From NCBI RefSeq assembly GCF_011516935.1, contig NZ_WOTF01000003.1, positions 62,001 through 126,000 of the forward strand: a stretch of DNA of 64,000 nt, in the 5' to 3' direction. Positions 1 to 64,000 of the stretch are shown here, piece by piece. This DNA comes from Acetobacter farinalis. GTDB lineage: Bacteria; Pseudomonadota; Alphaproteobacteria; Acetobacterales; Acetobacteraceae. Below the pieces are notes generated by a model. That model worked only from the letters and a program-made list of their open reading frames with translations, ran no database searches and was not told where the DNA came from. The translations under genes were made by a program, and so were the position numbers. Each line of letters opens with the position of its first letter. Position 1 is the stretch's first letter.

Positions 1-521
1 AGGCGCGGGAAGATTTTGCCAATGGCGCCACTGGCCCTTCCATCTTCCAGCCGGTCCAGAATATTCGGCATGGAGGACAGAACGGAGCGCGTCAGTGTTT
101 CCCGTGTTGCCGGGTCATCCAGCATGTTTGCCAGAAAGGTGGGAATATCGACCTGTTCAAGAACACGCGCGACCTCGGCTTCCGTAAAGACCTGCCCGGA
201 GACAAAGCGCCCCAGCGCACGGCCCAGCCGTTCTTTCTGGGCGGGCAGAATCGCGGTGTGGGGAATCGGCAGCCCCATCGGGTGGCGGAACAGCGCAACC
301 ACCGCAAACCAGTCCGCCAGCCCGCCCACCACACCGGCCCGCGCTCCCGCTCTCAGCATTTCCAGCCAGAAGCCATCCTTCACCCATCCGGCAGCGGGTG
401 CCGCATAGCCCGCCACAGTGAGCCCACCCATGCCCACCAGCAGGCCCGTTGCCGCACGCTGATAACGTTTGAGTGTCTTTCTGGCGGCAACATCGCCTTC
501 GGTATCGGGGTATGACGTCAT
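1..521 (-). CDS. DUF445 family inner-membrane protein (partial, 3' end outside window)
   Basis: An open frame runs from an ATG at 521 on the minus strand to the window edge without a stop, giving 173 visible codons. Residues 22-42 form a hydrophobic segment, and residues 69-81 carry the ADWFAVVALFRHP motif typical of DUF445 (YjiN-like) proteins; this motif is followed by the usual PxHTAILPAQKERLGRALG stretch. A purine-rich stretch (AGGAAGGGGAG) lies upstream of the ATG. The family consists of membrane-anchored proteins of about 400 residues with unknown biochemical function. The gene is divergent from the PEP carboxylase gene. Family assignment is firm; function is unknown. Confidence 0.85.
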   Translation of the reverse strand, partial: MTSYPDTEGDVAARKTLKRYQRAATGLLVGMGGLTVAGYAAPAAGWVKDGFWLEMLRAGARAGVVGGLADWFAVVALFRHPMGLPIPHTAILPAQKERLGRALGRFVSGQVFTEAEVARVLEQVDIPTFLANMLDDPATRETLTRSVLSSMPNILDRLEDGRASGAIGKIFPR

Positions 522-654
522 GCTATTGTGAATAGCACTCCCCTTCCTGCCCCCCAAGAGTGCGTGAGCGTGTTGCGGCGGAAGGGCAGACATGAAACTG
601 TAAGACCTTACGCTTCAAACCCTGCCGCAATGCACAACAGAGCAAGATGCAACA

Positions 655-3444
655 ATGGATTTTTCTACCCTTTCTCCTACGCTTCAAACCATTCTTGCAC
701 CCATCCTTCTCGAAACATACGCACCGCCACCCACGGAAGGTGTGAACCCCGTTCTTTCTTCAGCCCGCCAACTGGGCGATGCGCTGGAGGAAGAGCGTCT
801 GTCTCTCGCAGACGTGACCGCCCTGATCCGGACATTGCGGGATTCCGCGTTCCTGCGCCGGGCAAGGCGGTTGCATCGCTATGTCGGCGGGGCGGACGCC
901 GATACCACGGCAAAACGTCTGGCGGCTGTTTCCCGCCGGGTGATTGCCTCCCTGCCCGTGCCCTCACCCGAAGCCTTTCAGGCAGCGGTCAGCCCCGTGC
1001 GCTTTGCGGCCGTGTTTACCGCGCACCCGACCTTTGCTGTCAGCAACGCGGTCTATACCGCGCTGGCGGAATGTGCCTCGCACGCGGTCCTGCCGGACAC
1101 AGCGCCGTTTTTTGAAACACACCGGCGGGAAGAACATCCGACGCTGGAAGAAGAATTCACCCTCGCGACACAGGCCATCATCCGTGCGCGGGATGCCATA
1201 GACCAGTTGGCCGAATCCCTGCTGGACACCGCCCGCCAGCAATGGCCCGAAGCCTGGATGAGCATCACACCGCGCCCTGTCATCGCCACAAGCTGGGTGG
1301 GGTATGACACGGATGGTCGCACAGATATCGGCTGGTGGGATACGCTCCGCCTGCGCCTGCGCATGAAGCTGTTCCAGCTTGAACGTCTGGAGGCGCAAAT
1401 TGCCGCGTCCGGCGTGAGCGCCCCGGCTCTGGTCGAGCGGCTGCAGAACGCCATCACCTGCGTGCAGGCACAGATCACCGCCACGCCTACCAGTGCGGAT
1501 GCAGACTCCGTCGCCCGGTTTGCTGATGCTCTGGTCAATCACCACGCGACAGCCCTGCTCAGCGCGGACGATCTGGCGGACGATCTTCAGGCCGCCCTTG
1601 ATGCGGCTCCCCCCGAGGCCCGCCTGCCACTGGCTGTGGCGCGCGCCGGGTTCATGGCGCACGGGCTGGCGCTGGCGCATACGCATGTCCGCCTGAACGC
1701 CACGCAGATCCATAATTTTGTCCGCCAGAAGCTTGCCATTCCGGATGACCCGGGCAATCCCGCGCATCGGCGCGCCCAGCTCAACCGCCTGAATGACGCG
1801 CTGGAAAGCGTAACCCCCGTCCCGGTGGATTTCGGGGCGCTGATGAGTGACCCCTCCACTGCTGGCCGCCTGATGATGACGGTTGCGCAAATCACCAAAC
1901 ACATTGATGCGCAAACACCTGTCCGCTTCCTGATTGCCGAAACAGAGACCGGATACACCCTGCTGGCGGCACTCTGGGCGGCACGCTACTTCGGCGTGGC
2001 GGACAAGGTGGAAATCTCTCCGCTGTTTGAAACGGAAGAAGCGCTGGCCCATGGTGACCGGATTGTGGAGGAAGCTCTCCGCTCCCCCACATGGCGCGCC
2101 TACGTGCAGCGCACCGGACGAATCAGCTTCCAGTTCGGATATTCGGATTCCGGGCGCTATGTCGGCCAGCTTGCCGCAACCTATCTGATCGAGCGCCTGC
2201 GCCTGCGTATTCATGATCTGCTGGTGCGCTGGAACCTTCAGAATGTGACCGTCATTTTCTTTGACACACATGGCGAAAGCATTGGCCGAGGCGCCCATCC
2301 GTTCCGCATGGCCGGGCGGCTGAGCTATCTCTCTCCCCGCCATGTCCGTGCTGAATTCGCAAAAACCGGCATCGCCTGCCGGGAGGAAACGGCGTTTCAG
2401 GGCGGAGATGGTTATCTGCTGTTCGGCACACCGCATCTGGCCGGAGCCACGCTGGCCACCATTGCGGAAAACCTGTTCAACCCGCTGCCGCAGGAGGGAG
2501 ACCCTGTTTACGAACAGCCGGTCTTCTCGGCGGATTTCTTCTCAAGCATTTCCGAAGGCATGCAGGCGCTGGTGGAAGACCCCGGCTATGCGGCGCTGCT
2601 CGGTGCTTTCGGCCCGGCACTGATTGACCGCACGGGCTCCCGCCCCCCGGCACGCGAAAGTGCCGAGGCCGCAACCCGCACCCGCCTGACCCACCCCAGC
2701 CAGCTTCGCGCCATTCCCAACAACGCCATTCTTCAGCAGTTGGGCTGGTGTGCGAATACCCTGCAAGGGCTGGGGGCCGCTGCGCGCCGCCACCCCGAAA
2801 CATTTGAAATTTTCAACAGTTCCAGCCCGCGCTTTCATCGCGCACTGGATTTTGCCCGCCATGCGCTGGCCTGCTCGGATGACCGGGTCCTGCAATGCGT
2901 GATCAATCTGCTGGACCCCGGCTACTGGCTGGACCGCGCCACAGCGGAGCCCACCGCGCCACGCCGCGCCGTTTTTCTGGCCCTGATGCATGATCTGGAA
3001 AAGCTGAACCTTTCAGCGGACCTGCGCACGATGTTCCGGCGCATTCAGGCAGACCACCTCGCTCTGCGGGAAGCGTGGGAAGATGTCCCCCACGGCTCTC
3101 CCCACAACCGCGCCCTGCATGCCATCCGTATCGCGCTGATCGAGCGGATCTGGATGCTGGCCTGTCGTATCCCGTTCTTCATGCCGCGCGGCGGCTTTAA
3201 TCGGGATGTGATGATGCAGCAGATCCTGTGTCTGGAAATTCCGGCGGTCCTGCAAGAGATGGTCCATATTTTCCCTTCAGGAACAGCCGCCTCCAACCTT
3301 GATTTTTATGAACCCCGCGGCCCGCGTGAGGAAAGCATCTACGGGCGCGAACATCGGGAAATCTTTATTCCCATGCAGCAGATGTTTGAACTGCTGCGGG
3401 AAATCAGTGTCGGGATCACCCACGACATTGGCGCGTTCGGCTGA
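655..3444 (+). CDS. ppc: Divergent phosphoenolpyruvate carboxylase-family protein
   Basis: The 929-residue length and the ordered motifs identify the PEP carboxylase family, which makes oxaloacetate from PEP and bicarbonate. AHPT lies at 123-126, PLFET at 456-460, GYSDSGR at 495-501, and SIGRG at 542-546. Residues matching E. coli His138 (H124), metal ligands Glu506 (E459) and Asp543 (D498), and Arg587 (R545) are present. However, the positions of Lys546, His579 and Arg581 read R501, D537 and H539. The canonical HPTE reads HPTF, GGDRDGN reads GYDTDGR, and the usual NTG carboxy terminus is replaced by AFG. Fold and family are clear; whether it still carboxylates PEP is open. It stands alone, followed by its own terminator. 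Confidence 0.8.
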   Translation: MDFSTLSPTLQTILAPILLETYAPPPTEGVNPVLSSARQLGDALEEERLSLADVTALIRTLRDSAFLRRARRLHRYVGGADADTTAKRLAAVSRRVIASLPVPSPEAFQAAVSPVRFAAVFTAHPTFAVSNAVYTALAECASHAVLPDTAPFFETHRREEHPTLEEEFTLATQAIIRARDAIDQLAESLLDTARQQWPEAWMSITPRPVIATSWVGYDTDGRTDIGWWDTLRLRLRMKLFQLERLEAQIAASGVSAPALVERLQNAITCVQAQITATPTSADADSVARFADALVNHHATALLSADDLADDLQAALDAAPPEARLPLAVARAGFMAHGLALAHTHVRLNATQIHNFVRQKLAIPDDPGNPAHRRAQLNRLNDALESVTPVPVDFGALMSDPSTAGRLMMTVAQITKHIDAQTPVRFLIAETETGYTLLAALWAARYFGVADKVEISPLFETEEALAHGDRIVEEALRSPTWRAYVQRTGRISFQFGYSDSGRYVGQLAATYLIERLRLRIHDLLVRWNLQNVTVIFFDTHGESIGRGAHPFRMAGRLSYLSPRHVRAEFAKTGIACREETAFQGGDGYLLFGTPHLAGATLATIAENLFNPLPQEGDPVYEQPVFSADFFSSISEGMQALVEDPGYAALLGAFGPALIDRTGSRPPARESAEAATRTRLTHPSQLRAIPNNAILQQLGWCANTLQGLGAAARRHPETFEIFNSSSPRFHRALDFARHALACSDDRVLQCVINLLDPGYWLDRATAEPTAPRRAVFLALMHDLEKLNLSADLRTMFRRIQADHLALREAWEDVPHGSPHNRALHAIRIALIERIWMLACRIPFFMPRGGFNRDVMMQQILCLEIPAVLQEMVHIFPSGTAASNLDFYEPRGPREESIYGREHREIFIPMQQMFELLREISVGITHDIGAFG

Positions 3445-3455
3445 ACGCGCCTTTT
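3430..3455 (+). terminator. Intrinsic terminator overlapping the ppc stop codon
   Basis: A perfect 9-bp stem (GGCGCGTTC at 3430-3438, GAACGCGCC at 3443-3451) closes a four-base loop and is followed by TTTT. The ppc TGA (3442-3444) lies in the loop and right arm. Confidence 0.7.
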
Positions 3456-3870
3456 CCCCACTACCCGGATAACGCTCCGTTGCACGGCCAAGTAGATGCG
3501 GCCTATGCAACGGGCAATGAGGCGGACGTGAACTGATGCCCTTGGGCTGATCTGTCAGCCCGCCCCCGCCTACTACCCTCGCGGCCAGAGAGGCGCACTG
3601 CCAGAGAGCGTGCTCAGCCGTCACACAACACCAACAGCCATATCCTGCACCTGCGAGGCCAGCCCGCGCCCGCTGCCATGACCACCGCGTTCACCGCATA
3701 CGGCTATCAGGATCAGGACCAGCACTACCATACTGTTCACTGTTCACTGTTCACTGCTCACTGCCCATTGCTCACTGGCATAGCGGCTTGGCACTGGCAC
3801 GCCACCACACAAGCGGAACACTGTCATCCGCACACACGCGCTGGCACAGCATGCAGACCAGCATACAGGC
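3456..3870. other. Non-coding stretch between ppc and fusA terminators
   Basis: About 415 bases hold no convincing gene. The short open frames here have no family resemblance, no ribosome binding site and biased low-complexity composition. The only structure seen is the heptamer tandem repeat at 3733-3774. The convergent genes on both sides end in their own terminators, so no promoter is required here. Confidence 0.6.
3733..3774. repeat. Imperfect tandem repeat of the heptamer CTGTTCA, six units
   Basis: Three exact CTGTTCA units (3733-3753) are followed by CTGCTCA, CTGCCCA and TTGCTCA. The array lies between convergent genes and outside any supported coding region. Confidence 0.85.
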
Positions 3871-3872
3871 AC

Positions 3873-3905
3873 AAAAAAAAGCCGCCTCGTAATGAGGCGG
3901 CTTTT
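3873..3905 (-). terminator. fusA intrinsic terminator
   Basis: A GCCGCCTC/GAGGCGGC stem (3881-3888 with 3894-3901) is flanked by eight A bases on one side, which read as a T8 tract on the minus strand downstream of fusA. TTTT follows on the plus strand, so it may act in both directions. Confidence 0.9.
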
Positions 3906-3937
3906 CTGTATCCGGAGATAATCCCGAAGAAACTGGC

Positions 3938-6025
<2,088 letters not shown>

Positions 6026-6240
6026 GAAAACCTCCAGAAAACAGGTCAGGCGCGACGGGAAGCCCTTCGCGCCTGTGGCTACCGAACACCGTGCTGATCC
6101 TTGTACAATTCAGGAAGCCCGGCTGCCGGAAACCGGCCGATAGACGAAAAGTGCCTGACACCCTGCCAGACACCTGCACAGCAAATCCGGACCGTCAGAT
6201 TAGACAGGCCCGGACGGACTGTAGGTAGGAAACCCCTGAA

Positions 6241-6546
6241 TCAGGCGCCAGCGGCAGCCTGTTTTTTGGCCTGAGCGCGCAGAACGCGGCGCTTCACGAC
6301 CTGAGCTTCTTCCGGCAGCTTGCGGTTAGGCGTGCTGATCAGGAAGGCATCAAGGCCACCATTGTGTTCAATGGTGCGCAGGCCACGGGTGCTGACACGC
6401 ATGGGCACGGAAGCGCCCAGGATGTCGGACATCAGGGATGCTTCCTGCAGGTTGGGCAGGAAACGGCGACGGCTTTTGTTGTTGGCGTGACTGACGTTAT
6501 TTCCGGTCAGAACGCCTTTGCCGGTAATCTGGCAGCGACGGGACAT
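6241..6546 (-). CDS. rpmB: 50S ribosomal protein L28
   Basis: L28 is a basic large-subunit protein; this one has 101 residues. It begins [11 protein letters not shown] with the typical [17 protein letters not shown] stretch and ends in an Ala/Lys-rich tail. I place the start at the ATG at 6546 because it gives the canonical amino terminus; the open frame upstream is not conserved L28 sequence. It lies between fusA and a small unknown gene on the same strand, and it probably has its own promoter, since rpmB commonly stands alone. Confidence 0.96.
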
Positions 6547-6660
6547 TGTCTCATCCTTGTCTTGAAATAGAAACAGAGGGCCGAGACACGTTGCCCGGCG
6601 ACCACATTCAGGATTGGCGCGGCTTATGGCTGAGCAAGCGCCTTCCGTCAAGGGTTGACC

Positions 6661-6963
6661 TCAGGCTTTCTCATTTTCCGGCGCGGACTGCGCCTGCGTT
6701 GCAGCATGAATCTCGCCGGAACGCACGCTGTGCGCTGCGGAGTCGAGAATGCTCAGGATCGTGTCCCGATCCATGCTGCGAGCCAGCAGACCCAGCGCGC
6801 CCCCCAGCAGGGCGGAGGCAACGGCCAACGGCGGATGATTTTCCTTGAGCAGGTGCTCCATCGCGCTTTCAATCACCATGGCACAGCGGGCCAGATCTTC
6901 CGGCACGGCCGGCATTTCGCTGGAGGGTGTCTCTGCGGGGGTGTTACCAGCTGTTTCTGTCAT
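6661..6963 (-). CDS. Small conserved-looking protein of unknown function
   Basis: A 100-residue acidic-to-neutral protein starts at the ATG at 6963, with AAGGAAGAATGAACC upstream as a plausible binding site. It has a Pro/Thr/Glu-rich beginning, then a helix-rich middle (residues about 25-70) with a short hydrophobic, Ala/Leu/Gly-rich stretch at 46-62, and no cysteine. I do not recognise the family. It follows the Atm1-like exporter gene by about 95 bases on the same strand and could be cotranscribed with it. Coding is likely from composition and the ribosome binding site; function is unknown. Confidence 0.65.
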   Translation of the reverse strand: MTETAGNTPAETPSSEMPAVPEDLARCAMVIESAMEHLLKENHPPLAVASALLGGALGLLARSMDRDTILSILDSAAHSVRSGEIHAATQAQSAPENEKA

Positions 6964-7057
6964 GGTTCATTCTTCCTTCACTTCCTGAAGCACCGGCTGA
7001 TACGACGATGCTGTATCCGATTCGCCGGAACGGGCTTCCTCCGGAGGGGCAGCGTGC

Positions 7058-8884
7058 CTATCCGGCTATCCGTTCAGCAATGCTTTCAGCCCCCTGCGCT
7101 GCCCACATGGCGGCATACTGACCACCAGAAGCCAGCAGGGCCTCATGCGTTCCGCGTTCAATCACGCGCCCCTGCCCCAGCACCAGAATTTCATCCGCAT
7201 CCACAATGGTGGAAAGGCGGTGTGCAATCACAAGCGTAGTGCGGCGGGCGGAAACGGTTTTCAGGGCTGCCTGAATTTCCTGTTCCGTATGTGTGTCCAA
7301 CGCGCTTGTTGCCTCGTCAAGCACAAGAACGCGCGGGTCTTTTAAAATTGTACGAGCAATGGCCACGCGCTGTTTTTCGCCACCCGACAGCTTCAGCCCG
7401 CGTTCCCCCACCTGGGTCTGGTACCCGTCCGGCAGAGACATGATGAAATCATGAATCTGCGCCAGCCGGGCCGCCTGCTCAATCTCTTCCGGGCTAGCTC
7501 CCAGCCGTCCGTAGGCAATGTTGTAGCCAATGCTTTCGTTAAACAGCACGGTATCCTGCGGAACAACGCCTATGGCCGCCCGCAGGTCCGCCTGCCGGTA
7601 TTCCCGCACATCATGCCCATCCACCAGCACGGAACCGGACCAGGTATCGTAAAACCGGAACAGCAGGCGGCTGATGGTCGATTTCCCCGCTCCGGTCGAG
7701 CCGACAATAGCCAGCTTCTTGCCGGGGGCCGCAACAAAGCTCACTCCGTGCAGAATTTCACGCTCAGGCCCATAGCCAAACCGGACATCCCGGAACGCAA
7801 CCTCCGCCGGGGCGGACTCAGCCAGCCGGGTGGCGATGGGCAGCGGGTTTTCCGGGTCTTTCACTTCCACATGTTCTTCAATCAGGCCGAACATCTGTTC
7901 CAGATCAACCATGGCGGTCCGGATGGCGGAATACACAGACCCCAGAAAATTCAGCGGCCCGTAAAGCTGGAGCAGGTACGTATTGATCATGACAAACTGA
8001 CCAACCGTAATCCGCCCGGCCTCAACATCTCGCCCGGCAAGCAGCATGATCAGCGTAAGAGCCACCGCGATAATGGCGGCCTGACCGAAATTGAGCAGTC
8101 CCAGAGAATACTGCGTTGTGCGGGCGGCCAGCTCGTAGCGCGCCTGAGCGCTGTCATACCGGGTGGCCTCGTGCGCCTCATTCCCGAAATATTTGACAGT
8201 TTCGTAATTCAGCAGGCTGTCCAGCGCCTTGCCGCTTGCCTCGCTGTTGGTTTCATTCATCCGGCGTCTGATGCCCAGCCGCCATGAGGTGAACAGAACC
8301 GTAAAGCCGATATAGGCCCCGATCATCAGCACCATCAGGCTGACATAGCGCCAGTCAAACACCCGCCAGATCACCGCCACAACCAGCAGGGACTGAAGAA
8401 TGGTGGGAGAAATGGACATGCCCATGCGCAGCAGGGTTTCCACCCCTTCCGTGCCGCGCTCGATCGCGCGTGTGACACCGCCGGTGCGGCGGTCCAGATG
8501 GAAGCGGAGCGAAAGCCTGTGCATATGCTCAAAACTGCGAAACGCCGCCTGCCGCGCCACACGGAAGCGCACCGGGGCAAACAGCGAGTCCCGCAAGTTG
8601 GTCAGGGCGGCGGACAGCAGCCGCATAAACCCATACCCCAGAATGAGCGCCACAGGCGCCATGGCCAGACTGCCGGGGTGGGAGAGACGGTCCACCACCC
8701 GGCTGTACGCCGCGGGCACGGCCAGAGTGGCGAGTTCCCCCCCTACCAGCACCAGAAGCACCAGCACGACACGCCACCTCAGCCCACTGTTTTCACGCGG
8801 CCAGAGGTAGGGGAGAAGACGAGAGAGAGTGACCGAGGCAGGCTGTTTCAGCCGCCCCGACGGAGCAGAATTACGTGGTGACAT
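7058..8884 (-). CDS. Atm1/HMT1-type ABC exporter (fused permease and ATPase)
   Basis: This 608-residue half-transporter has an amino-terminal six-helix ABC exporter domain, then a nucleotide-binding domain with Walker A GSTGAGKST, signature LSGGEKQR and Walker B VLVLDEATSALD. The SLLNYETVKYFGNE stretch is the hallmark of the Atm1 group, which exports glutathione-linked metal or sulfur compounds from the cytoplasm as a homodimer. The start at the ATG at 8884 fits family length; an upstream TTG at 8965 would add 27 residues with no recognisable homology. gshB and trxB elsewhere in the window give a consistent thiol background. The substrate is inferred from family only. Confidence 0.9.
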   Translation of the reverse strand: MSPRNSAPSGRLKQPASVTLSRLLPYLWPRENSGLRWRVVLVLLVLVGGELATLAVPAAYSRVVDRLSHPGSLAMAPVALILGYGFMRLLSAALTNLRDSLFAPVRFRVARQAAFRSFEHMHRLSLRFHLDRRTGGVTRAIERGTEGVETLLRMGMSISPTILQSLLVVAVIWRVFDWRYVSLMVLMIGAYIGFTVLFTSWRLGIRRRMNETNSEASGKALDSLLNYETVKYFGNEAHEATRYDSAQARYELAARTTQYSLGLLNFGQAAIIAVALTLIMLLAGRDVEAGRITVGQFVMINTYLLQLYGPLNFLGSVYSAIRTAMVDLEQMFGLIEEHVEVKDPENPLPIATRLAESAPAEVAFRDVRFGYGPEREILHGVSFVAAPGKKLAIVGSTGAGKSTISRLLFRFYDTWSGSVLVDGHDVREYRQADLRAAIGVVPQDTVLFNESIGYNIAYGRLGASPEEIEQAARLAQIHDFIMSLPDGYQTQVGERGLKLSGGEKQRVAIARTILKDPRVLVLDEATSALDTHTEQEIQAALKTVSARRTTLVIAHRLSTIVDADEILVLGQGRVIERGTHEALLASGGQYAAMWAAQGAESIAERIAG

Positions 8885-9011
8885 AATGCCGGATGTGGCA
8901 CGCCCCCATAATTTTGCAACCCCGACGCACCTTGCCTCTCCCCTGCAGACACCGGATAAACACAAACGCCTTGCGCGTTGATGGTCTCATTCAAGCACGA
9001 CAGGATTTCCG

Positions 9012-9905
9012 ATGCCGTTGGACGATACGCTTTTTCTTCGTCATCTCAGGCAATGCAACACCGCCGTCGTGCCCGGTGCGCGTTTTCCATTTTTTCTGGG
9101 TCAGGAACAGGCCGGGTGGGTTACTCCCTCCCTGATCCCCACGCTGGAACAGCGCGGGCTGGGCTCCCGCTCCAGCGGCTTTACCCTGCCGGACCCGGCG
9201 GATCTGGAAGCCTTGGGGGAAGATCTGGCCCGGGAAGGTGCTTACCGCTCTCACCATGAACTGTTTGATGTGATGGCGGATGTAGACCAGCCCGTGCTGG
9301 GCCGGATTGACCGGGGTGCTCTGCCCCTGTTCGGGCTGGTGGCGGTGGGCGTGCATCTGAATGGTCTGGTCCGCAAGACGGACGGCCTCCACCTCTGGAC
9401 GGGCCGCCGCGCGACCAACAAGCGTCTGGACCCCGGCAAGCTGGACCATCTGGTGGCAGGCGGCGTTCCCGCTGGCCACACACCGTGGGAAGCCCTGCTG
9501 AAGGAAGCAGCGGAAGAAGCCAGCATTCAGGAAGAGCTTGCCGCACAGGCACAGCAGGTGGGCCGTATTGTCTACGCGCTGGACCGCCCTGAAGGGCTGC
9601 GGCGTGACATTCTGTACTGTTATGATCTGTTCCTGCCTGAGAGCTTCTCACCCATCGCGGCGGATGGTGAAGTGGAATCGTTCCACCTGATGCCTCTTCA
9701 GGATGTTTATGAACTGGTGCGCGATACGGACCAGTTCAAATTCAACGTCAATCTCGTTCTGATCGACCTGTTCCTGCGCAATGGCCTGATTGACCCGAAC
9801 ACCCCCGTGGGCCGCCAGCTCCGGGAGGGGCTGACACACGGACTATCCCCGGCAAGCCCGGGGTATGCGCGTGCCACCCATGCTGCACAGGCCGCCTCTT
9901 TCTGA
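9012..9905 (+). CDS. Nudix hydrolase with amino-terminal DUF4743 domain
   Basis: The 297-residue protein has a DUF4743 region (about 1-120) and a Nudix domain (about 120-260). The Nudix box runs from GGVPAG through WEALLKEAAEEASI near residues 155-178 and keeps the metal-binding EAAEE core. Relatives include the plant and fungal Nudix enzymes attached to thiamine-pyrophosphate-related proteins, which hydrolyse nucleoside- or thiamine-diphosphate-type substrates; the substrate here is not shown. The gene is divergent from the Atm1-like gene and convergent with glnD. Confidence 0.88.
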   Translation: MPLDDTLFLRHLRQCNTAVVPGARFPFFLGQEQAGWVTPSLIPTLEQRGLGSRSSGFTLPDPADLEALGEDLAREGAYRSHHELFDVMADVDQPVLGRIDRGALPLFGLVAVGVHLNGLVRKTDGLHLWTGRRATNKRLDPGKLDHLVAGGVPAGHTPWEALLKEAAEEASIQEELAAQAQQVGRIVYALDRPEGLRRDILYCYDLFLPESFSPIAADGEVESFHLMPLQDVYELVRDTDQFKFNVNLVLIDLFLRNGLIDPNTPVGRQLREGLTHGLSPASPGYARATHAAQAASF

Positions 9906-9910
9906 GGCGG
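9892..9910. terminator. Possible hairpin at the Nudix gene stop codon
   Basis: CCGCCTC (9892-9898) pairs with GAGGCGG (9904-9910) across the TGA at 9903-9905. No T-tract follows on the plus strand, so this is a weak terminator candidate between convergent genes. Confidence 0.35.
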
Positions 9911-9932
9911 TCCTGCGGCGTCCTTCACTTCG

Positions 9933-12900
9933 TCAGGCCGGGATACGCGCGTCCAGCAAGGCTTTTGCCTCGGCCTCGGCCTCTCTCATCCCTTTGAGAA
10001 GACGGTCCCGGATTTCTTCCAGACGCTTCTTGTCGGTAATTTTCAGGCCGAACAGGTCCTTCACATAGAACACGTCCACCGCCCGCACCCCGTATGTGGT
10101 GATATGGGCTGATGCGATCTGAAGGTTTTCCTCGCTCATGGCCGCCGTGACATCATGCAGCAGGCCGGGTCTGTCCCGCCCGTTGATTTCAATCACGGTG
10201 TAGGCATTGGACGCACCGTTATCAATCACCACACGCGGCGGCACATGAATGGCGCGCATCCGCATAGGCATATGCCCGAACCCCGCCTGTGCAATTTCCG
10301 CGCCGATATCAATTTGCCCGCTCAGGGACTGCTCGATCAGCGAGCACAGCCGCGCCAGACGGTGTGTTTCTTCATAGGCACTGCCGGCTGTATCCTGAAT
10401 CCAGAACGTATCCAGCGCCATGCCGTGCATCATGGTGTGAATGCGCGCATCCACAATGGACGCGCCCGCCAGCGCCAGCGCTCCGGCTATTTTGGAGAAC
10501 AGGCCCGGTACGTCCACAGTATAGACCGTGACTTCCGTCACCCCACGCGCCGGCAGAGGCAGCACTTCCACTGTCAGCGGGGCATCACGCGCGTCAGCAT
10601 CCCGGATCAGGCGGGCGTGGCGTTTATGGGTTTCATGGTCAAAGGAGAGCCAGTACCCCGCATAGCCCAGCCCCAGGAACCGGTCGATATCCTGAGAGGA
10701 AACGCCATCTTCCGCCAGAATTTCAGCGGTAATCTCCTTGGCGTGGCGCACACGCACGTCACGCTCCGTGGTGGCCAGACCACCGGCCAGAACTTCCGCC
10801 ACGCGCACATAAAGCTCACGCAGCAGCGTGGCTTTCCATGCGTTCCACACACGGGAGCTGACAGCGCGCATATCCACAATGGTCAGCAGCAGCAGAAGGC
10901 GCAGCCGCTCGGGTGACTGAACAATATCCGCGACATCCAGAATGGTCTTGGGGTCATCAATATCCCGCTGGAACGCCGTATGGCTCAGCAGCAGATGGTG
11001 CAGCACCAGCCAGGACACCGTTTCCGTTTCCTCGCCGGACATTCCCAGTTTCGGGCACAGGTCCGCCGCGATTTCAGCCCCGATTTCGGAGTGATCTCCC
11101 CCGCGGCCCTTGGCAATATCATGCAGCAGGACAGCCATATACAGCGCCCGGCGGGAATGCAGCCCTTTGACAAGCTCATACGCCACCGGAATTTCATCCG
11201 CCATGCGGCCCGCCATCACTTCGTCCATGATGCGGACAGCTTCTATCGTGTGCTCATCCACAGTGAACACATGATAGGTGTCAAACTGCATCTGGCCGAC
11301 AATGCGCGCCCAGTCCGGAATAAGCCGCCCGAAAATGCCGGTTTCATTCAGGATATGCAGCCAGTGCGCGTGGCCCGGAGGTGTATGCTGTTCATAACCG
11401 GACGAGACAGACACCGCGCCCTCTTCCGCCACGCTGCTCTCACGCCGCCGCCGTGGTGGTTCCTGCGCCTCTGTTTCCCCGCACAGCAGATCAAGAAAAA
11501 TACGGGCGGCTTCCAGATTTTCCCGCAGGCTTATGGCGCGCCGCTCCCAGCGGATAAGCTGATGCCGGCCCAGCGGATGCAGGGGCCTGCGGCGCATACG
11601 CGCCCAGTCCAGCAACTGCATCATCTTGATCGGTTCCTGGTCGAACGAGATTCCGCGCTCAGGCAGAATCTGGCCATCCACCAGTGTGAACCCGGCCTCC
11701 CGCATGGCCTCATCCGCCTTGGCGGCTGTGGCGACCGGCCCTTGCGCCTGCCGCAGCACGGCAGGTTCGAGAACATGTGTCAGGCGCATGACTTCGCGCG
11801 CGGTCAGGAAGTAGTGGCGCATGAAGCGCTCCACCCCGTTCTGGCGGCCGTGACGGGTATAGCCCATCCGCGCGCCGATAACCGGCTGCATATCAAAGGT
11901 CAGGCGCTCTTCCGCCCGCCCCGCGACATAGTGAAGATGCAGGCGCACCGTCCATAAAAAGTCCCAGGAGCGGCGGGCGCGGGCGGCTTCCTGCTCTGTC
12001 AGCAGGCCCATCCAGATAAATTCCGGGGCCAGCAGATCCATCACATGGCGTGTGCCGAACGTGTTGCGGCACATCCAGTACAGTGTCTGCAAATCCCGCA
12101 GGCCGCCACGGCCTTCCTTGATATTGGGTTCCACCAGATAGGGGCTGTCCCCAAACCGGCGGTGCCGCTCCAGCCGCTCCCGCCTTTTATCCTGAATGAA
12201 GCCAGCCGCACCGGCTTCAACACACGCCACGATGTAACGGGCCTCAAACATGGCGAACAGGGCGGCATCCCCCGCCAGAAGGCGGGCATCCAGCAGGGCT
12301 GTGCGGACGGTGGTGTCCTTCCCGGCTTCCTCAATGCATTCATTGATCGTGCGGGTTGCGTGGCCGACTTTCAGGCCGAGGTCCCACAGGAAATAGAGCA
12401 CATACTCCACCAGCCTGTGCGCGCTCTGCGCGTTTTCTTCCTCAGTCAGGAACAGCAGGTCAATATCGCTGAACGGAGCCAGCATACCACGCCCGTAACC
12501 GCCGGTGGCCGCAACCACAAGCCGCCCGGCAGAGGGGATTTCCACCTCACCCTGCCCGGCATTGGTTTGTGTGCCGGTTGCACGCAGGGCCAGATCAACA
12601 ATGCCGCGCAGCATGACATCCGTAAACGCTGCAATCTGCTTGGCGGCCTGTGCTCCCTTGAGCACATGCGCTTCAAACTGGCCACGGATATCCGCCTGGT
12701 ACCGACCAAGCTGGCGGCGAAAAATGGCCACGGCCTCATCCCGCTCAGGGATCGTGGCGTTTTCCGGTGTTGCATCCCGCAGCTCCCGCGCAAGGCAGGC
12801 GGCAAGCCCCTCCGGCGTGAGGGAGGCTAGGGTGGCGGCATCGGGCTGCTCGGGGGCAGCGTGTGCGGGGGAAGTCGACATTGCGGTCGGAATCTGCTCC

Positions 12901-12950
12901 TGAGAGTCGTCTAAAATTGCGTAACCCGGGTTTAACTCTGGCCTGACCAT
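9933..12950 (-). CDS. glnD: Bifunctional [protein-PII] uridylyltransferase / uridylyl-removing enzyme
   Basis: The 1005-residue GlnD senses glutamine and uridylylates or de-uridylylates PII proteins. The nucleotidyltransferase motif GYGRGMLAPFSDID lies at 151-164, and an HD hydrolase motif (LLHDIAKG) lies near 605. Two ACT domains occupy roughly the last 180 residues. A polar, Arg/Glu/Ser-rich insert lies between the transferase and HD regions (near residues 485-520). The start at the ATG at 12950 overlaps mutS by 19 bases and has GGGAAG upstream; a start at 12881 (MSTSPAH) is the alternative. Cotranscription with mutS is likely. Confidence 0.95.
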   Translation of the reverse strand: MVRPELNPGYAILDDSQEQIPTAMSTSPAHAAPEQPDAATLASLTPEGLAACLARELRDATPENATIPERDEAVAIFRRQLGRYQADIRGQFEAHVLKGAQAAKQIAAFTDVMLRGIVDLALRATGTQTNAGQGEVEIPSAGRLVVAATGGYGRGMLAPFSDIDLLFLTEEENAQSAHRLVEYVLYFLWDLGLKVGHATRTINECIEEAGKDTTVRTALLDARLLAGDAALFAMFEARYIVACVEAGAAGFIQDKRRERLERHRRFGDSPYLVEPNIKEGRGGLRDLQTLYWMCRNTFGTRHVMDLLAPEFIWMGLLTEQEAARARRSWDFLWTVRLHLHYVAGRAEERLTFDMQPVIGARMGYTRHGRQNGVERFMRHYFLTAREVMRLTHVLEPAVLRQAQGPVATAAKADEAMREAGFTLVDGQILPERGISFDQEPIKMMQLLDWARMRRRPLHPLGRHQLIRWERRAISLRENLEAARIFLDLLCGETEAQEPPRRRRESSVAEEGAVSVSSGYEQHTPPGHAHWLHILNETGIFGRLIPDWARIVGQMQFDTYHVFTVDEHTIEAVRIMDEVMAGRMADEIPVAYELVKGLHSRRALYMAVLLHDIAKGRGGDHSEIGAEIAADLCPKLGMSGEETETVSWLVLHHLLLSHTAFQRDIDDPKTILDVADIVQSPERLRLLLLLTIVDMRAVSSRVWNAWKATLLRELYVRVAEVLAGGLATTERDVRVRHAKEITAEILAEDGVSSQDIDRFLGLGYAGYWLSFDHETHKRHARLIRDADARDAPLTVEVLPLPARGVTEVTVYTVDVPGLFSKIAGALALAGASIVDARIHTMMHGMALDTFWIQDTAGSAYEETHRLARLCSLIEQSLSGQIDIGAEIAQAGFGHMPMRMRAIHVPPRVVIDNGASNAYTVIEINGRDRPGLLHDVTAAMSEENLQIASAHITTYGVRAVDVFYVKDLFGLKITDKKRLEEIRDRLLKGMREAEAEAKALLDARIPA

Positions 12951-15595
12951 CCATCTTCCCGCGCCGCTTCCTTACGAAGCTCATACAGGATGTCCAGCGC
13001 CGCGCGCGGTGTCAGAGTATCCGGGTCTACCTCTAACAGTCGCTTTCTTAACGTATTTTCGTCTTCTTGCGGTAATATCTTCTGCGTGTCGAACAGAGGC
13101 AGGGGTTTTGGCCCTGTTGCATGATCACGCTCCAGCTCACGCAGCAGCCGCCCGGCCCGGTCCACCACGGAAGGGGGCACACCCGCCAGCTTGGCAACAT
13201 GCACGCCCCAGCTTTTCTTGGCCGATCCGGCCAGCACCTCGTGCAGAAACACAATCTGCCCACGCCATTCCCGCACCGCCATGGTGTGGGGAGAAAGGCG
13301 CGGCAGGGTATCAACCAGCCCCGCCAGTTCATGGAAGTGTGTTGCAAAAATTGCACGGCAGCGCACGGTTGAATGCAAAGCCTCCAGCACGGCCCAGGCG
13401 ATGGCCAGACCATCGAGCGTTGCCGTGCCGCGCCCTATTTCATCCACCACCACCAGAGAGCGCGGGCCAGCCTGATTCAGGATGGCCGCTGTTTCCGTCA
13501 TTTCCACCATGAAGGTGGAGCGGCCCCGTGCCAGATCATCCGAGGCCCCGACGCGGGAGAAAAGCTGATCCACAACCCCGACATGAGCCTTTTCCGCTGA
13601 AACCGGAAAACCACCCTGCGCCAGCAGGACAGCAAGTGCTGTCTGGCGCAGGAAGGTGGATTTACCGGCCATGTTCGGGCCTGTGAGCAGCATGACGCGC
13701 CTGTCGGGCGAGAGATCACACCCGTTCGGCGTGAAGCGTGTGCCTTTGGGCAGCGCGGCCTCCACCACCGGGTGGCGGCACCCTTCCAGCACAAACGTGG
13801 TATCGTCCGTCACCACCGGACGGCACCAGTTCCCCCCGGCCGCCAGCATGGCGCAGGAGTGCAGCACATCCAGCACGGCCAGCGCGCGCGCCAGAACAGG
13901 CAGCGTCTCTTCCGCCAAAATCTGTTCGACAAGCACTGTAAAAACAGCTTTTTCCCGCGCCGCCGCCCGCTCTGCCGCCTCGGCAATGCGGGCATCAAGG
14001 GAGGAGAGTTCCTCTGTGGAAAAGCGGGCATTGCTGGCCGTGCCCTGCCGGAACATCAGATCATCCCGGTCCTTGATGCGCGCACTGGCCGCAACCGGCA
14101 CTTCAATCACATAGCCGAGCTGGGCGTGATGCTTGATCTTCAGGCTGGCCACACCGAATCGGGTGGCATACTCCGCCTGCAACCCGGCAATCACACGCCG
14201 GGAATTGTCCCTCAGGCTCCGGTAGCCATCCAGTTCGCCGTCATAACCGGGGGCAATCACCCCGCCATCCTCCAGCCGGGCGGGCAGATCCTCCGCCACG
14301 GCGCGCACCAGTTCGGCTTCCAGCTCCGGTGCTGCGCCAAGGCTGAGAGCCGCCCGGGCGAGATAAGGTGGCAGAGCCGCGTGGTCCGCCCCCAGAGCCG
14401 CGGCGGCGGCGCGCGCTGCGTGCAGGGCGTCCCGTATCGCCGCCAGATCACGCGGCTGGCCGCGCCCCAGAGAAAGGCGGCCCAGCGCGCGCGCAATATC
14501 CGGCGCTTTTTTAAGAGCATCCCGCAGGGCGGCACAGCAGGAGGGCGACTCGCGCAGCCAGCACCAGCCATCCTGCCGGGCCGCAATGCGGGAGACATCT
14601 GTCAGCGGGGCAGCCAGCCATTCCGCCACCATCCGCGCCCCGGCAGAGGTGACAGTCTGGTTCATGGCGGAGAACAGTGTGTGCTCCGTCCCGCCATCCC
14701 GCGCGCGCAGGATATCCAGACTGGCGCGGGTTGCCGGGTCAATCCCCAGAATGCCGCCATCCATCTGCGGGCTTGGATGCGCCAGACGCGGCAGCTTTCC
14801 AGCCTGACTGCGCTGCACATAGTCAACCGCAGCCGCCGCTGCCACAGCCTCTTCATCCGTGAAGGTGCCGAACGCATCCACACTGGCAACATCAAAGGCC
14901 GCGGCCAGACGCTGGCGGGCAGCCTCCACACCGGGGATCAGTACCTCCGGCGCACGAGCGGCCTCATGCTCACCCAGCGCCAGCCCCTTGGGGGCCAGAA
15001 TTTCCGCAGGGTCCAGCCGCCCCAGCAGCGCCGCGAGCGACATCTGGGAAACACGCGCCGTTTCAAACAGGCCCGTCGAGACATCAATCCACGCCGCCCC
15101 GATCATGGCAGTGGCCTGCGCGGGTGCTCCGGCAGCGTCTGCCGTCCGGCCCTTGCGCCCGCCGCCCACACCTTCGGCCAGCGCCAGAAGCAGGTTGGAG
15201 CGACCGGGTTCAAGCAATTCATCTTCCGTCAGAGTGCCCGGTGTCACCACCCGCACCACGGCGCGGGCCAGCGGGCCTTTGGGAGCGCCCTTGCCTTTTC
15301 GCGGGGCCTCCGTCTGCTCCGCGACAGCCACGCGAAAGCCCCGGCGAATCAGCCGCGCCAGATAGGCCGAAGCCGCGGCCACCGGCACGCCGCACATGGG
15401 AATCGGGTCACCCGCGTGGGTGCCACGGGCTGTCAGCGCGATATCAAGCGCTGCCGCCGCTGCCGTGGCATCATCAAAAAACAATTCGTAAAAATCGCCC
15501 ATGCGAAAAAACAGCAGGGCTTCAGGATTTTCGGCCTTCAGCGCAAACCATTGCGCCATGGCGGGCGTGGCACCCTCGGGAGAATAACGCGTCAT
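12932..15595 (-). CDS. mutS: DNA mismatch repair ATPase MutS
   Basis: The 887-residue protein recognises base mismatches. The mismatch-wedging Phe-X-Glu motif appears as DFYELF at 34-39. The ATPase domain holds Walker A GPNMAGKST near residue 640, then FMVEMTET and the Walker B region VVVDEIGRGTATLDG. All five MutS domains appear present. The ATG at 15595 has AAGGAA just upstream and the protein begins directly with the domain I sequence. glnD follows with an overlap, an arrangement I recall from other Alphaproteobacteria. Confidence 0.97.
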   Translation of the reverse strand: MTRYSPEGATPAMAQWFALKAENPEALLFFRMGDFYELFFDDATAAAAALDIALTARGTHAGDPIPMCGVPVAAASAYLARLIRRGFRVAVAEQTEAPRKGKGAPKGPLARAVVRVVTPGTLTEDELLEPGRSNLLLALAEGVGGGRKGRTADAAGAPAQATAMIGAAWIDVSTGLFETARVSQMSLAALLGRLDPAEILAPKGLALGEHEAARAPEVLIPGVEAARQRLAAAFDVASVDAFGTFTDEEAVAAAAAVDYVQRSQAGKLPRLAHPSPQMDGGILGIDPATRASLDILRARDGGTEHTLFSAMNQTVTSAGARMVAEWLAAPLTDVSRIAARQDGWCWLRESPSCCAALRDALKKAPDIARALGRLSLGRGQPRDLAAIRDALHAARAAAAALGADHAALPPYLARAALSLGAAPELEAELVRAVAEDLPARLEDGGVIAPGYDGELDGYRSLRDNSRRVIAGLQAEYATRFGVASLKIKHHAQLGYVIEVPVAASARIKDRDDLMFRQGTASNARFSTEELSSLDARIAEAAERAAAREKAVFTVLVEQILAEETLPVLARALAVLDVLHSCAMLAAGGNWCRPVVTDDTTFVLEGCRHPVVEAALPKGTRFTPNGCDLSPDRRVMLLTGPNMAGKSTFLRQTALAVLLAQGGFPVSAEKAHVGVVDQLFSRVGASDDLARGRSTFMVEMTETAAILNQAGPRSLVVVDEIGRGTATLDGLAIAWAVLEALHSTVRCRAIFATHFHELAGLVDTLPRLSPHTMAVREWRGQIVFLHEVLAGSAKKSWGVHVAKLAGVPPSVVDRAGRLLRELERDHATGPKPLPLFDTQKILPQEDENTLRKRLLEVDPDTLTPRAALDILYELRKEAAREDGWSGQS

Positions 15596-15641
15596 TTCCT
15601 TATCATACGGGCGTCATCCGCCGGGGCAACAGGCGTTCCGG

Positions 15642-17618
15642 TTACATCTTAACAAGTTTGCACAAAGCCTGAGCCACAGCCTCCACCGGGAGCCGCCACG
15701 GTGCAGCCCCCTCCCCCGGCTCGGGCTGTGAAAACAACCGGAGACTCGGGTACCACAGATTTTCCGCCCGCCCGTCCGGCAGATGCCGGGTTGAGCCTTC
15801 CGCCCACCGCCAGTCCCCCCCAAACCGGTTCAGCAACCAGACAGGTTTACCCAGCACTCCCGCCAGATGCGCAATGGCTGTATCCACCGTGATCACCAGA
15901 TCAAGCCCGGCAATGACATGGGCCGTGGCCAGCATGTCCCCTTCCGGCAGCGGCGTTAGCGGAAACGGAGGAACATCGCTCCCCTCTGCATGCTGCAACG
16001 GCTGAGGAGATTGCAGGGACTGAAACACCACCCCCGGCACATCCGCCAACGGCGCAAGGCAGGCCAGCGGCATGGAGCGCCGGCGGTCAAACCGATACCC
16101 GGGGTTCCCGGCCCAACAGAGGCCCACCCGGAGAAGGCTTCCCTCCGTCCCGGTGCCCGCGTTCCTCTCTGGGCGTGTTTCCGGGCCGGTTTCCGGACGC
16201 ATGGCACCGGGTTCGGGCAGACCGCGCTCGCTTCCCGGCAGACTGAACGCCATCCGCCACGGATACGGCGTATCCAGCCCCAGACGCGCAGGCAGGCTGA
16301 GCAGGGAGCAACTGGCCACCGCCCCGAAGGCGCGGGCCGTCTGCCCTTTGCGCAGCAGTGTCACACGCCCTTCCCGCACGCTCTCTTCCTGCGCGACCAG
16401 CGCACGCAGCCCCTCCGGCACGGATAGCAGAACCGGCGCGCGCGCCAGAGCCGGTTCCACATACCGCAGGAACTGGAGCGTATCGCCCAGCCCCTGCTCG
16501 GCATACAGCAGAACAGGCTGGCCGCCTGTGTCTGCTCCATCCCAAGGTGGCAGATCTTCGGTCTGACTGGCGGGCAGCAGGGCCTGCCGCGCCTCAAACG
16601 CCTGCCAGCCTTCCTGAAAGCGGCCTTCCGCCAGCAGTAACGTGCCCAGATTAAAGCGCGCCCGTGCCCGGTCCTGTTCCGGCGCGTCCGAGGCCTCAGC
16701 CTGCCGGAAGAGCGCCTCCGCCGCCTGCCGTTGCCCGAGGTCCGCCAGAACGGTTCCGTAATTCACCGCCAGCCGTGCATCCTGCCTGCGGAGCGCATGG
16801 GCCGCGCCCAGTTCCCGCTCGGCGTCATCCAGCGCTCCCAGAGCCATCTGCACCAGCCCGAGATTACTGCGCGTTTCAGGGGCATCAGGCACGCGACGGG
16901 CCGAGTCTTCCAGCACGCTCCGCGCCTGCTCAAACTCCCCTTTGGCAAACAAGGCGGCCCCAAAATTCGCCAACGCAGCAGCATCCTGCGGGAAGGCCGC
17001 CGCCACAGCGCCAAAAAACGGTTCGGCATCCCGCAAGCGCCCCGCCCGCTCAAGAAGCAGCGCATGCTGATTTTGTGCAAAGCTGTTTTCAGGCGCCAGA
17101 CGCAGGGCTTTTTCCGAAACAGACAAGGCTTCAGCACCCTGCCCGTGCCGCGCCAGAAAAGCGGCAAGGGCGAGATGTTTTTCACAGTCCAGCGGCCGCA
17201 GCCTTAATGCCGTGCGCAAGGCCAGCTCTGCGTCGGGCACACGGTTCTGCGCTTCCAGCACGGCGGCCATGGCCTCATGCGCCCGCGGGTCTCTGGGCGT
17301 TGTCATCACCGCGACATGGGCCGCCGCACGGGCGGGTTCATCATGCCCCTGCGCCAGCAGCGCGTGAGCCAGCGTAATGTGAAAATGCCCCTCCGGCCGA
17401 AGCCCGATAGCCCGCCCGGCCAGAGCAACCGCCGCCTGCATATCCCCCCCGGCACGGGCAACACAGGCCATGGCGTGCCAGGCTTCAGCATCGGACGCAT
17501 CCTCACGCAGAAGCGCGCGCAGCATGGCCGCGGCCCGTTCCGCATCCCCGGCGGAAAGAAGGGCCAGCGCCTGCGTGACCGTATCCTCCTGCTCCGCCAT
17601 CCCGTTTCTGTGGGGCAT
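15642..17618 (-). CDS. TPR protein with carboxy-terminal glycosyltransferase-like domain
   Basis: Residues about 10-330 are a run of tetratricopeptide repeats (for example LALLSAGDAERAAAMLRAL and repeated A..NLG patterns). The carboxy-terminal third carries the nucleotide-sugar-binding signature DLVITVDTAIAHLAGVLGKP followed by VWLLNRFGGDWRW and WYPSLRLF. This architecture is frequent in Rhodospirillales and resembles GT41/GT9-like enzymes, so a role in glycosylating protein or surface polymer is possible. The acceptor is unknown. The ATG at 17618 or an internal ATG 18 bases later could be the start. It ends 47 bases before mutS on the same strand. Confidence 0.8.
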   Translation of the reverse strand: MPHRNGMAEQEDTVTQALALLSAGDAERAAAMLRALLREDASDAEAWHAMACVARAGGDMQAAVALAGRAIGLRPEGHFHITLAHALLAQGHDEPARAAAHVAVMTTPRDPRAHEAMAAVLEAQNRVPDAELALRTALRLRPLDCEKHLALAAFLARHGQGAEALSVSEKALRLAPENSFAQNQHALLLERAGRLRDAEPFFGAVAAAFPQDAAALANFGAALFAKGEFEQARSVLEDSARRVPDAPETRSNLGLVQMALGALDDAERELGAAHALRRQDARLAVNYGTVLADLGQRQAAEALFRQAEASDAPEQDRARARFNLGTLLLAEGRFQEGWQAFEARQALLPASQTEDLPPWDGADTGGQPVLLYAEQGLGDTLQFLRYVEPALARAPVLLSVPEGLRALVAQEESVREGRVTLLRKGQTARAFGAVASCSLLSLPARLGLDTPYPWRMAFSLPGSERGLPEPGAMRPETGPETRPERNAGTGTEGSLLRVGLCWAGNPGYRFDRRRSMPLACLAPLADVPGVVFQSLQSPQPLQHAEGSDVPPFPLTPLPEGDMLATAHVIAGLDLVITVDTAIAHLAGVLGKPVWLLNRFGGDWRWAEGSTRHLPDGRAENLWYPSLRLFSQPEPGEGAAPWRLPVEAVAQALCKLVKM

Positions 17619-17744
17619 ATGCTTTCTTCCGTTCTGTCAGGCCGTCTTTGGCGGACGGACCATCTTCGCAAAAATTTCCGTCCTGCGAAGGGATGCACTA
17701 CGCTGTGGCTCAGCCTTGCCACCTACAGGATCAGACCTTAGCTG

Positions 17745-19250
17745 ATGAATAAAGCCTATCAGAGCCTTGAGCGCCATTTTGCCCGCCTGTCCTCCCTCAA
17801 TGATGCCATCGGTATTCTGTGCTGGGACAAGGAAGTCATCATGCCGCACGGCGCGGCGGAACGCCGGGCTGAAAATCTGGCCATGCTGGAAGGGCTGCGG
17901 CATGAAATTCTCACCGCCCCCGAAATGGCGGAGCTTCTTGCCTCGGCAGATGCCGGAGATGATGTCTGGCGCCGCGCCAATCTGGCGGAAATGCAGCGCC
18001 TGCACACCCACGCCACAGCCCTGCCGGGAGATCTGGTGGAAGCCAGCGCGCAGGCCACGGCTCGCAGTGAAATGGTCTGGCGCGAGGCCCGCCAGAACAG
18101 TGATTTCAAGACGTTTCTGCCGTATCAGCAGGAAGTTCTGAACCTTACGCGGCAGATTGCCACAGCCAAAGGCGAGGCTCTGGGCCTCTCCCCCTATGAT
18201 GCCCTGCTGGATTCGTTCGACCCCGGCACCCGCCAGACGGACATCGACCCGATTTTCACCCGCCTTGGCGCGGAACTGCCCGGCCTGATTGCCGCCGTGC
18301 TGGAAAAGCAGAACAGCCTGCCTGCCCCCACCCCACCGCAAGGTCCCTTTCCGGTGCCGCAGCAGGAAGCGCTGGGCCGCGAGCTGATGCAGCAGCTTGG
18401 CTTTGACATGACCCGCGGCAGGCTGGACGTGAGCCTGCACCCCTTCTGCGGCGGGGCCACGCATGATGTGCGACTGACCACGCGCTATGAAGAAGCGGAC
18501 TTCCTGCCCGCCATGATGGGTGTGCTGCATGAAACAGGTCATGCCCTGTATGACATGGGCCTGCCTGCGGACTGGCTTTCCCAGCCTGTGGGGCAGGCTG
18601 GCGGCATGACGCTGCATGAAAGCCAGTCCCTGATGATTGAAATGCAGGTGTGCCGCTCCCGCGCTTTTGTGGAGTGGGTCGCCCCCCTGCTGCGCGCGAG
18701 ATTCGGCACCACAGACGCCACACCGGGCTGGCAGACGGAAACCCTGCACCGCCTGATGACGCATGTTGAACCCGGCTTCATCCGCGTGGATGCGGATGAG
18801 GTGACCTACCCCGCGCATATCCTTGTTCGCTACGAGCTGGAAACCGCGATGATCAACGGGGACCTTGCCCTGAAAGACCTGCCCGCCGCCTTCAATGACA
18901 GACTCCACACCCTGCTCGGCCTGACCGTGCCGGATGACCGGCGCGGCTGCCTGCAGGATATTCACTGGCCGGAAGGGCTGTTTGGCTATTTCCCCTGCTA
19001 CGCCATGGGCGCACTGGCCGCCGCACAGCTCCGCACGGCCGCCTTCGGGCAGGACAGCCGGATTGCCCCCGCCGTGGCGCAGGGTGATTTTGCCCCCCTC
19101 ATGCAGTGGCTGCGCACCACTATCCACAGCCGCGCCAGAAGCGCCTCCATGCCCGAGATTATTGAAGACGCCACAGGCGCGCCGCTGGGGGCGGAGGCCT
19201 GGCAGGCGCATATCCGCCGCCGGTATCTGGACCGCGCGCCAGACGCCTGA
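17745..19250 (+). CDS. M32 family metallocarboxypeptidase (Taq type)
   Basis: The 501-residue length and the zinc site HETGH at 262-266 identify a thermostable-carboxypeptidase-1-type enzyme, which trims carboxy-terminal amino acids in the cytoplasm. The M32 HPF element (SLHPFCGGATHDVRLTTRY) precedes it, and the downstream Glu-bearing LHESQSLMIEMQVCRS segment supplies the third zinc ligand. It is divergent from the TPR-glycosyltransferase gene and is followed by the secreted protein gene at 19357 on the same strand. An upstream ATG is absent nearby, supporting the start used. Confidence 0.93.
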   Translation: MNKAYQSLERHFARLSSLNDAIGILCWDKEVIMPHGAAERRAENLAMLEGLRHEILTAPEMAELLASADAGDDVWRRANLAEMQRLHTHATALPGDLVEASAQATARSEMVWREARQNSDFKTFLPYQQEVLNLTRQIATAKGEALGLSPYDALLDSFDPGTRQTDIDPIFTRLGAELPGLIAAVLEKQNSLPAPTPPQGPFPVPQQEALGRELMQQLGFDMTRGRLDVSLHPFCGGATHDVRLTTRYEEADFLPAMMGVLHETGHALYDMGLPADWLSQPVGQAGGMTLHESQSLMIEMQVCRSRAFVEWVAPLLRARFGTTDATPGWQTETLHRLMTHVEPGFIRVDADEVTYPAHILVRYELETAMINGDLALKDLPAAFNDRLHTLLGLTVPDDRRGCLQDIHWPEGLFGYFPCYAMGALAAAQLRTAAFGQDSRIAPAVAQGDFAPLMQWLRTTIHSRARSASMPEIIEDATGAPLGAEAWQAHIRRRYLDRAPDA

Positions 19251-19339
19251 AATCCTGCCCGCCGTCCGCTTTCTTCGCAGGGCTCTTCAACGGGTTCCTG
19301 CGGCCATGCGCAGAACGCGGTTGTCGGGTTTACTCAAAA

Positions 19340-19356
19340 GGGGGGAAACTCCCCCC
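19340..19356 (+). promoter_or_regulatory. G6/C6 inverted repeat immediately before a start codon
   Basis: GGGGGG and CCCCCC are separated by AAACT, and the right arm abuts the ATG at 19357. In mRNA it would form a six-GC-pair hairpin at the initiation region, or mask the G-rich arm as a ribosome site. A later ATG (19399 or 19402) would escape it. Confidence 0.5.
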
Positions 19357-20553
19357 ATGTTTTCGCCGCACATGTTCAGCAAGGCTGCCAGAAATTTCAT
19401 GATGACCAGACGTTCCCGGCCTTTTGCAGGGCCAACCCGCGCCCTTGCCCTTGCAACTCTCACCGCAGGCCTTGCCCTCGCCCTGCCTGCTCCCGCCGCA
19501 TGGGCCGTGCATATGCCCAAGGTGCCGGAACTCTCCGCCTCGGCCCTGACACCCTTCACTCAGTCAGACAGCCAGATCTGGGATGCGGTGGTGCCTCTGC
19601 CCGATGGCCGGATGCTGTTTGAGGCCCCGGCGTGGATTGGCAATCCCGGCCCGCAGCTTTCCATCCGCACCGCCGATGGCCGCTTTACCCCCTATCCGAA
19701 CGCGGAGTGGAACGCCGCGACGGGTGACGCCGCAAAACGGATTGTGGCCGCGGCCGGGCTGACTCTGCTGCCCGATGGCACGCTCTGGGTGCTGGACAGT
19801 GGCGTGCCAGACCGCAAGGCTCCGGCGGTTGCCCCGCCCAAGCTGATCCATATTGATACCCGCACCAATACGGTGCTCGGCACTGTCGCCATCGAGAAAA
19901 GCGCCCTGCACCCGCAGAGCATTCTCTCCGGCGTGGCCGTGCATGGAACGACGGCATACGTGGCGGATTCCGGCGTGGCCGGGGTGCTGGTGGTCGATCT
20001 GCCCTCCGCCTCCACCCGCCGCTTTCTGGACCGCCATCCCGCCCTTATCGCCACACGCCCCATCCAGATTCCGGGCGGCACGCTCAACTGGGCGGATGGC
20101 CATGCCGCAGCCATTGATTCCAGCATGATCGCCATCAGCCCCGATGGCCGCTGGATTGTGCTTCAGGCTCCGGGCAACTACCTCGCCCGAGTGGACACCA
20201 GCACGTTTTCAGACCCGGACATCACGCCTGCCGCCATGGAGGAGATTGTCACGCAGTGGTACAAAACGCCGTCCCTCGGCGGCATGACAATCGGGCCGGA
20301 TGGCACGCTCTACTGGTCCGATGTCAGCACCGGCAGCATTCTGAGCTACAGCACCGGGCGCATTCCCCGCAGGCTGATAACAGACCCACGCCTGAAATAC
20401 CCCGGAACACCGGGGCTGGACATGCACGGGCATCTGTTTGTGCCCACCCTGCAGCTTGACCACAGCGCTGCGTTCCAGAATGGCCATGCAACCGTCACAT
20501 GGCCGGTCACGGTCTATCAGCTCACACTGCCCACCACGCCGCCCCCGCCCTGA
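19357..20553 (+). CDS. Secreted major-royal-jelly/yellow-family beta-propeller protein
   Basis: A signal peptide is clear: basic MMTRRSRP, a hydrophobic core to about residue 47, then AWA and an exported domain. The mature part shows the MRJP/yellow family pattern, with SGVAVHGTTAYVADSG, IQIPGGTLNWADGHAAAI and SLGGMTIGPDGTLYWSD segments expected for a six-bladed propeller. Bacterial members have no settled role; some relatives bind small amines or act as lactonase-like enzymes. The start could be the ATG at 19357 (398 residues) or at 19399, which puts the signal peptide at the very beginning. It lies between the M32 peptidase and thrC. Confidence 0.82.
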   Translation: MFSPHMFSKAARNFMMTRRSRPFAGPTRALALATLTAGLALALPAPAAWAVHMPKVPELSASALTPFTQSDSQIWDAVVPLPDGRMLFEAPAWIGNPGPQLSIRTADGRFTPYPNAEWNAATGDAAKRIVAAAGLTLLPDGTLWVLDSGVPDRKAPAVAPPKLIHIDTRTNTVLGTVAIEKSALHPQSILSGVAVHGTTAYVADSGVAGVLVVDLPSASTRRFLDRHPALIATRPIQIPGGTLNWADGHAAAIDSSMIAISPDGRWIVLQAPGNYLARVDTSTFSDPDITPAAMEEIVTQWYKTPSLGGMTIGPDGTLYWSDVSTGSILSYSTGRIPRRLITDPRLKYPGTPGLDMHGHLFVPTLQLDHSAAFQNGHATVTWPVTVYQLTLPTTPPPP

Positions 20554-20611
20554 GCAAACGGATGCAGAAGGCTACTTCGCGCCGTCTTCCATTCAGGGTA
20601 TAAGTCTGGCC

Positions 20612-22009
20612 ATGCGCTATATCTCGACCCGGGGGAAGGCTCCCGCTCTCTCGTTCTCTGATGTCCTGCTGACAGGCCTTGCCGAAGATGGCGGCCTGTA
20701 TCTGCCGGAAACATGGCCCAGCTTCTCGCTCTCCGAGTGGCAAGACATGCGGGGTCTGCCGTATCCGGAGCTTGCCGCCCGGATCATGACGCCGTTTGTC
20801 GGAGGGGATATCGCCCCCGCAACGCTGCGCGACCTGTGCGAGAAAGCTTACGCCGGGTTTGACCACCCTGCCATTGTCCCGCTGACACAGGTGGAAGATG
20901 GTCTGTTTGTGCAGGAACTGTTCCACGGCCCCACTCTGGCCTTCAAGGACATGGCCATGCAGTTGCTCGGCCAGCTCTTCGAACATGTGCTGACCGAGCG
21001 CAACAGCCATGTCACCATCGTGGGCGCCACCTCGGGCGATACCGGCTCTGCCGCCATTGAAGCCTGCCGTGGGCGGGAGCGCCTCTCCGTTGTTATCCTG
21101 CACCCCAAGGACCGTACCTCCGAAGTGCAGCGCCGCCAGATGACCACGGTGCTGGAACCCAACGTGACCAATCTGGCCGTTGAGGGCACGTTTGATGATT
21201 GTCAGGATCTGGTCAAAGCCCTGTTTGCTGACATGCCCTTCCGCAAGGAGATGCATCTCTCGGCCGTCAATTCCATCAACTGGGCGAGAATTGCCGCACA
21301 GATCCCCTATTATGCCTATGCAGCCCTGAACTTTGGCGCACCGGAGCGGGAGGTGTCCTTTGCGGTGCCCACCGGGAATTTCGGAAATATTCTGGCCGCA
21401 TGGGCCGCGCGGAAAATGGGGCTGCCGGTGCGGCACCTGTGCGTGGGCTCCAACCGCAATGATATCCTGACCCGCTTCCTGAACGCGAATGACATGACCA
21501 TGAAGTCCGTCATGCCCAGCCTTTCGCCTTCCATGGATATTCAGGTCTCCTCCAACTTCGAACGTCTGCTGTTCGAGCTGCTCGGGCGCGATGCCGAAGC
21601 CTGCGCCCGCATCATGACCGGCTTCCGCACCACCGGGCACATGGATGTGCCGGCGGAAGCGTGGGAGGCGGCCCGCACGCTCTTTTCCGGCCTGGCGCTG
21701 GATGACGCGGAGACCGAAGCGGAAATCAAATCCCTGCATGACCGCTCCGGTTATCTGGCGGACCCGCACAGTGCCATTGGCATTGCCGCAGGCCGCCGCT
21801 TCCGGCAGGCTGGCGTGCCCATGGTGGCCATGGCCACAGCGCACCCGGCAAAGTTCCCCGATGCCATGGTGGCCGCCACCGGCATCCGCCCCGCCCTGCC
21901 CGCCCATCTGGCAGACCTCTATTCGCGCGAAGAGCGTTATCGCACCGTTTCGGCCACGGCCGGGGCTGTGAAGGATGCCGTGCGCGCCGCAGTCCTCTCC
22001 AACGCCTGA
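20612..22009 (+). CDS. thrC: Threonine synthase
   Basis: The 465-residue PLP enzyme converts O-phosphohomoserine to threonine. HGPTLAFKDMAMQ places the PLP lysine at K112, and TSGDTGSAAIEA is the phosphate-binding loop. The start at the ATG at 20612 gives the standard MRYISTRG beginning; the open frame upstream overlaps the preceding gene and is not conserved. It is followed by a terminator before the M16 peptidase gene. Confidence 0.96.
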   Translation: MRYISTRGKAPALSFSDVLLTGLAEDGGLYLPETWPSFSLSEWQDMRGLPYPELAARIMTPFVGGDIAPATLRDLCEKAYAGFDHPAIVPLTQVEDGLFVQELFHGPTLAFKDMAMQLLGQLFEHVLTERNSHVTIVGATSGDTGSAAIEACRGRERLSVVILHPKDRTSEVQRRQMTTVLEPNVTNLAVEGTFDDCQDLVKALFADMPFRKEMHLSAVNSINWARIAAQIPYYAYAALNFGAPEREVSFAVPTGNFGNILAAWAARKMGLPVRHLCVGSNRNDILTRFLNANDMTMKSVMPSLSPSMDIQVSSNFERLLFELLGRDAEACARIMTGFRTTGHMDVPAEAWEAARTLFSGLALDDAETEAEIKSLHDRSGYLADPHSAIGIAAGRRFRQAGVPMVAMATAHPAKFPDAMVAATGIRPALPAHLADLYSREERYRTVSATAGAVKDAVRAAVLSNA

Positions 22010-22031
22010 TACTCTCCGGCTTCCTTTTTTC

Positions 22032-22056
22032 AGGCCGCACATGCGGCCTTTCTTTT
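22032..22056 (+). terminator. thrC intrinsic terminator
   Basis: AGGCCGC (22032-22038) pairs with GCGGCCT (22043-22049) around ACAT, followed by TTCTTTT. Confidence 0.85.
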
Positions 22057-22066
22057 CAGGACAAGA

Positions 22067-23332
22067 ATGACCGATCCGATCCAGCTGACCCGCCTGCCCT
22101 CGGGCCTGATTGTTGTTACAGAACGTATGGAGCGCGTCGAAACCGTTTCCTTCGGTGCTTATGTTTCCACCGGCACACGGGATGAAAGGGCTGAAGAAAA
22201 CGGTGTTTCCCATTTTCTGGAGCACATGGCCTTCAAGGGAACAGAGCGCCGCTCAGCCCTTCAGATTGCCGAGGAAATTGAAAACGTGGGGGGGCATATC
22301 AATGCCTACACCGCGCGGGAGCAGACCGCCTTCTACGTCAAGCTTCTGAAGGAAAATCTGGATCTCGGGGTGGATATCATTGGTGATATCCTGACACACT
22401 CCACGTTCGACCCGGCAGAAATCGAGCGCGAGCGCGGCGTGATTCTTCAGGAAATCGGGCAGGCGAACGATACGCCCGATGATGTGGTGTTTGACCATTT
22501 TCAGGCCGCTGCCTACCCGAACCAGCCGATGGGCCGCCCCACGCTGGGCACGGAAGAGCTGATCCGCACCATGAGCCGTGACACGCTGATGCGCTACATG
22601 AGCGCGCATTACACCACGGGCAACATGGTGGTGGCCGCCGCTGGCAACCTGCATCATGAAGACGTTGTGCGGCAGGTTGAGCGGCACTTTGCGGACCTTG
22701 GCCGCACGCCGCTTATCCCCGGTACGCCCTCCGTCTACAAGGGGGGTGAGTTCCGGCAGGAGAAGGAGCTTGATCAGGCCCATGTGGTTCTGGGCTTCCC
22801 CTCCGTGGGGTATAATGACCCGGATTACTACGCGACGCTCATGCTCTCCCTCCTGCTGGGCGGAGGGATGTCCTCCCGCCTGTTCCAGGAAATCCGGGAA
22901 AAACGGGGGCTGGTCTATTCCGTCTATTCTTTCAATGCCCCGTTCCTTGATGGCGGTGTGTTTGGCATTTACGCTGGCACCGGTGAAAAGGAATGCGCGG
23001 AGCTGATACCCGTCACGCTGGAAGAGCTGAAAAAAGCTCAGAAGAGCATTGGGGAAGAAGAGCTGGCCCGCGCCCGTGCGCAGTTGAAGGCCTCTCTCCT
23101 GATGTCTCTGGAAAGCACGGGCAGCCGGTGTGAGCAGATTGCCCGCCAGCTCCAGCTTTTTGGCCGCCTGATCCCTGTTGAGGAAACGGTGGCCCGCGTG
23201 GAGGCCATTACCACGGAAGATATCCGCCGTGTGGCCGCCCGCATTTTCACCCAGCGCCCCACTCTGGCGGCACTCGGGCCTGTCAGACACGTCCTCTCTC
23301 TGGACACTATTACGGAGACACTTGCGGCATGA
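22067..23332 (+). CDS. M16 family zinc peptidase (mitochondrial-processing-peptidase-like)
   Basis: The 421-residue protein carries the inverted zinc motif HFLEH at 49-53 and the distal glutamate in FDPAEIERERGVILQEI. This is the single-chain M16B type related to the mitochondrial processing peptidase beta subunit, which in bacteria degrades or processes peptides. The ATG at 22067 lies 17 bases after the thrC terminator with AGGACAAG upstream. Its stop overlaps the pmbA-like start by four bases (ATGA), so the two are translationally coupled. Confidence 0.94.
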   Translation: MTDPIQLTRLPSGLIVVTERMERVETVSFGAYVSTGTRDERAEENGVSHFLEHMAFKGTERRSALQIAEEIENVGGHINAYTAREQTAFYVKLLKENLDLGVDIIGDILTHSTFDPAEIERERGVILQEIGQANDTPDDVVFDHFQAAAYPNQPMGRPTLGTEELIRTMSRDTLMRYMSAHYTTGNMVVAAAGNLHHEDVVRQVERHFADLGRTPLIPGTPSVYKGGEFRQEKELDQAHVVLGFPSVGYNDPDYYATLMLSLLLGGGMSSRLFQEIREKRGLVYSVYSFNAPFLDGGVFGIYAGTGEKECAELIPVTLEELKKAQKSIGEEELARARAQLKASLLMSLESTGSRCEQIARQLQLFGRLIPVEETVARVEAITTEDIRRVAARIFTQRPTLAALGPVRHVLSLDTITETLAA

Positions 23333-24669
23333 GTGAACAGACCCTCGAAAAGATCTCTGATCTTGTCAGCCGTGCGCGCAAGGCCGGAGCCGATGCCGCT
23401 GATGCCGTTTTCATCTCCGGCACCGCACTCGGCGCGGGGGTTCGTAACGGTGTGACGGAAGAGCTGGAACGCTCTGAAACCACAGATCTCGGCCTGAGGG
23501 TTTTTACAGGCCAGAAAACCGCCATTGTTTCCACCACCACGCTGGACCCGGCTCGGTTTGACGGCCTGATTACGCAAGCCCTGGCCATGGCCCGCATGCT
23601 GCCGGATGACCAGTATACCGGCCTCTCCCCACAAGCACTCACCGGCACGTTCACCCAGAACACGCTGGACCTGACAGACACGGCTGAACCGGATGCCAAC
23701 GCCCTTCTGGCCCGCGCCCGCGCGGGGGAGGAAGCGGCTCTGGCGGTTGCTGGCGTGACCAACAGCGCAGGCAGCAGTGCCTCCTTCGGGCGCACGGATG
23801 TCATGCTTGTCACCTCTGAAGGGTTTGCCGGGCGCTATGCCCGCACCCGCCATTCCACCTCTGTCTGCGTTCTGGCGGGCAAGGAAAGTGGCATGCAGCG
23901 GGATTATGACCATCACAGCACCGTCTATCTGGCTGATCTGGATGATGCGGCCACACTGGGCCGCAATGCAGGGCACAATGCCGTAGCCCGCCTCAACCCC
24001 ATCCGCCCGCGCACCGGCAAATATCCGGTTGTGTTCCACCCGCGTATTGCCAGCAGCTTTCTGGGGCATCTGGTGGGGGCCATCAGCGGCTCCGCCATTG
24101 CGCGGGGCACGTCCTTCCTGAAGGACAAAATGGGGCAGCAGATTTTTGCGGCGGACATCACCATCACGGATGACCCAACCCGCCCGCGGGGCCTGCGCTC
24201 CCGCCCGTTCGATGGTGAGGCCGTGCAGGGCAAGCCCCTCACCCTTGTTGAAAATGGCGTTCTTCAGAACTGGCTTCTGGACACCCGGAGCGCGCGCCAT
24301 CTGGGCCTGACAGGCAATGGCCGCGCCGCGCGCGGGGCATCCGGCCAGCCCGCCCCTGCCCCGAGCAACCTTGCCTTCCAGCCCGGCAGTGTCACGCCGG
24401 AGGCCTTGATGGCCGACATCAAGGAAGGAATTTTTGTCACGGAAATGATGGGCTCCTCCCTCAATGGCCTGACCGGGGATTACAGCCGGGGGGCTTCCGG
24501 CTTCATGATCCGCAATGGCCAGATTGCGGAGGCGGCCGAAGAGTTCACTCTGGCGGGTAATCTGCTGGAAATTTTCGCCTCCATGATTTTAGCGGACGAT
24601 TTGCAGTTCCGTTTTGGCACTGATGCCCCCACATTAAGAGTGGATGCCCTGAGCCTTGCCGGGGCCTAA
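23329..24669 (+). CDS. pmbA: TldD/PmbA family protein (TldE/PmbA subunit)
   Basis: The 446-residue protein matches PmbA/TldE: an amino-terminal helical region with GAGVRNG and ERSETTDLGLRVF, a central GREYDHHST-like segment (MQRDYDHHST), and a carboxy-terminal GSSLNGLTGDYSRGASGF motif. With TldD it forms a metalloprotease that acts on modified peptides or toxins; TldD itself is not in the window. Coupled to the upstream M16 peptidase by ATGA overlap, which hints at a peptide-processing pair. Confidence 0.92.
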   Translation: MSEQTLEKISDLVSRARKAGADAADAVFISGTALGAGVRNGVTEELERSETTDLGLRVFTGQKTAIVSTTTLDPARFDGLITQALAMARMLPDDQYTGLSPQALTGTFTQNTLDLTDTAEPDANALLARARAGEEAALAVAGVTNSAGSSASFGRTDVMLVTSEGFAGRYARTRHSTSVCVLAGKESGMQRDYDHHSTVYLADLDDAATLGRNAGHNAVARLNPIRPRTGKYPVVFHPRIASSFLGHLVGAISGSAIARGTSFLKDKMGQQIFAADITITDDPTRPRGLRSRPFDGEAVQGKPLTLVENGVLQNWLLDTRSARHLGLTGNGRAARGASGQPAPAPSNLAFQPGSVTPEALMADIKEGIFVTEMMGSSLNGLTGDYSRGASGFMIRNGQIAEAAEEFTLAGNLLEIFASMILADDLQFRFGTDAPTLRVDALSLAGA

Positions 24670-24693
24670 CATTGTGCGGAGAGACCAGACACC

Positions 24694-25686
24694 GTGAAAA
24701 CGCGTTTCCTTACGCCAGCCTTAACCGCTCTTCTGACTGTCAGCCTGCTTGGTGGGCCGCTGGCCCCTCAGGCTGATGCCAGACCGGGCCAGGGTGGCTC
24801 TATGGGTAGCCGTGGCAGCCGGACATGGAGCGCCCCCCCCACAACCAGCACCTCGCCCTTCGGCGCGGCCCCCATGGACCGTTCCATCACGCCGCGCACG
24901 GCTCCGGGCTATAACGGCTATGCCGCCCAGACCCCTTACGGCACCCCCCTCAATCGGGGCATGGGCATGGGCATGGGCACAGCCTCCCGCCACCCGTTTC
25001 TGACAGGGCTTGCTGGAGGCATACTGGGCGCTGGCCTGTTCGGCATGCTGAGCGGGCATGGCTTTATGGGCGGTGTGCATGGTCTGTTCAGCTTTATCGG
25101 ACTGCTGATCCAGATCGGGCTGATTGCGATGGTCGTGATGTGGCTGATCCGGCGTTTTTCAGGCCAGAGCCCCTCACGCAGCGGCGGGTCCGGCTTCAGC
25201 CTGAACCCGGCAGCTTCCGGCCCGGCTCCCGGCGGTTCGCCCGTCGGCCTGCCCGGCGCTGGCAGTTCCGGCGCACTGACCATTACCAGTGCTGATTATC
25301 AGGCCTTCCAGCAGACCCTGCTGGATATTCAGACGGCGTGGAACCAGCAGAACATTCCGGCTCTCCAGCAGATGGCCACGCCGGAAATGGTCTCCTATTT
25401 CAACCAGCAGCTTGCCACTCTGGCCAGCCAGGGTGCCCGCAATGTGGTGTCTGATGTCCACTTCATTCAGGGGGATCTGGCGGAGGCCTGGCAGGAAGCG
25501 GGGATGGATTACGCGACTGTGGCCATGCGCTACAGCCTGATTGATCTGACAACCAATGCCACCGGGCAGGTTATTGATGGCAGCTCCACAGAGCCTGTCA
25601 CCATCACAGAACTCTGGACCTTCACCCGCCCTTCACGCGGGGGCCGCTGGCTTCTCTCCGCCATCCAGCAGGGCCGCAACAGCTAA
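24694..25686 (+). CDS. Membrane-anchored Tim44-like domain protein
   Basis: The protein begins at GTG 24694 (330 residues) with a signal or signal-anchor sequence (residues 1-28). A Gly/Met/Pro/Ser-rich linker follows, then hydrophobic segments near 104-155. The carboxy-terminal domain (about 200-328) has the Tim44-like pattern ADYQAFQQTLLDIQTAWNQ and the ITELWTFTRP ending. Bacterial Tim44-like proteins are membrane-bound and of uncertain role, perhaps chaperone-like or transport-related. A strong terminator follows. Confidence 0.85.
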   Translation: MKTRFLTPALTALLTVSLLGGPLAPQADARPGQGGSMGSRGSRTWSAPPTTSTSPFGAAPMDRSITPRTAPGYNGYAAQTPYGTPLNRGMGMGMGTASRHPFLTGLAGGILGAGLFGMLSGHGFMGGVHGLFSFIGLLIQIGLIAMVVMWLIRRFSGQSPSRSGGSGFSLNPAASGPAPGGSPVGLPGAGSSGALTITSADYQAFQQTLLDIQTAWNQQNIPALQQMATPEMVSYFNQQLATLASQGARNVVSDVHFIQGDLAEAWQEAGMDYATVAMRYSLIDLTTNATGQVIDGSSTEPVTITELWTFTRPSRGGRWLLSAIQQGRNS

Positions 25687-25704
25687 CCCTGCTGCTACTG
25701 CTTC

Positions 25705-25743
25705 GGTCTGCATGCATGTCTCACACGCATGCAGACCTTTTTT
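25705..25743 (+). terminator. Intrinsic terminator after the Tim44-like gene
   Basis: GGTCTGCATGC (25705-25715) pairs with GCATGCAGACC (25727-25737), followed by six T bases. Confidence 0.92.
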
Positions 25744-25776
25744 CACCAAAACAGTTTCAGCACCGGGATTTTGATC

Positions 25777-25974
25777 ATGCTTTTTCTGGAAGTCGCCGCT
25801 GCAGGACTAGCCGTGTCCGCCACAGCTTTTGGTATTTTCCTGCACTTCTGGAACAAGCGTAAACTGGCTGACCTTGAGGCAGAAATTCTGAAGCTTCAGG
25901 AAAAAGGGATTCACATCGGGATGGACACCCTGCTGCAGACAGTCAGCGCCAAGCCGGAACCGGAGAAAGTCTGA
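25777..25974 (+). CDS. Small single-pass membrane protein with a coiled-coil-like tail
   Basis: I place the start at the ATG at 25777 because upstream in-frame codons fall in the preceding terminator; this gives 65 residues. One hydrophobic helix (about 4-26) is followed by KRKLADLEAEILKLQEKG, a heptad-like amphipathic stretch, and a polar tail. No family is recognised. It may be a regulatory or stabilising subunit of a membrane complex, but there is no direct evidence for a partner. Confidence 0.6.
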   Translation: MLFLEVAAAGLAVSATAFGIFLHFWNKRKLADLEAEILKLQEKGIHIGMDTLLQTVSAKPEPEKV

Positions 25975-26032
25975 CCGACCCTGCCTCTTTCTTTCCCGAG
26001 GCTCTCTCCTGCCGACACATCCCCGCGCTAAC

Positions 26033-26084
<52 letters not shown>

Positions 26085-26123
26085 TGGGGCAACATCATTC
26101 GGGCAGCATAGTCCAGCCGCTTT

Positions 26124-26261
26124 CTAAAAATGCGTGAATGTCAGCCCGTACATGACGCCGGCAATCATCAGCATGAACACCAGCATGGCGCGCAGGCGCT
26201 CTTTCTGGCGGCGCTGCTTCTCCGCAATTTCCTGCGGACTGAGCACAGTCTGGTTTTCCAT
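26124..26261 (-). CDS. 45-residue single-pass membrane protein downstream of ctaB (CoxF-like position)
   Basis: A 45-codon gene starts at the ATG at 26261, which shares its A with the ctaB stop (TGATG), so it should be translationally coupled. The protein is a charged Gln/Glu/Arg/Lys-rich beginning (LSPQEIAEKQRRQKERLR) followed by one hydrophobic helix (residues about 23-40). In other Alphaproteobacteria a similarly small membrane protein lies between ctaB and ctaG in cytochrome oxidase operons. Here ctaG does not follow. Function is inferred only from position and shape. Confidence 0.75.
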   Translation of the reverse strand: MENQTVLSPQEIAEKQRRQKERLRAMLVFMLMIAGVMYGLTFTHF

Positions 26262-27220
26262 CAGCCCCTCCACACCATCACCATATGGTCGGCCAGCATC
26301 CCGCAGAACAACAGGAACAGATAGGCCAGAGAAAAGCGGAAGGAGAGCCGTGCGGCTTTATCACCCGCAAGGCTGATCCCGCTTTCATCCTGCGGCTCAC
26401 GCAGCACCCGCACCGCGCAGGCCACAAACCCGAGCCCCAGCACTACAGCACACCCCGTATAGAGCCAGCCGCACAGATGCAGGACAGACGGCACGAGTGA
26501 AACCGCCAACAGCACAAGCGTGTAAACAAAGATATTCCAGCGCGTATGCCGTGCGCCTTTCACAACAGGCAGCATCGGAATACCGGCCCGGCCATAATCC
26601 TTGCAGGCATACAGGGCGAGCGACCAGAAATGCGGTGGCGTCCAGAAAAAGACGATGCCGAACATCACCACGGGCAGAACAGCCATATGGCCTGTGGCCG
26701 CTGCCCAGCCGATCATGGGAGGGAACGCCCCCGCTGCCCCGCCAATCACAATGTTCTGCGGCGTGGAGCGCTTGAGCCACATGGTGTAGATCACGGAGTA
26801 GAAGAAAATGGAAAATGCCAGAATGCCAGCTGCCAGAGTGTTGGTGGCCATCCACATCAGGCAGACAGACAGACCGGAAAGCCCTACGCCATAAGCCAGT
26901 GCTTCCTGCGGGGGGATACGCCCCCCCGGAATGGGCCGGGTGATGGTCCGCTGCATGACGGCATCAATATCGCGGTCATACCACATATTGATCGCGCCGG
27001 CGGCGCCGGATGCCAGACAGATGCACAGAATGGACACCGCCGCCACAAACAGGTTCAGATGCCCAGGCGCCATGATCATCCCGGCGGCACCGGTAAAGAC
27101 CACCAGAGAGATCACGCGCGGCTTGAGAAGCTGAACCCAGTCCTTTGCTGTGGTGCCAACCCGCTCTGTTTTGAAGCGGACACGGCCTTCTGTGGGAAGA
27201 CCTGCAACACTCTCACTCAT
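26261..27220 (-). CDS. ctaB: Protoheme IX farnesyltransferase (heme O synthase)
   Basis: The 319-residue multi-pass UbiA-family enzyme attaches farnesyl to heme b to give heme O, needed by heme-copper oxidases. The Asp-rich prenyl-diphosphate site NMWYDRDIDAVMQRT lies near 78-92, and the LLKPRVISLVVFTG start of the domain lies near 31-44. Its start overlaps the upstream subunit-I-like gene by four bases. In acetic acid bacteria the known customer would be the ubiquinol oxidase; no other oxidase gene is in this window. Confidence 0.95.
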   Translation of the reverse strand: MSESVAGLPTEGRVRFKTERVGTTAKDWVQLLKPRVISLVVFTGAAGMIMAPGHLNLFVAAVSILCICLASGAAGAINMWYDRDIDAVMQRTITRPIPGGRIPPQEALAYGVGLSGLSVCLMWMATNTLAAGILAFSIFFYSVIYTMWLKRSTPQNIVIGGAAGAFPPMIGWAAATGHMAVLPVVMFGIVFFWTPPHFWSLALYACKDYGRAGIPMLPVVKGARHTRWNIFVYTLVLLAVSLVPSVLHLCGWLYTGCAVVLGLGFVACAVRVLREPQDESGISLAGDKAARLSFRFSLAYLFLLFCGMLADHMVMVWRG

Positions 27221-28482
27221 GACTGCACCGTGCCTTCAACCGCACGCGCGGAAACCGGGGCCGCCTGTTCAGGCTGTGCGCCACCGTCCGGCATCTGGCG
27301 GTTCTGCGTGAAGCTCATCACCATTGTGACGACAAAACACAGGAGAGACGCACCAAGCAGACCGCCGCTCCAGATTTGCCCGACACTGGAAAGAGGAAGA
27401 AAAGACAGGCCTGTTGCCGCAGCCATCAGCCCAAACTGCAAGAGAGCCAGCGGGCGAGGGTACCAGTATCCGCCATTTTCCCCGCGCCACAGATAAAGGC
27501 CGCAGAACGCAGCGTAAACCGCTCCCATTTGCAAGGCGGAGTGAAGCCCCTCTCCCCGCAGGAGTTGTGCAACCCACCCCGTGGAGACAACGGCCAGAAA
27601 CCCGAGCCCCCAGAGCACGGGAATGCGCAGGGAAAGGCGGCTGCGCCATGTGCCTGCCATCCACAGACCTGCCAGAAGAACGGACGCCAGCGTGGAGGTA
27701 AACAGCACAGTGCTTTCACTATGCAACACACTGCCAGCCTGCTGTGCCGTTGCGGCCAGCCCATATGCAAAAACACCCCGCACCCACACAATAGAGGAGG
27801 CGGCGGCTGTCACGCTCATGATTGCGATCACGGGCTTTTCTGAAAAACGGCCACCCCGCGCCCCGGTCTCAAACACCAGACCAAACCCTGCCAGCAAGGT
27901 TACGAGCGTGACGGGTTCCGCAAATCCATCCAGCAGAGGCAGCACATCGGTCTGCGCACCAGACAGAAGCTGATGCGTCATAAACGCGGCCAGCACCGGC
28001 ACGGCCAGAAGCAGAACGGCGGATGCCAGCATTTCCCCCCACACGAAGGGAGAAAACGGCCGTTTTTCTTCCGTATCAGCCCGGCTGTCAAAAAGGGTTG
28101 CGAGCACCACCATAACAGACAGAAGGATGCCCACACACCAGAGCAGAACCGCCGGAGCCTGCGCACCTGTGGTGATCACCATCAAAAGGGACACCGCAAC
28201 AAGGCCAAGACCACCGTAATTCAGCGCGGGCAGCGCCATTCCGGCACGCCCCAGAGCGCGAGGCAGCCAGAGCGTGCTGAACCCGCAGACCAATGCGGGA
28301 ATAACCACAAACAGAAGCATCAGGGGGGCATGAATTTGTTCAAGAAGAGGCCAGAGCCCCCTGTCCGGCAGGAGACCAGCCTGACGCAGCACGGAGGCTC
28401 CTCCGCCAAGCAGACCAGCTACAGCGGCAACAAGCAGATATCCTGCACCCACACCTGCGCCCGATGCTGCCTGCCTGTTCAT
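27217..28482 (-). CDS. Cytochrome oxidase subunit I-like membrane protein lacking binuclear-centre ligands
   Basis: The 421-residue, multi-helix protein aligns by eye with CtaD (subunit I). FVVIPALVCGF (58-68) matches the helix II stretch FVVIPALFGGF, PVLAAFMT matches helix V, and LAGFGL matches LPGFGI. The two low-spin heme histidines are kept (H51; H314 before MGAVY). The CuB histidines are not: the GHPEVY site reads AEPVTL (E189), and WAHHM reads WVRGV (R235, G236). The high-spin heme histidine is G312, and the K-channel lysine is lost. It is too short for full subunit I and cannot form the oxygen site. It begins a three-gene overlapped unit with ctaB and a tiny membrane gene. Confidence 0.8.
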   Translation of the reverse strand: MNRQAASGAGVGAGYLLVAAVAGLLGGGASVLRQAGLLPDRGLWPLLEQIHAPLMLLFVVIPALVCGFSTLWLPRALGRAGMALPALNYGGLGLVAVSLLMVITTGAQAPAVLLWCVGILLSVMVVLATLFDSRADTEEKRPFSPFVWGEMLASAVLLLAVPVLAAFMTHQLLSGAQTDVLPLLDGFAEPVTLVTLLAGFGLVFETGARGGRFSEKPVIAIMSVTAAASSIVWVRGVFAYGLAATAQQAGSVLHSESTVLFTSTLASVLLAGLWMAGTWRSRLSLRIPVLWGLGFLAVVSTGWVAQLLRGEGLHSALQMGAVYAAFCGLYLWRGENGGYWYPRPLALLQFGLMAAATGLSFLPLSSVGQIWSGGLLGASLLCFVVTMVMSFTQNRQMPDGGAQPEQAAPVSARAVEGTVQS

Positions 28483-28684
28483 GCGTTATCTTCCCGTTCC
28501 GGCTTTCCTGTCCAGCAGAGGCGCTATCCTGCGCCTAGCTTCGGCCCCGATATACCACGGAACCTGCGGACTCTGTAAAAGGCTTATAATAACGGTTTTT
28601 CCAGAGACGGGCGACCCACCCAGTCCCGCGCCGCCGTCTGCCCTGCCCTGTTCAGAAAGGGCGACGGAACGGGCCGAAAAAATC

Positions 28685-29416
28685 TCAGATCCGGTCGAGT
28701 GTCACGAGTGTGAAAAGACCAAGCGGAGGCACCGGCTGAATGCAGGCCCGCGCCAGATCTTCCGGCGGCAGCAGGGATTCCATAGCGAAATCAGGATGCC
28801 ACCCCAGAGAGCGTGAAGCCCGCGCCATGCCGCGCTCAACCGCGCCCCGCACACCGGTGGGGGCCAGAAAGTGATTCACAAAGAGAATATGGCCGCCGGG
28901 ACGCACAACACGTTTCAGCTCACGCAGCAGCTTGCGCGGATGCGGAACCACTGAGGCCACGAACATGGCCACCGCGATATCGAAAGAGGCATCAGCAAAG
29001 CTGGTCTCTTCCGCATCCATCTCCAGCAGACCGTCCACATTGGTCAGATGCTCTTTCTGCACGCGCTCACGGGCGCGGGCGAGCATGTCACCAGAAAGGT
29101 CGATGCCGGTAATGCATTTGTCCTGAGTGTAAAACGGCAGGGCAAGGCCCGTGCCCACGCCCACTTCCAGCACGTTACGGCCAGACAGGGCGTTAACAGC
29201 CTCAACCGCACGCCGACGGCCCACGCCTGAAATACCGCCAAAAACGGTATCATAGACGCCAGCCCAGCGGCGATAGGCAACTTTTACAGCCTCTGCATCC
29301 AGCGCTGAGCGTGAAGGGGGCGGAACCTGATCTTCACCCTGACCGGGCGGGCATTCGTGGAGAACGTCACTCATGCTCTCTCTGTGCCTGCTCGCGGTAA
29401 TTTCTTCAAGAGCCAC
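28685..29416 (-). CDS. pmtA: Phosphatidylethanolamine N-methyltransferase (Rhodobacter-type PmtA)
   Basis: The class I SAM-dependent fold is shown by the motif I LEVGVGTGLALPFY and the GIDLSGDMLARAR strand, with VKVAYRRWAGVYDTVFGG upstream as in PmtA proteins. PmtA methylates phosphatidylethanolamine to phosphatidylcholine at the membrane; acetic acid bacteria are known to contain phosphatidylcholine. The start is GTG 29416 (243 residues, GGGAAG upstream) or the ATG at 29374. Other lipid or ubiquinone methyltransferases are possible but less similar. Confidence 0.8.
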   Translation of the reverse strand: MALEEITASRHRESMSDVLHECPPGQGEDQVPPPSRSALDAEAVKVAYRRWAGVYDTVFGGISGVGRRRAVEAVNALSGRNVLEVGVGTGLALPFYTQDKCITGIDLSGDMLARARERVQKEHLTNVDGLLEMDAEETSFADASFDIAVAMFVASVVPHPRKLLRELKRVVRPGGHILFVNHFLAPTGVRGAVERGMARASRSLGWHPDFAMESLLPPEDLARACIQPVPPLGLFTLVTLDRI

Positions 29417-29527
29417 AACGCATCTTCCCTGTATTAAATAAAACGCGCCATAAAAGCGCCCTTGTCTCAGGCCCCACTGTGCCCTTACCTTCCGCCCAGA
29501 ACGAACGGATTAAAAAGAAAGCGAGCC

Positions 29528-29728
29528 ATGCTGAATCTGTTTATTGCCTTCCTCAGCCTGATCATCTGGTCATCTGTCGTGATTTACTACTTCCGCGCGC
29601 CCCTGTTCAGCTGGCTTGACAACCGCTTCGGCAAGGACCCCGTCCTTCCTGACGCAGAAGAAGACGAGCCCGCGCACGAGCCGGAAAACCACGCGCCCCC
29701 CGCGCCAGATACCCATACACCAGACTGA
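29528..29728 (+). CDS. Small single-pass membrane protein
   Basis: The ATG at 29528 gives 66 residues: one hydrophobic helix (about 3-23), then a basic turn (RAPLFSWLDNRFGKD), then a Glu/Asp/Pro/His-rich acidic tail. No family is recognised. It is divergent from pmtA and convergent with gshB. The ribosome site is weak (AAAGAAAGCGAG). Coding is plausible from the helix and start context, but unproven. Confidence 0.5.
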   Translation: MLNLFIAFLSLIIWSSVVIYYFRAPLFSWLDNRFGKDPVLPDAEEDEPAHEPENHAPPAPDTHTPD

Positions 29729-29745
29729 GAGAAGCCCCGGCCCTG

Positions 29746-30747
29746 TCAGCCTGCCTTTGCTGACAGTTTCGCCTCAATGCAATCCCAGATCAGTCCTGCG
29801 CCGTTAATCCCGTCAAACCGCTCCAGTTCCTGAAGCCCTGTGGGGGATGTCACGTTGATTTCCGTCAGGTAATCCCCGATCACATCAATCCCGACAAAAA
29901 TCAGACCGTGATTTTTCAGGAACGGTCCGATCGCGGCGCAGATTTCCTTGTCCCGCTCCGTCAGCCCAACGCGGTGTGCCACACCTCCCACATGCATGTT
30001 GGACCGGTGATCTTCCCCGGACGGCACACGGTTGATCGCCCCGACAGGCTCACCATCAACCAGAATAATCCGTTTATCCCCTGCTTTGACGGCAGGTTCA
30101 TACCGCTGGATCATCAACGGTTCACGCGAGCGGGCAAAGTGCATTTCCAGCAGCGCATTCAGATTCTGGTCATCCTCACGGATGCGGAAAATCCCGCTCC
30201 CCCCGTTCCCGAACAACGGCTTGACAATAATATCACGCCATTTCCGGCGGAAAGCGCGGATTTCTTCCACATCCCATGTCACCAGCGTGGGCGGCATCAG
30301 ATCCGGAAAATGCGTAACCAGCAGCTTTTCGGGAGAATCCCTCACCCATCTCGGGTCATTCACCACCAGCGCCTTGCCCGGCCCCGTGCCATGCACATGG
30401 TCCAGCAGATGCGTTGCGGTGATATACGCCATATCAAACGGGGGATCCTGGCGCATCAGCACCACATCCATCTCCCCCAGAGAGCGCCGGGCCACAGGCC
30501 CAAACGTGGCATGCTGCCCACGCACCCGCTGCACCGTAACAGGGCGCAGCGCGGCACTCACCTGAGTTCTGGCCACGCCACCGGGTTCCGCCACACCTTC
30601 ACCCAGCGCCATGGAGGCCACTTCATAAACAAACAGCGCATGCCCGCGGGCCTGCGCTTCCAGCATCATGGCGAACGTGGAATCACCATCAATATTGATG
30701 TGCTCCAGAGGATCCATCTGGACAGCCACATTCAGTGGAGATGACAT
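29746..30747 (-). CDS. gshB: Glutathione synthetase
   Basis: The 333-residue ATP-grasp enzyme joins glycine to gamma-glutamylcysteine. The GshB pattern is clear: [19 protein letters not shown] at the beginning, [13 protein letters not shown], and the ATP-binding [13 protein letters not shown] place the start at the ATG at 30747 ([10 protein letters not shown]), with AAAGGAAAGCGGGGG upstream; the longer frame is not conserved. gshA is not in the window. Together with trxB and the Atm1-like exporter it belongs to thiol metabolism. Confidence 0.95.
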
Positions 30748-30849
30748 ACGCCCCCGCTTTCCTTTTGCATTACTCGTTTCGCACCGTAATCCCGTTCCCG
30801 CCCTCTTGTCCAAAAAGGCACCCTCAGGCCGGAACGGACAGACACTTTT

Positions 30850-32313
30850 TCAGGGCACGATCACAGCGTTCAGGCTGTGCCCCGCGCTATCACACCGCAT
30901 CCGGACATGAAAAACCGCGTATGTTTCCGCCACGGCACCGCGCCGCTCGCGCACGGCGTCCGCCTCCTGCCCCAGCACGATAAAGCTGGCGGCGTCAGGT
31001 GGCTCATGCCGCCTGTGGCTGCGAATCAGATACCCTTCCGTGCAGGCCGCCGCTGGCAGGGCAAACAGCGCCCAGCGCGGCTCCACCGCCATCACCTTGC
31101 GGTTTTCAGGCGCATAAAAGGACAGTTCGGACGCCAGACCATATTCATCCGCAATCAGCACGGAAGACGCCGGCGTGCGGGCGGCAAGCGCCTGCGCAAA
31201 CGTCTGCCAGCCGCCCATCTGCCGCAAGGTCATATCGAAATGCGGAGAGAGCGTGACCGGAGAGAAGGCCGCCTGCACCACAATCACCCCGACCAGCGCC
31301 ATACCGGTCAGGCTGGAGGCCATCCAGCCGCGCCAGACAACGCGGCCCGCCGCAACCGCCAGAACCGGATACAGCACAACAGGCCAGTTCGCCTGCACGC
31401 GCGCGCCAAAGGCATGCTGCACAAAAACCGCCGCAGGCAGCAGCACCATCAGCAGGAGCAGGCGGGAGAACCCTTCTTTCCGCCGCCACAGCAGCCAGAC
31501 ACCGCCCAGAAAAAACACAAACACACCCGGTGAGGCCAGACCGACCTGCCCGCCCAGGAGCTCACCAAAATAGGTGAACATTTTTGCCGGATGCCAGTCC
31601 CCTGTTCTGCCCCCCTGCTTGAGGAAGCTTGCCCAGCCATGTGTGGCATTCCACCAGACAACCGGCGCGGCACACAACGCCGCCACACCGCCACCGGCCC
31701 ACGGCCACAGTGTTTTCAGCCAGCCGCGCCCCGCACGGGTCAGGACCAGCCAGAGCACCATACCGGAAACAGGCAGCAGGGCGGTGTATTTGCTTTCAAA
31801 CCCAAGCCCTGCGGCCAACCCGACAAGGAGCCAGCAGCGCCCCTGCCCCAGCAGACAAACACGCCCCAGACTCCACACCAGCAACGCCATGAAAAACAGG
31901 AGCGGTGTATCCGGTGTCATGATCAGCGTGCCGACACCCAGCGCAATCGTGCCGTTCAGCAGCAGCCCCGTGCGCAGCATCGCCCCGCGCGGTGTCAGGC
32001 CGAATGGCTCCGCCCGCGCCCAGTCCCGCGCGGCAAACGCCAGCAGAAGCGTGCCCGCCAGAGCTGAAATCGGCCCCATGGCCCGCACGCCCAGAGCGGT
32101 ATCCCCAAACAGCGCCATTCCAGCGCGGATCCACACGGCCACCAGCGGCGGGTGATCCAGATACCCGGCCGCAGGAACCAGCGCCCAGACGCGATAATAG
32201 GCTTCATCCGGGGTCAGCGGCACCCATGCGGCCATGAAAAGACGGAAGAGCGTGAGCACCACCAGCGCCACGCCCCACCACCACAAACCCGCCTGTTTTC
32301 CGCGTGTACTCAC
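30850..32313 (-). CDS. GT39-family membrane glycosyltransferase (ArnT/PMT-like)
   Basis: The 487-residue multi-pass protein has the PMT-family catalytic loop LTPDEAYYRVWA followed by GYLDHPPLVAVWIR, where the Asp-Glu pair is typical of lipid-phosphate-sugar-dependent transferases. Many hydrophobic segments and a periplasmic carboxy-terminal region follow. I choose GTG 32313 as start because it overlaps the upstream stop as GTGA, the same junction as the gene before; the ATG at 32352 is the alternative. It probably uses the lipid-linked sugar made by the adjacent GT2 protein to decorate a surface molecule. Confidence 0.83.
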   Translation of the reverse strand: MSTRGKQAGLWWWGVALVVLTLFRLFMAAWVPLTPDEAYYRVWALVPAAGYLDHPPLVAVWIRAGMALFGDTALGVRAMGPISALAGTLLLAFAARDWARAEPFGLTPRGAMLRTGLLLNGTIALGVGTLIMTPDTPLLFFMALLVWSLGRVCLLGQGRCWLLVGLAAGLGFESKYTALLPVSGMVLWLVLTRAGRGWLKTLWPWAGGGVAALCAAPVVWWNATHGWASFLKQGGRTGDWHPAKMFTYFGELLGGQVGLASPGVFVFFLGGVWLLWRRKEGFSRLLLLMVLLPAAVFVQHAFGARVQANWPVVLYPVLAVAAGRVVWRGWMASSLTGMALVGVIVVQAAFSPVTLSPHFDMTLRQMGGWQTFAQALAARTPASSVLIADEYGLASELSFYAPENRKVMAVEPRWALFALPAAACTEGYLIRSHRRHEPPDAASFIVLGQEADAVRERRGAVAETYAVFHVRMRCDSAGHSLNAVIVP

Positions 32314-33431
32314 AACCGCCAGACAACCGTGGAGGACATGGCGTAGTTCCACACCACTGCAATCAGGGCACCGGCGATGCTGGCTTCATTAAACCGGCGA
32401 CTCTGGTCATAGACCATGTCCGCCACCCCGACATTGGCCAGCGCCCCCACGGAGCAGACCAGCATGAACAGCACCAGCCCCCACACGCAGCGCAGGCCGC
32501 GCAGGCGCCTGTCGCGGTAGGTGATGGTGTTATCGAGCATGAAATTGACAATCATGGCGACAAGAGTTCCGGCCCCCTGCGCCACGGAAAACCCGGCCCC
32601 CAGAGCCCGCAGGGCCTGCATGACGAGCAGATTGGTGCCAACGCCGATCACGCCAATACTCGCGAACGCAAGAAAGCGCAGCGGCAGCCAGCCACGGCAA
32701 AGTTTGTCCAGCAGCAGTGCGAGGAACTGGAGCATAACCAGTGCATCCAGCTTGCTTTCCCCGGCCTGCCGCGCCCGGAACCCACACGGAATTTCCTGCA
32801 CGCGCAAACGCTGTGGGGAGGACAACAGAAGATCGACCAGAATTTTAAAGCCGGTGCCGGACAGATGCGGGGCAATCCGGGCAAATGTCTCCTGCCGCAG
32901 GGCAAAGAAACCGCTCATCGGGTCTCCCAGCCGGACGGGCAAAATCATCTGCGCAAGTTTGATCCCTCCATCTGAAAGGGCGTGTCGCCAGGCGTTGGCC
33001 AGGCCGGAATTGTCCCCCCCTTCAACATGGCGGCTGCCTACCGCAATGTCACAGCTCCCATCCAGCACGGCATCCACCAGCGCGCCAAGGCGGCTTTCAT
33101 CATGCTGGAGATCACCATCCATCACGGCCACAACCTGCGCGGAAGAAGACAGCGCCCCTTCAATCACCGCGGAAGACAGCCCCCGGCGGCCAATGCGGCA
33201 CACCCCGCGTACACGGGCGTTCTGCTGTGCGAGAGCCTTCACGGCGGCCATTGTGCCGTCCGGGGAATTGTCATCCACAAAAATGACTTCCCACCGGCGG
33301 CCCGCAAGCGCGCGCTCAAGAGCTGCTACCAGCGGGCCAATATTCCCCACCTCATTGTAGCAGGGTACAATAACACTGATATCGGGGCCAACCTGCACTC
33401 CGGTCTCCTGCGCCACAGTCGGCTCAGTCAC
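32310..33431 (-). CDS. GT2 polyprenyl-phosphate sugar synthase fused to a GtrA-like membrane domain
   Basis: Residues 18-240 form a DPM1-like glycosyltransferase, with SVIVPCYNEVGNIGPL, the EVIFVDDNSPDGT site and VMDGDLQHDE. Residues about 250-370 form a GtrA-like four-helix domain (FLAFASIGVIGVGTN, NFMLDNTITYRDRR). Such proteins make undecaprenyl-phosphate sugar and help move it across the membrane. The GTG start at 33431 overlaps the Lrp stop (GTGA). Directly followed by the GT39 gene, it should supply that enzyme's donor. Confidence 0.9.
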   Translation of the reverse strand: MTEPTVAQETGVQVGPDISVIVPCYNEVGNIGPLVAALERALAGRRWEVIFVDDNSPDGTMAAVKALAQQNARVRGVCRIGRRGLSSAVIEGALSSSAQVVAVMDGDLQHDESRLGALVDAVLDGSCDIAVGSRHVEGGDNSGLANAWRHALSDGGIKLAQMILPVRLGDPMSGFFALRQETFARIAPHLSGTGFKILVDLLLSSPQRLRVQEIPCGFRARQAGESKLDALVMLQFLALLLDKLCRGWLPLRFLAFASIGVIGVGTNLLVMQALRALGAGFSVAQGAGTLVAMIVNFMLDNTITYRDRRLRGLRCVWGLVLFMLVCSVGALANVGVADMVYDQSRRFNEASIAGALIAVVWNYAMSSTVVWRL

Positions 33432-33913
33432 GCACCACCGCTCTCGCTGCCGGGGAAAATCGGCACACCTGTCCGGTCAAGGCTTGTGCGTATGGTTTGC
33501 AGTGTCTGCACGCGGATAACGTGCGGCCCTTCCGTCAGGCGGCGCGTGAGGGAGTTTTCATGTGCGGCATCACGCGCAATCAGGCGGACCAGAAAGTCCC
33601 CTCCCCCGCGAATCATGTGGCACTCCCGCACTTCCGGCCAGTGGCTCAGCTCCTCCTCAAATGCGCAGAGCACGGCGTCTTTCTGGCTATCAAGGCCGAT
33701 CAGCGCAAAAAAGGTGATCGGCCAGCCCAGCGCCCCGGCATCCGGGTCCGCATGATAGCCACGAAGGACACCAAGCTCTTCCAGCCTCCTGACACGCCGC
33801 AGGCAGGGCGGGGCAGAAATTCCCACACGGCGGGCCAGTTCGACGTTGGTCATGCGCCCGTCTTCCTGAAGTTCCGCCACAATACGAAGGTCAACAGCGT
33901 CGAGTTCCGTCAC
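33428..33913 (-). CDS. Lrp/AsnC family transcriptional regulator
   Basis: The 161-residue protein from GTG 33913 has the Lrp winged-helix domain (LDAVDLRIVAELQEDGR, VELARRVGISAPPCLRRV) and the ligand-binding RAM domain (VRECHMIRGGGDFLVRL). A longer frame reaches a GTG at 34024, but 161 residues fits the family. Lrp-type regulators of this position lie beside trxB in other Alphaproteobacteria. Here it is divergent from trxB by about 180 bases and coupled to two glycosyltransferase genes. It may control either side; direct evidence is absent. Confidence 0.88.
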   Translation of the reverse strand: MTELDAVDLRIVAELQEDGRMTNVELARRVGISAPPCLRRVRRLEELGVLRGYHADPDAGALGWPITFFALIGLDSQKDAVLCAFEEELSHWPEVRECHMIRGGGDFLVRLIARDAAHENSLTRRLTEGPHVIRVQTLQTIRTSLDRTGVPIFPGSESGGA

Positions 33914-34096
33914 CTTGCCTGATCCATTTTTCGCCGCAGCCTTTTTCTGAGTAATCTCACGTGTATATGCCACGCACCCGCACACGCCGCAAACGGCTTC
34001 CGCTCTTGCCCAAAATGCACGCACCCTCCATATCGCAAGGCAGGACAGGGCGTACCCACGCCATCATGACTTCCATCATGCAAGAGGCCACCCATC

Positions 34097-35047
34097 ATGA
34101 CAGAAACCATCACCACTGATCTGCTCGTTATTGGCGCGGGCCCTGCAGGCTACACTGCCGCCATTTATGCCGCACGCGCCAATCTGGCCCCTGTGCTAGT
34201 GGCGGGGCTTCAGCCCGGCGGCCAGCTGACCATCACGACGGATGTGGAAAACTATCCCGGCTTTGCCGAGGCCGTTCAGGGCCCCTGGCTGATGGAGCAG
34301 ATGGAAGCACAGGCCCGAAATGTCGGGACACGCATTGAATACGACATCATCACTTCTGTTGATTTCAAATCCGGCTCCCCCTTTCGCATGCAGGGGGATT
34401 CCGGGAGGGAATACATCGCGAAATCCGTGATCATCGCCACGGGGGCACAGGCCAAGTGGCTTGGCCTGCCCAGCGAGAAAACATTGCAGGGCGCTGGTGT
34501 TTCCGCCTGCGCGACGTGTGACGGATTCTTCTACCGCGGAAAGAACGTCGTCGTGGTGGGCGGCGGCAATACCGCTGTGGAAGAAGCCCTGTATCTGACC
34601 CACCACGCCGCACATGTTACGCTGGTGCACCGGCGCGACACGCTGCGCGCCGAGAAAATTCTTCAGGACCGTTTTTTCAAGAACCCGAAAACCTCCATCC
34701 TGTGGAACACGACGGTGGAGGATATTCTGGCCGAAGGCACCCCGGCCACCGTCAACGCGGTGCGTGTGCGCAACACGCAGGATGGCACCACGCAGGATAT
34801 CCCGGCAGACGGTATTTTCATTGCCATCGGCCATGCGCCCAACACCGGCATTTTCAATGGGCAGATTGAACTGGACGCCGAAGGGTATATCCAGACCACC
34901 CCCGGCACCCCGCGCACGTCCATCCCCGGTGTATTCGCCGCGGGGGATGTTCAGGACAAAATCTACCGTCAGGCCGTGACTGCGGCTGGCAGCGGATGCA
35001 TGGCCGCGCTGGATGCCGAACGGTACCTGGCTGAACTGGGGAACTGA
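34097..35047 (+). CDS. trxB: Thioredoxin-disulfide reductase
   Basis: The 316-residue FAD/NADPH enzyme reduces thioredoxin. The FAD-binding GAGPAGYTAAIYAARA lies near the amino terminus, the redox pair is C138-A-T-C141, the NADPH site is GGGNTAVEEALYL, and the carboxy-terminal GVFAAGDVQD closes the FAD domain. It begins at the ATG at 34097 and is flanked by Lrp and LysR genes, an order known in other Alphaproteobacteria. Confidence 0.97.
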   Translation: MTETITTDLLVIGAGPAGYTAAIYAARANLAPVLVAGLQPGGQLTITTDVENYPGFAEAVQGPWLMEQMEAQARNVGTRIEYDIITSVDFKSGSPFRMQGDSGREYIAKSVIIATGAQAKWLGLPSEKTLQGAGVSACATCDGFFYRGKNVVVVGGGNTAVEEALYLTHHAAHVTLVHRRDTLRAEKILQDRFFKNPKTSILWNTTVEDILAEGTPATVNAVRVRNTQDGTTQDIPADGIFIAIGHAPNTGIFNGQIELDAEGYIQTTPGTPRTSIPGVFAAGDVQDKIYRQAVTAAGSGCMAALDAERYLAELGN

Positions 35048-35187
35048 CAAGCGCCGGGGCCGGGAGATGGCCGGAGAGCCGATAGCAGCCATCTCTTGAC
35101 CAGCCCCGACAATTACTGCACGTAATGAAATTCGAAGCATGACAAGTATGCTCTTGATAACTTCTTTCAATTTTGCAGGAGGCGTGC

Positions 35188-36069
35188 GTGGACTGGGACA
35201 AACTCCGGGTATTCCATGCTGTGGCGGAAGCCGGTTCCTTTACCCACGCGGGAGATGTGCTTAACCTAAGCCAGTCTGCTGTTTCACGGCAGATTTCCGC
35301 GCTGGAGGACGTCCTTCAGGTGCCTCTTTTTCATCGTCACGCCAGAGGACTGATCCTTACCGAACAGGGCGAGACGCTGCACAAGACGGTGCGCGAGGTC
35401 TTTTCAAAACTCGAAATGACCCAGACGCTTTTAACCGAGAGTAAGGAAAAAGCCGCAGGACGCCTGCGGGTTACGACAACAACAGGCTTTGGCAACTGCT
35501 GGCTCATGCCCCGGTTGCACAAGTTCATGGCAGCCAACCCGGACATCGATATCTGCCTGATTATGGAAGACAGCGATCTTGATCTGGGCATGAGGGAAGC
35601 TGACGTTGCCGTGCGGATGCACGCGCCCCGCCAGCCGGACCTTATCCAGCGCCATCTGGCTGATTTCCATCTGCCGATTTTTGCCGCACCGCTCTATATC
35701 GAGAAACACGGCGCGCCAAAATCCCTTGATGATATTTCAGCGCACCAACTCGTGCTTTTTGGGGAACACCACCCGCCGGTCGGCCATATCAACTGGCTGG
35801 CTGAACATGCACGGCACGGCTCCGCCCGGCAGAATGCACGTCTGGAAGTGAACAGCATGGCCGCCATGGCTGCTGCTATCGCCGCCGGGCTTGGCATCGG
35901 ATCAATCCCGACTTATGCCGCAGCCCAGTTCCCCGACCTTGTCCAGATTTTGCCGGACGTAACAACCCCGACGGTGGATGCCTACTTCGTCTACCCGGAA
36001 GAACTGCGCAGCTCCAAGCGCGTTGCGGTTTTCCGTGATTTTCTGATGAGCGAACTCGGTATTCGCTGA
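35188..36069 (+). CDS. LysR family transcriptional regulator
   Basis: The 293-residue protein has the amino-terminal LysR helix-turn-helix (FHAVAEAGSFTHAG, LSQSAVSRQISALE) and the LysR substrate-binding domain. The start is GTG 35188 with AGGAGG at the right distance; this fits better than the upstream TTG at 35173. It lies 140 bases after trxB on the same strand and ends at a bidirectional terminator. Target genes are unknown, though the trxB neighbourhood is conserved. Confidence 0.93.
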   Translation: MDWDKLRVFHAVAEAGSFTHAGDVLNLSQSAVSRQISALEDVLQVPLFHRHARGLILTEQGETLHKTVREVFSKLEMTQTLLTESKEKAAGRLRVTTTTGFGNCWLMPRLHKFMAANPDIDICLIMEDSDLDLGMREADVAVRMHAPRQPDLIQRHLADFHLPIFAAPLYIEKHGAPKSLDDISAHQLVLFGEHHPPVGHINWLAEHARHGSARQNARLEVNSMAAMAAAIAAGLGIGSIPTYAAAQFPDLVQILPDVTTPTVDAYFVYPEELRSSKRVAVFRDFLMSELGIR

Positions 36070-36130
36070 AATCAGATTTTTCAGGCCCGTTTGCTGACAG
36101 GGCAAATGTGCGAGTCGGACTGACATCACA

Positions 36131-36160
36131 AAAAAAGCTCCCACTCCGGGAGCTTTTTTT
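36131..36160. terminator. Bidirectional intrinsic terminator
   Basis: GCTCCC (36137-36142) pairs with GGGAGC (36148-36153), with six A bases before and seven T bases after, between the convergent LysR gene and manC. It can serve both strands. Confidence 0.93.
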
Positions 36161-36184
36161 GTGCTTTTACACAGCATTTATCTA

Positions 36185-37642
36185 TCAGTTTCTATTATAA
36201 CTGTCTTCCATCCTGATAATATCATCTTCCCCAAGATACGCACCGGACTGCACTTCAATCAGTGTCAGCGGAATTTTGCCGGGATTCTCCAGGCGGTGCA
36301 CACACCCCTGCGGCAGGTAGATACTCTCATTCTCACGCACCAGAAGAACCTCCTCCCCGCGCGTGACAAGGGCAACACCTTCCACAATCACCCAGTGCTC
36401 AGCCCGGTGAAAATGCTTCTGGAGAGAAAGTTTGCCCCCCGGAGCCACCACAATACGCTTGACCTGAAAGCGCTCACTACGGATCAGCCCCTCATAAAAT
36501 CCCCAAGGCCGATAGTTCTTCTGATGAACAGATGCTTCTGAACGTCCCTCTTTCTTCAGGCGCTCCACCAGCTTTTTCACATCCTGCGCACAGTCCTTAC
36601 GCGTAACCAGCACCGCATCGCGGGTCACGACAACCACAACATCATCCAGCCCCATCACTGTTGTCAGAGGGCCTTCGGAGCGCACATAGCATCCGTGCGC
36701 GTCCTCTGTCAGAACATCCCCCACCAGCACGTTATTCTCTGCATCCCGAGGGCTGATCTCCCACAGGGAGTCCCAACTTCCCACATCGGACCACCCCAGA
36801 TCAGCCGGGATAACGGCTGAAACCTCCGTCTTTTCCGCAATCGCATAATCGATGGAAATATCAGGAGATTGCGCAAAAGCTTCCTTGTCGAGCCGGATGA
36901 AATCAAGATCCGTCTGCCGTTTTTCAACAGCATTTTTCACATTTTCCAAAACATCCGGCGCATAGCGGCGCATTTCTTCAAGAAGCACATCTGCCCGGAA
37001 GACAAACATTCCGGAGTTCCAGAAATAGTTGCCATTTTTTACAAATTCTTCCGCCGCATCCCGCGCAGGTTTTTCACGGAACGACCGGATCGTAAACGCC
37101 CCTTCCACACCAGGAAGCGGCTCACCTTTTTCAATATACCCATAGCCGGTTTCCGGGCGGTCGGGCGTCATGCCGAATGTAACAATCCGCCCCTGCTCCG
37201 CTGCCTCCACAGCTTTTTTCATACCCTGCGCAAGTGCTTCGGTTTTCTTGATATCCGCATCCGCCGCCATCATCCACAACACGGCATCCGGGTGTGTCTG
37301 GGCGACAAGCAAGGCGGCCGCCGTAATAGCCGGAGCAGAATTCCGACCCACCGGCTCCAGAACAATCTTGGGGTGGCTGACTGAAACCTCACGGAGCTGC
37401 TCGGCAATCAGAAAACGGTGCTCTTCATTGCACACCACCACAGGGGGCGCGAAACCAGCCGCTTTCCCCCGCAGAACGGTTTCCTGCAACATGCTGCGCT
37501 CACTCACCAAAGACCAAAGCTGTTTGGGGAAGCTGGTGCGGGACATTGGCCACAACCGGCTACCCGTCCCGCCAGACAACACAACAGGAACGATTATCTT
37601 GCTGCCCGTGTGTATCTTGCTGCCAGTGCGGCGTGAGGTCAT
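36185..37642 (-). CDS. manC: Bifunctional mannose-1-phosphate guanylyltransferase / mannose-6-phosphate isomerase
   Basis: The 485-residue protein has the GDP-mannose pyrophosphorylase signature GGTGSRLWPMSR near residues 20-31 followed by FPKQL. The carboxy-terminal cupin-type isomerase domain (KNYRPWGFYEGLIR, then HFHRAEHW) is complete. It makes GDP-mannose for exopolysaccharide such as acetan, or for lipopolysaccharide. It is divergent from mucR across an AT-rich region. No other polysaccharide gene is adjacent. Confidence 0.95.
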   Translation of the reverse strand: MTSRRTGSKIHTGSKIIVPVVLSGGTGSRLWPMSRTSFPKQLWSLVSERSMLQETVLRGKAAGFAPPVVVCNEEHRFLIAEQLREVSVSHPKIVLEPVGRNSAPAITAAALLVAQTHPDAVLWMMAADADIKKTEALAQGMKKAVEAAEQGRIVTFGMTPDRPETGYGYIEKGEPLPGVEGAFTIRSFREKPARDAAEEFVKNGNYFWNSGMFVFRADVLLEEMRRYAPDVLENVKNAVEKRQTDLDFIRLDKEAFAQSPDISIDYAIAEKTEVSAVIPADLGWSDVGSWDSLWEISPRDAENNVLVGDVLTEDAHGCYVRSEGPLTTVMGLDDVVVVVTRDAVLVTRKDCAQDVKKLVERLKKEGRSEASVHQKNYRPWGFYEGLIRSERFQVKRIVVAPGGKLSLQKHFHRAEHWVIVEGVALVTRGEEVLLVRENESIYLPQGCVHRLENPGKIPLTLIEVQSGAYLGEDDIIRMEDSYNRN

Positions 37643-38043
37643 TTCCAGCAGTCCCTATTCCAAGTTCTTACAAATATTAAAGGTTATAACAGGCATGTCA
37701 TACCTGCCACAGCCGCTTTTCTGGCCGGGCATTTCCACTTTGGATAATAGCCTGAAGTGTAAAGTCAATTGTAACATTTCTAAATACCAGCAGCGTAAAA
37801 GCAGATTGTGGCAGCATACTTCATCTTGCGGACGAGCGAACCTCAAGAGAGAATTTACCCAGAAAAAAAGATTACCGTTTTTTTATTTTACTTGCGGATA
37901 CCCTCTTTACACTCCCCTTATCTGATCCCTTTTCCTGAGAAATTGGATTTTGTTCAATCAAATCCGGATATTCTCTATTCACAAAGAAGAAACGCAATAG
38001 TATAGGGTGAAACCATTCAGCCCGACAAATAAACGGAATTGTC
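37643..38043. promoter_or_regulatory. AT-rich divergent intergenic region between manC and mucR
   Basis: These 400 bases hold no supported gene and are clearly richer in A and T than their surroundings. Long A and T runs occur near 37860-37890. An inverted repeat GGATTT (37945-37950) / AAATCC (37960-37965) lies about 80 bases before mucR. It should contain the promoters of both genes, and MucR-family proteins are known to bind AT-rich targets, often including their own promoters. Confidence 0.6.
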
Positions 38044-38505
38044 ATGACCGAGAACCAGAGTTATCCCAATATTCTTGATTTGGCCGCAGAAATCGTTTCT
38101 GCCCATGTTTCCAATAACCAGACAGATCCCGCCCTTATCCCGGCTCTTATCCGTGATATTTATCAGGCGCTGAAAACAGCTGACCAGCCGCAGAACGAGC
38201 CGGAAAAACTCCAGCCCGCCGTTCCCGTGAAGCGCTCTGTTTTCCCGGATTACATTGTCTGTCTGGAAGACGGCAAGAAACTGAAAATGCTCAAGCGCCA
38301 CCTTCAGAGCGCCTACGGCATCACGCCGGAACAGTACCGTGAACGCTGGGGCCTGCCGGCTGACTACCCCATGGTCGCGCCGAACTATGCTGAACGCCGC
38401 TCCACACTGGCCCGCGAAATTGGCCTGGGCCGTAAAATCCACGCAGCACCGGAAGGTGAGGAAGCAACGGCCCGCGGCCGCCGGGGCAAAAAAGCCTCAG
38501 CCTGA
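38044..38505 (+). CDS. mucR: MucR/Ros family transcriptional regulator
   Basis: The 153-residue protein has the MucR core VKRSVFPDYIVCLEDGKKLK followed by RHLQSAYGITPEQYRERWGLPADYPMVAPNYAERRS. The Ros zinc site (Cys-Cys-His-His) is only half kept: C73 and H86 remain, while D76 and Y91 replace the others. MucR regulates exopolysaccharide, motility and cell-cycle genes and silences AT-rich DNA. It is divergent from manC and followed by ihfB, so two nucleoid-binding genes sit together. A long hairpin follows the stop. Confidence 0.93.
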   Translation: MTENQSYPNILDLAAEIVSAHVSNNQTDPALIPALIRDIYQALKTADQPQNEPEKLQPAVPVKRSVFPDYIVCLEDGKKLKMLKRHLQSAYGITPEQYRERWGLPADYPMVAPNYAERRSTLAREIGLGRKIHAAPEGEEATARGRRGKKASA

Positions 38506-38516
38506 GGCCTTCATAA

Positions 38517-38553
38517 GGTCTGGCAGCATCATTCTGGTTCGTGCTGCCAGACC
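38517..38553 (+). terminator. Long hairpin after mucR
   Basis: A perfect 12-bp stem GGTCTGGCAGCA (38517-38528) / TGCTGCCAGACC (38542-38553) has a 13-base loop and is followed by ATTTATATATT, not a clean T-tract. It is probably the mucR terminator or an RNA-stabilising element. Confidence 0.6.
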
Positions 38554-38728
38554 ATTTATATATTGACTGATCATACCGGGTTGGTGAATTTTGAAGTGCG
38601 TGCTGGCTTAACCGCCGGTGACGCACTTTTTTATTCTGGTTTCCTGCACTGTCATTCATATCCACTGGCAGTTCCACTGGCAGTGTTTTGTCCGGCAGGC
38701 TGATGTTCCCGGCTTTGGAAGGTGGACC

Positions 38729-39019
38729 ATGACCAAGTCTGAGCTAATCGTCGCGCTTATGCAGAAGCATCCGCATCTTCAGCTCAAAGACATCAATCTG
38801 ATCGTCAATACTGTTTTCGAGTCTATTTCCAGCAGTCTGGCAGAAAATAACCGCGTGGAACTGCGCGGTTTCGGTGCGTTTTCCATCAAGGCACGAGACC
38901 CGCGCGTGGGCCGTAACCCGAAAACCGGTGAACAGGTTCTGGTGTCCAAAAAGCACATTCCCTTTTTCAAAACCGGGAAAGACCTGCACGCCCGCATCAA
39001 CAAGGGCCGGAAAGCCTGA
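38729..39019 (+). CDS. ihfB: Integration host factor beta subunit
   Basis: The 96-residue HU/IHF-fold protein begins [11 protein letters not shown], with the DNA-bending arm [27 protein letters not shown]. The ATG at 38729 has GGAAGGTGG upstream. Its partner IhfA is encoded at 44337. IHF bends DNA at promoters and recombination sites. rpsA, the usual upstream neighbour, is absent. Confidence 0.95.
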
Positions 39020-39073
39020 GCAGCCACCGGGCTCGCTCTGGCGCGCCCCACAAGCACAGAAACGCTCCAGCCC

Positions 39074-40351
39074 TCAGGCCGGCGCTTCGATAAAGTCTCT
39101 CGCGCGCCGCAAATCTTCAACAAACCGGGCATACTCCCGCGCTTTCTCTGCCTCATCAGGGAGTCGCAGCAGATAGGAAGGGTGCACCGTCACCAACCCC
39201 TGACGTCCTTCCGCCAGCGGAAAAATCCGTGACCGTTCCCGAGAAATCGTCACCGGTCGCCGCAACAGGCTTTGTGCCGCCGTAACGCCCATCATGACAA
39301 TCAAGACAGGCTGCACCAGCCGCTGCTCAGCCTCCAGCCAGAGCCGGCAGGCCTGAACGGAATCCGGCTCCGGCTTCTGGTGCAAACGCCGCCCATTCCG
39401 CCACGTAAAATGGAAATGCTTCACCGCATTAGTCACGTAGACTGAATTTCTGTTTAGCTCGGCTTCTTCCAACGCGCGATCCAGCACCTGCCCGGCTGGG
39501 CCTACAAACGGGCGGCCAGCCAGATCTTCCTGATCTCCCGGCTGTTCCCCCACCAGCATCAGCCGGGCTGTGGGCACCCCTTCCCCAAAAACTGTGCGCG
39601 ACGCGGGCTGCCACAGGGAACAGGCCCGGCAATCCATGGCTTCAACGCCCAGCATCTCCACTGTTGTCGTGTGCTGCACCTCCGCCAGATCCGGAACCAG
39701 AACGGTACGAGGCCAGTCCTGCCAAGGCCCCTGCCCCGCCTGCTGCCAGCCCTCTTCTTGTTCGGCACCACCTCCTCCTGCATGCGTCTGGCCAGCGCCA
39801 AACCAGAGCGCCCGACCGTCCCACCGCATGCGTCGGTAAGGAGTTCGCACCTCCCACGGGCGGGCATACCGGGCCATGCAATAGGCGGCATTGCCTTCCA
39901 CAACATAAGCGGACGGCGCGTCCTGCCACACCGAGCATGCAGGGTCCGCAAACGCCTGAGTAAACCCAAGCCGGAAGCGTGCCGCTTCAGTTTTCACGGA
40001 CTCTACAAGGGACACCACAGACCGTACATCAGGGTCTTCGGGCATGGTCACCGGGTCCAGATGCTCATGCACCACACGAAAAACCAGACGATACAACACC
40101 GCAAACCGTTCAGGCTGATGCGCCTGAAGGGCAAGAACAATCCACGCCACCACCCGGCGCGGCAGGTGCAACACGGCCTCCGGGCCGGTCTGGAGGGAAG
40201 ATGTTTCCCGAAATACGCTCTGGAGATCACCGGGAGACTGCGCCACCCGCCAGGACAAAGAGTCGGGGGGCGTGCCTGCCAGAACATGCTGCCGGGCTGC
40301 CTGCCGCCATGTTTTCAGATCAACCTGATGAGCCAGAACAACGTCTGTCAT
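39074..40351 (-). CDS. UdgX family uracil-DNA glycosylase fused to DUF4130
   Basis: Residues about 1-200 form a DUF4130 domain, with RVVAWIVLALQAHQPERFAVLYRLVFRVV and MPEDPDVR. Residues about 235-420 form the UdgX domain, with VGEQPGDQEDLAGRPFVGPAG and VTNAVKHF. The GRRLHQKP loop carries H324, the counterpart of the histidine through which UdgX forms its covalent DNA adduct. CRACSLW supplies two of the iron-sulfur cysteines. The fusion occurs in other bacteria with a separate radical-SAM partner, which is not in this window. Confidence 0.9.
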   Translation of the reverse strand: MTDVVLAHQVDLKTWRQAARQHVLAGTPPDSLSWRVAQSPGDLQSVFRETSSLQTGPEAVLHLPRRVVAWIVLALQAHQPERFAVLYRLVFRVVHEHLDPVTMPEDPDVRSVVSLVESVKTEAARFRLGFTQAFADPACSVWQDAPSAYVVEGNAAYCMARYARPWEVRTPYRRMRWDGRALWFGAGQTHAGGGGAEQEEGWQQAGQGPWQDWPRTVLVPDLAEVQHTTTVEMLGVEAMDCRACSLWQPASRTVFGEGVPTARLMLVGEQPGDQEDLAGRPFVGPAGQVLDRALEEAELNRNSVYVTNAVKHFHFTWRNGRRLHQKPEPDSVQACRLWLEAEQRLVQPVLIVMMGVTAAQSLLRRPVTISRERSRIFPLAEGRQGLVTVHPSYLLRLPDEAEKAREYARFVEDLRRARDFIEAPA

Positions 40352-40437
40352 TGGGCTTCCCCTTTCTTCTCCGGCTCATAACAGGCTCGGGCGCAGTGTA
40401 TACTGCCAGAAGCGCCGGTTCTCCCTTCCTCCCGGCT

Positions 40438-41988
40438 TCAGCTCCGGCGTTTACGAAAACGCCGCTGAAGGCGCGCCAGTATATCCGCTCCGTTCATGAT
40501 TCCGAATACATGCAGCAGGAGGCCATACAGAACAGCCCCGCAGCCTACCATGCCGCCCAGCCACAGGACCCGCAGCATCAGACCCATCGGGAATGCCAGA
40601 ACCCTCTGCGCAGCGAGCAAAAACAGGCCCATGAGAAGTGCCGCGCATGTTGTCTTGAACAGTCTGAACTGCTCGCTGCCGGAAACCCGCAGCGCCTGCC
40701 GCCGCATGAGCAGCACAGCCAGACACGCCACGTTCGCACAGGCGGCCAGACTACTGGCCAGCGGTGGCCCCATATGCGCCAGAGGCTTCATAAACAGCAG
40801 GTTCAGGGCAAAGTTCAGCACCAGAATGCCAATCCCGATATAGACCGGAGTCCGGGTGTCGCCCCGCGCAAAAAATGCGGGAGAAAAAACTTTCACCAGA
40901 ACAAAAGCCGGAAGCCCGAACGCATAGGCACGCAGAGCCTGTGCCGACAAAAGAGCATCCTGCTCCGTAAAGGACCCATGCCCGAACAGCACGATCATGA
41001 TCGGCCCGGCCAGCGCCAGCAGCCCGGCCACGGCGGGCAGTGTCAGAATAAGCACATACTCCATGGCCCGGTTCTGGGCGGAATGTGCGGCCTCCTGCTC
41101 TCCGGCGGCCAGATGTCGGGTCAGCACCGGCAGCAGGGTGGTTCCCGCCGCGGCGCCCAGCACACCGAGAGGCAACTGGTTGATACGATCAGCAAAATAC
41201 ATCAGTGAAACGCTGCCCGGCGGGAGCAACGTGCCGATAATCGTATCAATCGTGAGATTGATCTGCCCCACCCCGCTGCCCACCAGCCCCGGCACCATGC
41301 GGCGCACCAACAGACGGATACGCGGTGTGAGAGAAGGCCAGAGCGGCATCAACCCGAACTGCGCCCGATGTGCGGCCCAGAGCAGCAGTCCAAGCTGCGC
41401 CACGCCGGAGGCTGTCACACCCCATGCCGCCGCGTAGGCCACGTTCGGCAGGAAGGGAGAGACAAACAGAATGGCCGCAATCCCGACCACATTGAACGCC
41501 AGATACGCGGCGGCGGCCATGCCAAACCGGTGCAGACCGTTCAGCACCCCCGCCACCAGCGCCGCCGCACAGATCAGAACCAGATAGGGAAAGGTAATGC
41601 GGCTGAGGCTGACACCCAGAGCGTAACGCTCGCCGCTTTGCAAAAAGCCCGGCGCAATCAGCCGCAAGACCTGCGGCATGAACACTTCCCCCAGCACGCA
41701 CAGGAACAGCAGCCAGACCAGCATGACACCCAGCGCACGGCGGGCGAATGTCCGGGCCTCGTCCTCCCCTTCCTTTGTCAGGATAGAGGAAAAAAGCGGG
41801 ACAAACGCCGCATTGAAGGCGCCTTCCCCAAACAGCCGCCTGAACATGTTGGGGAGCCGGAAGGCAACCTGATACGCATCCTGCAGGGCACCCGCCCCCA
41901 TGAACGCAGCCAGAAGCTGATCCCGTACCAGACCAAGGATGCGGCTGAGCATGGTCCAGCCGCCAACAGTAAGAAAATTTCTGAGCAT
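40438..41988 (-). CDS. murJ: Lipid II flippase MurJ
   Basis: The 516-residue multi-pass MOP-superfamily protein opens with ILGLVRDQLLAAFMGAG and the FRLPNMFRRLFGEGAFNAAFVP signature of MurJ/MviN. It moves lipid II to the outer face of the inner membrane for peptidoglycan synthesis. The ATG at 41988 gives the expected MLRNFLTVGGWTMLSRILG start. Confidence 0.95.
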   Translation of the reverse strand: MLRNFLTVGGWTMLSRILGLVRDQLLAAFMGAGALQDAYQVAFRLPNMFRRLFGEGAFNAAFVPLFSSILTKEGEDEARTFARRALGVMLVWLLFLCVLGEVFMPQVLRLIAPGFLQSGERYALGVSLSRITFPYLVLICAAALVAGVLNGLHRFGMAAAAYLAFNVVGIAAILFVSPFLPNVAYAAAWGVTASGVAQLGLLLWAAHRAQFGLMPLWPSLTPRIRLLVRRMVPGLVGSGVGQINLTIDTIIGTLLPPGSVSLMYFADRINQLPLGVLGAAAGTTLLPVLTRHLAAGEQEAAHSAQNRAMEYVLILTLPAVAGLLALAGPIMIVLFGHGSFTEQDALLSAQALRAYAFGLPAFVLVKVFSPAFFARGDTRTPVYIGIGILVLNFALNLLFMKPLAHMGPPLASSLAACANVACLAVLLMRRQALRVSGSEQFRLFKTTCAALLMGLFLLAAQRVLAFPMGLMLRVLWLGGMVGCGAVLYGLLLHVFGIMNGADILARLQRRFRKRRS

Positions 41989-42168
41989 GACACACCGCTT
42001 ATACGGTCAGCCCTCCCTCCAGAGATAGAGGGAGCAGGGGCTAAATCTCAAATAAAACGCCTCTTTACTGAGACTATGCACCGCTATTTTTTGCTCGACC
42101 GGAGGCGTATGAACGCGCAAACTTGCGCCCTGATCATGTTTTTACGGCAAAGAAGAGACCAGCCCCCT

Positions 42169-43290
42169 ATGCCAGACACCCTTAGTCAATCCTCTGCTTC
42201 CGGGCACCCGCGCTGCCTTCTGGTCAAGCCAAGCCAACGCTCAAGGAAGGGCCAGGATACAGCACGCAACGTTCTGGCTCTTTTTATTTTCGCCCTTGCA
42301 CTCTACACAATTCATGGATTTCTGCCCGCGCTGGTGTGGGGGGGAGTGTTTGCCATCGCAACATGGCCGCTCTACACGCGTGCCCGCACGGCGTGGCCTG
42401 AAGCCGGCAGCGGCACCGTTCTGCCCTTCCTCTTCACCGCCGCCATGGTGCTGATTTTCGTCATCCCGCTTATGCTCATCACACTTGAAGCCGTGGGAGA
42501 AGCACAGAGCGCCCTGAGTTGGCTGGAAGAGGCCCGCCGCTCTGGTGTGCCCGTTCCAGACGCCGTAACGCATCTGCCTTTTGTCAGCGAGACTCTCACC
42601 AAATGGTGGCAGACTCATCTTTCCAACGCGGAAGATGTCTCCAGTCTCACCGGCGCTCTGGACAGCAAGGGCATGGCCATCACCAAAGCCCTTGGCTCCC
42701 AGATTGCCCACAGGGGCACGCTGTTCTGCTTTTCAATCATCACCCTGTTTTTTCTTTATAAGGACGGTACTTCCGTTATCCGCCAGTGCCGTGTGGCGTC
42801 CCGCCGCGCGTTTGGCAAACGCGGGGAAACCATTGCCCGCCAGATTATTGCCTCCGTGCATGGCACGGTGCTGGGGCTGGTGCTGGTTGGCATTGCTGAA
42901 GGCGTGCTGATGGGCATTGTCTACACTTTTGCAGGGGCCCCTCACCCCGCCCTGTTTGGTGTCATTACAGCAGTCGCCGCGATGATCCCGTTCTGCGCCA
43001 TGATTGCTGTCGGGCTGGTGTCCCTGCTCATCCTGATGAAGGGCGCATCTCTGGCTGCCATCGTGACATTCGGCATCGGGGCGGTGATCATTTTTGTAGC
43101 AGACCATTTTATCCGCCCGGTTCTGATTGGCGGCAGCACACAGCTCCCCTTCCTGTGGGTGCTGCTGGGAATTCTCGGTGGTGCGGAAACATGGGGTCTG
43201 CTGGGCCTGTTTGTCGGGCCGGCAGTTATGGCGGCACTCAATCTGCTCTGGCGCAGATGGACCGCTGGCGAGAATGGTGTGGCGGCCTGA
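42169..43290 (+). CDS. AI-2E family transporter
   Basis: The 373-residue protein from ATG 42169 has about eight hydrophobic segments and the family pattern GVLMGIVYTFAGAPHPALFG and LPFLWVLLGILGGAETWGLLG. The AI-2E family includes TqsA and others of unrelated substrate; transport of autoinducer-2 should not be assumed. Upstream in-frame codons antisense to murJ are not homologous. An alternative start at ATG 42109 would add 20 residues. Confidence 0.87.
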   Translation: MPDTLSQSSASGHPRCLLVKPSQRSRKGQDTARNVLALFIFALALYTIHGFLPALVWGGVFAIATWPLYTRARTAWPEAGSGTVLPFLFTAAMVLIFVIPLMLITLEAVGEAQSALSWLEEARRSGVPVPDAVTHLPFVSETLTKWWQTHLSNAEDVSSLTGALDSKGMAITKALGSQIAHRGTLFCFSIITLFFLYKDGTSVIRQCRVASRRAFGKRGETIARQIIASVHGTVLGLVLVGIAEGVLMGIVYTFAGAPHPALFGVITAVAAMIPFCAMIAVGLVSLLILMKGASLAAIVTFGIGAVIIFVADHFIRPVLIGGSTQLPFLWVLLGILGGAETWGLLGLFVGPAVMAALNLLWRRWTAGENGVAA

Positions 43291-43294
43291 ACAG

Positions 43295-43325
43295 CAAAAA
43301 ACGGTGTTCAGGGTCTGAACACCGT
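43295..43325 (-). terminator. Terminator downstream of tRNA-Pro
   Basis: An 11-bp stem ACGGTGTTCAG (43301-43311) / CTGAACACCGT (43315-43325) with loop GGT is followed on the minus strand by a run of T bases (AAAAAA at 43295-43300 on the plus strand). It also lies after the AI-2E family gene. Confidence 0.85.
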
Positions 43326-43366
43326 ATACTGCTCTGAAAATTTTTCAGGACCCAAATGAACAGATA

Positions 43367-43440
43367 TCGGGCAGGCGGGATTCGAACCCACGACCCCCAG
43401 TCCCCCAGACTGATGCGCTACCAGGCTGCGCTACTGCCCG
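43367..43440 (-). tRNA. tRNA-Pro (anticodon GGG)
   Basis: On the minus strand the sequence folds into a full cloverleaf: acceptor CGGGCAG/CTGCCCG, D-arm with AGCCTGGTAGC, a five-pair anticodon stem around CTGGGGG, and the TTCGAATC T-loop. The loop centre gives anticodon GGG. The 3' CCA is not encoded; the next base is A, then TATCTG. Confidence 0.97.
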
Positions 43441-43504
43441 TTCATTTGGTGAGAGGGTCTTTAGCAGGCCCCTTTACAACGCACAAGCCACCTTGCGCAT
43501 TTTT

Positions 43505-44344
43505 TCACGCCATCAGGCGGTTACGGAACGCCTCAAGCTCAACCAGAATATCCGCCAGATCGGTTTTCAGCCGCAGTGTCTGCTTTTCCAGCCTGCGAAG
43601 TTGCTCACCGGAAGCCGCTTCCGGAACAGGTGCGGGCATAGCGCCCCCCTGATCAGGAGTGAAAGCCCCAGCGCCTTCACGAAGCTGAATGCGTTGCTCC
43701 GCCAGCACGGCATCAACAGCTGACACAGTCTCTTCAGGCTGCATCTCAAATGACCCTTCAGAGGAAGCAGACTCCGGCGTTTCAACGGAGAGGTGCTCTC
43801 CCCCACCGTCATGCCTGACAGGTTCGTCCACCACCAAAGTGGGATTGAATGCCTCCGAGCCTGCCGCTACGGGAGCTATCTCCTCGAATGGCGTCTCTTC
43901 TATAGAGGCTGCCTCCGTGGAAACTGCCTCTGTGGAGACGGCTTCTGCCGGAGGAGCGTCTGCCTGAACCTCTGCCGGAGCAGCCTCCTGCGTCAGCACA
44001 GTCTCCTGCTGCGCAGCCAGCCCCTCACCTTCACGCAGAAGCCGCTGAACACCTTTAACGGTGTAGCCCTTTGCATAGAGGAGATCAGCAATATGCCGCA
44101 GAAGGTCAACATCGACAGGACGGTAATAGCGCCGCCCTCCGCCTCTTTTCAGAGGGCGGACCTGCTCAAAGCGTGTTTCCCAGAATCGGAGGACATGCTG
44201 TGGTACATGCAGTTCATCAGCCACTTCACTGATGGTGCGAAAAGCATGCGGCCCTTTTTCATGCCGGGCGGCAAGAACGCCGCTTTCGTCCTCAGCCAGA
44301 ATGGAAAGATCCTCAACGGAGGATGATCGATCGGTTTCACTCAT
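43505..44344 (-). CDS. MerR family regulator with long acidic tail
   Basis: The protein from ATG 44344 has 279 residues. A MerR winged helix lies near 35-105 ([39 protein letters not shown]). It is followed by a long Glu/Ala/Ser/Thr-rich region containing near-repeats [17 protein letters not shown], and a coiled-coil-like end ([23 protein letters not shown]). This MerR-type gene is usually next to ihfA in Alphaproteobacteria; its targets are unknown. It overlaps the ihfA stop by eight bases. ATG 44350 is an alternative start. Confidence 0.88.
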
Positions 44345-44657
44345 CGCCATAGGCCTCGCCGCCATCACCTGTTTCATGATTAATGGCCGCACGCAGCAAC
44401 TGGCTTGGGCGGAAGACCAGCACGGAACGTGGAAGAATCGGGACTTCCTCGCCTGTCTTGGGGTTGCGTCCGCAACGCTGCCCCTTTTGTCTTACGGAAA
44501 ATGTGCCAAAACCGCTGATTTTGACACTTTCACCTTGCTCCAGCGCAAGCATGACTGTTTCCAGAATGTCTTCCAGAAGTACAGCTGATTCCTTACGGGA
44601 CAGCCCGACCTGCTGATAGATCTGCTCGACCAGAGTGGCACGTGTGACAGTTTCCAT
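44337..44657 (-). CDS. ihfA: Integration host factor alpha subunit
   Basis: The 106-residue HU/IHF-fold protein begins [20 protein letters not shown]. The DNA-contacting arm [23 protein letters not shown] is intact. The ATG at 44657 follows family length. It pairs with IhfB at 38729 and is cotranscribed with merR. The fabH-ihfA-merR order is typical for the class. Confidence 0.95.
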
Positions 44658-44743
44658 ACTGATGAAAGTAACATGTTGCACGGCCTCGTCAATTCACTCT
44701 TGAGGCCGGAAACACTCCTGTCGTCAGAAATATGAAAACGCCC

Positions 44744-45709
44744 TTAGAAACGGGCCAGCGCCGAACCCCATGTCAAACCGCCGCCAAGGGCTTCCATCAG
44801 CACCAGATCACCCGGTTTGATGCGGCCATCCCGCACGGCTTCATCCAGAGCCAGCGGAATGGAGGCTGCCGAGGTATTGGCATGCCGGTCTACCGTGACC
44901 ACCACCTGCTCAGGCGGAAGGTCCAGCTTTTTCGCCACACCTTCAATAATGCGGATGTTGGCCTGATGCGGGACCAGCCACGCGACGTCTGAATACTCCA
45001 GACCTTCGGCCTTCAACGCCTCATCAACAGAAGAGGAGAGTTTGGCAACGGCATGCCGGAAGACATCCCGCCCGTTCATTTTCAGGAATCCACTTTTATC
45101 GCGGCGGCCCACAGCGCCGTCCACATACAGCAGATCCCCCGTCGTGCCGTCTGAATGCAGGTGCGTAGAGAGCAGACCCCGCTCACCCGGCGTATCAGAC
45201 CCGGAGAGAACAACAGCTCCGGCGCCATCACCAAACAACACGCAGGTCCCGCGGTCGGACCAGTCAACAATCCGGGAATAGACTTCACTGCCGATAACCA
45301 GAATATTCCGCGCCTGCCCTGAGCGAATGAAGGCATCCGCTGTAGAGAGCGCGTAAATAAAGCCGGAACAGGCGGCCGCCAGATCAAACCCGAAGCCCTG
45401 CTTCATGCCGAGTTCGGCCTGAATACGCACCGCCGTGGCGGGGAAAGCCTGATCGGGCGTGGATGTCGCAACAATCACGGCGTCAATGTCATCAACACTC
45501 AGCTTGGCGTAGTCCAGCGCCTTGCGCGCGGCGGCCGCCCCCATGCTGGTTGCCGTATCATGCTCGCCCGCAATATGACGGCGGGTGATGCCGGTGCGGG
45601 TTCTTATCCATTCATCCGAGGTTTCAAGGCGGCCCGCCAGCTCATCGTTGGACACGACCCGATCAGGCAGAAACCCGCCAAACCCTACCAGAAGCGAACG
45701 TCTCGCCAT
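44744..45709 (-). CDS. fabH: 3-oxoacyl-ACP synthase III
   Basis: The 321-residue thiolase-fold enzyme starts fatty-acid elongation from acetyl-CoA and malonyl-ACP. The catalytic triad is C114 (AAACSGF), H248 (VPHQANIRI) and N278 (DRHANTSAA). The ATG at 45709 gives the standard start; an upstream TTG would add 11 residues. plsX lies directly upstream on the same strand. Confidence 0.96.
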   Translation of the reverse strand: MARRSLLVGFGGFLPDRVVSNDELAGRLETSDEWIRTRTGITRRHIAGEHDTATSMGAAAARKALDYAKLSVDDIDAVIVATSTPDQAFPATAVRIQAELGMKQGFGFDLAAACSGFIYALSTADAFIRSGQARNILVIGSEVYSRIVDWSDRGTCVLFGDGAGAVVLSGSDTPGERGLLSTHLHSDGTTGDLLYVDGAVGRRDKSGFLKMNGRDVFRHAVAKLSSSVDEALKAEGLEYSDVAWLVPHQANIRIIEGVAKKLDLPPEQVVVTVDRHANTSAASIPLALDEAVRDGRIKPGDLVLMEALGGGLTWGSALARF

Positions 45710-45790
45710 CACCGTTCTTTCATTCTCAAACACCGGCTTCAAACCCGGCTTTCTAGGCTGCCTGACGAACAGTGGCCCGAACCTGTCTGG

Positions 45791-46897
45791 TCAGGACGCT
45801 GTCTCCTCAGACTCACGCTCCAGCGAAGCCTGATGCCGGGAAAGAAGCGCCCCCATGTGGGTCAGACGCTCACGAATACTCTCGTTAAACCCATGCGTGA
45901 CCATGTCCATGGCCACATCCACAGCCGCGGCAAACCCCTCGGCATCCGTGCCGCCATGGGATTTCACCACCACGCCATTCAGGCCGACAAACACCGCGCC
46001 ATTATAGCGGCGCGGGTCAAGCCATTCCTTCATGCGCTCAAGGCCGGGGCGAACGAGCAGATAACCGATTTTGGAAATAATGCCGCGATTGAAAACCTGC
46101 CGAAGCAGAGAGCTGGCCATTTTCAGCGCGCCCTCACCCGTCTTGAGCGCCACGTTCCCGGTAAAACCGTCTGTCACCACCACATCGGTTGTACCCGCTG
46201 TAATGTCATGACCTTCGATAAACCCATGGAACTGGGCGGCAAGGGGGCTTTCACGCAGGGCTTCCGAGGCCACGCGCAGCTTCTCATCCCCTTTCAGTTC
46301 TTCCGAACCGATATTGAGAAGCCCGATACGGGGAGCAGGAAGGCCGAGAACAGCCTTCGCAAAGGCTTCCCCCATCACGGCAAATTCAACCAGATTGCGC
46401 CAGTCACAGGACACATTGGCCCCGAGATCCAGCATGACCACATCACCCTTGATCGTCGGGCTGATGGCCGCCATGGCCGGGCGGGAAATGCCGGGCATGG
46501 TTTTCACGACAATCTTGGCCAGCGCCAGCATGGCGCCACTGTTCCCTGCGGAAACAACGCCTTTGGCGCGGCCACTCGCCACGGCATCCATCCCCAGACG
46601 CATGGAAGACTGGCGCACACGCAGGGCTGCGGTGGGTTTCATATCCATGGGGATGGAGGCATCTGTATGCCAGATGGTGCAGATGGCTTCCGCCTTGGGA
46701 TGCTTCGCCAGAAGTGGGCGAAGCTGTGCTTCATCACCAATCAGAAGCACACGCATCCCGGGATGGCGATCAGCTGCAATGGCAAGCCCGGCAACGACCA
46801 CATCGGGAGCTCCGTCCCCCCCCATCCCATCAACCGCGAGGCTGAAAACCTCACTCTGCGCAGAAAGGGGATTATCGGAAATCTCTCTATTGCTCAT
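45791..46897 (-). CDS. plsX: Phosphate acyltransferase PlsX
   Basis: The 368-residue protein makes acyl-phosphate from acyl-ACP for phosphatidic acid synthesis. FSLAVDGMGGDGAPDVVV is the canonical beginning, and the LLNIGSEELKG and VTDGFTGNVALKTGEGALK motifs follow. It is part of the rpmF-plsX-fabH unit, linking ribosome and membrane growth. Confidence 0.96.
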   Translation of the reverse strand: MSNREISDNPLSAQSEVFSLAVDGMGGDGAPDVVVAGLAIAADRHPGMRVLLIGDEAQLRPLLAKHPKAEAICTIWHTDASIPMDMKPTAALRVRQSSMRLGMDAVASGRAKGVVSAGNSGAMLALAKIVVKTMPGISRPAMAAISPTIKGDVVMLDLGANVSCDWRNLVEFAVMGEAFAKAVLGLPAPRIGLLNIGSEELKGDEKLRVASEALRESPLAAQFHGFIEGHDITAGTTDVVVTDGFTGNVALKTGEGALKMASSLLRQVFNRGIISKIGYLLVRPGLERMKEWLDPRRYNGAVFVGLNGVVVKSHGGTDAEGFAAAVDVAMDMVTHGFNESIRERLTHMGALLSRHQASLERESEETAS

Positions 46898-46975
46898 GCC
46901 TGCTTCTCTGCCATGCCGCAGATGCCTTACTCCCGTACAACTGCATTACCTTATGGCAATGCACGCCGCATGCCA

Positions 46976-47179
46976 TCAGGCGCGAACAGCGACTTTCAGT
47001 GCCTTGCCCGCAGCAATCACTTCACGACCATCATAGTGGCCGCAGTGGCTGCAGATGTTGTGCGGGCGCTTCAGCTCACCACAGTTGGAGCATTCGGCAT
47101 AAGCCTCCACACGCAGAGCCTCATGGCTGCGACGCATGCCACGACGTGAAGGCGAAGTTTTTCTTTTGGGTACAGCCAT
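46976..47179 (-). CDS. rpmF: 50S ribosomal protein L32
   Basis: The 67-residue protein begins [19 protein letters not shown] and carries a zinc ribbon ([18 protein letters not shown]). The ATG at 47179 has a basic, standard start; the longer frame is not conserved. It lies between DUF177 and plsX, the usual order. Confidence 0.96.
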
Positions 47180-47337
47180 GGGACCGAGCCCCTCCAAACA
47201 GATCAAAGACTACCGGCACCATGGACAATCCATACCACCGACAAGACAAAACAGGTTAATCACCAGATTGAGGGCGGCCTCTAGCAGAGAGCCGCCCCTT
47301 TCGCAAGCAAGAGCGCAATAAAACCTGCCGTGGCAGC

Positions 47338-47892
47338 TCAGCCATCTTTCCGGCGCAGCCGCGCAAGATCGGCAAACGGATTCACTTTTTTCTCCGCTGC
47401 CGCCTGCTCAGCAAGCTTTTCAGCCTCTTCCTCACTGATCACAAGCCCTGCTGGCACACTGGCGTCCGGAGCATGAGGGTATGGCTCCAGATCCAGTGCA
47501 AACTGCTCAACCGCAGCTTCACCAAGGTCTATCGATTCTCCTTCATAGGGAATCTCATCCAGAGCTTCCAGATCAGGGGCAGCACTTTCTTCAAAATGCT
47601 CTTCGGGCACAAACTGCACGGCAAAGGAGCCTGCGAGCATATCCTCAAACGGCTCAAGCGTGAGCACGCAGGTCTGCACGAAGCGCACGGCAAGGGCACC
47701 GTGAGCCGAAACAATATCCCGCCGCCCCAAAGACAACGTATATTTGCAGCGAAACATGCTGATTTCAGGCAGCCCCAGCCGCCTGGCAATCTGCCCGCAT
47801 TCCTCGGGGGTTGCCTCTACCGTGATATCCATTCCTGCCGCACCGATTCGACGCACGGCAACGGGGCGGGAAAATTCCGGCTTGTGGAGCAT
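47338..47892 (-). CDS. DUF177 (YceD) family protein, 23S rRNA-accumulation factor
   Basis: The 184-residue protein from ATG 47892 (CAGGAGG upstream) shows the DUF177 pattern VQTCVLTLEPFEDMLAGSFAVQFVP and the acidic middle with EESAAPDLEALDEIPYEGESIDLGE. YceD is linked to 23S rRNA accumulation and to rpmF cotranscription. The position directly before rpmF fits. It is divergent from bamE. Confidence 0.93.
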   Translation of the reverse strand: MLHKPEFSRPVAVRRIGAAGMDITVEATPEECGQIARRLGLPEISMFRCKYTLSLGRRDIVSAHGALAVRFVQTCVLTLEPFEDMLAGSFAVQFVPEEHFEESAAPDLEALDEIPYEGESIDLGEAAVEQFALDLEPYPHAPDASVPAGLVISEEEAEKLAEQAAAEKKVNPFADLARLRRKDG

Positions 47893-48149
47893 GGAAACCT
47901 CCTGAAACAGTCGCTTCTGAAAAAACAGATCAGGCCTCCGGCATGAAATTTGCACGAAGGCCTCCCGCAGCCCTAACATAAAGCGCCCGCAGCGCAATGA
48001 TCTGCTTGCAAACTGTGCCCCCGCGCAATTCAGGAATTGACGCACAGGGCCTGTTCGGGCATCGGACAGGGTAGGTCTTCCTGCATGCCGCAGCCTGAAA
48101 GATCATACCTTCTCAGAGTGACCGCAAGATTTGGGGATGCCTTACTGAC

Positions 48150-48707
48150 ATGACACCGCACCGCAAGAAAAGCATGACGCGCCTCAGCACCACCTGTGGT
48201 GCGCTGGCTGCTGCGTTTGTTATTTCGGGGTGTTCCGTGTTCGCGCCCACGCCCATTCCGCGCGGCTCCCTGATTGAGGCGGATGACTACAACCAGCTTA
48301 CCCCCGGCACCAGCACACGGGCCGATGCGGTGGATCTTCTGGGCTCCCCCACCACCAAGGGCGCTTTTGACGATAACACATGGATCTATATTTCCATGAC
48401 CACCTACATGAAGCCGCTGGACTTCCCCGGTATCGACAAGCAGCAGGTGGTGGTTCTCAAATTTGATGGCGCAGGCATGCTGCAGAGCCTGCGCACCCTG
48501 AACCGCAAGGACAGCCGCCCTGTCACCATGATCAGTCAGGTGACGCCCACACCGGGCACAAGCATCAACATCCTCCAGCAGATTCTGGGGAATGTGGGCC
48601 GCTACAACCCGATGCAGAACATGATGAATTCCGGTGGTGGCGGCGGCACCGGCATGATGGGTGGCAACAGTGGCCCCGGCCACTTTGGCTCAGGCAACAC
48701 GCTCTAA
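48150..48707 (+). CDS. bamE: Outer-membrane assembly lipoprotein BamE (SmpA/OmlA)
   Basis: A lipoprotein signal ends at FVISGC, and the BamE core LTPGTSTRADAVDLLGSPT is near residues 49-67, followed by WIYISM. The family assists the BAM complex in inserting outer-membrane proteins. The 185-residue protein has a Gly/Asn/Met-rich tail longer than in enterobacterial BamE. It is divergent from DUF177, the usual alphaproteobacterial order. ATG 48150 or 48174 may be the start. Confidence 0.9.
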   Translation: MTPHRKKSMTRLSTTCGALAAAFVISGCSVFAPTPIPRGSLIEADDYNQLTPGTSTRADAVDLLGSPTTKGAFDDNTWIYISMTTYMKPLDFPGIDKQQVVVLKFDGAGMLQSLRTLNRKDSRPVTMISQVTPTPGTSINILQQILGNVGRYNPMQNMMNSGGGGGTGMMGGNSGPGHFGSGNTL

Positions 48708-48731
48708 CCTGCCCTGCCCCCTCAGGGCAGG
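48708..48731. terminator. Hairpin between convergent bamE and kinase genes
   Basis: CCTGCCCT (48708-48715) pairs with AGGGCAGG (48724-48731), directly after bamE and across the kinase stop. Only CTGATTTT follows on the plus strand, so termination is plausible but not certain. Confidence 0.5.
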
Positions 48732-50101
48732 CTGATTTTCACACGCAGCCCCCCAGTGGGTGCGCTTTCCAGTTCCATATCCCCGCCGTGGGCGCGCACA
48801 ATATCGCGCGCAATGGTCAGGCCCAGGCCGGTACCGCCACCCCGGCCGCTTTCAAATGCCCGGAAAGCGGATTCGCGCCGCTCAGGGCTGATCCCCGGCC
48901 CGTCATCATCCACCAGAATGCACACGCCGTCCTGCACGGCATAAGCCGTGACGGCAATGGCCCCGCCATGCCTGCGGGCATTGTCCAGCAGATTGCTCAG
49001 GGTGCGCTTCATGGCGTCCGGGCGCATATGAACATGCAGTCCCGGCTGCACCATGACAGCCTCAACCCGAGCCCCGGCCCTGCGCGCGGCCGTCACAACA
49101 TCCTCAATGAACGGCTGCATCTCCACATCTTCCGGCGTTTCGGCTCCCTCACCACGAGCAAAGGCCAGATAACTGCCAATCATGTGTTCCATCTCGGCCA
49201 CATCACCAATCATGTCATCCACGTCCTGCTTCAGGTCCTCCCCCCTCACCGTGCCGTGGCGCGGCATCATGGCCAGAGAAAGACGCAGCCGGGTGAGCGG
49301 CGTGCGCAGATCATGCGAAACCCCGGCCAGAACGCCCGTACGCTGGGAGACAAAGCGGTAGATGCGGTCCTGCATGCGGTTGAAGGCCACAGCCGCCTTC
49401 CGCACCTCCTGCGCCCCTTCCGGGCGGATAGGGCCAATGTCCCGCCCCAACCCGAACTGCTCCGCCGCCCGCGCAAGGCGGCGGATGGCCCGCACCTGAT
49501 TCCGCATGAACAGGCTGGCCACCACAAACAGCAGGATGGAGCTGCTGAGCGCCCACCCCACAAACAGCCAGATCTGCCCCATATCAAGCCGCTTGCGCGG
49601 GGCATCTACCTCCAGCACGCCATCGGGCAGCTGAATGGCAATTTTCACCGTATGCGGGTCATTCTTCCAGTTCACAAAAAACGGATAATCAATGGCTGCA
49701 TCAAGCGCGTGGGCCAGATCATCATCCATCGGGCCGGTAATGTGATTGAAACCGAAGCGGTGCAGGCGGGCACCGGGGCGCCATGTTTCCACCAGTTGCA
49801 GGTGGTCCCGCGCCTGCGCGACAAACCAGTCCTTGTCACTGCGTTTCTGCAAATGCTCCAAGGCATTGAGGGAGAGCACGATGTCCGATGTCACGCTATC
49901 AGACAGACGCCGGGAAACAACCTTGAGAAAGTTTCCGTAGAACAGTTCCAGCGAGATTGCCTGAGTCACGAGCAGCGGAATCAGCACAATCAGCAGGGAG
50001 CGCCCCAGCATGGAGCGCGGCAAGACACGCCGCACGGATTTTTCCATCGTGCGGGATGTCAGCACCCGTGCCGGGAACAAGCTGAGTGTGCGCTTTTTCA
50101 T
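48722..50101 (-). CDS. EnvZ-type sensor histidine kinase
   Basis: The 459-residue protein has two membrane helices (about 35-55 and 175-195) around a periplasmic domain, a HAMP linker, the H-box GVSHDLRTPLTRLRLSLAMM and an ATPase domain with LLDNARRHGG, DDDGPGIS and GTGLGLTIARDIV. It should phosphorylate the adjacent OmpR-type regulator. The signal sensed is unknown. It starts 22 bases beyond the regulator's stop. Confidence 0.94.
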   Translation of the reverse strand: MKKRTLSLFPARVLTSRTMEKSVRRVLPRSMLGRSLLIVLIPLLVTQAISLELFYGNFLKVVSRRLSDSVTSDIVLSLNALEHLQKRSDKDWFVAQARDHLQLVETWRPGARLHRFGFNHITGPMDDDLAHALDAAIDYPFFVNWKNDPHTVKIAIQLPDGVLEVDAPRKRLDMGQIWLFVGWALSSSILLFVVASLFMRNQVRAIRRLARAAEQFGLGRDIGPIRPEGAQEVRKAAVAFNRMQDRIYRFVSQRTGVLAGVSHDLRTPLTRLRLSLAMMPRHGTVRGEDLKQDVDDMIGDVAEMEHMIGSYLAFARGEGAETPEDVEMQPFIEDVVTAARRAGARVEAVMVQPGLHVHMRPDAMKRTLSNLLDNARRHGGAIAVTAYAVQDGVCILVDDDGPGISPERRESAFRAFESGRGGGTGLGLTIARDIVRAHGGDMELESAPTGGLRVKISLP

Positions 50102-50122
50102 GCCCGCTGCCCCGGGCCTCCC

Positions 50123-50854
50123 TTACTGCACGCCGGGCTTGAGCACATAGCCGCGCCCACGAATGGTGTGCAGAAAGCGCGGTTCACGCGGGTCTGGCTC
50201 AATCCGCCGCCGCAGGCGCGTAACCTGCACATCCACCGCCCGTTCCCCAATTTCCGCCATATCCAGCGCGCGAGCTATTTCTTCGCGCGTAAAAACCTCA
50301 TTCGGCCGCCGTGCCAGCACAGACAGAAGCGCGGCCTCCCCTCCTGTCAGATGCACATTGCCAGCCGGACTGGACAGCAGGGCGCGGACGGGATCGAACT
50401 CCTTCTCACCCAGTCTGATAATCCGCAGATTATCAGACGCAGGAACCGGGGCCAGCCGCCGCAAATGCGCCTTGAGCCGCAGCAGCAGTTCGCGCGGTTC
50501 AAAGGGTTTGCCCAGATAATCATCCGCCCCGGCTTCCAGCCCGGAAATCCGGTCGGCAGGTTCCCCCCGCGCTGTCAGCAGGACAATCGGCAGGTCCTGC
50601 CCCGCCTCCCGCAGGGCGCGTGTAAGCTCAAGCCCTGTCTCCCCCGGCATGGTCACATCCAGCACCATGGCGTCCGGCTGGATACCCTGCAAAGCCTGAC
50701 GGGCTTCCGCAGCACTGGCCGCCACGCTGATGCGAAACCCCTGCTCGGACAGATAGCGTTGCAGCAGGCGCCTCAGCCGTGGGTCATCATCCACCACAAT
50801 CACATGCGGAGCCATTCCATCTTCGGGCACAATATCGTGGTGGTTACGTGCCAT
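50123..50854 (-). CDS. OmpR-type response regulator
   Basis: The receiver domain has the VVDDD acidic pocket, phosphorylated Asp in MVLDVTMPG and Lys in LGKPFEP, followed by an OmpR winged helix (ARALDMAEIGERAVDVQVTRLRRRIE). The ATG at 50854 has GGAGGAAGGG at a good distance and is better supported than 50884. It overlaps the MarR stop by 11 bases. The MarR-OmpR pairing recalls petP-petR of Rhodobacter, where the regulator is needed for respiratory genes. Confidence 0.93.
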   Translation of the reverse strand: MARNHHDIVPEDGMAPHVIVVDDDPRLRRLLQRYLSEQGFRISVAASAAEARQALQGIQPDAMVLDVTMPGETGLELTRALREAGQDLPIVLLTARGEPADRISGLEAGADDYLGKPFEPRELLLRLKAHLRRLAPVPASDNLRIIRLGEKEFDPVRALLSSPAGNVHLTGGEAALLSVLARRPNEVFTREEIARALDMAEIGERAVDVQVTRLRRRIEPDPREPRFLHTIRGRGYVLKPGVQ

Positions 50855-51374
50855 TGCGTCCCTTCCTCCGTCCTGCCGCATCATCGGCCATCATGGCCCG
50901 GCTGCTCTCGGAAAGCATCCCCCGCATCACCCGGCGGAAGCCTTCCACCGCAGGACCTCCCGCCTCCCGATACGCCGCACTCAGCCTTTGCCGCACCACG
51001 GCAAAAAGCCGTGCCTCAACAGCCTGCCCTTCCTTGCTGAGCCGCAAGAGCCGCTGCCTCCGGTCCCGCAGCGCGGTTTCACTCTCCAGATAGCCTCGCT
51101 CCTGCAATTCCCCCAGCGTGCGCCCAAGGCTCTGCTTTGTCACACCCAGACTCTCCTGCAGGCGGTTGACCGGAATACCGGGGCTGAACGCCAACACCTG
51201 CAAAACCCTGTAATGAGCGCTCCCGAGCTTTTCTTCTGTCAGAATCGGTTCAAGGGCTGCGGCCATATCGCGCGCGGCCAGAAACATCATGGTCTGGGCC
51301 AGACGCAACTGCTCTTCCCGCAGAAAGAGCAGACCGGCTCCGGCCTCATCATGCGGGCGAAATCCGTTATTCAT
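50844..51374 (-). CDS. MarR family transcriptional regulator (PetP-like)
   Basis: The 176-residue protein shows the MarR fold with LAFSPGIPVNRLQESLGVTKQSLGRTLGELQERGYLE as recognition helix and wing. It heads the regulator-kinase unit and overlaps the next gene. Similar MarR-OmpR pairs occur in Alphaproteobacteria; the name by analogy is not proof of the same targets. Confidence 0.88.
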   Translation of the reverse strand: MNNGFRPHDEAGAGLLFLREEQLRLAQTMMFLAARDMAAALEPILTEEKLGSAHYRVLQVLAFSPGIPVNRLQESLGVTKQSLGRTLGELQERGYLESETALRDRRQRLLRLSKEGQAVEARLFAVVRQRLSAAYREAGGPAVEGFRRVMRGMLSESSRAMMADDAAGRRKGRNGT

Positions 51375-51407
51375 GCAGCACGCGCCACCCCATGCACCCG
51401 CCTGCTC

Positions 51408-52088
51408 TTATGCCGTGGCAGAGTGTGCGGAGGCAGGCCGTGGGGGAGCAGAGCGGCCACTCAGCCGTGCGCGCCATTTACCCAGACGCAGCACACCGGC
51501 CAGACGGCGGTCCACAAACGCTGCCATTGCGGCTTCATCCTGCCCGCGCGCCAGCCAGAACAGCAGAGTCGCACCATAAACGCCCCCCAGCGTGAGGCGC
51601 TTGGTCACATATGTCAGCCCCTCAGACTCGTCCTGCGCCGCCTGCCAGAACGCATTGACGGTCCGCATCAGGCTGCGGCGCAGCCCGCCCCGCGCGCAGG
51701 GCGTTGCCAGCACGGCCAGGCCGCTTCTGGTTGCGGCCCGCATGGCCCTGTCCGCCGGCAGGCGCAGCAGAAGCGCCTGCCGCACACGCTGGCTCAGGCG
51801 CGGTTCGGTGGTGCCCAGCATGGCCGCAACCATGTCGCGATCACACAAATCGGACCAGTATTCGACCATTTCCGCCGGTCCGCCCGGGAAAAACAGGTCT
51901 GCTTCCAGCCCGGCCACCTCACGCAGCACGGCCAGACTCCACCCGCGCTCCCCGGCGACTGCCGCCAGCTTTCTCACAGCCTCATCCCGCACGGAGTCAC
52001 GCGCTATGGGCGCTGGCATGCTACCGGTGGCAAGCCCTGCCACGGCAAGAGAAACAGCCTGCTCGACCCTGCCCCATCCTGTGATCAT
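51408..52088 (-). CDS. COQ9 family ubiquinone biosynthesis protein
   Basis: The 226-residue protein matches the COQ9 pattern by segments FFPGGPAEMVEYWSDL, LMRTVNAFWQAAQDESEGLTYVTKRLTLGGVY and FVDRRLAGVLRLGK. COQ9 is a lipid-binding helper of ubiquinone synthesis, presenting intermediates to the hydroxylase COQ7. Ubiquinone is the electron carrier for acetic-acid-bacterial dehydrogenases. The gene overlaps def by four bases (ATGA). Confidence 0.9.
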   Translation of the reverse strand: MITGWGRVEQAVSLAVAGLATGSMPAPIARDSVRDEAVRKLAAVAGERGWSLAVLREVAGLEADLFFPGGPAEMVEYWSDLCDRDMVAAMLGTTEPRLSQRVRQALLLRLPADRAMRAATRSGLAVLATPCARGGLRRSLMRTVNAFWQAAQDESEGLTYVTKRLTLGGVYGATLLFWLARGQDEAAMAAFVDRRLAGVLRLGKWRARLSGRSAPPRPASAHSATA

Positions 52089-52615
52089 GTCCGCACTCCG
52101 TATCGCATTATTTCGGTGTCAAATCCGAGCTTTCCCAGATCCTTCATTCGCATGGGATAAAGAATCCCGTCCAGATGATCCATTTCATGCTGCATGACAT
52201 TCGCCCGAAACCCGGACGCAATGCCTTCCACCGGCTTTCCCACGTGGTCATATCCCGCATAGCGGACCTGCCTGTAACGCGGAACTTCTCCACGCAGGCC
52301 GGGAATAGACAGGCATCCTTCCATCCTCTGGACCCTCTCATCCCCCACCGGTTCCAGAACGGGGTTGATGAGAACCTGCACGCCACAGGGCGGGTCATCC
52401 TCCCCCTCACTCCGCCCTTCGGGCACGGAATAGAGAAAAAGTCTTTTTGCAACATGGACTTGCGGAGCAGCCAGCCCGACACCCCCGGCATCCTCCAGCG
52501 TTTCCATCATATCAAGAACAAGGCGCCGGACCTCAGGGCCGTTAACATCCTCAATCTCATCCGCCCGCCGGAGCAGAACCGGGTGCCCCATCCGGGCAAT
52601 TTTCAAAACAGCCAC
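52085..52615 (-). CDS. def: Peptide deformylase
   Basis: The 176-residue metalloenzyme removes the formyl group from new proteins. Its three motifs are GGVGLAAPQ (44-52), EGCLS with ligand C101, and HEMDH with H143, E144 and H147. The tail is a little longer than in E. coli. It is translationally coupled to coq9; the pairing is unusual in function, and is probably a shared operon of convenience. Confidence 0.95.
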   Translation of the reverse strand: MAVLKIARMGHPVLLRRADEIEDVNGPEVRRLVLDMMETLEDAGGVGLAAPQVHVAKRLFLYSVPEGRSEGEDDPPCGVQVLINPVLEPVGDERVQRMEGCLSIPGLRGEVPRYRQVRYAGYDHVGKPVEGIASGFRANVMQHEMDHLDGILYPMRMKDLGKLGFDTEIMRYGVRT

Positions 52616-52818
52616 GCCGCTCTCCTTGCCGTCCTGCCAAATAACTCACAGGAGTTTGTTATCCAGAGGCAAGAACGAATTGTGTCTTTATGCAAGCCCG
52701 TGCTATAGACGCCGCCAATAGAGGAATCGGCAGCGTGAGAGTGCTGCATCGATTCTTTTTCCATATCACTTCAAAACCGGGTTTATCCGGGTTTTCTGAA
52801 ACAGGGGTTAGTGGCCAA

Positions 52819-53022
52819 GTGCACGTTCTCGTCCGTGACAACAATGTCGATCAGGCTCTTAAAGCGCTCAAGAAGAAAATGCAGCGTGAAGGCATCTTCC
52901 GTGAAATGAAGCTGCGTCGTCATTTCGAAAAGCCTTCCGAACGCAAAGCGCGTGAGTCTGCCGAGGCCGTGCGCCGCGCCCGCAAGATGGAACGCAAGCG
53001 TCTGGAGCGTGAAGGCTTCTAA
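52819..53022 (+). CDS. rpsU: 30S ribosomal protein S21
   Basis: The 67-residue protein from GTG 52819 has the S21 core [20 protein letters not shown] and the basic [15 protein letters not shown] end. The frame upstream is not conserved. S21 acts at initiation on the small subunit. Its own terminator follows, and rpsU stands alone here. Confidence 0.92.
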
Positions 53023-53043
53023 AGCTTCCGCACACAACGTTTT

Positions 53044-53082
53044 AAAAAGGCCGGGACACAGCATGTGCTCCGGCCTTTTTTA
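53044..53082 (+). terminator. rpsU intrinsic terminator
   Basis: AAAAAGGCCGG (53044-53054) pairs with CCGGCCTTTTT (53070-53080), ending in a T-tract. Confidence 0.93.
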
Positions 53083-53246
53083 TTGCCCGGCGGCCTCTTG
53101 CCCAACAGGCGCCTGCACGCCTCCCCCCACCAGACGGCTCCAGTCAGACTGCCCCTCCAGCCCCGGAGCACATCAGGAACAGCCACGGCCTTAGCCCTGC
53201 CTGCCCCTGATACGCCCGGCACCGCCAAACGCTGGTCAGGCCGCGC

Positions 53247-55400
53247 TTAGTCCGCATCCATCAGATGATGAGAGAGATAGACGGCTTCCAGCGCCCGTTC
53301 ATGCGCCACTTCCGGTGCGTTCACCGTGCCGGAATGCCCACCTTCAATATCTTCATAATAGAAGAATGGTTTCCCCAGTGCTTCCAACCGCGCCGCAAAG
53401 CGCCGGGCATGCACGGGGCCGACCCGATCATCACTGGTTGCCGTGAAAATGAATGGCTCCGGGTAAGAGACATCGGCTTTCAGATGCTGCACGGGAGAAA
53501 TGGAGCGCAGGAACGCAGCCTCCGCAGGGACAGACATGGACCCATATTCCGCAGCCCAGGACGCCCCGGCGGACATCGTTTCAAAATGCTCCATATCCAG
53601 CAGCGGCACACCGATAATCACGGCGTTCCACAAATCCGGATGCTGGGTCATTTCCACACCGGAGAGCAGGCCACCATTGGAGCGCCCGCGAATACCCAGA
53701 TGGCGCGGGGATGTTATCTTGCGGTTAATCAGGTCCCGCCCGACAGAGGCAAAATCATCATACACCTTCTGCCGCCCGGATTTCCGGCCTGCCTCGTGCC
53801 ATGCGGGGCCAAACTCTCCGCCGCCCCGGATATTGGCCACCACATACACCCCGCCCCGCTCCAGCCAGAGCTGCCCCACTTCCGGCGCGTAAAGCGGCGT
53901 GTAAGAAACCTGAAAGCCACCATAGGCTGTCAGCAGGGTCGGGTTCGCACCGTTCAGCTTCATGTCCTTGCGGTGCACAATAAAATACGGAATGCGTGTG
54001 CCGTCTGTTGAGTGGGTCCAGAACTGCTCCGTCACCAGAGCATCGGTTTTGAACCGCGCCGGAGCCGAGCGCACCTTGTGAGGTTGCCCCTTCCCTTCCA
54101 GCAGCCAGAGCTGGAGCGGTTCAAGATAGCCTTCCACACTCAGATAGGCCGTGTCTGAAGTGCGGTCCGTATCCACAATATGCACAGATGTCATGTCCGG
54201 CAGCGCAAGCCGCTCGGCCTGCCACGCCTTGCCCGGCTGAGTGGGGGTAAAGCGCATGGCGCGCCCGCGCACATTATCAAACAGACTGACCAGAACGGTA
54301 TTTTTCGTCACACCCACCTGATCGATCGACTGAGAGGGACCGGGTGTGAAAATCACCTCCACGCCCTGTTCCGCAGCAGCCGGGTTCACTGAAATCAGGC
54401 TGCCCGCGGGAATGGGCGCATGTCCATCCGGGTGCCAGTCTTCCTCAACTGACACAATCAGGCGGCCTTTCATCAGCCCCTGCACTTCACTCTTCGCCGG
54501 CAGGGCGAGCCAATGCAGTTGCCCGTTCTCCACCACGGCATAGCGTGTTTCAAAGAACGTCACGTTCCGCTGAATCATGACAAGCTGATGCCCATCACCA
54601 TCTGTCAGCACCATCGGCGTGACCGCCATATCGGAGGCCTCGCCCCGGAACAGCTCTTTCTCCTGCCCCGGCGCGGCACCACGGATCATGGTTTTAACCA
54701 CAAACGGGTATCCTGACGGCGTCAGGGTCGTGCCTTTTCCATCCCAGTCCCGAGCCAGCAGGATGGTATTTTCATCCACCCAGGCCACCGTCTGTTTGGA
54801 ACGGGAGAAGACAAACCCACCCTGCACAAACTGCCCGGTTGTGGTGTTGAACTCCCTCAGCGTTTCCGCATCTTCCCCGCCATTGGAGAGTGCCACAAGG
54901 CAATGCTCATCCGCTGGGGCAAGGCAGTTCGCCCCCTTGAAGACCCAGTTGACTCCGTCCTGCTTTGCCAACGCATCAACATCCAGCCGCACGGTCCAGT
55001 CTGGTGTTTTTTTGAGGTAGGACGCACGGCTGGTTTCACGCCAGATCCCGTGTGGATGCTCCGCATCCTGCCAGAAATTCCAGATCGCCCCATTCATGAA
55101 AGAGGGCATGGCCAGCCGGTCCGGTGCCTGAAGGCCCGCCAGCACCTTTTTATAAAACCCGGCATAGCGCGGGTCTTTTTCCAGCGTGCCGGTGGTATGG
55201 CTGTTCTGGGCGCGCACCCACGCCATAGCCTGCTGCCCGTGGATCTCATCCAGAAAGACCGTGTCTGTTTTTGCCGTGATGGCTGGTGCTTCAGCAGGCC
55301 CGGTTTCCGCTGCCCATGCCAGTCCGCCTGTTGCGGCTCCGGCCATGACAAGCGCCGAGGCAGCCCCTGTCAGAATCCAACGTCCAAAACGCATGTCCAT
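53247..55400 (-). CDS. Secreted prolyl oligopeptidase family serine peptidase (S9A)
   Basis: The 717-residue protein from ATG 55400 begins with a signal peptide (MDMRFGRWILTGAASALVMA, then GLAWAAE). A beta-propeller and an alpha/beta-hydrolase domain follow. The catalytic serine is S574 in GRSNGG, with Asp in TSDDRVGP and His in EGGHSG. It cleaves after proline in short peptides, probably in the periplasm. ATG 55394 is an alternative start. It is downstream of the leu operon on the same strand, beyond a terminator. Confidence 0.9.
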   Translation of the reverse strand: MDMRFGRWILTGAASALVMAGAATGGLAWAAETGPAEAPAITAKTDTVFLDEIHGQQAMAWVRAQNSHTTGTLEKDPRYAGFYKKVLAGLQAPDRLAMPSFMNGAIWNFWQDAEHPHGIWRETSRASYLKKTPDWTVRLDVDALAKQDGVNWVFKGANCLAPADEHCLVALSNGGEDAETLREFNTTTGQFVQGGFVFSRSKQTVAWVDENTILLARDWDGKGTTLTPSGYPFVVKTMIRGAAPGQEKELFRGEASDMAVTPMVLTDGDGHQLVMIQRNVTFFETRYAVVENGQLHWLALPAKSEVQGLMKGRLIVSVEEDWHPDGHAPIPAGSLISVNPAAAEQGVEVIFTPGPSQSIDQVGVTKNTVLVSLFDNVRGRAMRFTPTQPGKAWQAERLALPDMTSVHIVDTDRTSDTAYLSVEGYLEPLQLWLLEGKGQPHKVRSAPARFKTDALVTEQFWTHSTDGTRIPYFIVHRKDMKLNGANPTLLTAYGGFQVSYTPLYAPEVGQLWLERGGVYVVANIRGGGEFGPAWHEAGRKSGRQKVYDDFASVGRDLINRKITSPRHLGIRGRSNGGLLSGVEMTQHPDLWNAVIIGVPLLDMEHFETMSAGASWAAEYGSMSVPAEAAFLRSISPVQHLKADVSYPEPFIFTATSDDRVGPVHARRFAARLEALGKPFFYYEDIEGGHSGTVNAPEVAHERALEAVYLSHHLMDAD

Positions 55401-55493
55401 TATTCCCGAAAATGTCTCATATCCCGTGCAGACTGTTTTTCCACCGTATTGAAAAACAATCCACCCATTCCTGAAACAAACCGGCTCAGAACA

Positions 55494-55528
55494 AGAAAAA
55501 GCCCCCGGCGTGGTCACACCGGAGGCTT
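55494..55528 (-). terminator. leuCDB operon terminator
   Basis: On the minus strand the hairpin AGCCTCCGGTGTG/CACGCCGGGGGCT (with mismatches) is followed by TTTTTCTT, after leuB. Confidence 0.75.
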
Positions 55529-55570
55529 GAGGCTTTCAGGCTACGTAAGAATTTTTACAGAAAGCAGGCG

Positions 55571-56689
55571 TTAGCCCTGAAGCTTGTCCAGTTCCCGAAC
55601 GATAGCTTCACCCATGACTGACGTGCCCACACGGGCCATCCCTTCGCTCATGATGTCCGCCGTGCGCAGGCCGCTTTCCAGCACACGGGAGACGGCCTCT
55701 TCCACCATCTGTGCATCTTCCTGAAGATCGAAGGAATAGCGCAGCAGCATGGCGAAGGAGAGGATCTGCGCAATCGGGTTGGCAATCCCCTGCCCGGCAA
55801 TATCCGGTGCGCTGCCGTGAATGGGTTCATACAGCGCCGGGCTTTTGCCATTGGCCTGCACCGCCCCCAGCGTTGCGGAGGGCAGCATACCGAGGCTGCC
55901 AGTCAGCATGGAGGCCAGATCGGAGAGAATATCTCCAAACAGATTACCGGTAACAATCACATCAAACTGGCGCGGATTCCGCACAAGCTGCATGGCGCAG
56001 TTATCAGCCAGCATATGGGAGAGTGTGACATCCGAGAATTCCCGCGCGTGAAGATCGGTCACAACCTCTTTCCACAGCAGGCCACTTTCCATCACGTTGC
56101 ATTTTTCAACGGAGCAGACATGGTTTGAACGCTTGCGGGCCATTTCAAAGGCAACACGCGCCACGCGTTCAATTTCCGATGTTGTATACACTTCGGTGTT
56201 CACACCCCGGCGTGAGCCGTCCGCCAGCGTTTCAATGCCGCGCGGGTTCCCAAAGTAAATGCCGCCCACAGTCTCACGGACAATCATGATGTCCAGACCA
56301 CGCACCACGTCAGGCTTGAGGGTGCTGGCATCCACCAGTGCATCAAACACCTTGGCGGGGCGCAGGTTGGCAAACAGTTCCAGTTCCTGCCGCAGTTTGA
56401 GAATCGCCACTTCCGGGCGCTTGTCAAACCCGACATGGCTCCAGCGCGGGTCCCCCACGGAGCCGAACAGAACGGCATCCGCCTCACGCGCTTTTTCAAT
56501 CACCTCATTACGGATCGGCACGCCATATTCAGCCAGAGAGGCGCCACCCACCAGATCTTCCGTCACCTCAAACGTCAGGCCACGGTTCTTTTCCAGCCAG
56601 GTGATAACGCGGCCAACTTCGCGCATCACTTCCGGGCCAATACCATCTCCGGGCAGAACAAGCAGTTTTCTGGCAGGCTGAGCACTCAT
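55571..56689 (-). CDS. leuB: 3-isopropylmalate dehydrogenase
   Basis: The 372-residue enzyme oxidises 3-isopropylmalate in leucine synthesis. The [13 protein letters not shown] start, the substrate site [10 protein letters not shown], and the NAD-specifying [14 protein letters not shown] segment are present. The ATG at 56689 (MSAQPARK) is the family start; the TTG at 56701 would add four residues. It is last in the leuC-leuD-leuB operon, 15 bases after leuD. Confidence 0.96.
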
Positions 56690-56704
56690 GGGTTTTTCCA
56701 ACTT

Positions 56705-57328
56705 TCAATCCAGGGTGATGACAGGCATCCAGGGGCGTTCCCCGACAACCTTCTGTTCGTAGGATTTAATTTCGCTCTCGTGCTGAAGCGTCTGCCCAAT
56801 ATCATCCAGCCCTTCAAGCAGCATGTGCTTGCGGAACGGATCAATCTCGAACGGCACTTCCTCACCACCGGGGCGAATAACCACCTGGCGCGGCAGGTCA
56901 ATGGTCAGCCGCGCATTGCTGCCCATGCTGGAATCCGCCATGAGCAGCTCACACACATCACGCGGCAGGCTGATCGGCAGAATGCCGTTCTTGAAGCAGT
57001 TATTGAAGAAAATATCGGCAAAAGACGGCGCAATCACGCAGCGGATGCCAAAATCAAGCAACGCCCAGGGCGCATGCTCGCGGGAAGAGCCGCAACCCAG
57101 ATTGTCATAGGTGACAAGAATTTCCGCGTGCCGCCACGGTTCCTGATTCAGGATGAAATCCGGGTTTTCAGAACCGTCCGGCCGATAACGCATGCTGTCA
57201 AACGCATGTTTGCCCAAGCCTGTGCGCCGTGTGGTTTTCAGAAACCGGGCCGGAATAATCTTGTCCGTATCAATGTTATCTTCCGGCAAAGCCGCAGCAA
57301 CAGCAGACAGCGTGGTAAATTTTTCCAT
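56705..57328 (-). CDS. leuD: 3-isopropylmalate dehydratase small subunit
   Basis: The 207-residue subunit has the LeuD pattern [19 protein letters not shown], the [13 protein letters not shown] loop and [17 protein letters not shown]. It joins LeuC to isomerise isopropylmalate. Start and leuC stop share one base. Confidence 0.97.
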
Positions 57329-58731
57329 CAGACCAGCTCCCTCGCGTCCGTCAGGCAGCCTGTCACAGCCGCCGCCGCCGCCATGGCCGGAGAGAGCAGA
57401 TGTGTCCGCCCGCCCGGGCCCTGACGCCCTTCAAAATTCCGGTTGGAGGTGGAGGCACAGCGCTGCCCCGGTGTCAGCCTGTCCGGGTTCATGCCCAGAC
57501 ACATGGAGCACCCGGCCTCACGCCATTCAAACCCGGCATCCAGAAAAATCCGGTCCAGACCTTCTTCTTCCGCCTGCCGCTTCACCAGACCGGAGCCCGG
57601 CACAATCATGGCGCGCACGCCCTCGGCCACCTTGCGGCCCGCAGCCACCTGAGCCGCGGCCCGCAGGTCTTCAATCCGGCTGTTGGTGCAGGAGCCAATG
57701 AACACGACATCCACCGGTGTTCCGGCAATTTTCTGCCCGGCCTCAAGCCCCATATACTCCAGCATACGCTGCATCTGCACACGTTTGGACTCGTCAGCCT
57801 CCAGAGCCGGGTCCGGCACGGTGCCGGTAATGGGCAGCACCGTTTCCGGGCTGGTGCCCCATGTCAGGCTCGGGGCAATGTCTTCCGCCCGCAGCGTGAC
57901 ATCCTTGTCAAAATGCGCGCCGGGATCAGTTGCCAGTGTGCGCCAGAACGCCACAGCCTTTTCGAAATCCTCTCCCTTGGGAGCAAACGGACGATTACGG
58001 ACATACGCGAAGGTCGTGTCATCCGGGGCCACAAGCCCGGCGCGGGCACCGGCTTCGATGGACATGTTGCAGATGGTCATCCGCCCGGCCATGTCCAGAT
58101 CCCGGATGGCGGATCCGGCGAATTCAATAACATGCCCGGTGCCGCCCGCGGTGCCGATATGCCCGATAATGGCCAGCATGATATCCTTGGCGGACACACC
58201 CGGACCGGTCTGGCCTTCCACTGTCACCCGCATGTTTTTTGCAGGCCGCTGAAGCAGGGTCTGGGTTGCCATCACATGCTCGACCTCGGATGTGCCGATC
58301 CCGAACGCCAGGGAGCCCATCGCGCCGTGGGTGGAGGTATGGGAATCCCCGCACACGATGGTCATGCCCGGCAGGGAAATGCCCTGCTCCGGCCCCACCA
58401 CATGCACAATACCCTGAGAGGCGGAGAGCAGCGGGAAATACGGAACCCCGAATTCCTTCACATTCCGTTCCAGCGTTTCAATCTGGTTCCGGCTTTCCGG
58501 TTCCTCGATAGGCTGGGTGCGGTCGGAAGTGGGAACATTGTGGTCCACCACAGCCATGGTCATTTCAGGATGACGCAGCTTGCGGCCAGCCAGACGCAGG
58601 CCTTCAAACGCCTGCGGGCTTGTCACTTCATGAAGAAGGTGACGGTCGATATAAAGGATAGAGGTGCCATCCGGCAAAGTTTCGACAACATGATGATCCC
58701 AGATCTTGTCGAATAACGTACGCGGCGCCAT
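57328..58731 (-). CDS. leuC: 3-isopropylmalate dehydratase large subunit
   Basis: The 467-residue aconitase-family protein has the iron-sulfur cysteines in IGSCTNSR and CSMCLG, and the [12 protein letters not shown] motif. It heads leuCDB. No leader peptide or attenuator was found in the 188 bases before it. Confidence 0.97.
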
Positions 58732-58919
58732 GGCCCTCCCCTTTCATGGAACGGCACGGACTCGCGCAGATCAGCCTTGACCCTGCTCCCGCTGCCCGGT
58801 GCGCAGCAGGCCTGCGCGCAACAGGATCAAGCGTTTTACCCGGTTTCACGCGGTGCACCGAACAGGTTCAGTCGTGTTCTGACAGACGAAAAACCCGCGC
58901 CTTCATCTTCTCAGCACCC

Positions 58920-58955
58920 AAAAACCCGGCGGGCCGAAGCCCCACCGGGTTTTTG
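58920..58955 (-). terminator. rplS intrinsic terminator
   Basis: AAAAACCCGG (58920-58929) pairs with CCGGGTTTTT (58945-58954), giving a U-tract on the minus strand after rplS. Confidence 0.9.
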
Positions 58956-58995
58956 GGGTCAGGCAGACCGGACAGCCGATCTGCTTTGACTGATC

Positions 58996-59373
58996 TCAGC
59001 CAGCGGCAACCACGTCACGCGGGCGTTCTGCAATACGAGCAGACTTACCGCTGCGGCCACGCAGGTAGTACAGCTTCGCACGACGCACCTTACCGCGACG
59101 CACAACGTGAATTTCAGCAATGGTCGGTGCATAGAGCGGGAACACACGCTCCACACCTTCACCATTGGAGATCTTGCGCACGGTGAAGTTGCTGTTCAGG
59201 CCCTTGTTGGAACGGGCAATCACAACGCCTTCAAACGCCTGAAGACGCTTGCGTTCACCTTCAACAACCTGAACGGACACGCGCACCGTATCTCCGGCTG
59301 CGAATTCCGGAACGGCACGAGCGGCTGTCAGGCGAGCGATTTCCGCAGCTTCATACTGCTGAATAATGTTCAT
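58996..59373 (-). CDS. rplS: 50S ribosomal protein L19
   Basis: The 125-residue protein has the L19 pattern [15 protein letters not shown] and [23 protein letters not shown]. The ATG at 59373 has GGAAGGAT upstream. It ends the rpsP-rimM-trmD-rplS group. Confidence 0.96.
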
Positions 59374-59387
59374 TTCGGTATCCTTCC

Positions 59388-60140
59388 TCAAACCCCAGTT
59401 TGGCCTGTCTGCCCGGTTTTTCCGGTGGCAGCAGCCCCATTTTTCTCTGTGCGAGCCAGCCAGGCAGACCACAGGTCCGGCCGTCTTTCCCGCGTGATTT
59501 CTTCAGCCTGCTTCTGGCGCCACGCCGCTATGGCCGCGTGGTTTCCTGACAGCAGGACTTCCGGCACGTCCTGACCTTCCCATACAGCAGGACGGGTATA
59601 ATGAGGATATTCCAGCAGGCCTGCGGAAAAACTTTCCTCAACCCCGCTCTCCTCACTCCCCATCACGCCGGGCAGCAGCCGGATGCAGGCATCCAGCAGC
59701 ACAAGGGCGGCTGTCTCTCCACCGGACAGAACATAGTCTCCAATGGAAACCTGTTCGATCTCCCGGCTCTGGAGCACACGTTCGTCCACCCCTTCAAACC
59801 GGCCACACAGCAGCACGAGACCCGGCCCCTGTGCGTAGCGCTGCACGTCCTGCTGGCGTAGAGGCCGCCCCCGCGGTGTCAGAAACACACGCGGCACGTC
59901 TGCTCCGGCCTGCGTTGCAGCCAGAGCGGCATCCACCACATCAGGCCGCATCACCATGCCTGCGCCGCCGCCAAACGGGGAATCATCCACCGCCCGGTGC
60001 CGGCCCAGACCATGCTGCCGCAAATCCTGCGCTGAACAGGACCACACGCCCCCTTCCAGCGCACGGCCTGCCAGAGACAACCCCAGCGGGCCGGGGAACA
60101 TCTCCGGAAACAGCGTCAGCACCGTAGCCTGCCAGCTCAC
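59388..60140 (-). CDS. trmD: tRNA (guanine-N1)-methyltransferase
   Basis: The 250-residue SPOUT enzyme methylates G37 of tRNAs with a G36, including tRNA-Pro(GGG) in this window. [12 protein letters not shown] and the knot segment [15 protein letters not shown] are clear. The last residues are a low-complexity [10 protein letters not shown] run. The start overlaps rimM by four bases. Confidence 0.96.
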
Positions 60141-60679
60141 GCGGCAGGCCCCGCTACCTTTGCGGCCCCGACGCCACGCCCCTCCTCACCAGAGACCTCG
60201 ACCGGGCGAACGATGGTCACCACCCGCCCCTTCGGATCGATCTCCGGCACGCAGGCGCGTGTAAACGGAACCAGCACGCCGCCGGTCAGCTCAAGACTGG
60301 CGCCACCGCCGTAATCATGCACCATGACAACCTGCCCCAGAGAGCAGGCTCCCTCCCGCGCCTCCATACCGATCAGATCAGTATGGTAGAATTCTTCTTC
60401 CTCAGGCTCGGGCAGAACATCACGCGGCACATAAAGGCGGGTATTCACCAGCGCCTGCGCTGCCGTCCGGTCTGACAGGGGCGTGCCCTGCGCATCGCGC
60501 AGTTCCGCCACACCATCCGACCCGCGCCAGCGCAGAGACCATTCCCGCCCTTTTTCATCCAGCAGACCCTTATACGTCTCCAACGCGGCCGCATCGTCCG
60601 CGTAGCTGTGCACATGCACAAGGCCACGCACACCATGCGGTCTGCCGACAACGCCTATCAGGATAAGGTCTGCACGCAT
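60137..60679 (-). CDS. rimM: Ribosome maturation factor RimM
   Basis: The 180-residue protein has the RimM amino-terminal [16 protein letters not shown] motif and the PRC-like domain [11 protein letters not shown]. It helps mature the 30S head near S19. It is coupled to trmD by ATGA. Confidence 0.95.
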
Positions 60680-60707
60680 GATCCGGTCAGCTCAGCTCGC
60701 TTTGGCC

Positions 60708-61058
60708 TCAGGCTGCTGCTTCAGCAGCAGCGGCAGCAGCGGCTGCGCGTGCCTGGGCTTTCTTCTTCGGAGCAGACTGCTTCGGCTGCTCGGCATAAAC
60801 CGGCTTCGGAGCCAGGCCAGCGTTCCCCAGGAAGCGGGCAACACGGTCCGTGGGCTGTGCGCCCTGAGACAGCCAGTGCGTGATGCGCTCACCCACCAGA
60901 CGCAGGCGGTCTGCGTGGTCGGAGGGCAGCATCGGGTTGTAGGCACCCACTTTCTCGATAAAACGGCCGTCACGCGGGGAACGGCTGTCGGCCACCACGA
61001 TGTGGTAGTAAGGACGCTTCTTGGCACCTGCACGGGCAAGACGAATTTTAAGACTCAT
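60708..61058 (-). CDS. rpsP: 30S ribosomal protein S16
   Basis: The 116-residue protein begins [20 protein letters not shown], the S16 core, and extends in an Ala/Lys-rich tail of about 30 residues beyond the compact domain. It follows ffh by 49 bases. Confidence 0.96.
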
Positions 61059-61106
61059 TCAGACTTCTCCAAAACCCTGAAAAACTTCGAATAGAAACAG
61101 GCCGCT

Positions 61107-62501
61107 TCAGCGGAAGGGACGGCCACCACCCGGCGGCCCTCCTCCCATTCCCTTAGGCATGAGCGCGGACATACCCTGGCGCATGAGACCTTTCATGCCG
61201 AGCTTGTTAAAGCGCTTCATCATTGAGGACATCATATCAAACTGCTTGAGCAGCTTGTTGACCTCCTGAACACTTGTTCCAGACCCGGCTGCAATCCGCT
61301 TCTTGCGGGACGCCTTGATGATGGCGGGCGCCTTGCGCTCACCTTTGGTCATGGAAGAAATAATGGCCAGATGCGTCTTCAGGATGGTTGTATCAAGGTC
61401 CTTGTCCCCAAGGGCTTCCTTGACCTTCCCCATACCCGGCAGCATGCCGACAATTCCGGAAATGGACCCCAGCTTGCTGATCTGCCTGATCTGCGATGCA
61501 TAATCATCAAGATCGAACTTGCCGGCCATCATCTTCTTGGCCAGCCGTTCCCCTTCTTCATGATCAAGGGTATCAGCCGCTTTTTCCACCAGCCCGGCAA
61601 TATCGCCCAGCCCGAGAATACGGCCTGCAACACGCTCGGGGTGGAATTCCTCCAGCGCATCCAGCTTTTCACCAGAGCCCGTCAGCTTGATGGGCGCGCC
61701 GGTAATGGCCTTCATGGAAAGGGCGGCACCCCCGCGGGCATCACCATCCATACGAGTCATCACAACGCCGGTCACACCCACGGCGTCATTAAACGCTTTT
61801 GCGGTGTTCACGGCGTCCTGCCCGGTCATGGCATCCACAACCAGCAGGGTTTCGGCAGGCTGGGTCACGGCGCGAACCTGCCGGACCTCTTCCATCAGGG
61901 CTTCGTCTATGGACAGACGGCCTGCGGTATCCAGAATAACAACGTCGTAGCCTTCACGCCGGGCTACATCCATCGCGCGCTGCGCGATTTCAACCGGGGT
62001 CTGGCCCGCCACAATCGGCAGGGACGCCACATTGGCCTGCGTGGCAAGCTGGGCAAGCTGCAACTGCGCGGCCGGGCGCTGCGTATCGAGCGATGCCAGC
62101 AGCACCTTCTTCCGCTCACGCGTGGAAAGGCGCAGGGCGATCTTGCCGGATGTGGTGGTTTTACCCGACCCCTGCAAACCCACCATCAGGATGGGCACAG
62201 GCGGCACGGCGTTCAGAGTGATCGGAACAGCGCCTGCGCCGCCCAGGGCATCAATCAGGGCATCGTTAACAATTTTCGCAACGGCCTGACCGGGGGAAAT
62301 GCTTTCCAGCACTTCCGCACCCACGGCGCGTTCCTTGACCTTGTTTACGAAGTCCTTGACCACAGGCAGCGCGACGTCTGCATCCAGCATTGCCAGACGG
62401 ACTTCGCGCATTGCCTCCATCACGTCGGCTTCAGAGAGCGCGCCACGTTTGGCGAGCCCATCAAAAACCCCGGAAAGCCTGCCTGAGAGAGCCTCGAACA
62501 C
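61107..62501 (-). CDS. ffh: Signal recognition particle protein Ffh
   Basis: The 464-residue GTPase targets membrane proteins to the translocon. The NG domain has GLQGSGKTTTSGKIA, DTAGRLSID and TRMDGDARGG, and the Met-rich M domain ends GGGPPGGGRPFR. GTG 62501 gives the standard FEALSGRL start; a GTG at 62543 would add 14 residues across a strong hairpin. SRP RNA was not found. Confidence 0.94.
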   Translation of the reverse strand: MFEALSGRLSGVFDGLAKRGALSEADVMEAMREVRLAMLDADVALPVVKDFVNKVKERAVGAEVLESISPGQAVAKIVNDALIDALGGAGAVPITLNAVPPVPILMVGLQGSGKTTTSGKIALRLSTRERKKVLLASLDTQRPAAQLQLAQLATQANVASLPIVAGQTPVEIAQRAMDVARREGYDVVILDTAGRLSIDEALMEEVRQVRAVTQPAETLLVVDAMTGQDAVNTAKAFNDAVGVTGVVMTRMDGDARGGAALSMKAITGAPIKLTGSGEKLDALEEFHPERVAGRILGLGDIAGLVEKAADTLDHEEGERLAKKMMAGKFDLDDYASQIRQISKLGSISGIVGMLPGMGKVKEALGDKDLDTTILKTHLAIISSMTKGERKAPAIIKASRKKRIAAGSGTSVQEVNKLLKQFDMMSSMMKRFNKLGMKGLMRQGMSALMPKGMGGGPPGGGRPFR

Positions 62502-62526
62502 CTGCGTAATACCCCAAAAGGAGACG

Positions 62527-62556
62527 CGCCACTGCGCGAACACTCGCGGAGTGGCG
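62527..62556 (-). promoter_or_regulatory. Stem-loop in the ffh leader
   Basis: CGCCACT and CGCGA (62527-62539) pair with TCGCG and AGTGGCG (62544-62556), one internal G-G mismatch, loop ACAC. On the minus strand it is followed by a short pyrimidine run (TCTCCTTTT) before the ffh GTG. It may be an attenuator or an initiation-blocking hairpin. Confidence 0.55.
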
Positions 62557-62617
62557 GTCCTGATTTGTGAGAGGGAGTTACGACCCCACTCTCACCGAGT
62601 CAAGAAACTTCTGTGTT

Positions 62618-63169
62618 TTACTTTTCGGGCGGCGGGGGCGGAGCCGGGTGTTCCGCTTCGCGCAGTTGCTCCCTCAGATCATGAATCTTGGTCTGGCGCG
62701 CCTTGACCTGCGCAAGCTGGTCGGGTGTCAGAACATCATGAATGCGGGAGGCCACATCGATATGCCGCGCTTCCGCCTGCGCACGCAGTGTTGCCGCCTG
62801 CTGCTGGAGAGTCGCGATCTTGTCTTTATCAACAGGGCCGGGAGACGTCAGGATATCCTGAATCTGCTGGTGAATTTTCTCGAAGTCTCCCCGCGTATCA
62901 TCAGCCCGATCCTGCTCATGCGCCGTGCGCAGGATGGCATCAATATCCTTGCGCTGCTGCTTGGTCAGGTCCAGCCCTTCCAGCATGCTCATGCCACCAC
63001 CGTGGCCATGGCCGCCGTAAACGCCAAACCCACCCGCCATGCAGGCACCGGGGCCACCCGGAGGAGGCGGCGGCGGAGGGGGGAAGCCGGGATGTGCGTG
63101 GGCAGACAGCGCTGCTGTGGACAGACCAACCACCGCTGCTGCGGCAAGGAAACCATTCCTGTAGTTCAT
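62618..63169 (-). CDS. Spy/CpxP-like periplasmic protein
   Basis: The 183-residue protein from ATG 63169 has a signal peptide (MNYRNGFLAAAAVVGLST, ending ALSAHA). A poly-Pro and Gly/His-rich linker follows, then a helix-rich domain with LTKQQRKDIDAILRTAHEQDR and LTPDQLAQVKARQ, the LTxxQ motif of Spy/CpxP chaperones. The carboxy end is Pro-rich. Metal binding through the His/Gly stretch is possible. It lies upstream of ffh on the same strand. Confidence 0.82.
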   Translation of the reverse strand: MNYRNGFLAAAAVVGLSTAALSAHAHPGFPPPPPPPPGGPGACMAGGFGVYGGHGHGGGMSMLEGLDLTKQQRKDIDAILRTAHEQDRADDTRGDFEKIHQQIQDILTSPGPVDKDKIATLQQQAATLRAQAEARHIDVASRIHDVLTPDQLAQVKARQTKIHDLREQLREAEHPAPPPPPEK

Positions 63170-63266
63170 GGACTTTTTCAACTCCTGAAAAATTCTGTAG
63201 CGGACCCGCCTCTGGCGCACTTTCCAGGGCTCAGGCGGCGCGGCCCGTGCAGAGGAGACTGCTGCA

Positions 63267-63437
63267 TCAGCTCATCGAATAGATGATAGCAAAAACCGGG
63301 ATCAGTCCGAGTAGAAACCATGATCCCATAGCGCACGTCGCAACAGCATGGGCAACCCTGCCCTGAATGCGCGGCCGTGCGCCGGAGCCTGACAGGGTCT
63401 GATGCCGAGGTTCTACACCTGTGGATTTATAGCGCAT
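63267..63437 (-). CDS. Small membrane protein of unknown function
   Basis: The ATG at 63437 has GAGGAG six bases upstream, strong support for translation of a 56-residue protein. A basic beginning (MRYKSTGVEPRHQ) precedes one hydrophobic helix (about 33-54: VATCAMGSWFLLGLIPVFAII). Family unknown. It is upstream of the Spy-like gene on the same strand. Confidence 0.68.
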   Translation of the reverse strand: MRYKSTGVEPRHQTLSGSGARPRIQGRVAHAVATCAMGSWFLLGLIPVFAIIYSMS

Positions 63438-63629
63438 TCGCGTTCTCCTCATCCGGTGACATGACCTTCATTTCAGGCTGAGAGAACGCTCACGTTCATC
63501 AGTCTGCAAGATCCTGTGTGGAGGGAGACCCAGGCAAATTCATGGCATGGGCATGTCCATCACCACACAAAATTCGCGCCCCAAGGCTATGCGGATATTA
63601 GAGCGCGGGGCGGCAAGGCCCGCACAGGC

Positions 63630-64000
63630 TTACTGCGCGCGCAGAAGCTCCAGAAAACGGGCGGCATCCGTCACATCACGCAGCAGGGTGGCAATCCGGT
63701 CTGTCACGGCCGTATCTTCCCCCCAGATAGCCATCTGCTCGCACTCATCCACTGTCGCGCAGGCCACCAGAGCATCCGGGCTGGCGTTTCCTTTCAGCAG
63801 GGCAAGCCCCAGATACAGGCTGCCCAGAGCAGGCACAGCCACACCCAGCACCGCAAGTTCCGCATCAGAACAGGACTCCAGCACCGTCCGCAGCGTCTGC
63901 ATGGTGGCCTCCGGCTGGGTGATGGGCATCACCCCTTCCGTTGTCCGCAGCGCCATGCCGAACGTGGCTTCACACCAGTCCACCCACGGCCCCCACAGCT
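63630..64000 (-). CDS. ATP12 family F1-ATPase assembly chaperone (partial, 5' end outside window)
   Basis: The open frame continues past the window edge, giving 122 complete visible codons. GVMPITQPEATMQTLRTVLESCSDAELAVLG, then CATVDECEQMAIWGED and the RFLELLRA end match the carboxy-terminal half of ATP12, which binds F1 alpha during assembly of ATP synthase. GTG 63983 is not the true start, as the frame is open before it. The 177 bases between it and the 56-residue gene show nothing definite. Confidence 0.85.
   Translation of the reverse strand, partial: LWGPWVDWCEATFGMALRTTEGVMPITQPEATMQTLRTVLESCSDAELAVLGVAVPALGSLYLGLALLKGNASPDALVACATVDECEQMAIWGEDTAVTDRIATLLRDVTDAARFLELLRAQ

Follow-up and report, generated by a model that had tools for sequence, protein, structure and literature searches.

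The gene that directly precedes ctaB in Acetobacter farinalis, here called dCtaD, encodes what is, judging from comparative sequence analysis, a protein descended from cytochrome c oxidase subunit I that has been maintained without catalytic function. The protein belongs to the COX1 family by descent and fold and is no oxidase. Since the low-spin heme site was kept in every copy checked and the gene for heme O synthase adjoins it, dCtaD is probably a working heme-handling protein and not a dead remnant. That it is a maintained low-spin heme protein we consider very likely.

The gene was studied in a window, by which we mean the whole 64,000-nucleotide stretch of A. farinalis DNA that was analysed (see the table). 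Its reading frame of 421 codons contains no internal stop, and the start of ctaB lies inside the dCtaD stop in a 4-nt ATGA overlap, in agreement with the first-pass annotation, which had described the gene as intact and translationally coupled to ctaB. The Pfam COX1 profile matched the protein at 50.5 bits (cut-off 34.8), and no further domain was found in the Pfam scan of the protein. The score against the NCBIfam CtaD model was 40.3 bits, far under the cut-off of 670.75. The closest named relatives were those of A. cerevisiae and A. malorum, with 79-80% identity. In the same genome, one other COX1-type match was observed, the CyoB of the cyo operon, in which all ligands are present. This genome has a single CtaB match, and no cyoE was found beside cyoABCD, which leaves the quinol oxidase operon without a dedicated heme O synthase.

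Table. Features of the dCtaD locus, in window coordinates
Feature	Position	Strand	Basis
dCtaD, COX1/CtaD-derived 12-helix membrane protein without binuclear centre, 421 aa	27217..28482	-	Pfam COX1, AF2, Foldseek
Codon H51 of dCtaD, low-spin heme ligand (Paracoccus H94)	28330..28332	-	His in 104/104 deranged homologues
Codon H314 of dCtaD, low-spin heme ligand (Paracoccus H413)	27541..27543	-	His in 103/103 assessable homologues
Codon W115 of dCtaD	28138-28140	-	Trp newly conserved in deranged clade
ctaB, heme O synthase	26261..27220	-	NCBIfam PRK04375.1-2, 333.1 bits vs cut-off 246
Gene for 45-aa single-helix protein, after ctaB	26124..26261	-	Translation; complete COX clusters have counterparts behind ctaB
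Gene for SAM-dependent methyltransferase, a conserved neighbour upstream of dCtaD; start codon uncertain	28685..29416	-	Methyltransf_11

Homologues were collected by a search of 299 genomes of the family, 270 of which had matches, with ordinary CtaD/CyoB and the deranged type mixed. The deranged set was taken from the matches listed there and from further searches that covered named Acetobacter loci, 38 chosen genomes and 49 Acetobacter genomes, and the 104 sequences finally used are a subset of the deranged copies in those genomes. A first alignment held 88 distinct sequences, namely 75 deranged and 13 functional ones (12 CtaD and the CyoB of the own genome); two copies of the window gene, three duplicates and the A. 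papayae fragments were omitted from it. A second set held 84 deranged and 15 functional sequences and omitted L157, a CyoB-like protein. The final set of 104 distinct deranged sequences, which excludes 19 identical sequences and the broken copy L197, reached down to 19% identity. One member, L030, ends at a contig edge ahead of the second histidine, which leaves 103 sequences assessable for the H413 equivalent. Fourteen functional CtaD sequences of our own choosing served as the reference. There were no intermediates among the aligned sequences: either all counted ligands were present, or the GHPEVY histidine, the tyrosine and the lysine were gone. Homologues of dCtaD with ctaB adjoining were observed in many genera of Acetobacteraceae; to judge by kinship and the literature, those outside Acetobacter are probably acetic acid bacteria too. 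In a class-wide profile search of 337 drawn genomes, in which ordinary CtaD/CyoB were mixed in, the best three among the matches listed were dCtaD proteins of Acetobacteraceae.

Alignment with functional CtaD placed H51 and H314 on both low-spin heme positions, whereas E189 stands for the GHPEVY histidine, R235/G236 for the HH pair, G312 for the high-spin heme histidine and L270 for the K-channel lysine. The first-pass annotation, made on the single sequence, had likewise seen the low-spin ligands kept and the catalytic ones replaced, and had proposed a survey of homologues, which bears it out. Ligand positions are named below by Paracoccus numbering, with the roles that they have there. The H94 equivalent was histidine in 104/104 deranged homologues and the H413 equivalent in all 103 assessable ones, while H276 (the GHPEVY histidine), Y280 (the active-site tyrosine) and K354 (the K-channel lysine) were each found in 0/104. 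Two further histidines of the CuB set were retained in a minority (H325 in 31/104 and H326 in 7/104), and the high-spin heme histidine H411 in 2/103. The R473/R474 pair, propionate-binding in CtaD, was present in none of the 103 assessable sequences, mainly by deletion. The arginine in TM I, the partner of the heme a formyl group in CtaD, was retained in 10/104, with glutamine as the commonest residue. Because these arginines are lost, the heme affinity of dCtaD could be low. What defines subunit I is found in dCtaD (the COX1 profile, a predicted 12-helix fold and both low-spin histidines), and what an oxygen reductase needs is missing, namely the high-spin histidine, the three CuB histidines, the active-site tyrosine and the K-channel lysine.

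The retention of the low-spin pair stands out from the general divergence of the protein. In the 75 deranged homologues of the first alignment, the two histidines were invariant and ranked 1st and 4th in conservation of 387 columns; the remaining ligand and channel positions ranked 148th to 331st. Across the 84 deranged sequences of the second set, the 264 positions that are fixed in the 14 functional CtaD had a median retention of 17%, and at least 98% retention was observed only for H51, H314, W148 and W233, the two tryptophans being present in 104/104 members of the final set. Among the 15 histidines fixed in functional CtaD, the low-spin pair was retained and the other 13 were found in 0-33% of the 84 sequences. 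CtaD-fixed residues were best retained in TM II (57%) and TM X (48%), the helices bearing both histidines, and least in TM VIII (19%), VII (24%), VI (27%) and XI (27%), as would be expected if the low-spin pocket were under selection and the binuclear pocket were not. As a separate observation, W115 is tryptophan in 79/84 deranged sequences, and 13/14 functional CtaD have alanine at this position; W115 could be in contact with the heme site or with a partner.

We then compared rates of substitution. In 25 close dCtaD pairs, which draw on 38 sequences and share some of them, dN/dS ranged from 0.058 to 0.316 with a median of 0.103; it lay between 0.06 and 0.14 in 23 pairs, and the two pairs above 0.15 had dS of 0.055 or less. 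A median of 0.10 indicates that dCtaD is not decaying. The median for ctaB in the matching pairs was 0.052, about half that of dCtaD, and functional CtaD gave 0.026-0.065 in three pairs, indicating that the constraint on dCtaD is weaker than that on the oxidase. In two quick trees with long branches, one clade held all of the deranged sequences (74/74 and 83/83), and within this clade the branches of 83 sequences sum to 44.7 substitutions per site. The 104 aligned copies are all single open frames, L030 being cut by the contig end; three of the matches listed that contained one TGA (G647, G658 and G661) proved to be single open frames whose match had overrun the natural end. In A. papayae JCM 25143 (L053, L197), dCtaD is broken into three pieces, and since this draft is 86% complete, sequencing error and true decay are indistinguishable there. 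With this exception, neither the frameshifts and stops nor the dN/dS near 1 of a pseudogene were found, and decay of dCtaD is rejected on dN/dS together with ligand invariance.

AlphaFold2 predicted 12 long helices both for the window dCtaD (pLDDT 89.4, pTM 0.90) and for a member only 19% identical to it (pLDDT 86.1, pTM 0.87). In a Foldseek search of the PDB, the 50 matches listed were COX1-type chains, with query TM-scores of 0.72-0.78, and the profile matched PDB COX1 at an E value of 6e-91. The structure prediction that the first-pass annotation had proposed hence gave a COX1-like 12-helix fold and no other. That annotation had read the pattern as purpose rather than decay and would have given this up had the histidines varied freely, had many frameshifts appeared or had the fold been a different one; its reading is upheld by the invariance of the ligands in the 104 homologues, the median dN/dS of 0.10 in 25 pairs, the predicted fold and the linkage to ctaB, the copy of A. 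papayae being the one broken case.

The surroundings of the gene were found to be strongly conserved. A methyltransferase gene lies upstream on the same strand in 75/75 deranged loci, and in all 74 assessable ones ctaB comes next on that strand, as it does in further loci (9/9 and 40/40, 19 of these 40 being sequences already counted). The ATGA overlap of dCtaD and ctaB was observed in 56 of 83 deranged loci versus 0/14 functional loci. With ctaB starts taken as the nearest ATG, the spacing was -45 to +10 nt in 75/83 deranged loci and +4 to +60 nt in the 14 functional ones. In 6/12 functional loci, the same methyltransferase gene stands ahead of ctaD at a distance of about 1 kb, which leaves room for ctaC; upstream of dCtaD, the window has a gap of about 200 nt that would not hold a subunit II gene, and the absence of ctaC is judged on this gap alone. 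The shared methyltransferase counts against a separate origin of the deranged gene. Such an origin, or a transfer, is also not favoured by the single clade in the quick trees with their long branches. By eye, the CtaB tree looks broadly similar to the CtaD tree, the label "deranged" requiring two changes in it versus one.

A gene for a one-helix protein of 35-66 aa follows ctaB in 14/14 functional and 78/84 deranged loci, L034 being cut inside ctaB; in total, 95/103 loci have a counterpart, the weakest scoring 12-15 bits. Only 6 of 46 members matched Coa3_cc, with a best E value of 0.017, under the cut-off, and no convincing match to the small protein was found in the PDB. Homology to Coa3 is not established by this weak similarity. 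Between the small gene and a Tim44-like gene, the window contains a perfect 13-copy GCCT tandem repeat (26033-26084, intergenic), a candidate hypervariable tract. The Tim44-like domain protein itself (24694-25686, + strand; PF04280, 108 bits) has a glycine-rich N-terminal part and is convergent with the ctaB cluster.

The distribution of dCtaD was examined across genomes. In Acetobacter, a match was found in 47/49 genomes, the two without one measuring 1.5 and 1.7 Mb. Among 38 chosen genomes, 5 of which have a CtaD of functional length, all 23 with dCtaD also have CtaB over the cut-off and a further COX1-type match. In six genomes (G169, G029, G116, G066, G070 and G034, the last 82% complete), neither CtaB over the cut-off nor any COX1-type match was found. 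Other cases are less regular. In G031, ctaB lies at a contig edge and there are zero COX1-type matches, the sole COX1-type match of G012 is a 108-bit fragment, and G077 has CtaB and a gene of CyoB size and no dCtaD, functional CtaD being present in a congeneric genome. The one clear exception is G001 (L156). There, the methyltransferase gene and ctaB directly adjoin, and both dCtaD and the small gene were not found between them; this genome keeps CtaB, which sits on a long branch near the base of the deranged clade of the CtaB tree, inside or beside it, together with two COX1-type genes of CyoB size. G001 indicates that CtaB can do without dCtaD.

A panel of 42 genomes (29 with dCtaD, 5 without CtaB, G001, and 7 with functional CtaD) was searched for accessory proteins. 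SURF1 was found in 0/29, 0/5, 0/1 and 7/7 of these groups, respectively, and Cox11/CtaG, the CuB insertion factor, which is not needed by every heme-copper oxidase, in 0/29, 0/5, 0/1 and 5/7. CtaA was found in 16/29, 0/5, 0/1 and 6/7. A general requirement of dCtaD for heme A was rejected, since 13/29 dCtaD genomes have no CtaA match; these bacteria thus differ in their heme A capacity for the quinol oxidase. Across the genomes examined, dCtaD thus accompanies CtaB and the quinol oxidase and not heme A synthesis. Overall, the co-occurrence favours a role of dCtaD tied to CtaB and heme O.

We propose the following explanation. In one clade of Acetobacteraceae, CtaD lost its O2-reducing site, the K-channel lysine and the RR pair and kept its predicted 12-helix fold, its bis-histidine low-spin heme site and its place beside ctaB. 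The protein would bind one low-spin heme, B or O and not necessarily heme A, and would form a complex with CtaB, perhaps joined by the one-helix protein encoded after ctaB. Within this complex, dCtaD might be a substitute Cox1 platform that keeps CtaB active, and it might hold heme entering or leaving CtaB before its passage to the bo3/ba3 quinol oxidase. We see about an even chance that dCtaD works with CtaB in heme O supply, and we judge it just as evenly balanced that it is a single-heme, non-catalytic COX1 platform which, with CtaB, makes or hands over heme O for the quinol oxidase. More tentatively, and with a likelihood that we place somewhat below even, dCtaD could be a "mock Cox1", a stripped oxidase subunit turned dedicated carrier that, with a Coa3-like small protein, takes heme O from CtaB to a quinol oxidase of other origin. 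If true, the client protein itself would have been turned into a device for handling heme.

Several observations argue for the role in heme O supply: the invariance of the ligands despite 44.7 substitutions per site, the low dN/dS, the linkage and overlap with ctaB, the presence of dCtaD where CtaA has no match, and the 0/29 result for SURF1. The multimerisation of Cox10 in yeast seems to depend on newly made Cox1, according to the relevant part of PMC7140478, and this was counted on the same side. So were the CtaB found in 23/23 dCtaD genomes, the six CtaB-less genomes without a COX1-type match, and the single CtaB and missing cyoE of the own genome.

The main points against this role are G001 and the reported ability of CtaB to function without a partner, A. 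pasteurianus CtaB being reportedly functional in E. coli without dCtaD. G031, with its ctaB and no COX1-type match, the weaker constraint relative to functional CtaD, and the lost RR pair and TM I arginine also speak against it. The linkage to ctaB goes back to the COX cluster, and loss of COX accounts equally well for the missing SURF1 and CtaG. In addition, heme O synthase is the one specific assembly factor known for E. coli bo3 (PMC9145763).

Other readings of dCtaD were weighed against heme O supply. A heme-free or heme-indifferent scaffold stabilising CtaB would fit the linkage and tight overlap with ctaB, and a structural, CtaB-stabilising role was suggested by Degli Esposti et al. 2023 in the passage of PMC10715153 on this gene; it is unlikely in our estimate, as it leaves unexplained the invariance of exactly the two low-spin ligands amid the drift of most CtaD-fixed residues. 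A sensor or valve for the level of heme O or heme B that acts on CtaB would use the conserved ligand pair and the translational overlap, but the Pfam scan found no domain besides COX1, and we regard this reading as quite improbable.

The invariant site would suit a one-heme membrane cytochrome that carries electrons, for example from a quinol or a dehydrogenase, within the membrane half facing the periplasm and is unrelated to heme O supply, bis-histidine low-spin sites being classic electron-transfer sites. One heme cannot span the membrane, however, and such a cytochrome would explain neither why ctaB adjoins dCtaD in every assessable locus nor why dCtaD is missing from the six CtaB-less genomes examined; the upstream gap of about 200 nt in the window is also too small for a subunit II gene. 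We hold this reading to be as unlikely as the scaffold. A non-functional remnant accumulating mutations, as the older literature implies, is scarcely credible. In its favour, most CtaD residues have been lost, CtaB has about half the dN/dS of dCtaD and functional CtaD a lower one too, the A. papayae copy is broken and G001 has none; against it stand dN/dS of 0.06-0.14 in 23/25 pairs, the uninterrupted frame of all 104 aligned copies (L030 cut by the contig end) and ligands invariant over 44.7 substitutions per site.

The gene itself has been reported before. Matsutani 2014 reportedly dealt with the same Acetobacter ctaD gene, used E. coli to express ctaB and ctaA, and is said to have ascribed the lost function of ctaD to accumulated mutations. 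In the pertinent parts of the literature, the cytochrome c oxidase is called incomplete and probably inactive (PMC3751514), ctaB and ctaD are conserved in A. pasteurianus genomes (PMC5158111), and ctaB and ctaA are considered functional COX remnants, with a functional A. pasteurianus CtaB (PMC6915089). One published paper, in the portion on this gene, describes the Acetobacter gene as lacking all cofactor ligands. At the level of sequence, our alignments contradict this view for the low-spin site, A. pasteurianus included, since its copy (L041, identical to L007) has both low-spin ligands. Nothing on the dCtaD gene appears in the available part of PMC4013037 or in PMC4007555, and no title or abstract on conserved low-spin ligands in dCtaD stood among the matches listed in searches of open-access literature, which leaves out most subscription journals. 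As far as these searches show, the conservation across Acetobacteraceae of a single heme site in a non-oxidase COX1 is apparently undescribed.

These findings touch on two open questions, the route of heme O to oxidases and the dependence of mitochondrial Cox10/CtaB assembly on Cox1. A protein of the heme-copper family is under selection without its oxygen site. In bacteria that are easy to grow, evolution appears to have detached the low-spin heme function and the CtaB-linked function of COX1 from catalysis. According to the relevant parts of PMC3751514 and PMC6915089, bd oxidases are also present in A. pasteurianus, so that the relation between CtaB and COX1 could be testable there without abolishing respiration.

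Among known systems, dCtaD resembles CtaD/COX1 of the family A heme-copper oxidases in homology, predicted 12-helix fold, low-spin bis-histidine pair and gene order before ctaB. In contrast to these, it has no complete CuB set, active-site tyrosine, K-channel lysine or RR pair, its homologues keep the high-spin histidine in just 2/103 cases, and ctaG and surf1 were not found in the 29 dCtaD genomes, ctaC being judged absent on the upstream gap alone. It is the same gene as the published "deranged COX1-like protein", "incomplete cytochrome c oxidase" or ctaD of Acetobacter, going by the passages of PMC10715153, PMC3751514 and PMC5158111 that mention it. SURF1 is a heme chaperone, covered along with the CtaA-CtaB complex in the corresponding sections of PMC5249081 and PMC9145763, and dCtaD is proposed to be alike in binding heme for an oxidase of the same superfamily; unlike SURF1, it belongs to another family, with COX1 as its only Pfam match. 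A parallel in mechanism would be the yeast Cox1-Cox10 pair, in which, in the relevant part of PMC7140478, multimerisation of the heme O synthase seems Cox1-dependent. Yeast Cox1, however, goes on to become an oxidase, whereas dCtaD would be a permanent stand-in.
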